A stretch of 38,284 bases of DNA, taken from Clostridia bacterium (GTDB lineage: Bacteria > Bacillota > Clostridia > UMGS1840). A program made the translations under genes and the position numbers. The stretch lies in contig JAGAKI010000014.1 in assembly GCA_017625695.1 (NCBI GenBank), positions 1-38,284 of the forward strand, given 5' to 3'. Positions 1-38,284 of this stretch are shown here, piece after piece (the stretch's first letter is position 1; each line of letters opens with the position of its first letter). The notes under the pieces were generated by a model. It was given only the letters and a program-made list of their open reading frames with translations. It did not search any database and had not been told where the DNA came from.

Positions 1-37
1 AACAGCGCTCTTCTATGGTAAGATGTTTATAGTTCAT
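1..37 (-). CDS. IS30-family transposase, N-terminal fragment cut by window edge
   Basis: Only 12 residues are visible, MNYKHLTIEERC. This is the usual opening of IS30 transposases, where it begins the N-terminal helix-turn-helix that binds the element ends. The ATG at 37 follows an AAGGAGAG ribosome-binding site. The rest of the gene, including the DDE catalytic domain, lies to the left. The call rests on a short but characteristic match to a remembered family start. Confidence 0.65.
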   Translation of the reverse strand, partial: MNYKHLTIEERC

Positions 38-142
38 ATGTTTCTCTCCTTTGTAGTTTGTGGTGTGGTAACCTTATTCTACCAGAGATTCATATGAACT
101 TCAATTTTTTTAGGGTGTTGCACTTAATAGTATAACTCACCC
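1..142 (-). mobile_element. IS30-family insertion sequence, one end only
   Basis: The start of an IS30-type transposase gene runs off the left edge. Between it and the adjacent chromosome lie about 100 bases containing a promoter and a GTGTTGCACTTAATAG-type sequence at about 113-130. That sequence resembles terminal inverted repeats of IS30 elements from Firmicutes (recalled, not searched). The promoter on the minus strand is TTGAAG (99-104), a 17-bp spacer and TAGAAT (76-81). The exact end and any target duplication cannot be fixed because the other end is outside the window. Confidence 0.6.
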
Positions 143-151
143 ACACTATAA

Positions 152-185
152 AAAAAGCACTCCGTGAAATTCACGGAGTGCTTTT
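152..185. terminator. Intrinsic terminator after the barstar-like gene
   Basis: Near-perfect inverted repeat with arms AAAAGCACTCCGTGAA and TTCACGGAGTGCTTTT. It abuts the stop codon of the barstar-like gene on the minus strand and has A/T runs on both sides, so it could act in both directions. Its CCGTGAA/TTCACGG core is shared with the terminator at 1220-1251. Confidence 0.8.
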
Positions 186-531
186 ATGAAATCAGCTCAA
201 ATACAACATTCGGTGTATCCCGATGCACATCCGAAAAGACTTCAAGCATTGTTTCACAATACTTTTTCAAATCCTCGGGGAGCGATGAATAACCGCAGAT
301 ATTAACTTCCATATGCTCTCCATCTGCCCACAAATATCTCAAACAATCCCACAAAGCATCCCAGTTTTTTCCGTACGAGTCGGGAAGTCCGAATTTTGTT
401 TTTAATAACAAATGAATTTCCCACCAATATTTACAGCCAGTAAAATCCAATATAATCGGATTTTCTTTGATGGGTTTATATGCATTTTGTTTATTTTGTT
501 CATTATAATTCAAAAAATCACCTCTATTCAA
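184..531 (-). CDS. Barstar-like ribonuclease inhibitor (immunity protein)
   Basis: A 115-residue protein of the barstar family, cytoplasmic inhibitors that plug the active site of barnase-type RNases. The match is clear in the GLPDSYGKNWDALWDCL segment (about residues 49-65). It keeps the Tyr, the DALWD motif and the two acidic residues that correspond to barstar Asp35 and Asp39 at the enzyme interface. About 25 extra residues precede the barstar fold. The start overlaps the toxin stop by 8 bases, so the pair is co-transcribed and probably translationally coupled. It is the specific immunity partner of the upstream barnase-like protein. A terminator follows at once. Confidence 0.88.
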   Translation of the reverse strand: MNRGDFLNYNEQNKQNAYKPIKENPIILDFTGCKYWWEIHLLLKTKFGLPDSYGKNWDALWDCLRYLWADGEHMEVNICGYSSLPEDLKKYCETMLEVFSDVHRDTPNVVFELIS

Positions 532-1033
532 TCTCTATAAATGTTTGATAGTGGTCATAGGTTACAAAAATCAAACCATCATTGGAAAACACTATTCTTT
601 CTGTCCCTCTGTATCCAAATTTATAATTAATGTCTGCCTCATACCAAATTCTATTTGGTGCAGTTGGTAGATGTTCGTTCCTATTTTGATATATGCCACC
701 AAAAATCATTTTTTCGGGACAAGCTGAAAACAAATTTCCTTTTTTGGACTTCCAACCTTCCTTGATAGCTTGTTCGGATGTGATATAATAATCCGGCAAT
801 TTTCCGTAGGTCTTCAAATACCAATCCGCGCCATACTTCTCATGATGTGTTGCTGTTCCAGCAAGAATAGCCCTTAATCTTTCAATCACACACCTGCAAT
901 TCAGATGAACCGGCGGACTAGGATTTACAATTTCATTAACACCATATATCTTACCATGATTAATTGGACAAGTCAAGCAAGTCTTCAAATCAAATGTTGT
1001 CTTCCACATTTTCCACTTGGAGCTATATTTCAT
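524..1033 (-). CDS. Barnase-type RNase toxin with MuF-like N-terminal remnant
   Basis: 169 residues. The ATG at 1033 is chosen because AGGAG lies 8 bases before it; an upstream ATG at 1081 has no such site. Residues 1-50 carry TCLTCPINHGKIYG and PPVHLNCRC, the Cys/His pattern at the end of phage MuF-type head-morphogenesis proteins. From about residue 65 the protein aligns with barnase: TYGKLPDYYIT, GWKSKKGNL, WYEADINY, TERIVFS and DHYQTF. Barnase Glu73, Arg87 and His102 are present, but the position of catalytic Lys27 is Ser (ITSEQA against ITKSEA). No signal peptide is visible. MuF-toxin fusions are known as polymorphic toxins of temperate phages. This looks like a detached toxin module with its immunity gene. 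Whether it is fully active is open. Confidence 0.85.
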   Translation of the reverse strand: MKYSSKWKMWKTTFDLKTCLTCPINHGKIYGVNEIVNPSPPVHLNCRCVIERLRAILAGTATHHEKYGADWYLKTYGKLPDYYITSEQAIKEGWKSKKGNLFSACPEKMIFGGIYQNRNEHLPTAPNRIWYEADINYKFGYRGTERIVFSNDGLIFVTYDHYQTFIEIE

Positions 1034-1056
1034 TCTCTCATCTCCTATCTCATTAC

Positions 1057-1085
1057 ATGATAACATATTTTTTAAACCCAATCAA
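1057..1085 (-). promoter_or_regulatory. Sigma-A promoter of the toxin-immunity pair
   Basis: On the minus strand TTGATT (1080-1085), a 17-bp spacer and TATCAT (1057-1062), about 24 bases before the ATG at 1033. The expected leader is only about 17 bases, so the AGGAG site sits near the 5' end of the transcript. Confidence 0.6.
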
Positions 1086-1131
1086 TATCTTTTTATGCTC
1101 ACATTTTTCTCAAAATAAATACTCAATCAAA

Positions 1132-1178
1132 CGGGCTGTCGAGGACGCCAGCCCCTACAATTCAGGCTTTGCCTGCCA
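1132..1178. repeat. GC-rich double hairpin, probable dispersed intergenic repeat
   Basis: Two small stems in AT-rich surroundings: GGGCTG...CAGCCC (1133-1154) and CAGGCTTTGCCTG (1164-1176). The first, read on the minus strand as TGTAGGGGCTGG...CAGCCC, resembles GC-rich intergenic repeats I have seen in Clostridia genomes. Only one copy is in this window, so repetition is not shown here. Confidence 0.35.
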
Positions 1179-1219
1179 CCGTTTTTATTCTTTATTGTTT
1201 ATTCGTTATTCATTTAATA

Positions 1220-1251
1220 AAAAAATCTCCGTGAAATTCACGGAGATTTTT
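1220..1251. terminator. Terminator of the amino-sugar operon
   Basis: Inverted repeat ATCTCCGTGAA / TTCACGGAGAT flanked by A and T runs, 14 bases beyond the nagA stop on the minus strand. Confidence 0.8.
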
Positions 1252-1264
1252 TGATATGAAAAAT

Positions 1265-2323
1265 TTACTGATACAAATTTCCTGCGATGTAGGTACCGCT
1301 AATGGTTCTATCATCATTTAACACTACAAAGTCAGCATCATAGCCTTCTTTTAACCGGCCTTTGTTTACGCCAATCATAGTAGCGGGAGTTTCGGTTGCC
1401 ATTTTCACAGCATCCTCGAAAGGAATTCCGAATTCTACTGCTTTGTTGACACAAGCCCACAGATTGGTGGTACTTCCTGCGATAGCACCTTCCATAGTTC
1501 TTGCAACACCGTCTTTTACCTGGATGGGTTGTCCGCCAAATTCATATTCGCCGTCACTCATACCGGTTGCACGCATAGAGTCGCTGATTAACACCAGTCT
1601 GTCGGTACCGAAGATTTTATACATTGCTAAGATTACTGCTTTATGGATGTGTAATCCGTCACAGATAATCTGAGCGTAGATACCGGTTTCCATCCCTGCA
1701 CCCAACAAACCGGGGTTTCTGTGATGCAAGGGAGGCATTGCATTAAAGGAGTGCGTCAGACAGTTTGCACCGTTTTTGATTGCTTCCATTGCAATATCAT
1801 AAGTGGTGTCGGTATGACCTAAGGATACCACACAGAGGTCTTTTGCTTCTTTGATGAATTCCATACTGCCTTCCACTTCGGGAGCGATGGTTACCATCTT
1901 CACGTTGGGCAGCTTTTTGAATTCTTCAATATCGGGAGCTTTAATGAACTTTTCGTTCTGCGCACCTTTGTATTTTACGTTAATGTAGGGACCTTCCATA
2001 TGGAACCCCAAAATCTGAGCCCCTTTGCAATCGGTTTTGGAATTCATGGTTTTTGCAATGTCTTCCATTGCAACGGTCATAGTGGTGGGTAACCAGGAGG
2101 TGATACCGTTTTTTGCTAAATAATCGCACATTTCGGCGAATTCAGCATCCATTGTGTCACCACCCACGCAACCATGAGTATGTACGTCCACCAGACCGGG
2201 GATAACGGTTTTACCGCCTAAGTCGGTGCCTTCCCCGTCCAGTTTCCCAAATTTTGTAAATTTTCCGTCAACTACCTGGAAATCGCACAGCTGACCGTTG
2301 ATTTTCGCATTTTTAAAAATCAT
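1265..2323 (-). CDS. nagA: N-acetylglucosamine-6-phosphate deacetylase
   Basis: A 352-residue amidohydrolase that converts GlcNAc-6-phosphate to glucosamine-6-phosphate plus acetate, the step before NagB. Visible motifs are the metal-binding DVHTHG (about residue 46), HMEGPYI (about 109), the zinc-ligand region SLGHTDT and THSFNAM (about 168-197), and LISDSMRATG (about 246), which holds the catalytic Asp. The length is slightly shorter than the usual 380 or so. The start is the ATG of an ATGA overlap with the nagB stop and follows AAGGAGG. It is the last gene of a four-gene operon. Confidence 0.93.
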   Translation of the reverse strand: MIFKNAKINGQLCDFQVVDGKFTKFGKLDGEGTDLGGKTVIPGLVDVHTHGCVGGDTMDAEFAEMCDYLAKNGITSWLPTTMTVAMEDIAKTMNSKTDCKGAQILGFHMEGPYINVKYKGAQNEKFIKAPDIEEFKKLPNVKMVTIAPEVEGSMEFIKEAKDLCVVSLGHTDTTYDIAMEAIKNGANCLTHSFNAMPPLHHRNPGLLGAGMETGIYAQIICDGLHIHKAVILAMYKIFGTDRLVLISDSMRATGMSDGEYEFGGQPIQVKDGVARTMEGAIAGSTTNLWACVNKAVEFGIPFEDAVKMATETPATMIGVNKGRLKEGYDADFVVLNDDRTISGTYIAGNLYQ

Positions 2324-3042
2324 TCTCCGTATGCCTCCTTGTCACAGATCAGAACAACGTCCGGATGGAGTTTTAATAAGGTAGCAGGCACGTTGGTAGT
2401 GATTTTATCGTCTAATAAGGCACGAACTACGGTGTTTTTATTGGCACCGCTTGCGAGCAATACGATTTTTTTCGCTTTCATAATGCTTGCCATACCCATA
2501 GTGATTGCTTTGGTGGGCACTTCATCGATGGAGTTGAAGAAACGGGAATTTGCCTGGATGGTATTCTCGGTTAAATCAGTTAAATGAGTGCCGGAAACTA
2601 AGTTTTCATCGGGTTCATTGAAGCCGATATGACCATTCTGACCGATACCTAAAAGCTGAATGTCTACGCCGCCTGCTTTTTCAATCATAGCATCGTAGTT
2701 TGCACCCTCTTCTTCGGGATTTTCAGACAGGCCGTTGGGAACGAAGGTTCTTGCCTTATCAATGTTTACGAAATTGAACAGGTTTTCGTTCATAAAATAA
2801 CGATAGCTCTGGTCGTTTTCGGGAGATAAGGGATAGTATTCGTCTAAGTTAAAGGAGGTGATATCGGAAAAGTCGATTTCGCCTGCTTTGTTCATTTCAA
2901 TTAAATTTTTGTACAGTCCGATGGGGGTGGAACCGGTTGCCAGACCTAACACAGAATTCGGTTTTAAAATCATCTGGCTTGCAAACAGTTTTGCACCTTC
3001 TTTGGACAGCTCTTCATAGCTATTACAAACAATTACTCTCAT
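2320..3042 (-). CDS. nagB: Glucosamine-6-phosphate deaminase
   Basis: A 240-residue cytoplasmic enzyme that turns glucosamine-6-phosphate into fructose-6-phosphate and ammonia, feeding amino sugars into glycolysis. It shows ATGSTP (about residue 36), SFNLDEYY (about 63, with the catalytic Asp) and GIGQNGHIGFNEP (about 132), all hallmarks of the NagB/6-phosphogluconolactonase fold. The ATG at 3042 is preferred to an upstream ATG because it follows AAGGAG and begins the canonical MRVIV strand. It lies 16 bases after the ROK-like kinase and overlaps nagA by four bases. Confidence 0.95.
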   Translation of the reverse strand: MRVIVCNSYEELSKEGAKLFASQMILKPNSVLGLATGSTPIGLYKNLIEMNKAGEIDFSDITSFNLDEYYPLSPENDQSYRYFMNENLFNFVNIDKARTFVPNGLSENPEEEGANYDAMIEKAGGVDIQLLGIGQNGHIGFNEPDENLVSGTHLTDLTENTIQANSRFFNSIDEVPTKAITMGMASIMKAKKIVLLASGANKNTVVRALLDDKITTNVPATLLKLHPDVVLICDKEAYGE

Positions 3043-3058
3043 AGTGTAAGACTCCTTT

Positions 3059-4390
3059 TTATTTGGAAAGTTCGGGTAAGCTTGCAGCCGCGATGGACTG
3101 ACCAACTCTTCTTTCGTATTCATCGGGGATATATAAGTTTACTTTGGCAGCCAGTTCAGGGAATTCCTGATTCAATACTTCTTTTGCTTTTTCGATGATG
3201 ATGTCGCCGCCTTTACCGGAGGTAACACGACCTAAAATCTGCAGGTAGTTGATATCATAGAATTCGCTGTAGTATGCGATTGCATAACCAAAGTAGGTAC
3301 CGATGGTTTCAAAAATCTGAACCGCACCTTCGTGACCTTCTGCCAGGTGTTTCTGAACCACTTTTAATTTTTCTGCCAAAGATAAATCTTCGGGAAGTTC
3401 GATGCCTGCTTTGGGAGCTAATTTGATAACAGCATCCTGAGAGAAATATTTACATCCGCAACCAAAGTCACCGGACCATTCATCTACCATAGCATCGGTA
3501 TTGTAGTCAACAGGAGCGAATGCCAGTTCGTTTAACCAGCCGGTAATGTTACCGTTGGGATCAACATAACCAACTGCTTCGGAGGTACCCATTGCAACAC
3601 CTAAGATAGAGTTTTTGTTTAAGTGCATTGCACCGGCAAGTGCAGCAACATCACCGTCGTTTGCAACTGCAACCGGGATATCGCCTGCAATATTTTTATA
3701 AATATCTTTGATTCTTGCGTTGAATTTATCTCTCGGAACCTTAATGAACAAAGAAGCAACCATTGCACGGTTGTTGATGTAAACCCCTGCGGAAGAAACA
3801 CCGATTGCATCAACTCTGGGCATTTTGGATGCAGCCAGGTCGATTGCTTTCTGAATGTTTTCATAGTGATATTGGGGATCATCGTTTAATTTGGGCAACC
3901 AAACGATTTCTTCGGAGAAGATAACGTCGCCGTCTACAACAGCAGAAACTTTCATATCACTTCCACCGGCATCGAAACCGATACGGCAACCGTCTAAGTG
4001 ACGTCCGATCGAAACAGGGTTACCTTTTTCTTCGGGCATATTTTCAGTGTAGATTACTTCAAAAGGATTTTCGTAAACGTTGCTCATAAAGTCAACATCA
4101 AATTTACGAAGTCCTTCCATAGTATACGCTTCTTTGATGTATTCGTATACGTCTTTATCACCGTTTAAGTAAATTTTGAAGCCACCAACTGCCCAGAGTA
4201 ACATTTTGATTAAACGTTCTATATAGAAGTTGTTTGCATCTTTGTCTTCACCGATTTTGGTATCATAACGGTAAATCAGACCGTTTTCTCTTTCTACTGC
4301 AATCTGCAGAGGACGGGTTGCAGTTTCCAAAAATTTTCTGTTATACACAATTGCGGGAATGAATTCCTGGTCTAAAATAGGTTTAATCAT
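3059..4390 (-). CDS. ROK-family sugar kinase, atypical, with N-terminal extension
   Basis: 443 residues, longer than a usual ROK kinase (about 300). The first 125 or so residues are an extension I do not recognise. The ROK core then begins with the ATP-phosphate motif IGFDAGGSDMK (about 137). VANDGDVAAL holds the expected catalytic Asp, and GVAMGTSEAVG is the second phosphate motif. The usual zinc-binding CxCGxxGC stretch is replaced by GCGCKYFSQD. It is encoded between a NahK-like kinase (8-base overlap) and nagB, so it probably phosphorylates an amino sugar such as GlcNAc on the 6-hydroxyl. The substrate is inferred from context only. Confidence 0.75.
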   Translation of the reverse strand: MIKPILDQEFIPAIVYNRKFLETATRPLQIAVERENGLIYRYDTKIGEDKDANNFYIERLIKMLLWAVGGFKIYLNGDKDVYEYIKEAYTMEGLRKFDVDFMSNVYENPFEVIYTENMPEEKGNPVSIGRHLDGCRIGFDAGGSDMKVSAVVDGDVIFSEEIVWLPKLNDDPQYHYENIQKAIDLAASKMPRVDAIGVSSAGVYINNRAMVASLFIKVPRDKFNARIKDIYKNIAGDIPVAVANDGDVAALAGAMHLNKNSILGVAMGTSEAVGYVDPNGNITGWLNELAFAPVDYNTDAMVDEWSGDFGCGCKYFSQDAVIKLAPKAGIELPEDLSLAEKLKVVQKHLAEGHEGAVQIFETIGTYFGYAIAYYSEFYDINYLQILGRVTSGKGGDIIIEKAKEVLNQEFPELAAKVNLYIPDEYERRVGQSIAAASLPELSK

Positions 4391-5462
4391 ATTTCTTCAC
4401 AATCTCCTTCATTAAGTTTTCTTTTTCTTCCATATCTTTTACTAATTTGAACTGAGTACGGCAACGGTCCAGATTATGTTCGGGACGTTTTATCTTAAAG
4501 TAGGTATCACCGTTTAAGTAGTCAGCCAAGAAACGGATACCACATTCATAAGTCATCAATTTTGCAGCAAAGGGCATCAGTTCTTTTTCACGGGGAGTCA
4601 TAACATCTTTTAACTCTTCCATGTAGCCTTTGGTAAACATTTCAAACAGGTTCAGGTCGCAATATACTTTGGACAAATCTTTTTCGTCTTCATCCGCAGG
4701 ATTCGTACCAAACCGGAGAGAATCACCGTAATCGTACAATAAGGAACCGGGCATTACGGTGTCTAAATCGATAACGCAAATACCAAGACCTGTTTCGTCG
4801 TCAATCATAATATTGTTATACTTGGTGTCATTGTGGGTAACACGGAGCGGAACGCTGCCGTCAGCAATTGCATCCACTATCACGGAAACATCTTTTTCTC
4901 TTGCCAGTGCAAATTCCACTTCTTCCTGTACCTCTTTCAGTCTGCCTGCCGCATCGTTTTTGATTGCATCCTTCAGCTGCTGAAAACGAACGGAAGTATC
5001 ATGAAAAGAAGGAATGGTTTCGTGGAGTTGTTCTGCCGGAAAGTCCGCCAGACGCTGCTGGAACTTTGCGAACGCTTTTGCCGCATTGTAAAAATGAATG
5101 GGCTCTTCCACGTTTTCATAAGTCTGGGCACCTTCAATAAATTCATACATTCTGAAGTAATCACCCTTGGGAGTTACATAAAAATATTCTCCGTCATACG
5201 TTTTGATAATGTTTAGAGTTTCTCTCTTGGGATCTCCGCCTTCTTCAATGATTTTTTTCTTCAGATGCACAGTAACAGCAACGATGTTTTCCATAACATC
5301 CTGAGGACGTTTAAACACATTGTTGTTAATTCTCTGTAAAATGAATCGGGGGTCATTCGCATTGGACAAATAAGTATCGTTGATGTGCCCCTTTCCGTAG
5401 GGAGTGGCACCGTCGGTAACATCAAATTTACCGATGATTTCTTTCAAGTTGTAATCTGCCAT
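4383..5462 (-). CDS. NahK-like N-acetylhexosamine 1-kinase (APH-fold kinase)
   Basis: 359 residues of the aminoglycoside-phosphotransferase fold. The catalytic loop VTHNDTKYNNIMID and the magnesium loop CVIDLDTVMPG followed by YDYGDSLR match the N-acetylhexosamine 1-kinase branch. Those enzymes phosphorylate GlcNAc or GalNAc at the anomeric carbon in the bifidobacterial lacto-N-biose/galacto-N-biose pathway. The ATG at 5462 is chosen over a TTG seven codons upstream. It is the first gene of the operon and overlaps the ROK-like kinase. No uridylyltransferase or epimerase is visible nearby, so the fate of the 1-phosphate is unknown. It could act on another amino sugar. Confidence 0.75.
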   Translation of the reverse strand: MADYNLKEIIGKFDVTDGATPYGKGHINDTYLSNANDPRFILQRINNNVFKRPQDVMENIVAVTVHLKKKIIEEGGDPKRETLNIIKTYDGEYFYVTPKGDYFRMYEFIEGAQTYENVEEPIHFYNAAKAFAKFQQRLADFPAEQLHETIPSFHDTSVRFQQLKDAIKNDAAGRLKEVQEEVEFALAREKDVSVIVDAIADGSVPLRVTHNDTKYNNIMIDDETGLGICVIDLDTVMPGSLLYDYGDSLRFGTNPADEDEKDLSKVYCDLNLFEMFTKGYMEELKDVMTPREKELMPFAAKLMTYECGIRFLADYLNGDTYFKIKRPEHNLDRCRTQFKLVKDMEEKENLMKEIVKKYD

Positions 5463-5721
5463 AACATAAAGCCCTGCTTTCAATTTTGTTTTTGAAAACC
5501 CGCTTCTTCCCTTTTTTTATTTCTCATCCCGAAAACCGGGAAGAAACTCTCAGTTTCCCTTGTTTTTATCTTAGCACATCTTTTTACTAATTTATTTATA
5601 CATTTAGTCAGATTATTTGTATTTTAAGACAGAATATACCAAAAAGAATGCGGGATATATTTCTTATAAAATCTCTTCTGACGGTATCATATTTTCCGAA
5701 TTCTCTTTCAATTATATAAAA
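5463..5721 (-). promoter_or_regulatory. Leader and upstream region of the amino-sugar operon
   Basis: About 260 AT-rich bases with no gene. Two small stems lie close to the start, GGGAA...TTCCC with inner GAAACT/AGTTTC (5538-5559) and CCCG...CGGG (5528-5540). They could shape the mRNA leader. A -10-like TAAGAT occurs near 5572, but I see no good -35, so the promoter may need an activator. Confidence 0.35.
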
Positions 5722-5764
5722 TAAACGAAAACGGCAAGAAAAACTCTGCGGTTTCCTTGCCGTA
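5722..5764 (-). terminator. Terminator of the AbrB-like gene
   Basis: Stem ACGGCAAG (5731-5738) with CTTGCCGT (5756-5763), followed on the minus strand by TTTTCGTTTATTTTAT, 22 bases after the stop. Confidence 0.75.
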
Positions 5765-5785
5765 ACATTTTGATTCTTTATAACA

Positions 5786-6190
5786 TTATCCCACGATGGA
5801 TTTGATTTCTTCCAGACAATCCCGACAGATTTTTTTCCCTTTCACCAAAATCAATTCCTCCTGTCCTCCGCAAATCACACAGCTTTTTTCATATTTTTTC
5901 AATAAAATGCTGTGTTCTTCGGTAAAAATCTCTACATAATCATCATTCTCTGTCAATAAAAACTGTTTGCGGATGGATTTGGGCAACACAATACGTCCCA
6001 CATTATCCGTATGATATTTGGACTGGATTTCCACATCTTTTTGCGAATACTTCTGAATGACGATATATTCTTCATTGGTATAAATTTCAACCGCGGTATG
6101 TTCTCCGATGCCATATTCACTGCGAATGGCTTTGGGCACCATAATTCTGCCCAGCTTGTCGATTCGCCGTGTTAAGCCTGTTGCGATCAT
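5786..6190 (-). CDS. AbrB/SpoVT-type regulator, two AbrB domains plus zinc-binding tail
   Basis: 134 residues. Residues 1-47 form one swapped-hairpin AbrB domain (TGLTRRIDKLGRIMVPKAIR). Residues about 53-97 form a second copy (TDNVGRIVLPKSIR). The tail carries CVICGG and CRDCLEEI, two CxxC pairs that should bind zinc. AbrB proteins are DNA-binding transition-state regulators. Single-domain versions with a similar CxxC tail are known from Clostridia; two AbrB domains in tandem are less usual. The ATG at 6190 follows AGGTGAGG. It is monocistronic with its own promoter and terminator. Targets are unknown; the AT-rich region next to it is one candidate. Confidence 0.85.
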   Translation of the reverse strand: MIATGLTRRIDKLGRIMVPKAIRSEYGIGEHTAVEIYTNEEYIVIQKYSQKDVEIQSKYHTDNVGRIVLPKSIRKQFLLTENDDYVEIFTEEHSILLKKYEKSCVICGGQEELILVKGKKICRDCLEEIKSIVG

Positions 6191-6241
6191 ATTCCTCACC
6201 TTTTTTCTTTGAATTCAGATATTGTTTTCCATTTTTTTACA

Positions 6242-6270
6242 ATTATACCACTGTTTCTCGAAAAAGTCAA
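6242..6270 (-). promoter_or_regulatory. Sigma-A promoter of the AbrB-like gene
   Basis: TTGACT (6265-6270), 17-bp spacer, TATAAT (6242-6247) on the minus strand. The stretch 6271-6476 between this and the tRNA promoter is very AT-rich with A and T tracts and contains no gene I can support. It could be a binding region for the AbrB-like protein (inference). Confidence 0.8.
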
Positions 6271-6476
6271 TAGTTTTTTACATTTTTTTACAAGTTAGTA
6301 TATTTTTGTTTAATTTCTGATAAATTGAACAAAAAAAATCAGAAAAAACCATAATAATTTCTGCCTCCGTCATAAAAATATTATCCAAAGTATTCTTAAA
6401 AAGGCTTGATTTCCAACGGTTTTTGGACTTTCTATTGAAAAAAATAAAAAAATTTTAAAAATTTTCAAAAAAACTA

Positions 6477-6505
6477 TTGACTTTTTGAAAAAAGTAGTGT
6501 ATAAT
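6477..6505 (+). promoter_or_regulatory. Promoter of the Asp-Phe-Gly-Cys tRNA operon
   Basis: TTGACT (6477-6482), 17-bp spacer and TATAAT (6500-6505), 45 bases before the first tRNA. Confidence 0.85.
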
Positions 6506-6549
6506 CAATTTCGCTTGATAAGCGAAGCGGTTTATCAGAAAGAAATTAT

Positions 6550-6626
6550 GGCCTGGTAGTTCAGCTGGTTAGAACGCTAGCCTGTCACGCTAGAGGTCGA
6601 GGGTTCGATCCCCTTCCAGGTCGCCA
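6550..6626 (+). tRNA. tRNA-Asp (GTC)
   Basis: Full cloverleaf with a GGCCTGG/CCAGGTC acceptor stem (one G-T wobble), anticodon loop CTGTCAC giving GTC, a GGTTCGATC T-loop and an encoded CCA end. First gene of a four-tRNA operon. Confidence 0.95.
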
Positions 6627-6669
6627 CTTTTCTTTTTTCCCTTGGAGATTGAGCCGTTGTCAAAGATTT

Positions 6670-6745
6670 GCCTCTGTAGCTCAGTCGGTAGAGCAAGGGA
6701 CTGAAAATCCCTGTGTCGGCGGTTCGATTCCACCCGGAGGCACCA
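6670..6745 (+). tRNA. tRNA-Phe (GAA)
   Basis: Acceptor GCCTCTG/CGGAGGC, anticodon loop CTGAAAA giving GAA, GGTTCGATTCC T-arm and encoded ACCA end. Its 3' ACCA is complementary to the UGGU of the T-box bulge at 23611-23624, which is expected if that leader senses Phe. Confidence 0.95.
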
Positions 6746-6767
6746 TTAGCTTTTTCAAACGTAATAC

Positions 6768-6842
6768 GCGGGAGTGGCTCAGTGGTAGAGCGTCACCTTG
6801 CCAAGGTGAACGTCGCGAGTTCGAATCTCGTCTTCCGCTCCA
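6768..6842 (+). tRNA. tRNA-Gly (GCC)
   Basis: Acceptor GCGGGAG/CTTCCGC, anticodon stem-loop ACCTTGCCAAGGT giving GCC, GTTCGAATC T-loop and encoded CCA. Confidence 0.95.
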
Positions 6843-6847
6843 TTTTG

Positions 6848-6882
6848 ATAAAAGGCACAATTTAGGTTGTGCCTTTTGTCAA
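6848..6882 (+). terminator. Hairpin between tRNA-Gly and tRNA-Cys
   Basis: AAAAGGCACAA / TTGTGCCTTTT stem with a TTTAGG loop and a short T run. It may partly terminate or serve as a processing site, since tRNA-Cys follows only about 20 bases later. Confidence 0.65.
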
Positions 6883-6901
6883 CTAAAAAACAATTTTATA
6901 T

Positions 6902-6975
6902 GGCGCCATAGCCAAGTGGTAAGGCAGCGGTCTGCAACACCTTGATCCCCAGTTCAAATCTGGGTGGCGCCTCCA
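6902..6975 (+). tRNA. tRNA-Cys (GCA)
   Basis: Acceptor GGCGCCA/TGGCGCC, anticodon loop CTGCAAC giving GCA, GTTCAAATC T-loop and encoded CCA. The anticodon stem reads GCGGT against ACCTT, so only three of five pairs are Watson-Crick, with one C-T mismatch and one G-T pair. Confidence 0.9.
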
Positions 6976-7013
6976 TGAAAAAAGCGTACTGAAATTTTCA
7001 GTACGCTTTTTTC
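6976..7013 (+). terminator. Terminator of the first tRNA operon
   Basis: GCGTACTGAAA / TTTTCAGTACGC stem with A and T runs on either side, directly after tRNA-Cys. The hairpin array starts three bases after its T tract. Confidence 0.85.
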
Positions 7014-7014
7014 A

Positions 7015-7095
7015 GCTAAATTCGCTAACGCGAGCTAAATGTGCTAACGCACGCTAAATTACTTCGTAGCTAAATTGACTTATCGTCAGCTAAAA
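7015..7095 (+). repeat. Mini-hairpin array, GCTAAAT linker
   Basis: Five GCTAAAT or GCTAAAA linkers (7015, 7034, 7053, 7069, 7089) alternate with four short hairpins of unlike sequence: TCGC-TAAC-GCGA, GTGC-TAAC-GCAC, TAC-TTC-GTA and TGAC-TTATC-GTCA. On the complementary strand every loop starts with G and ends with A (GTTA, GTTA, GAA, GATAA) and is closed by a C-G pair. The same four hairpins in the same order occur at 30598-30671. I know no named family with this design. Confidence 0.85.
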
Positions 7096-7117
7096 GCGAA
7101 TTAAATTTAGCTGTTTA

Positions 7118-7180
7118 AAAAAACAATTTAGCTATTGCGGAGCAATAATTTCGCTTTGCACGAATGTGCAAAATTTAGCT
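7118..7180 (+). repeat. Mini-hairpin array continuing in inverted orientation (ATTTAGC linker)
   Basis: The linker now reads ATTTAGC or ATTTCGC on the plus strand, the reverse complement of the preceding part. The hairpins are TATTGC-GGA-GCAATA (about 7133-7147) and TTTGCAC-GAAT-GTGCAAA (about 7155-7172). An 89-codon-like reading frame through here and the next array reflects the repeats and has no ribosome-binding site. Confidence 0.75.
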
Positions 7181-7214
7181 TAAATGACTTGCATCTAAAC
7201 CATTCGGCTCTTCC

Positions 7215-7257
7215 AGAAAAAAAGACATTTTTCGACAGTGAAAAATGTCTTTTTTTC
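7215..7257. terminator. Strong bidirectional hairpin AAAAAGACATTTTTC type
   Basis: Arms AAAAAAGACATTTTTC and GAAAAATGTCTTTTTT around a short loop. Nearly the same hairpin ends the second tRNA operon at 30671-30713. Here no gene directly precedes it. Another hairpin array follows its T tract. Confidence 0.8.
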
Positions 7258-7260
7258 AAC

Positions 7261-7432
7261 GATATAAATCCCTGACGGAATTTGTGATATACCTTCGGTG
7301 CGATATATCCTGACGGATGCGATATGTAGCCTTGTGGCAACGAGATTTATATCATATCGCAACGAAACGAAGTGAAGTTATATCGAATTTGCGAAGCAAA
7401 TATATCGAACGAGCGTGAGCGAGTATATCGCC
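7261..7432 (+). repeat. Mini-hairpin array, GATATA / ATATCG linker
   Basis: First part: GATATA-type linkers separate ATCC-CTGAC-GGA(AT), ACC-TTC-GGT, ATCC-TGAC-GGAT and GCC-TTGT-GGC. Second part: ATATCG linkers separate an AAC...GTT hairpin with an AC-GAA-GT tip, ATTTGC-GAA-GCAAAT and ACGAGC-GTGA-GCGAGT. The last pairs only if G-A and A-G mismatches are allowed. GCGAAGC at 7391-7397 is a known unusually stable DNA mini-hairpin. Same architecture as the GCTAAAT array with a different linker word. Confidence 0.75.
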
Positions 7433-7460
7433 ATTAAAATAAAAATATCCTTATAGTTTG

Positions 7461-7540
7461 GATTTCACAGAAAATGATAGTTTTCTATTCCAAAATTTCT
7501 GCAAGAAATTATTTCACATCAACGAAGTTGATATTTCACT
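7461..7540 (+). repeat. Mini-hairpin array, ATTTCAC linker
   Basis: ATTTCAC linkers (about 7462, 7511, 7533) separate AGAAAA-TGATAG-TTTTCT, AATTTC-TGCAA-GAAATT and ATCAAC-GAA-GTTGAT. On the minus strand it begins about 14 bases after the T tract of the terminator at 7553-7590. The word ATTTCAC also occurs once inside the array at 30598-30671. Confidence 0.7.
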
Positions 7541-7552
7541 AAATACCCACAT

Positions 7553-7590
7553 AAAAAAGCACTTACTTACGTTACAATAAGCAAATGCTA
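7553..7590 (-). terminator. Terminator of the small XRE gene
   Basis: Minus-strand stem GCATTTGCTTA / TAAGTAAGTGC, eleven pairs including two G-T wobbles, followed by TTTTTT. Confidence 0.7.
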
Positions 7591-7791
7591 TTCTTTTTCA
7601 AATTGAATAATATCCTCAATACTGCAGTCTAACGCAGTACAAATTCTGTCTAAAACAAAACTGTCATATCTGGTCACCTTATTTTTATAATAATTATCAA
7701 TAATATGATACCGGATTCCGGTTCGTTTTGCCAATTCATATCTGGAAATACTAACGTTTGCCAGCGCAGATTCCAACGTAAGCTTTACCAT
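7588..7791 (-). CDS. Small XRE-family helix-turn-helix regulator
   Basis: 67 residues comprising one Cro/CI-type helix-turn-helix. SISRYELAKRTGIRYHIIDN (about residues 13-32) supplies the recognition region, and DRICTALDCSIEDII is the usual final helix pair of the family. No sensor domain is present. The ATG at 7791 follows GGGGTGAGG; the upstream ATG of the longer frame has no such site. It is divergent from a zinc-ribbon gene and the shared 106 bases carry an ATGTATAT direct repeat (7806, 7821) that may be its operator (inference). Confidence 0.8.
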   Translation of the reverse strand: MVKLTLESALANVSISRYELAKRTGIRYHIIDNYYKNKVTRYDSFVLDRICTALDCSIEDIIQFEKE

Positions 7792-7832
7792 AACCTCACC
7801 CCTTATGTATATTTTAATAAATGTATATCCTA

Positions 7833-7861
7833 TTGACAATTCCTATAAAAAGATATATACT
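7833..7861 (+). promoter_or_regulatory. Promoter of the zinc-ribbon gene
   Basis: TTGACA (7833-7838), 17-bp spacer and TATACT (7856-7861), 37 bases before the ATG. Confidence 0.7.
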
Positions 7862-7897
7862 TATATAAATATATGTAATACTGAAAGGAATAATACT

Positions 7898-8170
7898 ATG
7901 GCTGAATTTTGTGTAGAGTGTTGGAATAAAATGAATAGGACAACCAATAACCAAACCAAATACGTTATGTCAAATAATCCAGAGTTGTGCGAAGGATGCG
8001 GCGAATGGAAGCCGGTAGTTATTACGAAACGCAGTCAATCTTCAAGATATCCATTCTGCTGCTTAACATTCCTAATTATAATGATATACCATACATTTCA
8101 TTTTATATGGAAATCACTGCTGATTCCCTGTTTCCGATTCATCAAACAAACATCAGAGAAACACCGTTAA
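7898..8170 (+). CDS. Small zinc-ribbon protein with C-terminal hydrophobic segment
   Basis: 90 residues with an AAGGA site before the ATG. Residues 1-45 hold two CxxC pairs, FCVECWNKMN and LCEGCGEWKPVVI, a pattern found in small uncharacterised Clostridia proteins (recalled). Residues about 54-80 (CCLTFLIIMIYHTFHFIWKS) are hydrophobic and could cross the membrane, followed by a basic tail. Function is unknown. It is divergent from an XRE regulator and followed by a terminator. Confidence 0.6.
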   Translation: MAEFCVECWNKMNRTTNNQTKYVMSNNPELCEGCGEWKPVVITKRSQSSRYPFCCLTFLIIMIYHTFHFIWKSLLIPCFRFIKQTSEKHR

Positions 8171-8198
8171 CGATACTTCTTTGATATCCATCCAAAAT

Positions 8199-8230
8199 CC
8201 AAAAAGCACTTGCAGTCGCAAGTGCTTTTA
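8199..8230. terminator. Bidirectional terminator
   Basis: AAAAAGCACTTGC / GCAAGTGCTTTT stem with an AGTC loop. It serves the converging zinc-ribbon gene and the XRE gene, whose stop overlaps it. Confidence 0.85.
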
Positions 8231-8425
8231 CCGGAACTCTTCCCCATTAATTAAATAATCAATGGAAACATTAAAATATCGCGATAATTTGTTGAGCATT
8301 TCCAGACTGGGCTGCCGTTTTCCGTTTTCATAATGAGAAAGTGCTTCTCTGGAAATATTCAAATCCATAGCAACCTTTAGTTGGTTGAGATTTTTTTCTT
8401 TCCGAATCTTTTTTAAACCTTTCAT
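8228..8425 (-). CDS. XRE-family repressor, divergent from a stalk-domain protein
   Basis: 65 residues forming a single helix-turn-helix. NQLKVAMDLNISREALSHYE (about residues 14-33) and GKRQPSLEMLNKLSRYFNVS are typical of Cro/CI-type repressors. The ATG at 8425 follows AAGGGGGAATAGG. Two 17-bp palindromes lie between it and the divergent secreted-protein gene, one overlapping that gene's -10. It is therefore very likely an autorepressor and the repressor of that gene. No ligand-binding domain is present, so the inducing signal is unknown. Confidence 0.85.
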   Translation of the reverse strand: MKGLKKIRKEKNLNQLKVAMDLNISREALSHYENGKRQPSLEMLNKLSRYFNVSIDYLINGEEFR

Positions 8426-8436
8426 CCTATTCCCCC

Positions 8437-8465
8437 TTGACATTATTGTAACAAAATGTTACAAT
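8437..8465 (+). promoter_or_regulatory. Promoter of the first stalk-domain gene
   Basis: TTGACA (8437-8442), 17-bp spacer and TACAAT (8460-8465), near consensus. An operator palindrome fills the spacer and overlaps the -10. Confidence 0.85.
8447..8463. promoter_or_regulatory. Operator 1 of the XRE / stalk-domain pair
   Basis: TGTAACAAAATGTTACA, a palindrome with 6-base arms. It shares the form TGTWAC-N5-GTWACA with operator 2. Its place between -35 and -10 fits repression by blocking polymerase. Confidence 0.8.
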
Positions 8466-8470
8466 ATATA

Positions 8471-8487
8471 TGTTACGAATCGTAACA
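8471..8487. promoter_or_regulatory. Operator 2 of the XRE / stalk-domain pair
   Basis: TGTTACGAATCGTAACA, 8-base arms around one base. Its centre is 24 bases from that of operator 1 and lies just past the expected transcription start. Confidence 0.8.
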
Positions 8488-8515
8488 TTTATATTCTTTT
8501 CAGGAGGAAAATACT

Positions 8516-9400
8516 ATGAAAAAACTTGTGTCACTTCTTTTGATTCTCTGCTTGTGTGCAGGCAGCATCAGCGGGTATGCGAAAAACGGGGATATCATTA
8601 CCTATTCCAAAGCTACCGATATCGTTGCCTACATCAATCACTATGCCATTGAATCTTATAACGTAAACGGAATCACCTGTGTAGGTGCAGAAGATTTAGG
8701 AAATTTTGGATTTATTGTAGAATGGAATCCTAACAACCGCAGCTTATACATTGGAAGAAATCCCTGGGTAAATGAAATCACCCAATACTCTATCCCCTAT
8801 GAAACCGATCCGAAAACTTTGGGAATGGACACCATCCCTGTGTTAGAAACCGACATTACCACCTATGTCAACGGGATGCTCGCCACAAGCTACAACATTG
8901 GCGGAAAGACCGTAGTTGAATTTGATAGTCTTGCTACCTTCGGAAAGGTAGAATGGAATCCCGACTTCAGAGCCTTAAAACTTTGGGTAGAAGACGGTCT
9001 TGAAATGTTAACTTATATGCAATCCTTAAAAAAACTGCCGACCAAAACCTTATACAGTGCTGATGGCAGAAGCATTTCCGTATTGGAAAACGAAGTAAAC
9101 GATTATCTGAATGTTGGCTGGTATGCCACCAAAGATGAGGCAAACGCTGTAAAACAGCAGGCGGCAAACCAAAAAGCTGTTCAGAAGTTCTATGTGGGTC
9201 AGAACGTAATGCAAAACCTCTTTGTCCTCTGTAAATACGGTGTGGTAGATGCGATTGATGCCAACAGTGGAAAAATCAAAGTATACTGGACCGAAATCCA
9301 AGACGCTTACGGCAACAAACAAAAAGGTATGACCGGAATGATGTACGGTCTGAACTCCTCTGTCTGGGTAGATGCTGCTAACTTAACCCCGCTGAGATAA
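8516..9400 (+). CDS. Secreted stalk-domain protein with two copper amine oxidase N-terminal-like domains
   Basis: 294 residues. A signal peptide (KKLVSLLLILCLCAGSISGYA) occupies residues 2-22. Two related beta domains follow: about 32-85 (YINHYAIESYN to EWNPNNRSLYIG) and about 112-162 (DITTYVNGMLATSYN to FRALKLWV). They match the stalk domain common in Firmicutes surface proteins. The remaining 130 residues have no motif I recognise, though FYVGQNV and KIKVYW suggest an SH3-like barrel. It is exported, perhaps to the cell wall. The first domain is clearly paralogous to those of the proteins at 26093 and 27597. Regulated by the divergent XRE gene (inference from operators). Confidence 0.8.
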   Translation: MKKLVSLLLILCLCAGSISGYAKNGDIITYSKATDIVAYINHYAIESYNVNGITCVGAEDLGNFGFIVEWNPNNRSLYIGRNPWVNEITQYSIPYETDPKTLGMDTIPVLETDITTYVNGMLATSYNIGGKTVVEFDSLATFGKVEWNPDFRALKLWVEDGLEMLTYMQSLKKLPTKTLYSADGRSISVLENEVNDYLNVGWYATKDEANAVKQQAANQKAVQKFYVGQNVMQNLFVLCKYGVVDAIDANSGKIKVYWTEIQDAYGNKQKGMTGMMYGLNSSVWVDAANLTPLR

Positions 9401-9410
9401 TCATTAGATA

Positions 9411-9444
9411 AAAACGGTGAGATTTCTAAATCTCACCGTTTTTT
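9411..9444. terminator. Terminator after the first stalk-domain gene
   Basis: AAAAACGGTGAGATTT / AAATCTCACCGTTTTTT with a CTA loop, about 15 bases past the stop. Confidence 0.9.
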
Positions 9445-9468
9445 GATGCCCTTTTTCGACCCCTTTTC

Positions 9469-9497
9469 TTGACAATGTTTTCTTCCTTTGTTATAAT
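9469..9497 (+). promoter_or_regulatory. Promoter of the hisJ-like / M20 / NIF3 operon
   Basis: Consensus TTGACA (9469-9474), 17-bp spacer and TATAAT (9492-9497), 38 bases before the ATG. Confidence 0.9.
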
Positions 9498-9534
9498 AAA
9501 AGGAGAAAATATCACAAAGAGGAGATTTTATCCT

Positions 9535-10335
9535 ATGCTCAGTAATTTTCATACCCACACGGTGCTGTGTGACGGCAAAAGCACACCGGAAGAGGTAGTA
9601 TTATCCGCCATAAACAAAGGATTTTCCTCCATCGGCTTTTCAGGGCATGCTCCCACCGATTTTGACGAAAGCTATTGTTTGAAAAACGTGGAAGAATACA
9701 TGACTACCATCACGGGTTTAAAAGAAAAATATAAAAAAGACATCGAAATCTACGTTGGCATTGAAGAGGATGCTTATCAGTGGATTGACCGCAGCCCGTT
9801 TGATTATCTGTTAGGGTCGTCCCACTATCTGAAGGTAGACGGAATCTATCATCAGCTGGATTGCGGAGTGGAAAAACTGCAGAACTGTTTCGCTGCCTTT
9901 TCGGGTGACCCGCTGGCTTTAGCGGAAGCCTATTATCAGCAGTTCACCGCCTATATCAAAGAAAGAAAGCCGGATATTGTGGGACATTTTGATTTGATTA
10001 CCAAATATGAAGAATCACAGACTGACTGGTTTTTACAAAATCCGGATTATCACAAAATTGCAGAACACTATATGAAAATCGCCGCAGAAAACGATGTCAT
10101 TTTCGAGGTGAATACCGGTGGGATTGCAAGAGGCATCCGCAACACCCCCTACCCCTACGAAAATCTGCTGCATATTTTACGAAAATCGGATGCAAAAATC
10201 ATCTTAAATTCCGACAGTCACCACAAAGACACCATTGACTGCTGGTTTGCTGAAGCAAGAAAATATTTAAAAGAGATTGGATTCCAATATCTTTACACAT
10301 TATATCATAACGAATTTCAAAAAGTATTGCTATAG
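9535..10335 (+). CDS. Histidinol-phosphatase-like protein of the PHP family
   Basis: 266 residues with an AAAGAGGAG site before the ATG. PHP metal-site motifs are visible in order: FHTHTVLCDGKST (about residue 4), GFSGHAP (about 38), GIEEDA (about 78), LLGSSHY (about 94), IVGHFDLI (about 145), FEVNTGG (about 184) and LNSDSHH (about 222). This arrangement fits HisJ/HisK histidinol phosphatases, which dephosphorylate histidinol phosphate in histidine synthesis using a trinuclear metal site. No other his gene is nearby, so another phosphate ester could be the real substrate. It leads a three-gene operon. Confidence 0.75.
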   Translation: MLSNFHTHTVLCDGKSTPEEVVLSAINKGFSSIGFSGHAPTDFDESYCLKNVEEYMTTITGLKEKYKKDIEIYVGIEEDAYQWIDRSPFDYLLGSSHYLKVDGIYHQLDCGVEKLQNCFAAFSGDPLALAEAYYQQFTAYIKERKPDIVGHFDLITKYEESQTDWFLQNPDYHKIAEHYMKIAAENDVIFEVNTGGIARGIRNTPYPYENLLHILRKSDAKIILNSDSHHKDTIDCWFAEARKYLKEIGFQYLYTLYHNEFQKVLL

Positions 10336-10344
10336 GAGGAAAAA

Positions 10345-11601
10345 ATGGATTTAAATACAATTTGCAACCTGATTGACAAACATCAGGACGAATTATACCA
10401 AATGCTCTCGGACATGATTCAAATCAATTCCGAAAACTACGGAACCGGCGGCAACGAAGAAGAATGTGCCCGATATATACATAAACTCTGTCAGAAGGCA
10501 GGCTTTGAAAGTGACTTATACTCCCCTCTGTCTTTAGACGGCTTTGAAAATCACCCCGATTATCTGCCCGGCAAAAACTTAGAAAACCGTTACAATGTAA
10601 CTGCTACCTGGCGTGGCGAAGAAGATGTAAATGAAGTAATGCTGATGGCACATACCGACACTGTAATGTTCGGCGATTTGGCAAACTGGAAAAAGCATCC
10701 CTTATCCGGTGATATAGAAAACGGCAATATCTATGGCAGAGGTGCCACCGATGATAAATATGGTATTGCTCTTTCCATTTTTTTAATGAAATTGTTAAAA
10801 GATGCAGGGTTTAAGCCCAAGAAAAACCTGCTGTTCTCCGCTTATGTGGATGAAGAACTGGGCGGTTCTCACGGTGCAATGGCAGCAGTAATGAAATATC
10901 CTACCAAACGTATTGTGAATATTGACGGTGGCTACGAAATGTTAGTTCCCAGTGCAACCGGTGGCGGTGTTGTGACCTACCGGTTCCACACAAAAAGTAC
11001 CGTAGACAGTGCGGAACCTACTGCAATGGGCTTTCCTATTGTCATGGAAGAGATGAAAAAATTCTTCCACGCACGCAGAGACGAGTTACAGAACAATCCC
11101 TATTACAAAGATACTTTTGTTCCGGAAACCTCCTTACGATATAACGAAATCCGTGCGGGAAACAGCGATATGGACAAGGATATCGGAGTATTGCAATTTA
11201 CCTTCTATACCGATAAAACCAAGGAAGAAATTTACAAAGAATTTGTCGAACTGGAACAATCCATTTCCAAAAAATTAGCTCCATTAGGACTGGTGGGAGA
11301 CGGCTTTACTCCTGATTCCCGTTTCTTCCACTATGGTGTTTGTCCGCCCGATTCCGAGGATGTAAAACTGATGGTGGAAGCTGCAAAAGAGGTAGGAATG
11401 GATATGCAAGTATGTGCCGGTGCTTTATCTGATATGTCGGTACTGTTAAAATACGGCAGTAATGCTACCTTTACCATCGGTGCATCCAGACTGTTCCATG
11501 AAGTAGGCGGTGCACATCAGCCCAACGAATTTATCGAATGTGAAAAACTGCTGAAATTAACCAAATCGGTAGCAGCTTATATTTTAAAAGTATTAGGATA
11601 G
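10345..11601 (+). CDS. M20-family metallopeptidase / deacylase
   Basis: 418 residues, AGGAGG site, 9 bases after the PHP gene. The di-zinc site of M20 enzymes is visible: LMAHTDTVMF (about 100), GRGATDDKYG (about 132) and VDEELGGSHGA (about 171, catalytic Glu-Glu), plus a late HEVGGAHQPNE (about 391) supplying a His ligand. A lid domain lies between about 205 and 300. The family includes dipeptidases, acetylornithine deacetylase and succinyl-DAP desuccinylase. I cannot separate these by eye. Cytoplasmic, since no signal peptide is seen. Confidence 0.85.
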   Translation: MDLNTICNLIDKHQDELYQMLSDMIQINSENYGTGGNEEECARYIHKLCQKAGFESDLYSPLSLDGFENHPDYLPGKNLENRYNVTATWRGEEDVNEVMLMAHTDTVMFGDLANWKKHPLSGDIENGNIYGRGATDDKYGIALSIFLMKLLKDAGFKPKKNLLFSAYVDEELGGSHGAMAAVMKYPTKRIVNIDGGYEMLVPSATGGGVVTYRFHTKSTVDSAEPTAMGFPIVMEEMKKFFHARRDELQNNPYYKDTFVPETSLRYNEIRAGNSDMDKDIGVLQFTFYTDKTKEEIYKEFVELEQSISKKLAPLGLVGDGFTPDSRFFHYGVCPPDSEDVKLMVEAAKEVGMDMQVCAGALSDMSVLLKYGSNATFTIGASRLFHEVGGAHQPNEFIECEKLLKLTKSVAAYILKVLG

Positions 11602-11613
11602 GAGTTTGTCATT

Positions 11614-12408
11614 ATGAAAGCCAATGAAATTATGGAAAAGCTCTTTACTCTGGCATTAAAAGACAGAGAATTCAACCCCAACGGTGACTGCTGTAAAGAA
11701 GGAGATCCCCAAAAAGAAATCGCAAAACTCGCTGTTACCACCTTCCCCTCTACCGATACCATTAAAGCGGCGGCAGAATGGGGTGCAGATATGCTATTGG
11801 TACACGAGCCTTTATACTATGACCATTTAGATGCCTATAGCACCAAAAAACTGCAGACTGAAAAACGGGAACTGATTGAAAAAAGCGGCATGACCATCTA
11901 TCGCTTTCACGACCATGCGCATTTTTGTCCCGAAGATTTGATTGCAGTGGGAATGGTGAAACAGATGGCATTTGACGGCACTGTGGAATACATTACCCCC
12001 GGAAACAACACAAAAATCACCTTAAAAACTCCTATGAGTGCTGTAGAAGTAGCAAAGCAGCTGGAGAAAAATTTAGGCATCCGTCACATTCGCATCTGCG
12101 GTGCAAGAGATCTTCCCGCAACCGTAATCACCGGAATGTTCGGTGCCCCTGACGGCGTGTTGGATCTGCTTCAGGCAGAAGATACCCAGATCATCCTCGT
12201 GGGTGAAACCTGTGAATGGATGATGGCAGAATATGCCAGAGATGCAGGTCTGATGGGTCACAATAAAACACTTTTAATCTTAGGCCATGCAGGAAGCGAA
12301 GAAGCAGGCATGGTATATATTGCCGATTTGATTTCCGAAATGATGCCATCCCTTACAGTGAAATACTTCCCCTGTGGCGAAGTATATACCTACACTGACA
12401 GCGAATGA
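11614..12408 (+). CDS. NIF3-like dinuclear metal-centre protein
   Basis: 264 residues, 12 bases after the M20 gene and following AGGAG. The NIF3/YbgI pattern is present: LLVHEPLYYDHLD (about residue 66) and FHDHAHFCPED (about 95) near the N-terminus, then GETCEWMMAEYARDAG (about 193) and ILGHAGSEEAGM (about 226) towards the C-terminus. Together these build the dinuclear metal site. The family's reaction is uncertain; some members are described as GTP cyclohydrolase 1 type 2. Its operon with a phosphatase and an M20 enzyme does not settle the role. Confidence 0.8.
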   Translation: MKANEIMEKLFTLALKDREFNPNGDCCKEGDPQKEIAKLAVTTFPSTDTIKAAAEWGADMLLVHEPLYYDHLDAYSTKKLQTEKRELIEKSGMTIYRFHDHAHFCPEDLIAVGMVKQMAFDGTVEYITPGNNTKITLKTPMSAVEVAKQLEKNLGIRHIRICGARDLPATVITGMFGAPDGVLDLLQAEDTQIILVGETCEWMMAEYARDAGLMGHNKTLLILGHAGSEEAGMVYIADLISEMMPSLTVKYFPCGEVYTYTDSE

Positions 12409-12484
12409 TTGGAAAATACAGAATCTTTCTCCCCTAATAAGAGGAAAAAAAACATAAAAATATAAATTTTTTCCTTATTTTCCC

Positions 12485-12513
12485 TTGACGAATTCAAAAA
12501 ACGGGTATATAAT
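12485..12513 (+). promoter_or_regulatory. Promoter of the HpcH/HpaI aldolase gene
   Basis: TTGACG (12485-12490), 17-bp spacer and TATAAT (12508-12513), 65 bases before the ATG. Confidence 0.85.
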
Positions 12514-12578
12514 AGAAGAAATAGTTAAATTTTTTTCGTCGCCAAATATGACGACAACGGTAAGGAAGGACTATCGTT

Positions 12579-13358
12579 ATGGATATGAGAAAAAGCCGAG
12601 TACTGGCAAAAATGAGAAACGGCGAAATGGCTGTTTCTTGCAAACTCAATATTTCCGACCCCAGAGGCGCAGAAATTGCTGCAATGAGCGGTTTCGACTG
12701 TATCTGGATTGATATGGAACACGTTCCCGCAACTTATCTGGAAGTGGAAAATATCATTCGCGCTGCAAAAATCTACAATGTTGACGTATTAACCCGTGTA
12801 GCAAGAGGAAGCTACAACGATTTAATCCGTCCCTTAGAAGCAGATTCTTCCGGAATTATGGTTCCCCATCTGATGAGCCTGGAAGATGCAAAACAGATTG
12901 TATACTACACCAAATTCCACCCCATTGGCCGTCGTCCTTTAGACGGTGGTAATGCAGATGGCAAATGGTGTCTGGTAGACGGTAAAGATTATATGGAACA
13001 GGCAAACGACCAACGTTTTGTTGTGGTTCAGATTGAAGATCCCGAACCCCTTGCTGAACTGGAAGAAATCTGTGCATTGCCCGGCATTGATATGATTTTC
13101 TTTGGTCCTGCTGACTTTACTCAGGGCTTGGGTTGTCCTTTGGATTTTGCAAATCCCAAGGTAGATGAAACCAGACGACTGATTGCTAAAACCGCAAAAA
13201 AATATGGCAAATTTGCCGGCACCACCGGCGGTCCCGGCAACATTGCAGAGCTTCGTGACATGGGTTACGATTTCGTAAATGTTTGCGCAGACGTTGTTCT
13301 TTTGGGTCAGGGTTACAAGCAGGCATTTGAGGCTACGGTAGAAGCTCTGAAAAAATAA
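12579..13358 (+). CDS. HpcH/HpaI-family class II aldolase
   Basis: 259 residues. These metal-dependent aldolases cleave 2-keto-3-deoxy-type acids into pyruvate and an aldehyde. Family motifs are visible: FDCIWIDMEH (about residue 40) with the catalytic-region His, GIMVPHLMS (about 93), VVQIEDPEPL (about 149) with the metal-ligand Glu, and DMIFFGPADFTQGLG (about 170) with the metal-ligand Asp. The ATG at 12579 follows AAGGAAGG; Met3 is an alternative start. It has its own promoter and a shared terminator, so it is a single-gene unit. The natural substrate is unknown. Confidence 0.87.
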   Translation: MDMRKSRVLAKMRNGEMAVSCKLNISDPRGAEIAAMSGFDCIWIDMEHVPATYLEVENIIRAAKIYNVDVLTRVARGSYNDLIRPLEADSSGIMVPHLMSLEDAKQIVYYTKFHPIGRRPLDGGNADGKWCLVDGKDYMEQANDQRFVVVQIEDPEPLAELEEICALPGIDMIFFGPADFTQGLGCPLDFANPKVDETRRLIAKTAKKYGKFAGTTGGPGNIAELRDMGYDFVNVCADVVLLGQGYKQAFEATVEALKK

Positions 13359-13375
13359 GAAAATTTCTCTGGAAG

Positions 13376-13416
13376 CATAAAAATAGCAAGTCATTCTATG
13401 ACTTGCTATTTTTTAT
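13376..13416. terminator. Bidirectional terminator between the aldolase gene and the aromatic operon
   Basis: AAAATAGCAAGTCA / TGACTTGCTATTTT with a TTCTA loop, flanked by A and T runs. Ends the aldolase transcript on the plus strand and the eight-gene aromatic operon on the minus strand. Confidence 0.85.
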
Positions 13417-13431
13417 TGCTTTGGAATCGGC

Positions 13432-14460
13432 TTACAGAATATCTGCCAAATCAAAAATTAACTTTTCGGTCTTTTCCCAGCCTAAACAGGGATCAGTAAT
13501 CGACTGTCCATAGGTGCCACCTTCCGGTTTTTGTGCCCCGTCTTCAAGGTAGCTTTCAATCATCAATCCTTTGACCAGTTTTTTCACGTCATTACTGTGA
13601 CGGCAGCTATGCAGAACCTCTTTGGCGATTCTTGGCTGCTCTGCCCATTTCTTACCGGAGTTGGCATGGTTGGTATCAATAATCACACCGGGATTTGCAA
13701 GACCTGATTTTTCATAAATTTCAGCAAGATGAATCAGATCCTCATAGTGGTAGTTGGGCATAGACTGCCCGTGTTTGTTCACATATCCTCTTAAAATGGC
13801 ATGAGCTAACGGATTTCCTTGACTTTCCACTTCCCAACCTCTGTAAATGAAGGTGTGAGCATGCTGTGCAGCCGTGATGGAATTCATCATGACCGAAATG
13901 TCGCCGGCGGTGGGGTTTTTCATCCCTACCGGGATATCCAGACCGCTTGCAGTCAGTCTGTGCTTCTGATTTTCCACCGATCTTGCACCGATGGCAACAT
14001 AAGACAATAAATCAGATAAATATCTGTAGTTCTCCGGATACAGCATTTCATCCGCGCAGGTAAAACCGGTTTCTTCAATTGCCCGTAAATGCAAATTCCG
14101 GATGGCGATGACTCCTTTTAACATATCCGATTCCTTGTTGGGGTCCGGCTGATGAAGCATGCCTTTATAGCCGTCTCCGGTAGTTCTGGGTTTGTTGGTG
14201 TAGATTCTGGGAATAATGAGAATTTTGTCAGAAACCTTGTCCTGAACTGTTCTCAAGCGGGAAATGTAATCAATCACACTATCATCATGGTCTGCCGAGC
14301 AGGGACCAATAATCAAAATAAGTCTGTCATCGTTACCTTCAAAAATGGACTTGATTTTCATATCCCGTTTCACTTTTAATTGTTCTGATTTATATGATAA
14401 CGGATATTGCTCTTTAATTTCCATAGGGATAGGTAATTTCCGTTTAAAATTCATATTCAT
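13432..14460 (-). CDS. 3-deoxy-7-phosphoheptulonate synthase (DAHP synthase, AroG/F type)
   Basis: 342 residues of the type I-alpha (AroG-like) family. It joins phosphoenolpyruvate and erythrose-4-phosphate in the first step of the shikimate pathway. Motifs: IGPCSADHDD (about 51), PRIYTNKPRTTGDGYKG (about 83), KNPTAGD and DTNHANSGK (metal ligands). It lacks an extra regulatory domain, so feedback control, if present, would act through the core as in enterobacterial enzymes. Unusually for an entry enzyme it is the last gene of the operon, 20 bases after tyrA. Confidence 0.93.
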   Translation of the reverse strand: MNMNFKRKLPIPMEIKEQYPLSYKSEQLKVKRDMKIKSIFEGNDDRLILIIGPCSADHDDSVIDYISRLRTVQDKVSDKILIIPRIYTNKPRTTGDGYKGMLHQPDPNKESDMLKGVIAIRNLHLRAIEETGFTCADEMLYPENYRYLSDLLSYVAIGARSVENQKHRLTASGLDIPVGMKNPTAGDISVMMNSITAAQHAHTFIYRGWEVESQGNPLAHAILRGYVNKHGQSMPNYHYEDLIHLAEIYEKSGLANPGVIIDTNHANSGKKWAEQPRIAKEVLHSCRHSNDVKKLVKGLMIESYLEDGAQKPEGGTYGQSITDPCLGWEKTEKLIFDLADIL

Positions 14461-14480
14461 ATTTCATATCCTCCAATACC

Positions 14481-15338
14481 TTATTTTTTATCAAACAATG
14501 CTCTTCGTTTCGTGGACAGCTGCATCATTTCCCGCATACCCTCAACATCTTCCGTTTCGAGCATTTCTTTTAACCGATTGAATTGCTTTAGAAACAGCTC
14601 CATCTGATGTAACAGCGGTTCCTTGTTGGAAACAAACAACTCACTCCACATTTTATCGTTAATCCGGGCAATCCGAGTCAAATCCCGAAACGAATCTCCC
14701 GTAAATTTTTCCATATCTTCTTTATCATTACATGTCATCAGGGTAATGGCAATACAATGGGTTAGCTGAGAAAGAAAACCTATCATTTCATCGTGTTCTT
14801 CCGGAGAAAGCGTCGTTACATTGGAAAAGCCAAGTAGTCTGCCAAGCTCCATACAGGTGTTGATTGCTTCCGGAGTATTTTTTTCGGTTGGAGTCACAAT
14901 GTAATTGGCTCCTGCAAACAGTTTATCAGTGCTGTTTTCCACACCGGATACCTCTCGACCTGCCATAGGATGAGCGGCGATAAATTCCACATCCTCCCGT
15001 AGCATCGCCTGGATTTGATACACAATACTACTCTTTATCCCGGTAACATCAGTAAGGATGGCTCCGCTTTTCAAAAAATGCTGATATTGTTCTACCCATT
15101 CTACAAACACGTGGGGATAAAGGGCAAATATCACAAGGTCTGCTTCGCCAATAAGCGTTTCATCAATCTCTATGGTACCTTTATCAATGATTCCTTCCTG
15201 TAAGGCGTAATCAATGGAACTTTGTTCCTTGGTGATTGCTGCAATGGAAAAACCGAAGCGTTTTAACACTCTGGCGTAGCTTCCGCCCAACAGCCCCAAG
15301 CCTACAATCAATATTTTTTTACTCACATCTACTATCAT
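14481..15338 (-). CDS. tyrA: Prephenate dehydrogenase
   Basis: 285 residues. Oxidatively decarboxylates prephenate to 4-hydroxyphenylpyruvate for tyrosine. It has an N-terminal NAD(P) fold with GLGLLGGS (about residue 14), then TDVTGIKSS and the substrate-binding AAHPMAGREVSG (about 120-131). The helical C-terminal domain ends at about 285 with no ACT domain, unlike longer Firmicutes TyrA proteins. The start overlaps the aroA stop as ATGA with a GAGGTGAT site, so it is translationally coupled. Confidence 0.9.
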   Translation of the reverse strand: MIVDVSKKILIVGLGLLGGSYARVLKRFGFSIAAITKEQSSIDYALQEGIIDKGTIEIDETLIGEADLVIFALYPHVFVEWVEQYQHFLKSGAILTDVTGIKSSIVYQIQAMLREDVEFIAAHPMAGREVSGVENSTDKLFAGANYIVTPTEKNTPEAINTCMELGRLLGFSNVTTLSPEEHDEMIGFLSQLTHCIAITLMTCNDKEDMEKFTGDSFRDLTRIARINDKMWSELFVSNKEPLLHQMELFLKQFNRLKEMLETEDVEGMREMMQLSTKRRALFDKK

Positions 15339-16537
15339 GAAATCATCACCTCTGCACCCAGTTTCTGAATCTCGGAAAAAAATCCCGGATAGCTTTTTTT
15401 CACTGCCTCGATTCCGTCGATTTCTCCCCCGATTTTTGATAATATCACCGATAACGCCATCACGATTCTGTGGTCGTTATGGCCGTCTAATATCACGCCG
15501 TTATCTGTTAATTCCTGCTTTGGCACACAAATCCGGTTATCTCCGAATATCAGCCCACCGCCAAGCTTTTTTAATTCTTCGTGCATTGCCAGTCCCCGGT
15601 CGCTTTCCTTGACCTTTAAGCGATCAGTCCCCGTAAAGGTTGCACCGTTTTGCAGTGCAGCTACCGCAAACAACACCGGCCCCAGGTCAGGACAATCTGA
15701 AATATCAAGGGTAGGAGTCGTTTCCATCAGTTTGTGAAAATATTCTCGATAAACTTTATCTCCTTGCAAACTGTCTTCCCTCAAATTTTGAATTTCGATT
15801 TCTGAACCGAGCATATTAAATGCATCTAAAAATGCGCCGTTGGAATAGTCTCCTTCGATTTTCCCGGAATATGCTTGCAAATCTGATTTTTTAATGGTAA
15901 TGGTATTATCATTCGTAAATGCTACCTCAGCTCCGAAGGACCGAAGTGCCGATATCGTAAGATTGACATAACTTCTGCTTTCAAAGGGAGGCAGAATGGT
16001 TATTTTGGAGTCTTCATTGCAAAACACCAAGGCAAATATCAGTCCTGTAATAAACTGACTGCTGATGTCCCCTCTGAGCTGATAGCACCCGCCACTAAGA
16101 CGTCCGCAAAGAGTGAGAGAAGTTTCCTCTTTCCGAAAGAAAAATTCCTTTTCTTTACAAAGTTCTTCATACACAGTAAGAGGGCGTTCCAACAGCCGTT
16201 GGCTTCCCGAAAAAGTTACTTCTTTTCCCAGGCACAAAGCAAGAGGAATCAAAAACCGTAAGGTGCTTCCGCTTTCTCTGCAGGGTAACACCGGCTGGAT
16301 TGACTGCATAAAATGTTCTCCATTGACTGTGACCCGATCACCCTCTGCCGTAATCTCCGCTCCCAACGCCCGAAGGCAGTCCATACTTGCTAAAATATCT
16401 TCGCTGTAATCAACCCCCGAAATCTGACACACCTTCCCGGACAATGCCGCACCAATCAGATATCGATGTGCCATACTTTTAGAGGGAGGTGCCTCAATAC
16501 ATCCTTTTAGTTTACATGGTTTCAATGTTGCTTTCAT
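15335..16537 (-). CDS. aroA: 5-enolpyruvylshikimate-3-phosphate synthase
   Basis: 400 residues. Transfers enolpyruvyl from PEP to shikimate-3-phosphate. Visible signatures are APPSKSMAHRYLIGAAL (about 16), RESGSTLRFLIPLAL (about 87), GDISSQFITGLIFAL (about 155) and DGHNDHRIVMAL (about 363). The LxxRESGSTxRF stretch replaces the LGNAGTAMRPL motif of class I enzymes, which places it with class II-like EPSP synthases common in Firmicutes. It sits between aroQ (1-base gap) and tyrA (overlap). Confidence 0.94.
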   Translation of the reverse strand: MKATLKPCKLKGCIEAPPSKSMAHRYLIGAALSGKVCQISGVDYSEDILASMDCLRALGAEITAEGDRVTVNGEHFMQSIQPVLPCRESGSTLRFLIPLALCLGKEVTFSGSQRLLERPLTVYEELCKEKEFFFRKEETSLTLCGRLSGGCYQLRGDISSQFITGLIFALVFCNEDSKITILPPFESRSYVNLTISALRSFGAEVAFTNDNTITIKKSDLQAYSGKIEGDYSNGAFLDAFNMLGSEIEIQNLREDSLQGDKVYREYFHKLMETTPTLDISDCPDLGPVLFAVAALQNGATFTGTDRLKVKESDRGLAMHEELKKLGGGLIFGDNRICVPKQELTDNGVILDGHNDHRIVMALSVILSKIGGEIDGIEAVKKSYPGFFSEIQKLGAEVMIS

Positions 16538-16538
16538 A

Positions 16539-16967
16539 TTACTTACCTTCCGTGAGATAGTCGATGGCTTCTAAGTATCCGTCTGTGCCGTGACCGGTGA
16601 TGGTCTTTTTTGCAGCAAGCCGCACATAGCTTATCTGCCGGAAGTCTTCTCGTTCTTCCACCTTGGAAATATGTACTTCCACCGTAGGAAGATTCACGGC
16701 TTTTATTGCATCTAAAATAGCAATGCTGGTATGCGTATAGGCACCCGGATTGATGACAATGCCGTCCATCTTGCCGTATGCTTTTTGGATTTCATCCACC
16801 AGATCCCCCTCATGATTGGATTGATACAGCGTAACGTCTACCTTTTTTTGACTGCAATAGGTGTTGATTTTTTCGCATAAATCCCCATAGGTTTCTCTGC
16901 CGTAGTGGTCAGGTTCTCTGACTCCCAGCATATTGAGATTGGGTCCGTTTATCACAAGAATTTTCAT
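16539..16967 (-). CDS. aroQ: Type II 3-dehydroquinate dehydratase
   Basis: 142 residues, the normal size of the dodecameric type II enzyme that dehydrates 3-dehydroquinate. It has VINGPNLNMLGVREPDHYG (catalytic Tyr) at the N-terminus, YQSNHEGDLVDEI, INPGAYTHTSIAI and VEVHISKVEEREDFR. The ATG at 16967 follows GGAG by 8 bases and is preferred to a GTG three codons earlier that overlaps the aroE-aroK stop. Type II AroQ is unrelated in sequence to type I AroD. Confidence 0.94.
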   Translation of the reverse strand: MKILVINGPNLNMLGVREPDHYGRETYGDLCEKINTYCSQKKVDVTLYQSNHEGDLVDEIQKAYGKMDGIVINPGAYTHTSIAILDAIKAVNLPTVEVHISKVEEREDFRQISYVRLAAKKTITGHGTDGYLEAIDYLTEGK

Positions 16968-16972
16968 AGCAA

Positions 16973-18211
16973 TCACTCCATTCGTTTTTGTAGAATCGCT
17001 TCCGCCACCGCCCGTGGGGAATCCATATCCGAAATCACAACATCAGCCGTTTCTTGATAGATTGCAATCCGTTCGGAATAAAGTTTTTTTAGTTTTTCCT
17101 CGGTATCGGATAAGGGACGGTCCGAAGTTGCCTGTAGTCGTTTGAAATCAGCATCAATAAAATACAGTTTCCCGTTTCGTTTGAGACAATTTACATTTTC
17201 TTTGCGTAAAATAGCACCGCCGCCTGTGGAAATGATGCAACCGTTTTGGGAAGAAACCTCCCGTATCACCTGAGTTTCCAAATCCCGGAAGTAGGATTCC
17301 CCTTTTTCCAGGATCAGTTCTTTGATACTTGTTCCGCACCGTTTCTCAATTTCTGCATCAGTATCCACAAAAGTAAAACCGTCGATATTTAATAATTTCC
17401 CTACCGTACTTTTGCCGCTGCCGGGCATTCCGGTTAAAACGATATTTTCTTTTTTGGAAAGAACCGAATGAAAGACCTGCTCGGCAGTTTCCTTGGGAAT
17501 GTTGATATCCAGAAATTTTTCGACCGCAACCACTGCCTGCATCACAAGCATATACAGCCCGCCTTCGGCTTTGATGCCTCTTTGTCTGGCACTCAGTACC
17601 AGATTGGTACAAAGAGGATTATACACCACATCCACTACCCCCTCCAGATTGTCAAATAAGGAAATATCAATGGGGTTTCCCTCGCAATCGGGATACATTC
17701 CCACAGGAGTAGTATTAATAATCATTTGTGCATCATGGTGCAAAGTGGTGGCATCCTGATAGGTAATACAGTTTTCTTTTTCACTTCTGCTGACGTTAAG
17801 AACTGTGGCAGCACCCAAATCCTTTGCCAGCACCTGTGCGGTTTTTCCGGTACCTCCGGTTCCTAAAATCAGCACTTTTTTCCCGGCAAGGGAAATGCCG
17901 GTGTTTTCAACCAACCCTTTCATACCGTAATAGTCAGTATTATATCCATACAGCTTGCCGTCACGATTCACAACCGTGTTGACAGCTCCGATTTTTTTTG
18001 CGATTTCACTGATCTCATCAAGATATGCTATGACCGTTTCTTTATAAGGAATGGTAACGTTTACCGCTCTGAATTCTTTTTTCAAAAAGAATTCTTGCAC
18101 CTCTTCTTCGGAAAGTTCTATCAATTCATAGGGATAGTCAGCAAGCTTTGCATGAATTTCCTTGGAAAAGCTGTGTGTCAGTTTTTTTCCGATACAACCG
18201 TATGTTTTCAT
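16973..18211 (-). CDS. aroE-aroK: Shikimate dehydrogenase - shikimate kinase fusion
   Basis: 412 residues combining two successive steps. Residues 1 to about 245 are AroE: LTHSFSKEIH, VTIPYKE with the catalytic Lys, AVNTVV, YNTDYYG, the NADP loop LGTGGTGKTA and INTTPVGMYP. From about 253 the protein is AroK: Walker A TGMPGSGKST, DTDAEIEKRCG, GESYFRDLE, STGGGAILR and the lid Arg in SDRPLS. Fused AroE-AroK proteins are known in some Clostridia. No linker disorder is evident. The order dehydrogenase then kinase matches the pathway order. Confidence 0.94.
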   Translation of the reverse strand: MKTYGCIGKKLTHSFSKEIHAKLADYPYELIELSEEEVQEFFLKKEFRAVNVTIPYKETVIAYLDEISEIAKKIGAVNTVVNRDGKLYGYNTDYYGMKGLVENTGISLAGKKVLILGTGGTGKTAQVLAKDLGAATVLNVSRSEKENCITYQDATTLHHDAQMIINTTPVGMYPDCEGNPIDISLFDNLEGVVDVVYNPLCTNLVLSARQRGIKAEGGLYMLVMQAVVAVEKFLDINIPKETAEQVFHSVLSKKENIVLTGMPGSGKSTVGKLLNIDGFTFVDTDAEIEKRCGTSIKELILEKGESYFRDLETQVIREVSSQNGCIISTGGGAILRKENVNCLKRNGKLYFIDADFKRLQATSDRPLSDTEEKLKKLYSERIAIYQETADVVISDMDSPRAVAEAILQKRME

Positions 18212-18218
18212 GAGTTTC

Positions 18219-19310
18219 TCATCCTTTTAGCCAGTCTGTTCCATACCGTAATGCCAATGCATCACATAGAACGATTGCGGTTGCTGCATCCTGAACCGCT
18301 CTTGCCCGATGCACAATGGCAGGGTCGTGTCTGCCCTTGGGTTGCAAAACAGTTTCTGTCATCGTGTTAAAATCCACCGTATTCTGTGGCTTAAAAATGG
18401 TGGGAGTGGGTTTGATGGCAGTACGGAAAATAATAGGCATCCCGTTGGTAATCCCTCCGTTAATACCGCCGTTATGATTGGTAACGGTGACAATTTTTCC
18501 GTCTTCTACTTTCATCGGGTCATTGGCTTTGGAGCCTTTTTTATCTGAAATAGCAAATCCGTCACCAAATTCAATTCCTTTTACTGCCCCAATGGAAAAC
18601 ATCATATGGGAAAGCAGACTTTCCACCGAATCAAACCAAGGTTCTCCAACCCCTGCCGGCATCCCGGTAATGGCAGTTTCCAACACACCGCCCACGCTGT
18701 CTCCCTCTTCTGCCGCAGCTAAAATGGCAGCTCTCATAGTGTCAGCGCAAGCATCCTCCAACACAGCAAAGGTCTTTTCGTTTAAACATTTGATATCCCT
18801 TTGCAAATCGCCAAAGTCTCTATCTGAAATTCCAGCACATTTTTTCACATGAGTACCAATATAAATCCCTTTTTGCTCTAACGCAGATTTGCAGATAGCA
18901 CCTACCGCAACCAATGCCGCCGTGATTCTTCCGCTGAAATGTCCGCCGCCTCTTGCATCCTGGAATCCGTGATACTTACACTGCGCCGTATAATCTGCAT
19001 GAGAGGGTCTTGCAACGGTCTGAAGGGTTGCATAGTCACCGCTTTTTACATTTTCATTGGGAATTAAAATGGTAATAGGAGTACCGGTTGTTCTACCGTT
19101 TAATACACCGCTGACAATCGAAAACACATCGTTTTCTTTTCTGGGTGTGGAAATTTTTCCGTCCGGACGCCGCAAGGTCAACAAATGACTGATATCGGCT
19201 TCATCGACCCGGATGCCGGGTGCCAATCCGTCCAGCACCGCACCGATACAGGTTCCGTGACTTTCCCCGAATAAGGTCACCGCCACGCTGGTTCCATATG
19301 TATTTTTCAT
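18219..19310 (-). CDS. aroC: Chorismate synthase
   Basis: 363 residues. Makes chorismate from EPSP using reduced FMN. Family motifs: LFGESHG (near residue 10), RRPDGKISTPRKEND (about 46), ARPSHADYTAQCKYHG and ARGGGHFSGRITA (about 110-130), and GRHDPAIVHRARAVQDA (about 326). The ATG at 19310 is chosen because GGAGG lies just before it; a longer frame begins seven codons upstream. Overlaps aroB as ATGA. Confidence 0.95.
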   Translation of the reverse strand: MKNTYGTSVAVTLFGESHGTCIGAVLDGLAPGIRVDEADISHLLTLRRPDGKISTPRKENDVFSIVSGVLNGRTTGTPITILIPNENVKSGDYATLQTVARPSHADYTAQCKYHGFQDARGGGHFSGRITAALVAVGAICKSALEQKGIYIGTHVKKCAGISDRDFGDLQRDIKCLNEKTFAVLEDACADTMRAAILAAAEEGDSVGGVLETAITGMPAGVGEPWFDSVESLLSHMMFSIGAVKGIEFGDGFAISDKKGSKANDPMKVEDGKIVTVTNHNGGINGGITNGMPIIFRTAIKPTPTIFKPQNTVDFNTMTETVLQPKGRHDPAIVHRARAVQDAATAIVLCDALALRYGTDWLKG

Positions 19311-20329
19311 ATCATTTCCTCCGAAAAACATTCTTTTGCCAGTGCAATTACTTCAATGCATTTCATCGTTGTCAATGCAAAGGTTCCAATTTTGGAAACC
19401 GTGGTTACAGTTACGGTATCGCCATCGGCTTTTTTATCGTGAAACGCCGCTTCGGCAATGGCATCCCAGTCGAACGCAATGGGATGGTACAAATTGCACT
19501 TTTTTAGAACCTCAATCACCCGGGAACGAATGGATTCCCCACACATGGGGATGAGTCCCAAGGCGACACATTCTCCGTGATACAACTGTGAGAGATGTTC
19601 GCTGCTTTCAATTCCGTGGCCTATGGTATGCCCAAAGTTTAAGATTTTCCGAAGTCCTGTTTCTGTTTCATCCTGTTCTACCACATTTTTTTTAATCAGA
19701 AGAGACCGGATAATAATTTCGTCAATTGTTTCCTTGATATCTTTCGTTTCAATTAATTCAAACAATTCGCAGTCCGATGTCAACGCCATTTTAACAGCTT
19801 CCGCCAGTCCGTTCGCAAACTGCCGCTCGGAAAGTGTCGCCAGCAATTCCGGGTCAATCAATACTTTTTTTGGCTGATAAAAAGCACCCACTATATTTTT
19901 TACCCCGCAAAAATTGACGGAAGTTTTGCCGCCGATGGAAGAGTCAATCTGAGAAAGCAAGGTAGTGGGAATGTTGTAAAAATCAATCCCCCGCATATAT
20001 GCCGATGCCGCAAACCCCGAAAGATCTCCTACCACACCGCCGCCGACTGCCACAACACAGTCCCGTCGGGAAAAGTTATGCTCCAGCATGGTTTGCAACA
20101 ACATTCCAAAGGTTTCTAAACTTTTGGAGGCTTCTCCGGAAGGCACCCGGCAAATCACCGGGATTCGGCATTGTGCGGCAACGGTTTCGGCATACGCTTG
20201 CGGAACTTCCGAATCTGTTACCACAAGAACCCGTCTGTCTAACTGCAAATGACTGCCGGCTTGTTTGATAATTCCCCGTTCTACCAAAATATCATAGCTT
20301 CTTTCCTTTAAATCCAACTGTATCTTCAT
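19307..20329 (-). CDS. aroB: 3-dehydroquinate synthase
   Basis: 340 residues. Cyclises DAHP to 3-dehydroquinate with NAD and a metal ion. Visible motifs: PSGEASKS (about 63), VGGGVVGDLSGFAA (about 97), IPTTLLSQIDSSIGGKT (about 120), NFGHTIGHGIES (about 234) with a metal-ligand His, and YHGECVALG (about 249). The start lies 11 bases after pheA, and the stop overlaps the aroC start. Confidence 0.94.
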   Translation of the reverse strand: MKIQLDLKERSYDILVERGIIKQAGSHLQLDRRVLVVTDSEVPQAYAETVAAQCRIPVICRVPSGEASKSLETFGMLLQTMLEHNFSRRDCVVAVGGGVVGDLSGFAASAYMRGIDFYNIPTTLLSQIDSSIGGKTSVNFCGVKNIVGAFYQPKKVLIDPELLATLSERQFANGLAEAVKMALTSDCELFELIETKDIKETIDEIIIRSLLIKKNVVEQDETETGLRKILNFGHTIGHGIESSEHLSQLYHGECVALGLIPMCGESIRSRVIEVLKKCNLYHPIAFDWDAIAEAAFHDKKADGDTVTVTTVSKIGTFALTTMKCIEVIALAKECFSEEMI

Positions 20330-20340
20330 GATGAACTCCC

Positions 20341-21429
20341 CTATAGCTCACTGTGGGGCGCAAAGGTCCCCGCAATTTTTAATTGATCGCACACACCGTT
20401 TAACTCATCGAGCATATTCTGACCGGCTTGGTTGTCTGTAGTTCCGTCAAGTTCAATATAAAAATAATACTGCCAGGAATGTTTTTTTAAGGGTCTGCTG
20501 CGGAGTGCCGTCATATTGTAGCCGTATTTTCCGATAATGCTGACTGCCTTTGCCAAAGAACCTGCTTCGTTTTTCACCGTAAACATCAGAACGGAATTGG
20601 AAAACGTGGTGGAAACCGCACAAACTTTGGAAAGAACTGCAAATCGGGTAGTGTTTTCCCCGCTTTTATTGATATTGGCTTCTAATATCTCCAGTCCATA
20701 TATTTCTGCTGTTTCTTTGCTTGCGATGGCACCTAAAGATTTATCCTGCAGTCGGGCAACCGTTTTCGCAGCCACCGCAGTATTGTTGGCATCCTCGGTA
20801 TCGAATCCTCTGAACTTGATATATTCATGACATTGGGACAGCGCCTGAGGATGGCTGGTAACCTTTTTTACATCCTGTACAGTAGCACCGGGAACACCCA
20901 ACAGATTCTGATGAATTTCTAACTCGTAAATACCATTGATGAAAAGGGTACCGGAAAAAATCAGGTCAATGGTCTGACCAACCTCGCCTGCATAACTGTT
21001 TTCAATGGGAAGCACCGCCACATCGGCTGTTCCGCTGACAACCGCATCATATGCAGACTGAAAATCCCGGTAGGACACACAATTGCTTTCCGGAAAAATC
21101 CTACCCGCCGCAATGTGGGCAAAGGCTCCTTCTACACCACTGTATGCCACCTTTAACCCTTGTTGCAGACGGTATTGATAAGCTCTGGAAACTGACATCA
21201 GGTGCTTCAGATAGTCAATGTAGTAGCCTTTTAAGACCACATCCTCAATCATCGCCGAATTTTTTGCCACAACCTCGTCTTCACGACTTTGGTCCAGCAC
21301 AGGAAGTCCGAATTCTTTTTTATATTCCGACACCAGTTCGCAAGCACGCATCCGCTCTACAAAAAGCGTTGCCATTTGTTCATCAACCCTGTTGATGATA
21401 CTTCTTGCTTTCTCCAATTTGTTTTCCAT
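20341..21429 (-). CDS. pheA: Chorismate mutase - prephenate dehydratase (P-protein)
   Basis: 362 residues in three parts. Residues 1-85 are an AroQ-type chorismate mutase (RSIINRVDEQM...). About 93-270 is prephenate dehydratase (VAYSGVEGAFAHIAA, LPIENSYAGEV, NTTRFAVL with the catalytic Thr). About 278-360 is an ACT domain (AGSLAKAVSIIGKYGYNM, LRSRP) that in this family binds Phe for feedback inhibition. The usual ESRP motif reads RSRP here. It is the first enzyme gene of the operon, directly after a leader peptide and terminator, so its expression is set by attenuation. Confidence 0.93.
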   Translation of the reverse strand: MENKLEKARSIINRVDEQMATLFVERMRACELVSEYKKEFGLPVLDQSREDEVVAKNSAMIEDVVLKGYYIDYLKHLMSVSRAYQYRLQQGLKVAYSGVEGAFAHIAAGRIFPESNCVSYRDFQSAYDAVVSGTADVAVLPIENSYAGEVGQTIDLIFSGTLFINGIYELEIHQNLLGVPGATVQDVKKVTSHPQALSQCHEYIKFRGFDTEDANNTAVAAKTVARLQDKSLGAIASKETAEIYGLEILEANINKSGENTTRFAVLSKVCAVSTTFSNSVLMFTVKNEAGSLAKAVSIIGKYGYNMTALRSRPLKKHSWQYYFYIELDGTTDNQAGQNMLDELNGVCDQLKIAGTFAPHSEL

Positions 21430-21446
21430 CTTGCCGTCTTCCTTTC

Positions 21447-21488
21447 AAAAAAAGTAAAACCCCACCTGTAAGTTACAAGTGAGGTTTT
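21447..21488 (-). terminator. Attenuator terminator before pheA
   Basis: Minus-strand hairpin AAAACCTCACTTGTA / TACAGGTGGGGTTTT, about 15 pairs with two G-T wobbles, then ACTTTTTTT. It lies between the leader peptide and pheA, with no gene in between to terminate. The 5' arm CTCAC can alternatively pair with GTGAG inside the leader ORF (21534-21541), a possible antiterminator. Confidence 0.88.
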
Positions 21489-21517
21489 AATATTACGGGA
21501 TCGTATCTCAAATAATC

Positions 21518-21637
21518 TTAAAAACTACTCTGCAAACTCACAAGCAACTTTTTCATCGCCAAATACGCATAGCCAAAATAATAGGCTACGCGGTTGGTAA
21601 AGTAATATTTACTTGCATTCATAACAGATACGTTCAT
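21518..21637 (-). CDS. Tyr/Phe-rich leader peptide of the aromatic operon attenuator
   Basis: A 39-codon ORF from ATG at 21637 to TAA at 21518. Its middle reads KYYFTNRVAYYFGYAYLA, containing six Tyr and two Phe codons in 15 residues. Codons 16-24 form a perfect 9-pair hairpin (CGCGTAGCC / GGCTATGCG, 21566-21592) whose loop is exactly the Tyr-Tyr-Phe codons. A promoter lies just upstream and a terminator just downstream. This is the layout of ribosome-stalling attenuation as known for pheA and trp leaders. When charged tRNA-Tyr (or Phe) is short, the ribosome would stall in the Tyr run, leaving GTGAGTTT at 21534-21541 free to block the terminator. The ribosome-binding site is weak (AGGG). Confidence 0.85.
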   Translation of the reverse strand: MNVSVMNASKYYFTNRVAYYFGYAYLAMKKLLVSLQSSF

Positions 21638-21672
21638 AACAATTACCCTAGAATTAAAAAAAGTTTAAAATT

Positions 21673-21701
21673 ATTCTATCACTTGTTTTCTGATTTGTCA
21701 A
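21673..21701 (-). promoter_or_regulatory. Promoter of the aromatic amino acid operon
   Basis: TTGACA (21696-21701), 17-bp spacer and TAGAAT (21673-21678) on the minus strand, about 36 bases before the leader peptide. It makes the eight-gene operon independent of the T-box-controlled paaK transcript. Confidence 0.85.
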
Positions 21702-21740
21702 GAAAAAACTGCTATTTATGCGTTTTTCTCCCCAATAATT

Positions 21741-22172
21741 TTATAATTTGGAAATATCAGCTTCGGTAATCAGATGGAAGCCTGCCTGTTCCAGTGCAGT
21801 ACCAGCAGTCTGATTATCTTCAACCCGCAACACCACATAAGCGTGTTTTTCGGTACGTGCCATAAAGGCATACAGATATTCCACATTGATATCAATTTTG
21901 TCAAGCACATCCAAAGCAGCGGTCAGTTTGCCGGGTTCGTCTCCGATTTTCACCCCTAACACATCCACTGTTTTTATCAGATATCCTTGTTCCGACAACA
22001 CTTTTTCCGCAGTGGCTTCGTCGTTCACAATCAGTCGGAGAATCCCGAAATCTTCGGTTTCTGCAATGGATAATGCCCGGATATTCACGTTGTTTTTTGC
22101 CAGAATATCGGTCACGGAAACAACGGTTCCTTTTTTATTTTGCACAAATACGGTTAACTGTTTAATTGCCAC
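21741..22172 (-). CDS. Tandem ACT-domain protein
   Basis: 143 residues made of two ACT domains (about 1-68 and 70-140), small beta-alpha folds that bind amino acids. KKGTVVSVTDILAKNNVNI and PGKLTAALDVLDKIDINVEY are the two matching ligand-site segments. It has no enzyme domain. In Clostridia and archaea such proteins are often encoded beside paaK and indolepyruvate ferredoxin oxidoreductase genes (recalled). It lies 16 bases after paaK under the same T-box, so it probably senses an aromatic amino acid and may modulate PaaK. Confidence 0.88.
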   Translation of the reverse strand: MAIKQLTVFVQNKKGTVVSVTDILAKNNVNIRALSIAETEDFGILRLIVNDEATAEKVLSEQGYLIKTVDVLGVKIGDEPGKLTAALDVLDKIDINVEYLYAFMARTEKHAYVVLRVEDNQTAGTALEQAGFHLITEADISKL

Positions 22173-22188
22173 AATAAACGCCCCTTCC

Positions 22189-23496
22189 TTAAATCAATTT
22201 ACGTTTGTCAATGACACGAACTGCTTTTCCTTCGCTTCTGACAATACTCTTAGGTGCTACCAGATGCACTGCAGGATTGATGCCGAGCATGGTTTTCATA
22301 GCATTTGCCAGTGCCTTTTCCAGTTTCAGAACATCGCTCACTTTATCGGTGAACTGTTTGGGAGACATTTCTACATTTACCTCGAAGGTATCGGTATTAT
22401 TGGCTCTGTCAACTATAATCTGATAGTTGGGTTGATAACCTTCGTTTAACAGAACGGTTTCAATCTGACTGGGGAATACGTTTACCCCTCTGATAATCAG
22501 CATATCATCCGTTCTGCCCATGGGTTTCGCCATTTTAATCAGAGTTCTGCCGCAAGAACATTTTCCACGGGACAAAACACAGATATCTCTGGTTCTGTAA
22601 CGAAGAAGCGGAAATGCTTCTTTGTCCAAGGCGGTGAATACCAGTTCCCCTTTTTCCCCTTCCGGAAGCACTTCACCGGTGTCGGGGTCGATAATTTCTG
22701 CAAGGAAATGGTCTTCATTGATATGCATACCGGTCTGTTCACTGCATTCAAATGCAACCCCGGGACCGCTGGTTTCGGTCAGACCGTAAATATCATATGC
22801 TTTAATTCCCAAGGTATCCTGAATATTGTTACGCATTTCTTCAGTCCAGGGTTCTGCTCCGAAGATTCCGGCTTTTAAGGGAATATCTTCCGGTTTGTAG
22901 CCCTGCTCTTTCAAGGTTTCGCCGATATACGCCGCATAGGAGGGCGTACAGCAAAGGATTGTGGCACCCAAATCATTCATAAACTGAATCTGACGTTCGG
23001 TATTACCGGAGGACATCGGCAGTGTCAGACATCCTACTTTATGGGAACCGCCGTTCAGACCGGGACCACCGGTAAATAAACCGTAGCCGTAAGCAACCTG
23101 ACAAACATCTTTCTTGGTTCCGCCTGCTGCAACAATCGCACGGGCACAGCAATCTTCCCAAAGGTCAACATCTTTCTGCGTATAAAACGCCACCACACGA
23201 CGTCCTGTGGTACCGGATGTAGATTGGATACGAACACAATCTTCAAGAGGTTTTGCAAGTAATCCGTAAGGATAAGCGTCTCTCAAATCTGCTTTTGTAA
23301 GGAACGGAAGCTTATGTAAATCTTCAATTCCTTTGATGTCATCGGGAGTTACCCCTTTCTCATCCATAAGATTGCGATAGTATGGCACATTTTCATATAC
23401 GTGCTTTACCTGTTTGACCAATTTTTCGGATTGAAGCTTTTTCATTTCTTCAACCGACATAGTTTCAATTTCTTTCTGATAATAATTTTGAGACAT
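22189..23496 (-). CDS. paaK: Phenylacetate-CoA ligase family enzyme
   Basis: 435 residues of the adenylate-forming ligase superfamily, PaaK branch. QSTSGTTGRRVVAFYT (about residue 93) is the ATP loop, AYGYGLFTGG and DIYGLTETSGPG (about 236) are core motifs, and RYRTRDICVLSRGKCSCGRT (about 302) and MLIIRGVNVFPSQIE lead into the C-terminal domain. It activates an arylacetate with ATP and CoA. In anaerobes with this gene pair it is thought to link arylacetates and aryl-pyruvates through 2-oxoacid ferredoxin oxidoreductase. No such oxidoreductase is in the window. Transcription is governed by the T-box upstream. Confidence 0.9.
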   Translation of the reverse strand: MSQNYYQKEIETMSVEEMKKLQSEKLVKQVKHVYENVPYYRNLMDEKGVTPDDIKGIEDLHKLPFLTKADLRDAYPYGLLAKPLEDCVRIQSTSGTTGRRVVAFYTQKDVDLWEDCCARAIVAAGGTKKDVCQVAYGYGLFTGGPGLNGGSHKVGCLTLPMSSGNTERQIQFMNDLGATILCCTPSYAAYIGETLKEQGYKPEDIPLKAGIFGAEPWTEEMRNNIQDTLGIKAYDIYGLTETSGPGVAFECSEQTGMHINEDHFLAEIIDPDTGEVLPEGEKGELVFTALDKEAFPLLRYRTRDICVLSRGKCSCGRTLIKMAKPMGRTDDMLIIRGVNVFPSQIETVLLNEGYQPNYQIIVDRANNTDTFEVNVEMSPKQFTDKVSDVLKLEKALANAMKTMLGINPAVHLVAPKSIVRSEGKAVRVIDKRKLI

Positions 23497-23551
23497 TGTT
23501 GTTCATCCTTTCTGTGACACAAATTTTCTAAACTGGCTTTGCAAAGGGTAG

Positions 23552-23840
23552 AAAAACAAAAACGCCCTCTGCAATCCCGTTTCAGGATACAGAGGACGAA
23601 AATATCATTTCCGTGGTACCACCTCAGTTCGCCGCTATCTCACGGTAGCGACCTTATCAGGTACTGACATACCTTAGTTCTGTGACGGGAACTCCCGTTG
23701 CCTCCTACTGAAGATTTCTCTCGTTCAGTGCACTGCTAACAGAAGGAATTCGAGAAGGACGCCCCCATTGCCTCGCACCCACCGGCAACTCTCTCCAGGT
23801 TCTTTCCAACCTACTGGTTTCTGATCTTCGCATTTGTTAG
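23552..23840 (-). ncRNA. T-box leader, likely Phe-specific (TTC specifier)
   Basis: Minus-strand leader before paaK. The conserved T-box sequence AGGTGGTACCACGG lies at 23611-23624 and a terminator stem CGTCCTCTG...CAGAGGGCG with a T-rich tract at 23552-23598. Stem I closes with CTAACA / TGTTAG and GAAG / CTTC, and an AGTAG motif sits on the 5' side of the specifier loop. The 3' side of that loop reads GAATTC, giving TTC (23746-23748) as the best specifier codon, Phe. The bulge TGGT matches a tRNA ending ACCA, as the tRNA-Phe at 6670 does. Uncharged tRNA-Phe would stabilise the antiterminator and turn on paaK. The specifier choice is inferred from alignment by eye. Confidence 0.9.
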
Positions 23841-23844
23841 AACG

Positions 23845-23873
23845 ATTATATCACTTTGATTTTGCAAAGTCAA
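23845..23873 (-). promoter_or_regulatory. Promoter of the T-box / paaK transcript
   Basis: TTGACT (23868-23873), 17-bp spacer and TATAAT (23845-23850) on the minus strand, just before stem I of the T-box. Confidence 0.85.
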
Positions 23874-23959
23874 GAGTTTTTTTGAAATTTTTTAAAATTA
23901 TTTTTTCAAGCCTTACTTTTTTGGGACTACCGGAACACAAAACAACTGTTCTAAAAAAC

Positions 23960-23988
23960 TTGACATTTTTCGAGGTATTTAGTATAAT
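23960..23988 (+). promoter_or_regulatory. Promoter of the uracil permease - upp operon
   Basis: TTGACA (23960-23965), 17-bp spacer and TATAAT (23983-23988), consensus in both boxes, 60 bases before the ATG. The leader is too short for a PyrR-type attenuator and no terminator is seen in it. Confidence 0.88.
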
Positions 23989-24048
23989 GAAACTAATAAA
24001 AAAATAAAAATACTGATGGTAAAATCAGAAAAAACGGAGGAGTCTCTC

Positions 24049-25371
24049 ATGAATTTAGTTTATGGCGTAAAAGACAAACCTACCTTTGGCAAACTTTTGG
24101 TATTTGCATTCCAGCAGCTACTGGCGATTTTAGCTGCAACCATTGCGGTTCCGTCCATTATCGGAAACGAAATGTCTCATTCGGCGGCACTCTTCGGTGC
24201 CGGTGTGGGTACCCTGGTGTATCTTCTGTTCACCAAATTTAAAAGTCCTGTTTTCTTAGGTTCTTCTTTTGCATTTATCGGTTCTATGTTTGCTGCATTT
24301 GGCGGCGGCGTTTCTATGGCACTTGGCTATGCAGGCTTAATCATTGGTGCCGCTTTTGCAGGTCTTGTGTATGTAATCTTAGCAATCATCGTAAAAATTG
24401 CCGGCGTGAAATGGATCAACAAACTGATGCCTCCCGTTGTGATCGGTCCCACCGTTGCTTTAATCGGTCTGTCGTTGGCAGGTGCGGCAATCAGCGATTT
24501 GCAGGTTGGCAAAGTATTGGTTGACGGCGTTTCCTGTGCTTCTGTTTACGTTTGCATCATCTGCGGTCTGGTTACTTTGGCAACCGTAATCCTTTGCTCG
24601 GTATACGGCAAAAAAATGGTAAAACTGATTCCCTTTATCATCGGTATTGTTGCCGGTTATCTGGTAGCAACTATCTTTACCGTCATCGGGATTGCAACCA
24701 AAAATCCTGCCCTGATGGTAATTGACTTCTCTACCTTTGCCAATATGAAATGGATTCCCGATTTCACCTTCTTAACCGCTGTGAAAGGAATTTCCGAAAT
24801 CACCCCCGGTTATATCGCAACCATCGCAGTTGCCTATGTTCCCGTTGCATTTGTTGTGTTTGCAGAACATATTGCAGACCACAAAAACTTATCTTCCATC
24901 ATTGGTACCGAACTTCTGGAAGAGCCAGGTTTACACAGAACCTTGTTGGGCGACGGTATTGGTTCTTTGGCGGGTGCTATCTTTGGCGGATGTCCCAACA
25001 CCACCTACGGCGAATCGGTTGGCTGTGTGGCTATCACCGGTAACGCTTCTGTAGTAACCATTCTGACCACTGCTATTTTAGCAATTGTGGCATCTTTTAT
25101 AGCTCCCTTTGTTACGTTCCTGGCAACCATTCCCAACTGTGTTATGGGCGGTGTTTGCATTTCCTTATACGGCTTTATCGCAGTTTCCGGTCTGAAAATG
25201 ATTCAGCAGGTAGATTTAGGAGAAAACAAAAATCTGTTTGTCGTTGCAGTTATTTTAATCACCGGTATCGGCGGTTTCACCTTAACCTTCGGTCAGGTTA
25301 CCTTAACCTCCATTGCCTGTGCATTAATTTTAGGTATTCTGACGAACATAATGGTATCAAAAGCAAAATAA
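24049..25371 (+). CDS. Uracil/xanthine permease of the NCS2 family
   Basis: 440 residues, highly hydrophobic, with around 12-14 membrane segments. Residues about 14-28 ([15 protein letters not shown]) and the half-helix [12 protein letters not shown] are typical of Ura[16 protein letters not shown] contains the Glu that contacts uracil in UraA-type transporters, and [14 protein letters not shown] is the second substrate motif. It is a proton-coupled importer at the plasma membrane. The ATG at 24049 follows CGGAGG. Co-transcribed with upp, which argues for uracil as substrate. Confidence 0.88.
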
Positions 25372-25385
25372 GGAGTGAAAAAACT

Positions 25386-26015
25386 ATGAATAAAGTTACC
25401 GTTTTTGACCATCCTTTAATTCAACATAAAACCACGATTCTTCGCCAAACCACCACAACCAACAAAGAATTCCGGGAGTTGGTGGAAGAAATCACCATGT
25501 TAATGTGCTACGAAGCACTCCGTGATTTACCCTTAGAAGAAGTGGAAATTGAAACTCCCTTAACCAGAACCAGACAAAAGCTCATCAAGGGCAAAAAGCT
25601 CGCTGTCGTTCCCATTTTAAGAGCAGGTCTGGGTATGGTAAACGGACTGTTAAATCTGATTCCCTCTGCAAAAGTAGGACACATCGGAATGTATCGTGAC
25701 GAAGAAACCATGGAGCCTCACGAATATTACTGTAAGCTTCCCAAAGATATTGAGGAACGCTTAATCGTGGTAGTTGACCCTATGCTGGCAACCGGAGGTT
25801 CCGCCATTGATGCCATTTCCCAGATTAAATCCTACGGTGGCAAACAGATTAAATTCCTTTGTCTGATTGCAGCACCCGAAGGAGTGGATGCGTTAACCAA
25901 AGCACATCCCGACGTGGAAATCTACTGTGCCAATGTGGACGAATGTTTAAATGAACGTTGTTACATTGTGCCGGGACTTGGAGATGCCGGAGACAGAATC
26001 TTCGGTACCAAATAA
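25386..26015 (+). CDS. upp: Uracil phosphoribosyltransferase
   Basis: 209 residues, the standard length. Makes UMP from uracil and PRPP. It opens with [32 protein letters not shown], the PRPP loop [13 protein letters not shown] (about residue 127) and the C-terminal uracil-binding [16 protein letters not shown] are present. Starts 14 bases after the permease stop with AAGGAG. The pair forms a complete uracil salvage unit. Confidence 0.96.
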
Positions 26016-26029
26016 GGATGTTAAAGCAA

Positions 26030-26074
26030 TAAAAATACACCGTTTTTCAGATGAAAAACGGTGTATTTTTTTAT
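26030..26074. terminator. Bidirectional terminator between upp and the stalk-peptidase gene
   Basis: AATACACCGTTTTTC / GAAAAACGGTGTATT with an AGAT loop and long A and T runs on both sides, between two converging genes. Confidence 0.9.
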
Positions 26075-26092
26075 CAATCAGAAAATTTCAGT

Positions 26093-27373
26093 TTAGGTTC
26101 CCAAATAGGAGAAATGCATATAATCTTTGGTGCTGGACCAGGCATCGCCACCCCATGTGAAGCCGTATTTTTCAAAGGCGTTGATTACTTCACCATAAGG
26201 AGTGATAGAATAGGGATTTTCGTAAGGTGCCCAACAACTGCCCACAACGGTTCCATTTCCGTAGATACAGTAGTTTTCATTGGAATTGATATCAATAGCG
26301 GTTCCCCAGTTGTGTTCAGTTCTTCCGCCACGCCAGGAATAAGCACCGATATCTTTAATGGGGAACTTTTCCGTTCCGTTGTAGATTTCTTCAAATACCA
26401 AACGGATAGGTTCTGCGATTTGCGGATGAACGGTCAAGGTCACAGAAGAAGAATATTTACTGCCGTTGGATTTCATTTTCCAGATGGGTACTGTTACTTT
26501 CACCATCATAGCATCCGCTTCTTCTTTGGTTTGTGGCAGATTATCCTGAGTTGCTGCCATCGCTTCGGTATACATAGAAGGAACATAAATGCTTCCCTCT
26601 AAGGTTACACCATAAGCAGTCAACGAAATCTGATAGGTGCGTTTCGGATACAGATACAACGTGTGTGCATACTGATCGACATAACGATACACTTTGGGGT
26701 CATTGGGAGGAATATCCCCCTCATGACGGGAGTTTCTCTGTTCAACAATGGTTAACACATATTCGGTTCCCGGTGCTAATTTTCCCCACTGAATGGTATA
26801 TTCACCGGGTTCCCGGAAATATTCCACATTCCAGGAAATAATATTGTCTGCCGGAGCCTCCTGTAAGGCTTCATAATCTTTAATGGGAAGACCATCCAGC
26901 CATAGTTTAATTGCCCGGAATTCCGGTACCCACGCCAATTCTCCGCAAGAAACCAGAGAATCCATATAGATACAGGTTTTTCCGCCGATATTGAAGCTTT
27001 CTACCGGAACACCGTTCACGTAAGTTTTAATATCAGTCTGTAAATATGCAAACGACGGATATCCTGCTACGGATGCATATTTATAGGGTGTTACATAGGG
27101 AGTAATCCGTTTTGCAGAATTATCTTTGCTGATATACAGCGCACGTTCATAATCATTCCAATCCACCCGGAACCCGTAATTTGCCAAGTCTTCTGCTACC
27201 ACCGCTGTGTAGTCGTTGATGTTATAGGATGCGATAGGATAATGATTGATGTATGCAGAGATATCGGTATATTTTGCATAGCCGAGCACATCCCCGGTTT
27301 TTGCCATGGATGCCACAGGAACTACGCTCATCAGAATACAAACCAATACCAATGCAGTCAGTAGTTTCTTCAT
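26093..27373 (-). CDS. Secreted stalk-domain protein with M15-type D-Ala-D-Ala carboxypeptidase domain
   Basis: 426 residues. The ATG at 27373 begins a signal peptide (KKLLTALVLVCILMSVVPVA) ending near SMA-K. Two stalk domains follow, about 38-85 (YINHYPIASYN to ERALYIS) and about 110-160 (DIKTYVNGVPVESFN to AIKLWLDG). A middle region (about 175-270) is rich in Tyr and Pro and may be an Ig-like beta domain. The last 130 residues are a VanY/M15 peptidase with zinc motif EHNWGTAIDIN and the C-terminal DYMHFSYLG. Such enzymes trim peptidoglycan stem peptides. It is exported to the cell wall. It is related to the proteins at 8516 and 27597 in the first domain. Confidence 0.85.
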   Translation of the reverse strand: MKKLLTALVLVCILMSVVPVASMAKTGDVLGYAKYTDISAYINHYPIASYNINDYTAVVAEDLANYGFRVDWNDYERALYISKDNSAKRITPYVTPYKYASVAGYPSFAYLQTDIKTYVNGVPVESFNIGGKTCIYMDSLVSCGELAWVPEFRAIKLWLDGLPIKDYEALQEAPADNIISWNVEYFREPGEYTIQWGKLAPGTEYVLTIVEQRNSRHEGDIPPNDPKVYRYVDQYAHTLYLYPKRTYQISLTAYGVTLEGSIYVPSMYTEAMAATQDNLPQTKEEADAMMVKVTVPIWKMKSNGSKYSSSVTLTVHPQIAEPIRLVFEEIYNGTEKFPIKDIGAYSWRGGRTEHNWGTAIDINSNENYCIYGNGTVVGSCWAPYENPYSITPYGEVINAFEKYGFTWGGDAWSSTKDYMHFSYLGT

Positions 27374-27412
27374 GTTGTTCTGTTTCCTTTTCCCTTTTTT
27401 TATTTTTCCTCT

Positions 27413-27441
27413 ATTATAAAACATTCTGCACAGCTTGTCAA
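27413..27441 (-). promoter_or_regulatory. Promoter of the stalk-peptidase gene
   Basis: TTGACA (27436-27441), 17-bp spacer and TATAAT (27413-27418) on the minus strand. Unlike the two other stalk genes, no palindromic operator overlaps it. Confidence 0.88.
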
Positions 27442-27499
27442 GTCCGAGTGACTTTAACTTTACGTCAAAAAAGGATTCCCGAACAATTGAAATATAGAT

Positions 27500-27536
27500 A
27501 ATGGCAGGCACAAAAAAGTGCCTGCCATTATTTTTT
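27500..27536. terminator. GC-rich hairpin between two stalk-domain genes
   Basis: GGCAGGCAC / GTGCCTGCC around an AAAAAA loop. The better T run follows it on the plus strand, where no gene precedes it, so its role as terminator for the minus-strand gene at 27597 is uncertain. Next to it (about 27549-27572) the minus strand reads GGGGACGGTTCTGTTTTC, a sequence I recall as a dispersed repeat in Firmicutes. Confidence 0.5.
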
Positions 27537-27596
27537 ATTCCATAATAGAGAAAACAGAACCGTCCCCTTGACCAATTTGATCGTATTATATCTTGT

Positions 27597-28496
27597 TTAG
27601 AGAACAAATTTCCCTGTTTCTTCACTACCAATATGACTATAATAAATAGTTTCAGAGGTTCCGTCACTATATTCTAAAAAGATGGTATAGAGCATTACAT
27701 CACGAACAGGTACATCATACACTTCAGCTTCATATTCTGAAGTGTAATTCAACAACTTTTCACCAGGAGCAATAGGACCTACGGTTTTTAATTTGAAGGA
27801 ACAATCGCCATAACGATCATACGCAAAATCACCAACAGGATTAAACATATAATAAGTAGTGGTATAATAGTTGATTGTCTTGCCTGTATTATTTGTTGCA
27901 AACCATCTGATTTGCAAACCATCGGCACTATTCATTTTAAAATATACGCCAGACGGAGTAATAGATGCTGAGGAATATGCCTGAGGAACAGAAATTTTAT
28001 AGTTTAATCCATCACTGATATCAAGATCAAGTCTTCTGGTGGAATCCGAATATTCAATTTTCCCAAAAACTGCCAGAGCATCAAAATAAATAATTGTTTT
28101 TCCATTAATGTTATAACTAACAACTTCATTATTGTTGATATAGGTCTTAATATCAGTTGCTAAAACATTTTGTGCTACTTTCCCGATTTGACTTTGCGGT
28201 ATTTTAGAAGCAATATATCCACTTGCAACAGCATTCGTGCTTCCACGAGTAATATAAAGCGAACGTGTACCCTCATCCCATTGTACATCAAAACCATAAT
28301 TTGCCAGGTCTTCAGCAACTACTGCTGTGTAACCATCGATGTTGTAAGATTGTATATTGTAGTCATTAATTGAAGCAATAATATCGGTATATTGAGTGTA
28401 CCCGATATTATCCCCTGTTTTTGCATATGATGTTACAGAAAATGCAGAAACCATCATAATGCAAGCCAGCAACATTGCTGTTACCATTTTTTTCAT
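27597..28496 (-). CDS. Secreted stalk-domain protein, XRE-regulated
   Basis: 299 residues. The ATG at 28496 follows AAGGA at 9 bases and opens a signal peptide (residues 1 to about 26). Stalk domain 1 spans about 35-90 (SINDYNIQSYN to TRSLYIT) and stalk domain 2 about 115-165 (DIKTYINNNEVVSYN to TRRLDLDI). The C-terminal 125 residues hold a beta-rich region (YYTTTYYMFNPVG, DVPVRDVMLYTIFLEYSDGT) that I do not recognise. It is probably a wall-associated protein. Two palindromic operators lie between it and the divergent XRE gene. Confidence 0.8.
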   Translation of the reverse strand: MKKMVTAMLLACIMMVSAFSVTSYAKTGDNIGYTQYTDIIASINDYNIQSYNIDGYTAVVAEDLANYGFDVQWDEGTRSLYITRGSTNAVASGYIASKIPQSQIGKVAQNVLATDIKTYINNNEVVSYNINGKTIIYFDALAVFGKIEYSDSTRRLDLDISDGLNYKISVPQAYSSASITPSGVYFKMNSADGLQIRWFATNNTGKTINYYTTTYYMFNPVGDFAYDRYGDCSFKLKTVGPIAPGEKLLNYTSEYEAEVYDVPVRDVMLYTIFLEYSDGTSETIYYSHIGSEETGKFVL

Positions 28497-28527
28497 TGAA
28501 ATCATTCCTTCTTTCGTTTTTTACTTT

Positions 28528-28556
28528 ATTATAAACCATTTTGGTTTATTTGTCAA
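28528..28556 (-). promoter_or_regulatory. Promoter of the third stalk-domain gene
   Basis: TTGACA (28551-28556), 17-bp spacer and TATAAT (28528-28533), consensus in both boxes. The spacer and part of the -10 are filled by an operator palindrome. Confidence 0.9.
28531..28549. promoter_or_regulatory. Operator 1 of the second XRE / stalk-domain pair
   Basis: ATAAACCATTTTGGTTTAT, arms of eight around TTT, inside the promoter of the secreted-protein gene. Confidence 0.8.
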
Positions 28557-28557
28557 T

Positions 28558-28572
28558 ATACCATTTTGGTTT
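28558..28572. promoter_or_regulatory. Operator 2 of the second XRE / stalk-domain pair
   Basis: ATACCATTTTGGTTT shares the ACCATTTTGGT core with operator 1. Centres are 25 bases apart, compared with 24 in the pair at 8447-8487. Confidence 0.75.
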
Positions 28573-28599
28573 GTGGTAAAATAATTTTGAGGTGATTGG

Positions 28600-28818
28600 A
28601 TGTATAAACGAATCCGCGAACTTCGAGAAGACCGTGATTTATATCAAAAGGATTTGGCAAACTATCTTCATTGTTCTCAGGTAGCATATTCCCGATACGA
28701 ACTTGGTATGCGGGATATTCCTACCGAGGTGTTAATTGCTCTTGCAAAATTTTACAATACCAGTACCGATTATCTTTTGGGTCTGACAAACGACCCTTCA
28801 CCGTCAAAAAACGACTAA
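28600..28818 (+). CDS. XRE-family repressor, divergent from a stalk-domain protein
   Basis: 72 residues, GAGGTGA site. Single Cro/CI-type helix-turn-helix: LYQKDLANYLHCSQVAYSRY (about residues 13-32) is the DNA-binding part, followed by ELGMRDIPTEVLIALAKFYN and the family ending TDYLLGL. The short tail is polar. It faces the secreted-protein gene at 27597 across two ACCATTTTGGT palindromes and probably represses both genes. It resembles the regulator at 8228 in plan but its operators differ in sequence, so the two circuits should be separate. Confidence 0.85.
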   Translation: MYKRIRELREDRDLYQKDLANYLHCSQVAYSRYELGMRDIPTEVLIALAKFYNTSTDYLLGLTNDPSPSKND

Positions 28819-28856
28819 AAAAAATGGCGACATCTGCTGGATGTCGCCATTTTTTA
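28816..28856. terminator. Bidirectional terminator between XRE and MATE genes
   Basis: AAAATGGCGACATC / GATGTCGCCATTTT with a TGCTG loop, overlapping the MATE stop codon region. Confidence 0.9.
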
Positions 28857-30230
28857 CGAATTTTCTGCTGATCTCAATTCCGTTTGATCTTCCGGAAGAT
28901 TTTTTAAAAAATGAATTGCAATGGGTGCACAGATAAAGAAGGCAAGCACATCGGCAATCGCCTGTGCAGACTGAACACCGAACAATCCAAAACAATGGGT
29001 CAGAATCAACAAAACGGGGATAAACAGAATCCCGCTCCGAAGCATCGATAAAAAGGTAGCCTTTTTATTTTCGCCGATACTTTGGAACATCATATTGGCA
29101 CAAATGGTCATCGGATGGAAAAACAACGCCAGAAGCTGCAACTGTAAGCTAAGAGTCCCGATTTCAATCACTGCGGGGTCATTGCGAAACAGACCAATCA
29201 AATGATTGGAGCATAATAACCCGGCCACCACACAGATGCCAAGCAGCACTTCTCCTGTCCACAAGGTAAAATAAAACGCTTTTTTCACTCTGGAATATAT
29301 CTTTGCTCCGTAGTTAAAAGACGCAACAGGCTGAAAGCCTTGGCCGATCCCCAGTCCCACAGCAAAAATAAAGAACGTGATTTTATTTACAATCGACATT
29401 GCCGCCACAGCTGCATCTGCGCCCACTTCACCTGCAAGATTGTTCAGCGTCATTGTGGCGATACTGGTTAACCCCTGCCGGCAAAAGCTGGGAAAGCCCG
29501 TTGCCATAATTTCAAAAATTCCTTTGGGGTTTTCTTTTGCCAGAGTCAGACTGAGTCTGCTTAAGGTCTTTCCTCTTAGAAACATAGAAAGCAAAATGAA
29601 AAATCCTATCACTTGAGAAATTGCAGTTGCAAGTCCTGCTCCGGCAATTCCCATATTACAGCCAAAAATCAGAATCGGGTCGCATATCATATTTAACACG
29701 CCGCCAATGGTAAGCCCTATCATAGCAAAAAACGCTTTGCCTTCATAGCGTAAAATATTATTTAATGCAAAGCTTGTCATAGTAAAGGGGGTTGCAATGA
29801 GAATGTAAATTCCGTATTGTTTCGCATAGGGAAGAATGGTCTCTGTACTGCCCAGAAGACGCATCATAGGCTCGATCAACATCAACCCCAAAATTCCAAT
29901 CAGTGTCCCTGTCACCAGGCAAGCCGTAACGCTCAGGGAGGCAAAAACACCGGCACTGTGCACATCTTTTTGTCCCAGTTTTCGTGCGATAACACTCCCT
30001 GCCCCATGTCCGAACATAAAACCAAATGCCTGAATAATCGCCATCAGACCGAACACAACACCCACAGCACCGCTGGCACTATTACCAAGCTCGCTGACAA
30101 AATAGGTGTCTGCCATATTATAAATATTGGTGACCAGCATACTGATGGTGGTGGGAATTCCTAGGGTAATGACAAGCCGTCCAACCGGCCAGGTGGTCAT
30201 TTTTTCATATTGAGATATTTCCTGTTTCAT
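28854..30230 (-). CDS. MATE-family multidrug/Na+ antiporter
   Basis: 458 residues with about 12 hydrophobic segments in two related halves. The first half holds LGIPTTISMLVTNIYNMADT, the common start of bacterial MATE proteins, and FGHGAGSVIARKLGQKD. The second half holds GFPSFCRQGLTSIATMTLNN and GIGQGFQPVASFNYGA. It belongs to the DinF/NorM-like branch and exports organic cations or other toxic compounds in exchange for Na+ or H+. The substrate is unknown. The ATG at 30230 (MKQEISQYEKM) is chosen; its ribosome-binding site is weak (AGAG). Monocistronic. Confidence 0.9.
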   Translation of the reverse strand: MKQEISQYEKMTTWPVGRLVITLGIPTTISMLVTNIYNMADTYFVSELGNSASGAVGVVFGLMAIIQAFGFMFGHGAGSVIARKLGQKDVHSAGVFASLSVTACLVTGTLIGILGLMLIEPMMRLLGSTETILPYAKQYGIYILIATPFTMTSFALNNILRYEGKAFFAMIGLTIGGVLNMICDPILIFGCNMGIAGAGLATAISQVIGFFILLSMFLRGKTLSRLSLTLAKENPKGIFEIMATGFPSFCRQGLTSIATMTLNNLAGEVGADAAVAAMSIVNKITFFIFAVGLGIGQGFQPVASFNYGAKIYSRVKKAFYFTLWTGEVLLGICVVAGLLCSNHLIGLFRNDPAVIEIGTLSLQLQLLALFFHPMTICANMMFQSIGENKKATFLSMLRSGILFIPVLLILTHCFGLFGVQSAQAIADVLAFFICAPIAIHFLKNLPEDQTELRSAENS

Positions 30231-30265
30231 TTTTCTAAGTTCTCTTTTCCGTAAAATCTTCTTAT

Positions 30266-30294
30266 AATATATCACATTTTGAAAGATTTTGCAA
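30266..30294 (-). promoter_or_regulatory. Promoter of the MATE gene
   Basis: TTGCAA (30289-30294), 17-bp spacer and TATATT (30266-30271) on the minus strand, about 36 bases before the ATG. Confidence 0.65.
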
Positions 30295-30597
30295 GAGGGA
30301 AGCATAGCCGATTTGATTGATATTTAATACCTATTTAAAAAATAATGAAAGGAACTGTAAAGTGAACTGCTTCCATCTTCCTTATTACCTATTCCCTTCC
30401 CGAAATCCGTACAACAAAAAATTTTTAGGAAAAATTGAAGAGGGAATCGGCAAAACATAAAAATCCGCACACATTCATGTACGGATTTTCGGAAGAGACT
30501 AATGATTGAGATACCAATGTTTTTAGCTGAATTTTGCAACAAGTTACAAAACAAATTTATCTCACCTCATAGTAGCTATATGAAATTCACCGTTAGC
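30295..30597. other. Intergenic stretch between the MATE promoter and the hairpin array
   Basis: No gene I can support; the one frame here lacks a ribosome-binding site and runs through repeats. It contains a stem AAATCCG / CGGATTT with an extra ACA/TGT pair block (30459-30489) followed by a T run on the minus strand. This could stop read-through from the tRNA side. Confidence 0.5.
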
Positions 30598-30671
30598 TGA
30601 CCGAAGGTCAATTTAGCTACGAAGTAATTTAGCGTGCTTGAGCACATTTCACTTGCGTTAGCAAATTTATC
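30598..30671 (-). repeat. Mini-hairpin array, homologous to 7015-7095
   Basis: Plus-strand reading: TGACC-GAA-GGTCA, ATTTAGC, TAC-GAA-GTA, ATTTAGC, GTGC-TTGA-GCAC, ATTTCAC, TTGC-GTTA-GCAA, ATTTATC. Hairpin order equals that of the first array read in reverse complement. The fourth stem is TTGC/GCAA here and TCGC/GCGA there, a paired change that keeps base pairing. The first gains an inner C-G pair. It starts three bases after the T tract of the second tRNA operon's terminator, in the same orientation relative to the tRNAs. Confidence 0.85.
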
Positions 30672-30713
30672 TGAAAAAAAGACATTTTTCTTTATCGAAA
30701 AATGTCTTTTTTC
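30671..30713. terminator. Terminator of the second tRNA operon
   Basis: AAAAAAAGACATTTTTC / GAAAAATGTCTTTTTT, directly after tRNA-Lys on the minus strand. Nearly identical stem to the one at 7215-7257, with a different loop. Confidence 0.88.
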
Positions 30714-30789
30714 TGGTGAGCCATCGGCGATTCGAACGCCGGACAACTTGATTAAAAGTCAAGTGCTCTACCGACTGAGCTAATGGCCC
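30714..30789 (-). tRNA. tRNA-Lys (TTT)
   Basis: Acceptor GGGCCAT/ATGGCTC, anticodon loop CTTTTAA giving TTT, GTTCGAATC T-loop, encoded CCA. Last gene of the operon. Confidence 0.95.
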
Positions 30790-30795
30790 ATATAT

Positions 30796-30871
30796 TGGCT
30801 GGGATAGCTGGACTCGAACCAGCGAATGCAGGAGTCAAAGTCCTGTGCCTTACCGACTTGGCGATATCCCA
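30796..30871 (-). tRNA. tRNA-Gln (TTG)
   Basis: Acceptor TGGGATA/TATCCCA beginning with T as usual for tRNA-Gln, anticodon loop CTTTGAC giving TTG, GTTCGAGTC T-loop, encoded CCA. Confidence 0.95.
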
Positions 30872-30890
30872 TCATATCGAAAAAATATAA

Positions 30891-30968
30891 TGGGGTGGAT
30901 AATCGGATTCGAACCGATGACCCCCAGAGCCACAATCTGGTGCTCTAACCAACTGAGCTATACCCACC
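30891..30968 (-). tRNA. tRNA-His (GTG)
   Basis: Anticodon loop TTGTGGC giving GTG. The extra 5' G (G-1) opposite discriminator C, the identity mark of tRNA-His, is encoded at 30968. Acceptor GTGGGTA/TATCCAC, encoded CCA. Confidence 0.95.
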
Positions 30969-30981
30969 GTAAAAGATAAAG

Positions 30982-31058
30982 TGGCGCGCCTGAAGAGATT
31001 CGAACTCCTGGCCTACTGCTTAGAAGGCAGTTGCTCTATCCGGCTGAGCTACAGGCGC
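30982..31058 (-). tRNA. tRNA-Arg (TCT)
   Basis: Acceptor GCGCCTG/CAGGCGC, anticodon loop CTTCTAA giving TCT, GTTCGAATC T-loop, encoded CCA. Confidence 0.95.
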
Positions 31059-31066
31059 ATAATTTA

Positions 31067-31140
31067 TGGAGCGGGTGATGGGAATCGAACCCACACAATC
31101 AGCTTGGAAGGCTGAGATTCTACCATTGAACTACACCCGC
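31067..31140 (-). tRNA. tRNA-Gly (TCC)
   Basis: Acceptor GCGGGTG/CACCCGC, anticodon loop CTTCCAA giving TCC, GTTCGATTC T-loop, encoded CCA. First gene of the operon. Confidence 0.95.
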
Positions 31141-31217
31141 ATCAGATACAACCGCTTGTTGGATTGAAGCATCGGGCAGCCTACATTCACTGTCTTAGAC
31201 CCCTTAAGTGCTTGACT

Positions 31218-31246
31218 ATTATAGCAAACAATTATCCATTTGTCAA
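31218..31246 (-). promoter_or_regulatory. Promoter of the Gly-Arg-His-Gln-Lys tRNA operon
   Basis: TTGACA (31241-31246), 17-bp spacer and TATAAT (31218-31223) on the minus strand, both consensus. A leader of about 70 bases precedes tRNA-Gly. Confidence 0.9.
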
Positions 31247-31542
31247 TACTTTTTTTAAAATTTTTTCATTTTTTTGAAAAATAAGCCAAAAATCCGCAGT
31301 TTAGCGGATTTTCAAAGGCTTTTTGTGCATTTTCCTCCGAAAAAACAGGTAAAACATGCATCATTGCTATATTTGCAGGATTCGACATATTTTCCCGGAT
31401 TTTTTTTACAACTGCTTAAAAATGAGAAAAAAAGAAGATTTTTATTTTGGATGTTTGGGATTCTCTTGTGGAATTTGTCGGAATATGGTATTTTGATGAC
31501 AAGAAAAGACGAATCACCATACAGAAAGGGAACAAAAAAACA
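31247..31542 (+). promoter_or_regulatory. Upstream region of the Spo0A-like gene, with a possible 0A box
   Basis: No supported gene. A stem AAATCCGC / GCGGATTT lies at about 31290-31313. TTCGACA at 31381-31387 is TGTCGAA on the other strand, an exact match to the core 0A box bound by Spo0A in Bacillus and Clostridium. I see no clear sigma-A promoter. One 7-base match can arise by chance. Confidence 0.4.
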
Positions 31543-32184
31543 ATGAACACTACCATATTATACACCAAACACCCTGCGGATTATACCGATATCATGAAAA
31601 AATCAGAAGCCGTCTGCACGCTGGTCACTGACAAAACAAAATTACCGGAAGAACTTCTTCAACGTCGTCCCCATATGTTGCTGATGGAATCCGACCAGAC
31701 TGCCCCTATTTCCTTTCCCGTAAAAGATTTGGTTTCCAATGACTTTTTCACCCCGTCTGCAGTCATTTACGGCGAAAAAGATATGTTAAAAAAGATTTTG
31801 GAACAAAATCTGACGGTTGCACCCTCCCCATCTCCCTTTGAAATCCCGGAAGAGTTCAACCGAAAGCTGGATAAAGCATTGATGGAATTCCACTTTTCGC
31901 CGTCCCTGCGGGGATACCACTACTTGAAACAGGCATTTTATTATGAAACGCAAAATGCCCGTCAGATTTCCGCCGTAAAAAAAGATATTTACGAAGCGGT
32001 CAGCAATTGCTACTGCACCAGTATTTATTCGGTGGAACGTGGCATCACCTTTTCCATCCGTAAAGCCTATGGAAAAGCTCCCGAAAAATTCCGGGAAATT
32101 TTCACCGCACAAACCAAACCGCCCAGTAATATGCAGTTTTTAAAAACATTTTTCGTTTATTTAAAGCAGACCGGACTGTTGTAG
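31543..32184 (+). CDS. Spo0A effector-domain protein with a non-canonical N-terminus
   Basis: 213 residues, AAAGGGAAC site. Residues about 104-213 follow the Spo0A C-terminal DNA-binding domain: SLRGYHYLKQAFYYETQNAR, KKDIYEAVSNCYCTSIYSVERGITFSIRKAY and KPPSNMQFLKTFFVYLK line up with Spo0A's HIKGYLYLREAI, ASRVERAIRHAIEVAW and KPTNSEFIAMV. The first 100 residues do not show the acidic pocket, phospho-acceptor Asp or Lys of a receiver domain. It is therefore not a normal phosphorelay target. It is probably a DNA-binding regulator related to Spo0A, with signal input unknown. Confidence 0.78.
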   Translation: MNTTILYTKHPADYTDIMKKSEAVCTLVTDKTKLPEELLQRRPHMLLMESDQTAPISFPVKDLVSNDFFTPSAVIYGEKDMLKKILEQNLTVAPSPSPFEIPEEFNRKLDKALMEFHFSPSLRGYHYLKQAFYYETQNARQISAVKKDIYEAVSNCYCTSIYSVERGITFSIRKAYGKAPEKFREIFTAQTKPPSNMQFLKTFFVYLKQTGLL

Positions 32185-32239
32185 GGGATTTCCTGATACC
32201 AAAACAGAAGTATTATTTTTTTGTTCTTTCTATTACATA

Positions 32240-32282
32240 ATGAAAAGCTCCCTGCACAACAGTTGCAAGGAGCTTTTTTATA
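32240..32282 (+). terminator. Terminator of the Spo0A-like gene
   Basis: AAAGCTCCCTGCA / TGCAAGGAGCTTT with one mismatch and a T run, about 60 bases after the stop. Confidence 0.82.
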
Positions 32283-32349
32283 CTTTTTTGATTATTACTT
32301 ATCCAACGGCTTCATTGTTGGGATTTCAAATTTTGTAATCACATAACTT

Positions 32350-32378
32350 ATTATAAGTCTTCATAACCCTTTTGTCAA
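32350..32378 (-). promoter_or_regulatory. Promoter pointing out of the mobile element
   Basis: TTGACA (32373-32378), 17-bp spacer and TATAAT (32350-32355) on the minus strand. It has no gene of its own; a transcript would reach the terminator at 32240-32282 after about 60 bases. Confidence 0.7.
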
Positions 32379-32470
32379 GCCACTCTTTTATTACTGTTCG
32401 TTACGCAAGTCTTCATAACTCTACATAAAATGTGTTCCACTTGGCGTAAGTTATGGCGTAAATGGCGTAA
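32355..32470. repeat. Direct repeats at the mobile-element end (possible integrase arm sites)
   Basis: AAGTCTTCATAAC occurs at 32355-32367 and 32407-32419. TGGCGTAA occurs three times (32442, 32454, 32463). They sit just outside the integrase stop codon, where tyrosine integrases of conjugative transposons usually have arm-type binding sites. The function is inferred from position. Confidence 0.55.
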
Positions 32471-32480
32471 GACCATAATT

Positions 32481-32651
32481 TTATGTCCATGCGAACATGG
32501 TTTCTAACACATCAACTTCCTGACGCTTTTTCGCTTCGGTTATATGGGTATAAATCTCTAATGTTGTTTTGATTTCTTTGTGTCCCATGACATTTTGTAT
32601 CACCGATAGATTTATATCCGCTTCACACAACCTCGTTGCGAATGTGTGTCC
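32481..32651 (-). pseudogene. Tyrosine integrase, C-terminal fragment
   Basis: Reading from the minus strand the frame gives HTFATRLCEADINLSVIQNV, then MGHKEIKTTLEIYTHI and a tail ending FAWT-stop. This is the end of a phage/Tn916-type integrase with the GH box and the nucleophilic Tyr (IYTH). The HxLR motif that should precede HTFAT is absent: an in-frame TAA stands one codon upstream, directly before the GGA preceding HTFAT. About 55 residues remain of an expected 380-400. The break point lies ten bases from a 57-base hairpin. Confidence 0.85.
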
Positions 32652-32660
32652 TTATAGTAT

Positions 32661-32717
32661 AATAAAGACTAACGATAGAAACCGCATAATATCAAGGGTT
32701 TCGAGGTTAGTCTTATT
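32661..32717. repeat. 57-base interrupted hairpin at the integrase break point
   Basis: Outer arms AATAAAGACTAAC (32661-32673) and GTTAGTCTTATT (32706-32717, one unpaired A), inner arms GAAACC (32678-32683) and GGTTTC (32697-32702), loop of 13. About 18 pairs in total. Could be an inserted small element, a transposon end or a terminator; the sequence alone does not decide. Confidence 0.7.
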
Positions 32718-32838
32718 ATTTTCTCAATTCATTCCCCACCGAAAAAGTAATAAGAAAACAGTTTTAAATTGCTCAATGTAGATTTAAGACTAAAACTAAT
32801 TTCGTATGTATGGGAGTTGATAACAACTGAATAACGCT

Positions 32839-32884
32839 TGAAAAAGCACCGTTTCTATCTTTACAGAAATGGTGCTTTTTTGTA
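32839..32884 (+). terminator. Hairpin terminator before the ICE operon
   Basis: AAAAAGCACC-G-TTTCT / AGAAA-T-GGTGCTTTTTT. No gene precedes it on the plus strand within 190 bases. It may end a lost gene or insulate the operon, or act as a leader attenuator. Confidence 0.75.
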
Positions 32885-32910
32885 CCCAAATTTAGATTGG
32901 AGGACAGAAT

Positions 32911-33102
32911 ATGCACGATAAAAATTATGAAGACCTTGCTAATGCAATTATCATACAGGCGGTAAAGGATTACCGAGGAACACAATCCCCACAGGTTAGA
33001 AATGAAATAAAGCGTTTCTTTAAATCTCAATGGTTTTCAATGCTCACAAATGTTGACGGGGATATGTTAATAAAAAAATTAGAAAGAGAGGTTAAGGCAT
33101 AA
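32911..33102 (+). CDS. Small ICE protein preceding ParB
   Basis: 63 residues, TTGGAGGAC site. It has the pattern LANAIIIQAVKDYRG (about 9-23), KRFFKSQWFSML (about 34-45) and NVDGDMLIKKLERE, which I recognise from unnamed short proteins of conjugative transposons that lie directly before parB. It is predicted helical, with no known function. Its stop codon shares a base with the parB start (TAATG), so the two are coupled. Confidence 0.75.
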   Translation: MHDKNYEDLANAIIIQAVKDYRGTQSPQVRNEIKRFFKSQWFSMLTNVDGDMLIKKLEREVKA

Positions 33103-33971
33103 TGGCTAATAAAGACAAGACTACTGATGAAATACAGATGATTTCTATATCAGAGCTTAAACCTTATGAAGATGCTCCGTTCAAAGTTCGTGATGACGAT
33201 AATATGAAAGAGCTTGTGCAGAGCATAAAGGACAGCGGAATATTAGTTCCACTCATTGCAAGACCACACGCTGAAGGAGGTTATGAGATTTTGGCAGGAC
33301 ACCGCAGAGCTGAAGCAAGCAAACAAAATAATTTAGAAAAAGTCCCCGTCATTGTTAAAGACTTCGATGATGACACGGCTGTAATACTTCTTGTAGATAG
33401 TAATTTACACAGAGAGGACATTCTTCCAAGTGAAAAAGCTCTTGCATATCAAATGAAAATGGAAGCACTTTCAAATCAAGGAAAAAGAAATGATTTAACC
33501 TCTCGCCAAGTTGGCGAGAAGTTAAGTGTAGAAAAAGTAAGCGAAGGTAGCGGTGATAGTCCTCGTAATGTTCACAGATATTTGAGGTTAAATAATCTCG
33601 TTGACAAAATAAGAGATATGGTTGATGACAAGACAATTCCTTTTAATACAGGCGTTGAAATGTCATACTTAACAGCAAAACAGCAAACAGACCTGCTCGA
33701 CACAATAGAAGCTGAAGCCGATACTATCCCCACTATCGACCAAGTTCGGCAGATGAGAAAAAAGGCTGACGAGGGCGAACTGACAACGGCTGTAATGGAA
33801 CAGATTATGCGAACTGAAAAGCCGGAAAAACTCAAAATATCTTTTGACGGGGATAAAATAAAAAAATATTTTCCGCAAAATTATTCAAAAAAACAGATTG
33901 AAGATGCTGTCATAAAAATCATAGAGAATTGGCACAGACAGCAGATGAAGAAAAGACAAATGGAACGATAA
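33102..33971 (+). CDS. ParB/Spo0J-family nuclease-like DNA-binding protein
   Basis: 289 residues. The N-terminal ParB domain is clear: ISELKPYEDAPFKVRDDD, SGILVPLIARP, YEILAGHRRAEASKQN (about 70-85, GxRR box of the CTP pocket) and VDSNLHREDILPSEKALAY (about 105-123). A KorB-type helix-turn-helix follows at about 135-170. No parA gene adjoins it, so it is probably an ICE-specific maintenance or regulatory ParB rather than a chromosome partition protein. Confidence 0.88.
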   Translation: MANKDKTTDEIQMISISELKPYEDAPFKVRDDDNMKELVQSIKDSGILVPLIARPHAEGGYEILAGHRRAEASKQNNLEKVPVIVKDFDDDTAVILLVDSNLHREDILPSEKALAYQMKMEALSNQGKRNDLTSRQVGEKLSVEKVSEGSGDSPRNVHRYLRLNNLVDKIRDMVDDKTIPFNTGVEMSYLTAKQQTDLLDTIEAEADTIPTIDQVRQMRKKADEGELTTAVMEQIMRTEKPEKLKISFDGDKIKKYFPQNYSKKQIEDAVIKIIENWHRQQMKKRQMER

Positions 33972-33984
33972 GGAGGTTTTATAT

Positions 33985-34128
33985 ATGATTACAGGAATTG
34001 TAGGTTTTGTTATCGGCACAATTTTCGGAACAGTAATGATTTGTTGCTTCGTTGTTGCAAGCCGAGAAGATGAAGCAATGGAAAAAGACTTGAAAAATGA
34101 TAAAAATAACAAAGCCGACAGCAAATAA
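33985..34128 (+). CDS. DUF3789-like one-helix membrane peptide
   Basis: 47 residues, too short for most gene callers, with an AAGGAGG site at 33970-33976. Residues 2-25 (ITGIVGFVIGTIFGTVMICC) form one membrane helix with a small-residue GxxxG face. The tail is charged (REDEAMEKDLKN). Such peptides (DUF3789) are regular neighbours of parB in Firmicutes ICEs (recalled). Function unknown. A terminator overlaps its stop. Confidence 0.75.
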   Translation: MITGIVGFVIGTIFGTVMICCFVVASREDEAMEKDLKNDKNNKADSK

Positions 34129-34145
34129 AAGTTGTCGGCTTTACT
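34109..34145 (+). terminator. Terminator after the DUF3789-like gene
   Basis: AAAGCCGACA / TGTCGGCTTTA stem, its 5' arm inside the last codons of the small gene. Confidence 0.75.
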
Positions 34146-34158
34146 ATTGGAGGTACTT

Positions 34159-34419
34159 ATGGAAGATAGAAATAATATTGGTTATAAAATAGAAAAATCA
34201 TTTACCATCGGCAAAACTGAAATCGTATTGGGAAAGAATGAAAAAGCTCCCGATAAATTCGTTACTTGGCAATGTTCCAATGGTGAGGATTACTTTTGGG
34301 GACATTACTTTGATAATGAATATGATGCCTTATACGATTATTTAGACAGATGCAAGTCAGAGGTACAGCAGCGTGATGACAGAACTCGGACACCCACAAA
34401 AATAGAAAAAGAAAGGTAA
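34159..34419 (+). CDS. ICE protein, 86 residues, shares a domain with the 34814 gene
   Basis: Starts after TTGGAGG. Residues 8-28 (GYKIEKSFTIGKTEIVLGKN) are matched by GYEIKQAFRFGGKEILLGEN in the protein at 34814, and both continue into a region with aromatic and acidic residues (GEDYFWGHYFDNEYDALYDY). This protein is little more than that domain plus a charged tail. I know no function for it. Confidence 0.75.
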   Translation: MEDRNNIGYKIEKSFTIGKTEIVLGKNEKAPDKFVTWQCSNGEDYFWGHYFDNEYDALYDYLDRCKSEVQQRDDRTRTPTKIEKER

Positions 34420-34423
34420 CGAT

Positions 34424-34624
34424 ATGATATACAATAAAAATGATGACCGAATGAATAGTAGCGGTTGTAAAGATATGACCGCATATAGAGCTATGAAAAA
34501 TATCAAAAAAGAAGAACGGCGAGCCTTGATTGTAAAACTCAAAGAGCTTGCCAATCAGCACGGCTACGACATTATAAGTATTATCCGGCTGAAAGAATTG
34601 GAGTGTGATGACTTTGGCAAATAA
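34424..34624 (+). CDS. Small ICE protein, function unknown
   Basis: 66 residues, AAAGG site. NSSGCKDMTAYRAMKNIKKE (about 11-30) is a segment I recall from small conjugative-transposon proteins. The rest is helical and basic. A Met at codon 10 is an alternative start. Overlaps the next gene by about 17 bases. Confidence 0.65.
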   Translation: MIYNKNDDRMNSSGCKDMTAYRAMKNIKKEERRALIVKLKELANQHGYDIISIIRLKELECDDFGK

Positions 34625-34811
34625 AGATTGTTTTGCTTATGGCTTCACAGGTTGCAAAATACTCACAGAGCGTATATGCGATAATCGTGAGTGTAACTTT
34701 TATAAAACCCATAGGCAATACAAAGAGGACTTGGAAAAGCACCCTCCTATTGACTATAAATACTATAAAGAAACAGGCGAAAAAATATATTTGAAAAAGC
34801 GAGGTAAATAG
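34608..34811 (+). CDS. Small Cys-rich ICE protein
   Basis: 67 residues with Cys at about 8, 16, 24 and 29 in CFAYGFTGCKILTERICDNR and CNFYKT, a pattern that could bind one metal ion. The start is uncertain: ATG at 34608 has GGAG only 4 bases away, while a TTG at 34614 is better spaced. Similar short Cys-containing proteins are common in Firmicutes ICEs. Function unknown. Confidence 0.65.
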   Translation: MTLANKDCFAYGFTGCKILTERICDNRECNFYKTHRQYKEDLEKHPPIDYKYYKETGEKIYLKKRGK

Positions 34812-34813
34812 AA

Positions 34814-35683
34814 ATGGATAAAGAAAAAAGAATTGTCGGTGGATATGAAATCAAACAGGCTTTCAGATTTGGTGGCAAGGAAATACTGCTTGGCGAAAAT
34901 CTCAAAGAGCCTAACGGAAATTTCTATATGTGCTGCTTTGCTGAAAGAAACGCATTTTATGAAAGATACATTGATGCTATTGCCTGTGATGACTATACGA
35001 AAATCGCAGAACTATATGCTATGCGTATAACAAAACAGGTCGAGGAAATGAAAGAGAAAATCAAGTCTTTCAATATTGATACTTCCCTTATCACTCCCGA
35101 TATGTGCGAAAGCATAGACGGCAGAGATTTAGAAAATGAAGTTGTTGTATTAAAGCCGACATCATTAAAAGCTGAATACAGGCTTGCACCTTATCAGATT
35201 TTATACTGCAAAGGCGGTAACGGAGCAAGACACGATGGGCGTGGTCAAGCAATTTTCGCAGATGAAGTATATTCAAGAGAAAATATGCGATATGACAGAT
35301 ATGATATTATGGGCATTTTGAAAAAAGAATGTTATCCCGAATGGGTACAGCAGAAGGTGGACTTTATAAAAGAATTTAAAGGACACGATAATGTATTCCG
35401 ATATGGCGATTATCACTTTATCGGCTTTGGTTACTTACCAAAAAACAAAAAAGAAATTGATAAACATATCCGTAAAAACTCACTCGGCATTTCATCATAC
35501 AAAGATGCGACTACTCCATATAAATATGATGATTTCTATGATGCCGCAGGAAATATGAAATACGATGTATTCAAATGCTACGAAACAGGTAAAAATTATG
35601 TTCCCGGTCAAAATGAACTTTTTGAGTATGACGGGGATGTTCGTGAAAAAAAGTTTGAAAAACGCAAGGAGATGGAAAGATAA
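34814..35683 (+). CDS. ICE protein of unknown function, 289 residues
   Basis: The N-terminal 30 residues repeat the GYxIxxxFxxGxxEIxLGxN domain of the 86-residue protein upstream. A second region, APYQILYCKGGNGARHDGRG then AIFADEVYSRE (about 125-160), is a segment I recall from large ICE and plasmid proteins. The end of the protein is charged (EKKFEKRKEMER). No catalytic motif is evident. It lies 2 bases after its upstream neighbour and directly abuts the next gene. Confidence 0.75.
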   Translation: MDKEKRIVGGYEIKQAFRFGGKEILLGENLKEPNGNFYMCCFAERNAFYERYIDAIACDDYTKIAELYAMRITKQVEEMKEKIKSFNIDTSLITPDMCESIDGRDLENEVVVLKPTSLKAEYRLAPYQILYCKGGNGARHDGRGQAIFADEVYSRENMRYDRYDIMGILKKECYPEWVQQKVDFIKEFKGHDNVFRYGDYHFIGFGYLPKNKKEIDKHIRKNSLGISSYKDATTPYKYDDFYDAAGNMKYDVFKCYETGKNYVPGQNELFEYDGDVREKKFEKRKEMER

Positions 35684-36712
35684 ATGGAACAGAAAGAAAT
35701 ACGATTTATAGACAGCAGTTATAACGAGCTTTTCAGAATACCGAATTTAGGCGGTATAACAGTTGAATACCCTAATGGACAGATTGAAAATAAGCTGTGC
35801 AGATATATGGATGAATACCACACAGAAATTGACGGGGTATGCTATCACATTTGTCAATGGGCAGAACTTATGGAGAGAAACGGCAATAAATTTTATAAAG
35901 CTGATACTCCGAAATATACACTTGAAAATGTTACACAGGAAGAATTTGCTCTAATGTACAGACCCGAAAATGAAAACGAAAATCGTGGTTGTATCGGTTA
36001 TATACGAGCTGACTTTGACACAGGCAAGTCTTTTTTCACAACTTGGTTTGGTGAAAATGATAGCCTTAAAACAGCAGACTTTAAAAGCGAAGTTGATAAT
36101 GTTATAAACTACTTCCGTTTTGAGTCGCATACACCACTATTCAGAAGCAGAAGCGATATGTATAGAATACTTTATCATCTAAAGCCTACTGCATACGCTC
36201 ACAATGAGGATATAAAAGCCTTTAAGGTGCAGACGGAAGATTATACATATTACTTTCGTTGCAACCCCCGTGAAGGCGATTATAACCTTTATGCTTTCTG
36301 CTACAAAACCACAGAGCTTGACAAATTCCTAAATTCTCAACTTGTTGAACAGAACATAAGTGAGATAGACAAGGATAAGTTCTTTATGACGGATAACGGC
36401 TTCACGGAGGTTTATTTCAATCCCAATGCTGATGCAGGAGGACAGATTGTATATAACGAAATATCTTTTGACTTAATCAAAGAAGCTGCTCGTAAGCATA
36501 AAAATACAGAAAATTTCTTTAATTATGTTGCAAGTGGCTGTACGCAGTATTTGATTGATATAAATACACCCGAATTTCGTGGAAACTTTGAGAGCTTTGT
36601 AAACAGAAAAGCCGACCTTGAAAATTGTAATTCAAGAACTATGGCTATGATGAAGAAAGCCGCAGGACTTCTCCCCGAAAAGACTAAAAAGACGGAATTT
36701 TTTGAAAGATAA
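35684..36712 (+). CDS. ICE protein with LPD-type (large polyvalent protein-associated) N-terminal domain
   Basis: 342 residues. Residues about 5-65 (IRFIDSSYNELFRIPNLGGI, YHICQWAELMERNG) match a domain frequent in Tn1549-like elements. The middle (about 100-215) is rich in aromatics (YIRADFDTGKSFFTTWFGEN). The last 100 residues (FNYVASGCTQYLIDINTPEF) look like a separate module. Function unknown. The domain naming is from memory and should be treated as tentative. Confidence 0.72.
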   Translation: MEQKEIRFIDSSYNELFRIPNLGGITVEYPNGQIENKLCRYMDEYHTEIDGVCYHICQWAELMERNGNKFYKADTPKYTLENVTQEEFALMYRPENENENRGCIGYIRADFDTGKSFFTTWFGENDSLKTADFKSEVDNVINYFRFESHTPLFRSRSDMYRILYHLKPTAYAHNEDIKAFKVQTEDYTYYFRCNPREGDYNLYAFCYKTTELDKFLNSQLVEQNISEIDKDKFFMTDNGFTEVYFNPNADAGGQIVYNEISFDLIKEAARKHKNTENFFNYVASGCTQYLIDINTPEFRGNFESFVNRKADLENCNSRTMAMMKKAAGLLPEKTKKTEFFER

Positions 36713-36760
36713 CAGCGGTTGCTGTATAATTAAATCATAAAGAAACAGGAGCGTGAAAAT

Positions 36761-37135
36761 ATGATTACAGCAAGCGTTAATTTTTTTGAAAACAACATAA
36801 AAGCAGATTTAACTTGCAGAGAACGAGAAATACAGGATAACTTAAACAAAGTTGGTGTTATAACCCCCATAAGTCAAATCCCTTTAAATAATGCCTTGAC
36901 CTTGCAAGTACACCTCTACCCTAATGATGAAGTCGGTAAGATGGTTTATGACATAGTTGACTTTGACAAGGACACACTTGGAAATGTTCAGAGATTATGC
37001 AGACACATCTACTGTTTCAATCAGCAGAACGCACAGCGATTTGTGGAAATGCTTGAAAACGGCACAATCACTTCCGTATCACAGGGCATTGCTACAGCAC
37101 AGAGGTTAAGAGAAAAATCTGCACAGGTAAGATAA
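36761..37135 (+). CDS. ICE protein of unknown function, 124 residues
   Basis: AGGAG site. Mixed alpha/beta protein with hydrophobic core segments (NALTLQVHLYPNDEVGKMVY, LCRHIYCFNQQNAQRFVEML). I do not recognise a family. It lies between the LPD-type gene and the LtrC/ArdC-like gene and is closed by a terminator. Confidence 0.7.
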   Translation: MITASVNFFENNIKADLTCREREIQDNLNKVGVITPISQIPLNNALTLQVHLYPNDEVGKMVYDIVDFDKDTLGNVQRLCRHIYCFNQQNAQRFVEMLENGTITSVSQGIATAQRLREKSAQVR

Positions 37136-37149
37136 AAGTAAATAAAATA

Positions 37150-37188
37150 CAAAGGGCATTGATGCAAAAAGTCAATGTCCTTTTGTTA
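37150..37188 (+). terminator. Terminator inside the ICE gene cluster
   Basis: AAGGGCATTGA / TCAATGTCCTTTTGTT with a TGCAAAAAG loop, one G-T pair, 20 bases past the stop. Confidence 0.75.
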
Positions 37189-37205
37189 TATGGAGGTGTA
37201 AACAA

Positions 37206-38284
37206 ATGGCAACTAAAATGCAACAGCTGATTGAATTATCGCAGGATATTTTCAAAGAGCTTCCGAGTTATAATTCTTGGACTAACTTTTTGGCAACAGC
37301 AGCTTGGCATTATAAATATCCATTCCCCGACCAAACAATGATATATATGCAAAGACCCGATGCAAAAGCCTGTGCTTCTATCGGTGTTTGGAATAACACT
37401 TTACATCGTTGGGTAAACAAAGGCACAAAAGGTATTGCCTTAATTCATAATAAAAACGGCAGACCATATATTGATTATGTTTTCGACATATCCGATACAA
37501 ACAGTTTTTACGGAAACGAAGTAAAGCTATGGGAATATAACGAAAAATACAATGATGCTATCATTGAAACACTTGAAAATACTTTTGGCGAATTATCAAG
37601 TAAACATTCTATTGTAGATGCAGTTATAAGTGCTGCACATAATGCTGTTGAAGATAATAAGGCAGACTATCTTTCCTCTATTAAATATGCAAAAGAAAAC
37701 AGTTTTTTAGAGGACTTGGACGAACTCAATATTGATGTTGAATTTCAGCAGACCGCAGAAAATTCAGTAGTTTTTATGGTGTTGGAGCGTTTAGGATATG
37801 ATGCTTTTGAGTTCTTTGACAACGAGGACTTTCCACATATCGTTGACTTTAATACTCCACAGACAATGCACCTATTAGGAGGTATTGTAAGCAGTATTGC
37901 AGAACAGACTTTAAGAGAAGTCGCTGAAACAATAAGAGCAGAAGTTAAAAAGGAACGAACAGCACCGAAATTTTTTGCAGAAAATGAAAAAAGAGATTAC
38001 AATATTGATAGAGAAGAAAATTCTCTAAATCCAAATGAAAGGACTGACGAAAATGACCGAGTTGACCTACAGACAAGAGGGCGATTATCTGATACCGAAC
38101 ATAGAACTGCCGGAGAACAAGACGATAGGCAAATACGGGATGTTGAGAGAAACATTCTTGAAGAAGGAACGGAATTACCTGTACAACACAATGCTGATGG
38201 ACGGAACATTGAACGAACATCTTTGGGAGATAGACCAAACAGCGAAACAACAGGTCGAGCAGATGGTACAGAAAATGGCACAGA
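37206..38284 (+). CDS. LtrC/ArdC-like large ICE protein, N-terminal part (runs off the window)
   Basis: Open for 359 codons to the right edge; ATG after GGAGG. Residues about 20-85 read SWTNFLATAAWHYKYPFPDQ, MIYMQRPDAKACASIGVWNN, and HRWVNKGTKGIALI, the ArdC-like N-terminal domain found at the start of giant ICE proteins. In full these proteins usually continue into polyvalent domains with methylase and SNF2 helicase parts. Such proteins are thought to act on incoming single-stranded DNA or to protect it from host restriction. From about residue 260 the chain becomes very charged and low in hydrophobics (ENEKRDYNIDREENSLNPNE), a likely disordered linker. Confidence 0.78.
   Translation, partial: MATKMQQLIELSQDIFKELPSYNSWTNFLATAAWHYKYPFPDQTMIYMQRPDAKACASIGVWNNTLHRWVNKGTKGIALIHNKNGRPYIDYVFDISDTNSFYGNEVKLWEYNEKYNDAIIETLENTFGELSSKHSIVDAVISAAHNAVEDNKADYLSSIKYAKENSFLEDLDELNIDVEFQQTAENSVVFMVLERLGYDAFEFFDNEDFPHIVDFNTPQTMHLLGGIVSSIAEQTLREVAETIRAEVKKERTAPKFFAENEKRDYNIDREENSLNPNERTDENDRVDLQTRGRLSDTEHRTAGEQDDRQIRDVERNILEEGTELPVQHNADGRNIERTSLGDRPNSETTGRADGTENGT

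Follow-up and report, generated by a model that had tools for sequence, protein, structure and literature searches.

The array of small hairpins behind the tRNA-Cys gene of the DNA analysed here (38,284 nucleotides, contig JAGAKI010000014.1 of a Clostridia bacterium, the whole of which we call the window) is, judging from sequence comparison, probably one of many non-autonomous copies of a mobile element family coupled to IVP, a four-helix-bundle protein whose gene these copies lack. The comparisons document dispersion of the copies, presence or absence at orthologous sites, a plan common to families of unrelated sequence, linkage to IVP and a linker type that tracks the IVP tree, and it is from this distribution that we infer movement of the elements.

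The initial annotation had described four hairpins at 7015-7095 and again at 30598-30671, and the same hairpins do occur in the same order at both places, with the TCGC/GCGA to TTGC/GCAA stem change between them, and both arrays begin directly after the T-tract of a tRNA-operon terminator (tRNA-Cys and tRNA-Lys) in identical orientation relative to the tRNAs. The 7-nt linker that it took to be constant is so at 7015, but in the second copy two GCTAAAT linkers have become GATAAAT and GTGAAAT. When the sequence was read onward to the right, the four hairpins proved to be only the left half of an element of approximately 200 nt (Table 1), in which a terminator is followed by four GCTAAAT linkers alternating with hairpins, a closure, and four inverted linkers with three hairpins (array 7015-7179), giving eight linkers and seven hairpins in a 4+3 plan. 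Within the closure, the letters GCGAATT complement the last part of linker 1 and the adjoining 5' arm of h1. Near-identical copies of the h0 terminator are found at many other places in relatives (query positions 435-473). Elements with other linkers are present at both tRNA loci of the window; the CGATAT element has IVP-bearing relatives (loci L157 and L166), and the closure of the D-type element, GTACGGATTTC, matches its own terminator arm GAAAATCCGTAC. The initial annotation did not include the right half, these other linker families or the associated protein gene described below.

Table 1. Features of the elements at the tRNA-Cys and tRNA-Lys loci, in window positions.
Feature	Position	Strand	Basis or remark
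tRNA-Cys, its 3' CCA the putative insertion point	6902..6975	+	ARAGORN; orthologous sites compared
Terminator hairpin with T-tract (h0), probably left edge of element	6977..7012	+	sequence; orthologous-site comparison
Left half	7015..7095	+	sequence, pattern search, covariation
Left-half linkers GCTAAAT	7015, 7034, 7053, 7069	+	GCTAAAA also at 7089
Left-half hairpins	h1 7022-7033, h2 7041-7052, h3 7060-7068, h4 7076-7088	+	
Closure GCGAATTAA	7096..7104	+	sequence; plan recurs in other linker families
Right half	7105..7179	+	sequence, covariation
Right-half inverted linkers	ATTTAGC at 7105, 7126, 7173; ATTTCGC at 7148	+	
Right-half hairpins	h5 7112-7125, h6 7133-7147, h7 7155-7172	+	
Right end ..TTGCATCTAAACCATTCGGCTCTTCCA, last letters CCA	7180..7215	+	conserved among copies at tRNA sites
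Second element, linker CGATAT/ATATCG, IVP-less	7216..7462	+	4+3 plan complete
Parts of second element	terminator 7216-7256, array 7260-7432, right end up to 7462	+	
Third element type, fragment (right half), linker ATTTCAC/GTGAAAT	7463..7539	+	comparison, including L162
tRNA-Lys	30714-30789	-	ARAGORN
Second GCTAAAT element, partly decayed	30491..30713	-	between tRNA CCA and D-type element, by comparison with G002, G003
Parts of second GCTAAAT element	terminator 30713-30672, array 30671-30526, right end 30525-30491	-	
AT-rich D-type element, runs like TTCCCTCTTCA, GGGAATAGGTAATAAGG	30367..30490	-	

BLAST found 16 places in the window's genome that match in full or in part, and a search of the genome for linker-hairpin-linker patterns gave 51 matches, against none for the reversed pattern. 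A search of Clostridia genomes gave 71 array stretches, and 75 distinct non-redundant copies were collected from the window's genome and mostly from related gut Clostridia MAGs, many of the loci being in metagenome-assembled genomes. Counting from searches and retrieved stretches, seven copies in the window's own genome lie behind a tRNA and its terminator, which carries the association with terminators beyond the two loci where it was first noticed. The remaining copies, about half, lie upstream of a gene, directly after either a TTGACA -35 box or a promoter -10 box (TAGAAT/TATAAT with a palindrome), which leaves the original proposal that selection acts on placement at a 3' transcript end unsupported. 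Right ends differ with the class of site, being ..TTGCCA at tRNA sites versus ..GATTCTATAAT at -10 sites, and repeat CCA or TATAAT; a base-exact pair of empty and filled sites with a clear target duplication was not obtained. The copies examined are intergenic, behind tRNA genes or promoters, with none inside a 23S rRNA gene, and the genes downstream of them are unrelated. In L168, L176 and L177 elements are chained, with a GCTAAAT right end leading directly into a palindrome and a CGATAT-type array, which is the arrangement seen in the window at 7216-7432 behind the first element.

Several further observations concern the form of the arrays. The MAG RGIG8738 (JAGASR010000034; L112, L134, L067, L069) carries free-form arrays with GCTAAAT linkers, whose hairpins, up to nine or more, follow no fixed order, and several of these arrays adjoin similar terminator-like hairpins (AGAGCAGAT..ATCTGCTCT). 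In promoter-site copies (L044, L045, L079, L083 and others) a palindrome (for example AGATTTAACaaaGTTAAATCT or GAATTCAACaaaGTTGAATTC) overlaps the stretch directly after the -10 box, and stays symmetrical while varying in sequence, as though the target had supplied one of its arms. A search of the window against Rfam gave T-box and tRNA matches only (the T-box leader, RF00230, at 23589-23837 on the minus strand with 101.6 bits) and no array family, and no array was found in viral contigs. A CRISPR array was rejected as the situation is the reverse of one, with short, non-palindromic 7-nt linkers and palindromic segments between them.

Comparison of the same tRNA 3' ends in sister species showed different occupancy. 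The end of the orthologous tRNA-Cys gene is empty in genomes G004 and G001. In G003 it is occupied by an AT-rich D-type element, in G002 by a CGATAT element, in G006 by GTGAAAT and then CGATAT elements, and in G007 by a D-type element together with an IVP gene between two identical terminators, compared to the GCTAAAT, CGATAT and ATTTCAC types found there in the window. The tRNA-Lys end is empty in G004 and holds D-type elements in G002 and G003 and a GTGAAAT type in G007. In the window a D-type element is separated from the CCA by the GCTAAAT element, which looks like a recent arrival on top of an earlier one. Because the same two 3' ends are empty or differently occupied in sister species, the elements appear to be insertions, and because the terminators differ along with the elements at the same tRNA, the terminator probably travels with the element. 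At one promoter site, upstream of a LUD gene, the array is absent in G002 and G003, and the upstream regions there are too diverged for a junction to be seen.

Covariation in the stems, from which the initial annotation had proposed selection on paired structure, is strong. Across 57 aligned copies, 94.1% of the cells in stems are paired and 16 of 29 pairs are changed on both sides (h4 was excluded from the covariation count as type-B copies misalign there), with 265 double-change cells observed compared to 89 +/- 11 in shuffles, none of 500 of which reached 265; sliding the partners lowered pairing to 31-50%. Compensation is almost always from one Watson-Crick pair to another (1527 Watson-Crick cells versus 15 G.T and 12 A.C), and there was no excess of G.U over A.C in the stems (binomial p 0.70). 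As G.U would be favoured in RNA and the two mismatches are equally rare, selection on a single RNA strand, as the initial annotation had implied, is unsupported, and the symmetry instead fits pairing in DNA, on both strands, or an exchange of entire hairpins, as with h2, which reads GTGC..GCAC in one set of copies and TGAAC..GTTCA in another. In the h6 hairpins of the GCTAAAT family (L091, L042; TATGGAGCGAAGCGGAATA, TATCGAACGGAGTGAGATA) an inner GCGAAGC-like mini-hairpin is kept, and purine-rich internal loops with possible tandem G.A pairs stand in place of full pairing. Minimum-energy folds of several copies include pairing of the first forward with the last inverted linker (F1:R4) and vary in their inner pairing; a ladder of four-way junctions made by linker-linker pairing was rejected for this variation and as the common R3 variant ATTTCGC is uncompensated in the forward linkers.

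Complete GCTAAAT copies have a gene beginning MAESIMLDKAKDFAVEII within about 40 nt downstream, and its product belongs to the 23S_rRNA_IVP/S23 four-helix-bundle family (PF05635, E 1.7e-28, 99.4 bits against a cut-off of 33.8; TIGR02436, E 3.5e-33, 114.1 bits against a cut-off of 24), the closest solved structures being 2rld (E 2.3e-31) and 2gsc. All ten IVP genes found in array loci have the array directly upstream. An intact matching IVP was present in 5 of 10 genomes with GCTAAAT arrays (at least three hairpin-forming matches, chosen by eye) compared to 0 of 50 genomes without them; G004 and G015, the latter incomplete, have arrays and no matching IVP. IVP-less and IVP-bearing copies have the array in common and, at tRNA sites, a similar right end. 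The genes directly behind the IVP gene (L137-L139, L146) are short and differ between copies, like a variable cargo slot. IVP was not confirmed in any viral contig; two unannotated gut 'phage' scaffolds (L327 and L328; MT835815.1 and MT835590.1) carry array and IVP, in L327 directly behind a tRNA-Arg-like gene and terminator. Separately, a weak IVP/Avd match adjoins a reverse transcriptase at G000:C7:4283-5765 and at G004:C19:19023-20505, which is probably a diversity-generating retroelement.

IVP genes of other clades have upstream arrays with other linkers (TCGATAT, GTGATAT, ATGATAT, GTGAAAT, GTGAAG, TGATGTT, CATGAAT and GATGAAATC), all of these families following the 4+3 plan with a closure complementary to the element start. 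In a survey of 196 Clostridia genomes plus retrieved loci, yielding 97 distinct IVP genes, 41 had an array, scored when the 300 nt upstream contained the same heptamer at least three times forward and at least three times inverted, compared to 0 of 291 shuffles, 2 of 95 IVP downstream flanks and 0 of 116 other ORFs of the same loci, and 26 of the 97 lie no more than 350 nt downstream of a same-strand tRNA. On the IVP tree there were 19 changes of linker label against a mean of 55 when shuffled, with the linker classes of 12 rows and the D class set by eye, and near-copies inflate such clustering. The array is missing from all 20 IVP rows of the 'VWQKAH' clade, and elsewhere the linker follows the clade. 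Complementarity between the closure and the tRNA terminator of its own locus averaged 11.75 nt at 12 D-type loci, versus 6.84 nt when terminators of other loci were used.

Heptamers accompany IVP genes in other phyla also. Tandem heptamers frame the IVP gene on plasmids of Nostoc, Aulosira, Dolichospermum, Euhalothece, Bernardetia and Treponema, mostly in forward orientation upstream and inverted orientation downstream, as in (GTAATTC)n - IVP - (GAATTAC)n or (TAGTGAT)n - IVP - ATCACTA. Of 20 IVP flanks, 12 matched themselves by 80% or more at lag 7 and none did so at another lag, compared to lag-7 repeats in 0 of 113 control gene flanks. In the Coxiella IVS, tandem GACAGAT heptamers precede the S23p ORF (PMC4990558). 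Apart from their hairpins the clostridial arrays are no different, being tandem heptamers with a forward block opposite an inverted one.

We propose that a complete element would consist of a terminator or palindrome at the left edge, forward 7-nt linkers, a closure, inverted linkers, the IVP gene and a short right end, with seven hairpins separating the linkers in the GCTAAAT family, and that it would insert directly after a tRNA CCA, bringing its own terminator along, or directly after promoter boxes. With the hairpins extruded, the heptamers could stack as a tandem array, forward block against inverted block, which an IVP ring might recognise as the end of the element (IVP relatives form a pentameric ring; PMC4990558, citing a Xanthomonas structure). 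IVP from a complete copy would also act in trans on IVP-less copies, and the catalytic step may use host enzymes; among those tested, no transposase, recombinase or reverse transcriptase was common to the host genomes. The dispersed copies are short, non-coding and multi-copy and probably derive from a longer coding element whose ends they share, in which they resemble MITEs.

The main rival to this IVP-coupled mobile element is that IVP is an RNA-binding regulator, the array being its autoregulatory 5' leader and the other copies target sites in other transcripts. The array does abut the IVP start codon (approximately 14-40 nt) in the GCTAAAT and CGATAT types, and many copies have a promoter before them and a gene behind, but in the ATGATAT, GTGAAAT, GATGAAATC and D types an apparent -10 box stands between array and IVP start, which would put the array outside the leader. 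As the tRNA copies lie behind a terminator, the downstream genes are unrelated, the stems have no G.U excess and the sites differ among sister species, we consider regulation through a leader unlikely. The structured RNA acting at the 3' transcript ends of tRNA operons that was first suggested would account for stem covariation and adjacency to terminators, and we now give it hardly any credence, since about half of the copies in the window's own genome lie behind promoters, orthologous tRNA operons do without the array and the stems again lack the G.U excess.

Movement by other known enzymes was weighed against an IVP-coupled element in the same way. REP/REPIN-like palindromes moved in trans by a Y1 (IS200/RAYT-like) transposase would likewise leave inverted pairs of hairpin repeats, a few full copies of which include a coding gene, and Y1_Tnp matches were found in 10 of 11 genomes; against this, the gene framed by the repeats is IVP (PF05635) and not Y1, no Y1 match turned up in G006, which is 98% complete and carries IVPs and arrays of several types, and the matches in other hosts are mostly weak or partial, making such a transposase a very unlikely agent. 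A retroelement, in which a reverse transcriptase copies the array RNA and IVP serves as an Avd-like accessory, would draw on the homology of IVP to Avd of diversity-generating retroelements (PMC10053308) and on the reverse transcriptase beside a weak IVP/Avd match on contig C7 of the window's genome, and is highly improbable given that the array-rich genomes G006, G007, G015, G025 and G050 have no RVT_1 match. Mobility mediated by reverse transcriptase was rejected on the absence of RVT_1 from 9 of 11 host genomes.

More tentatively, the wider set may represent a new class of transposable element spanning several phyla, in which IVP/S23 rings would recognise ends of forward and inverted heptamers, each clade its own heptamer, and move the elements without a known transposase, so that one system would unite clostridial arrays, cyanobacterial STRRs, TAACTGA repeats and rRNA IVSs as relatives. 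To our knowledge, decades after IVP/S23 proteins were first described from rRNA intervening sequences, and with their ring structures solved, no function has been assigned to them. In the open-access papers searched we found nothing that connects IVP/S23 in general with heptamers or hairpin arrays. If each IVP clade is tied to its own heptamer, the role of IVP/S23 becomes open to a binding experiment, which would make it the first testable one, and 'orphan' repeats so far without a protein partner (the cyanobacterial heptamers, TAACTGA repeats and clostridial hairpin arrays) possibly have a common origin. Insertions behind tRNA operons may also alter termination there.

Several known systems resemble these elements in part. 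STRR heptamers are known from heterocystous cyanobacteria, and GTAATTC-type repeats flank IVP genes in Nostoc. STRR and TAACTGA repeats are likewise intergenic, tandem 7-nt repeats scattered across phyla, but without hairpins between the units, and the paper on the TAACTGA repeats (PMC4679880) names no IVP partner. The accessory protein Avd has a homologous four-helix-bundle fold (PMC10053308), but works with a reverse transcriptase and template repeat, and most of the present hosts lack a reverse transcriptase. Repetitive hairpin-forming elements of sponge mitochondria, as summarised in the abstract of their description (PMC2800124), are also invading hairpins of scattered distribution, but that abstract mentions neither a constant linker nor a protein gene. 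The 23S rRNA IVSs of Leptospira and Coxiella are sporadic selfish elements, some of them carrying an ORF for a member of the IVP family, and their ends form hairpins; they lie inside rRNA genes and are excised by RNase III, whereas the present elements lie behind tRNA genes or promoters and have the 4+3 hairpin plan. REPIN-RAYT systems comprise many short palindromic elements arranged as inverted pairs, and the rare copy that is coding has these repeats on either side; the RAYT is a Y1 HUH nuclease. Inverted pairs of palindromic repeats in many dispersed copies were likewise found here, but the gene encodes a four-helix bundle without a known catalytic site and the element has eight linkers and seven hairpins, so that the window copies would be IVP-less derivatives loosely like REPINs.
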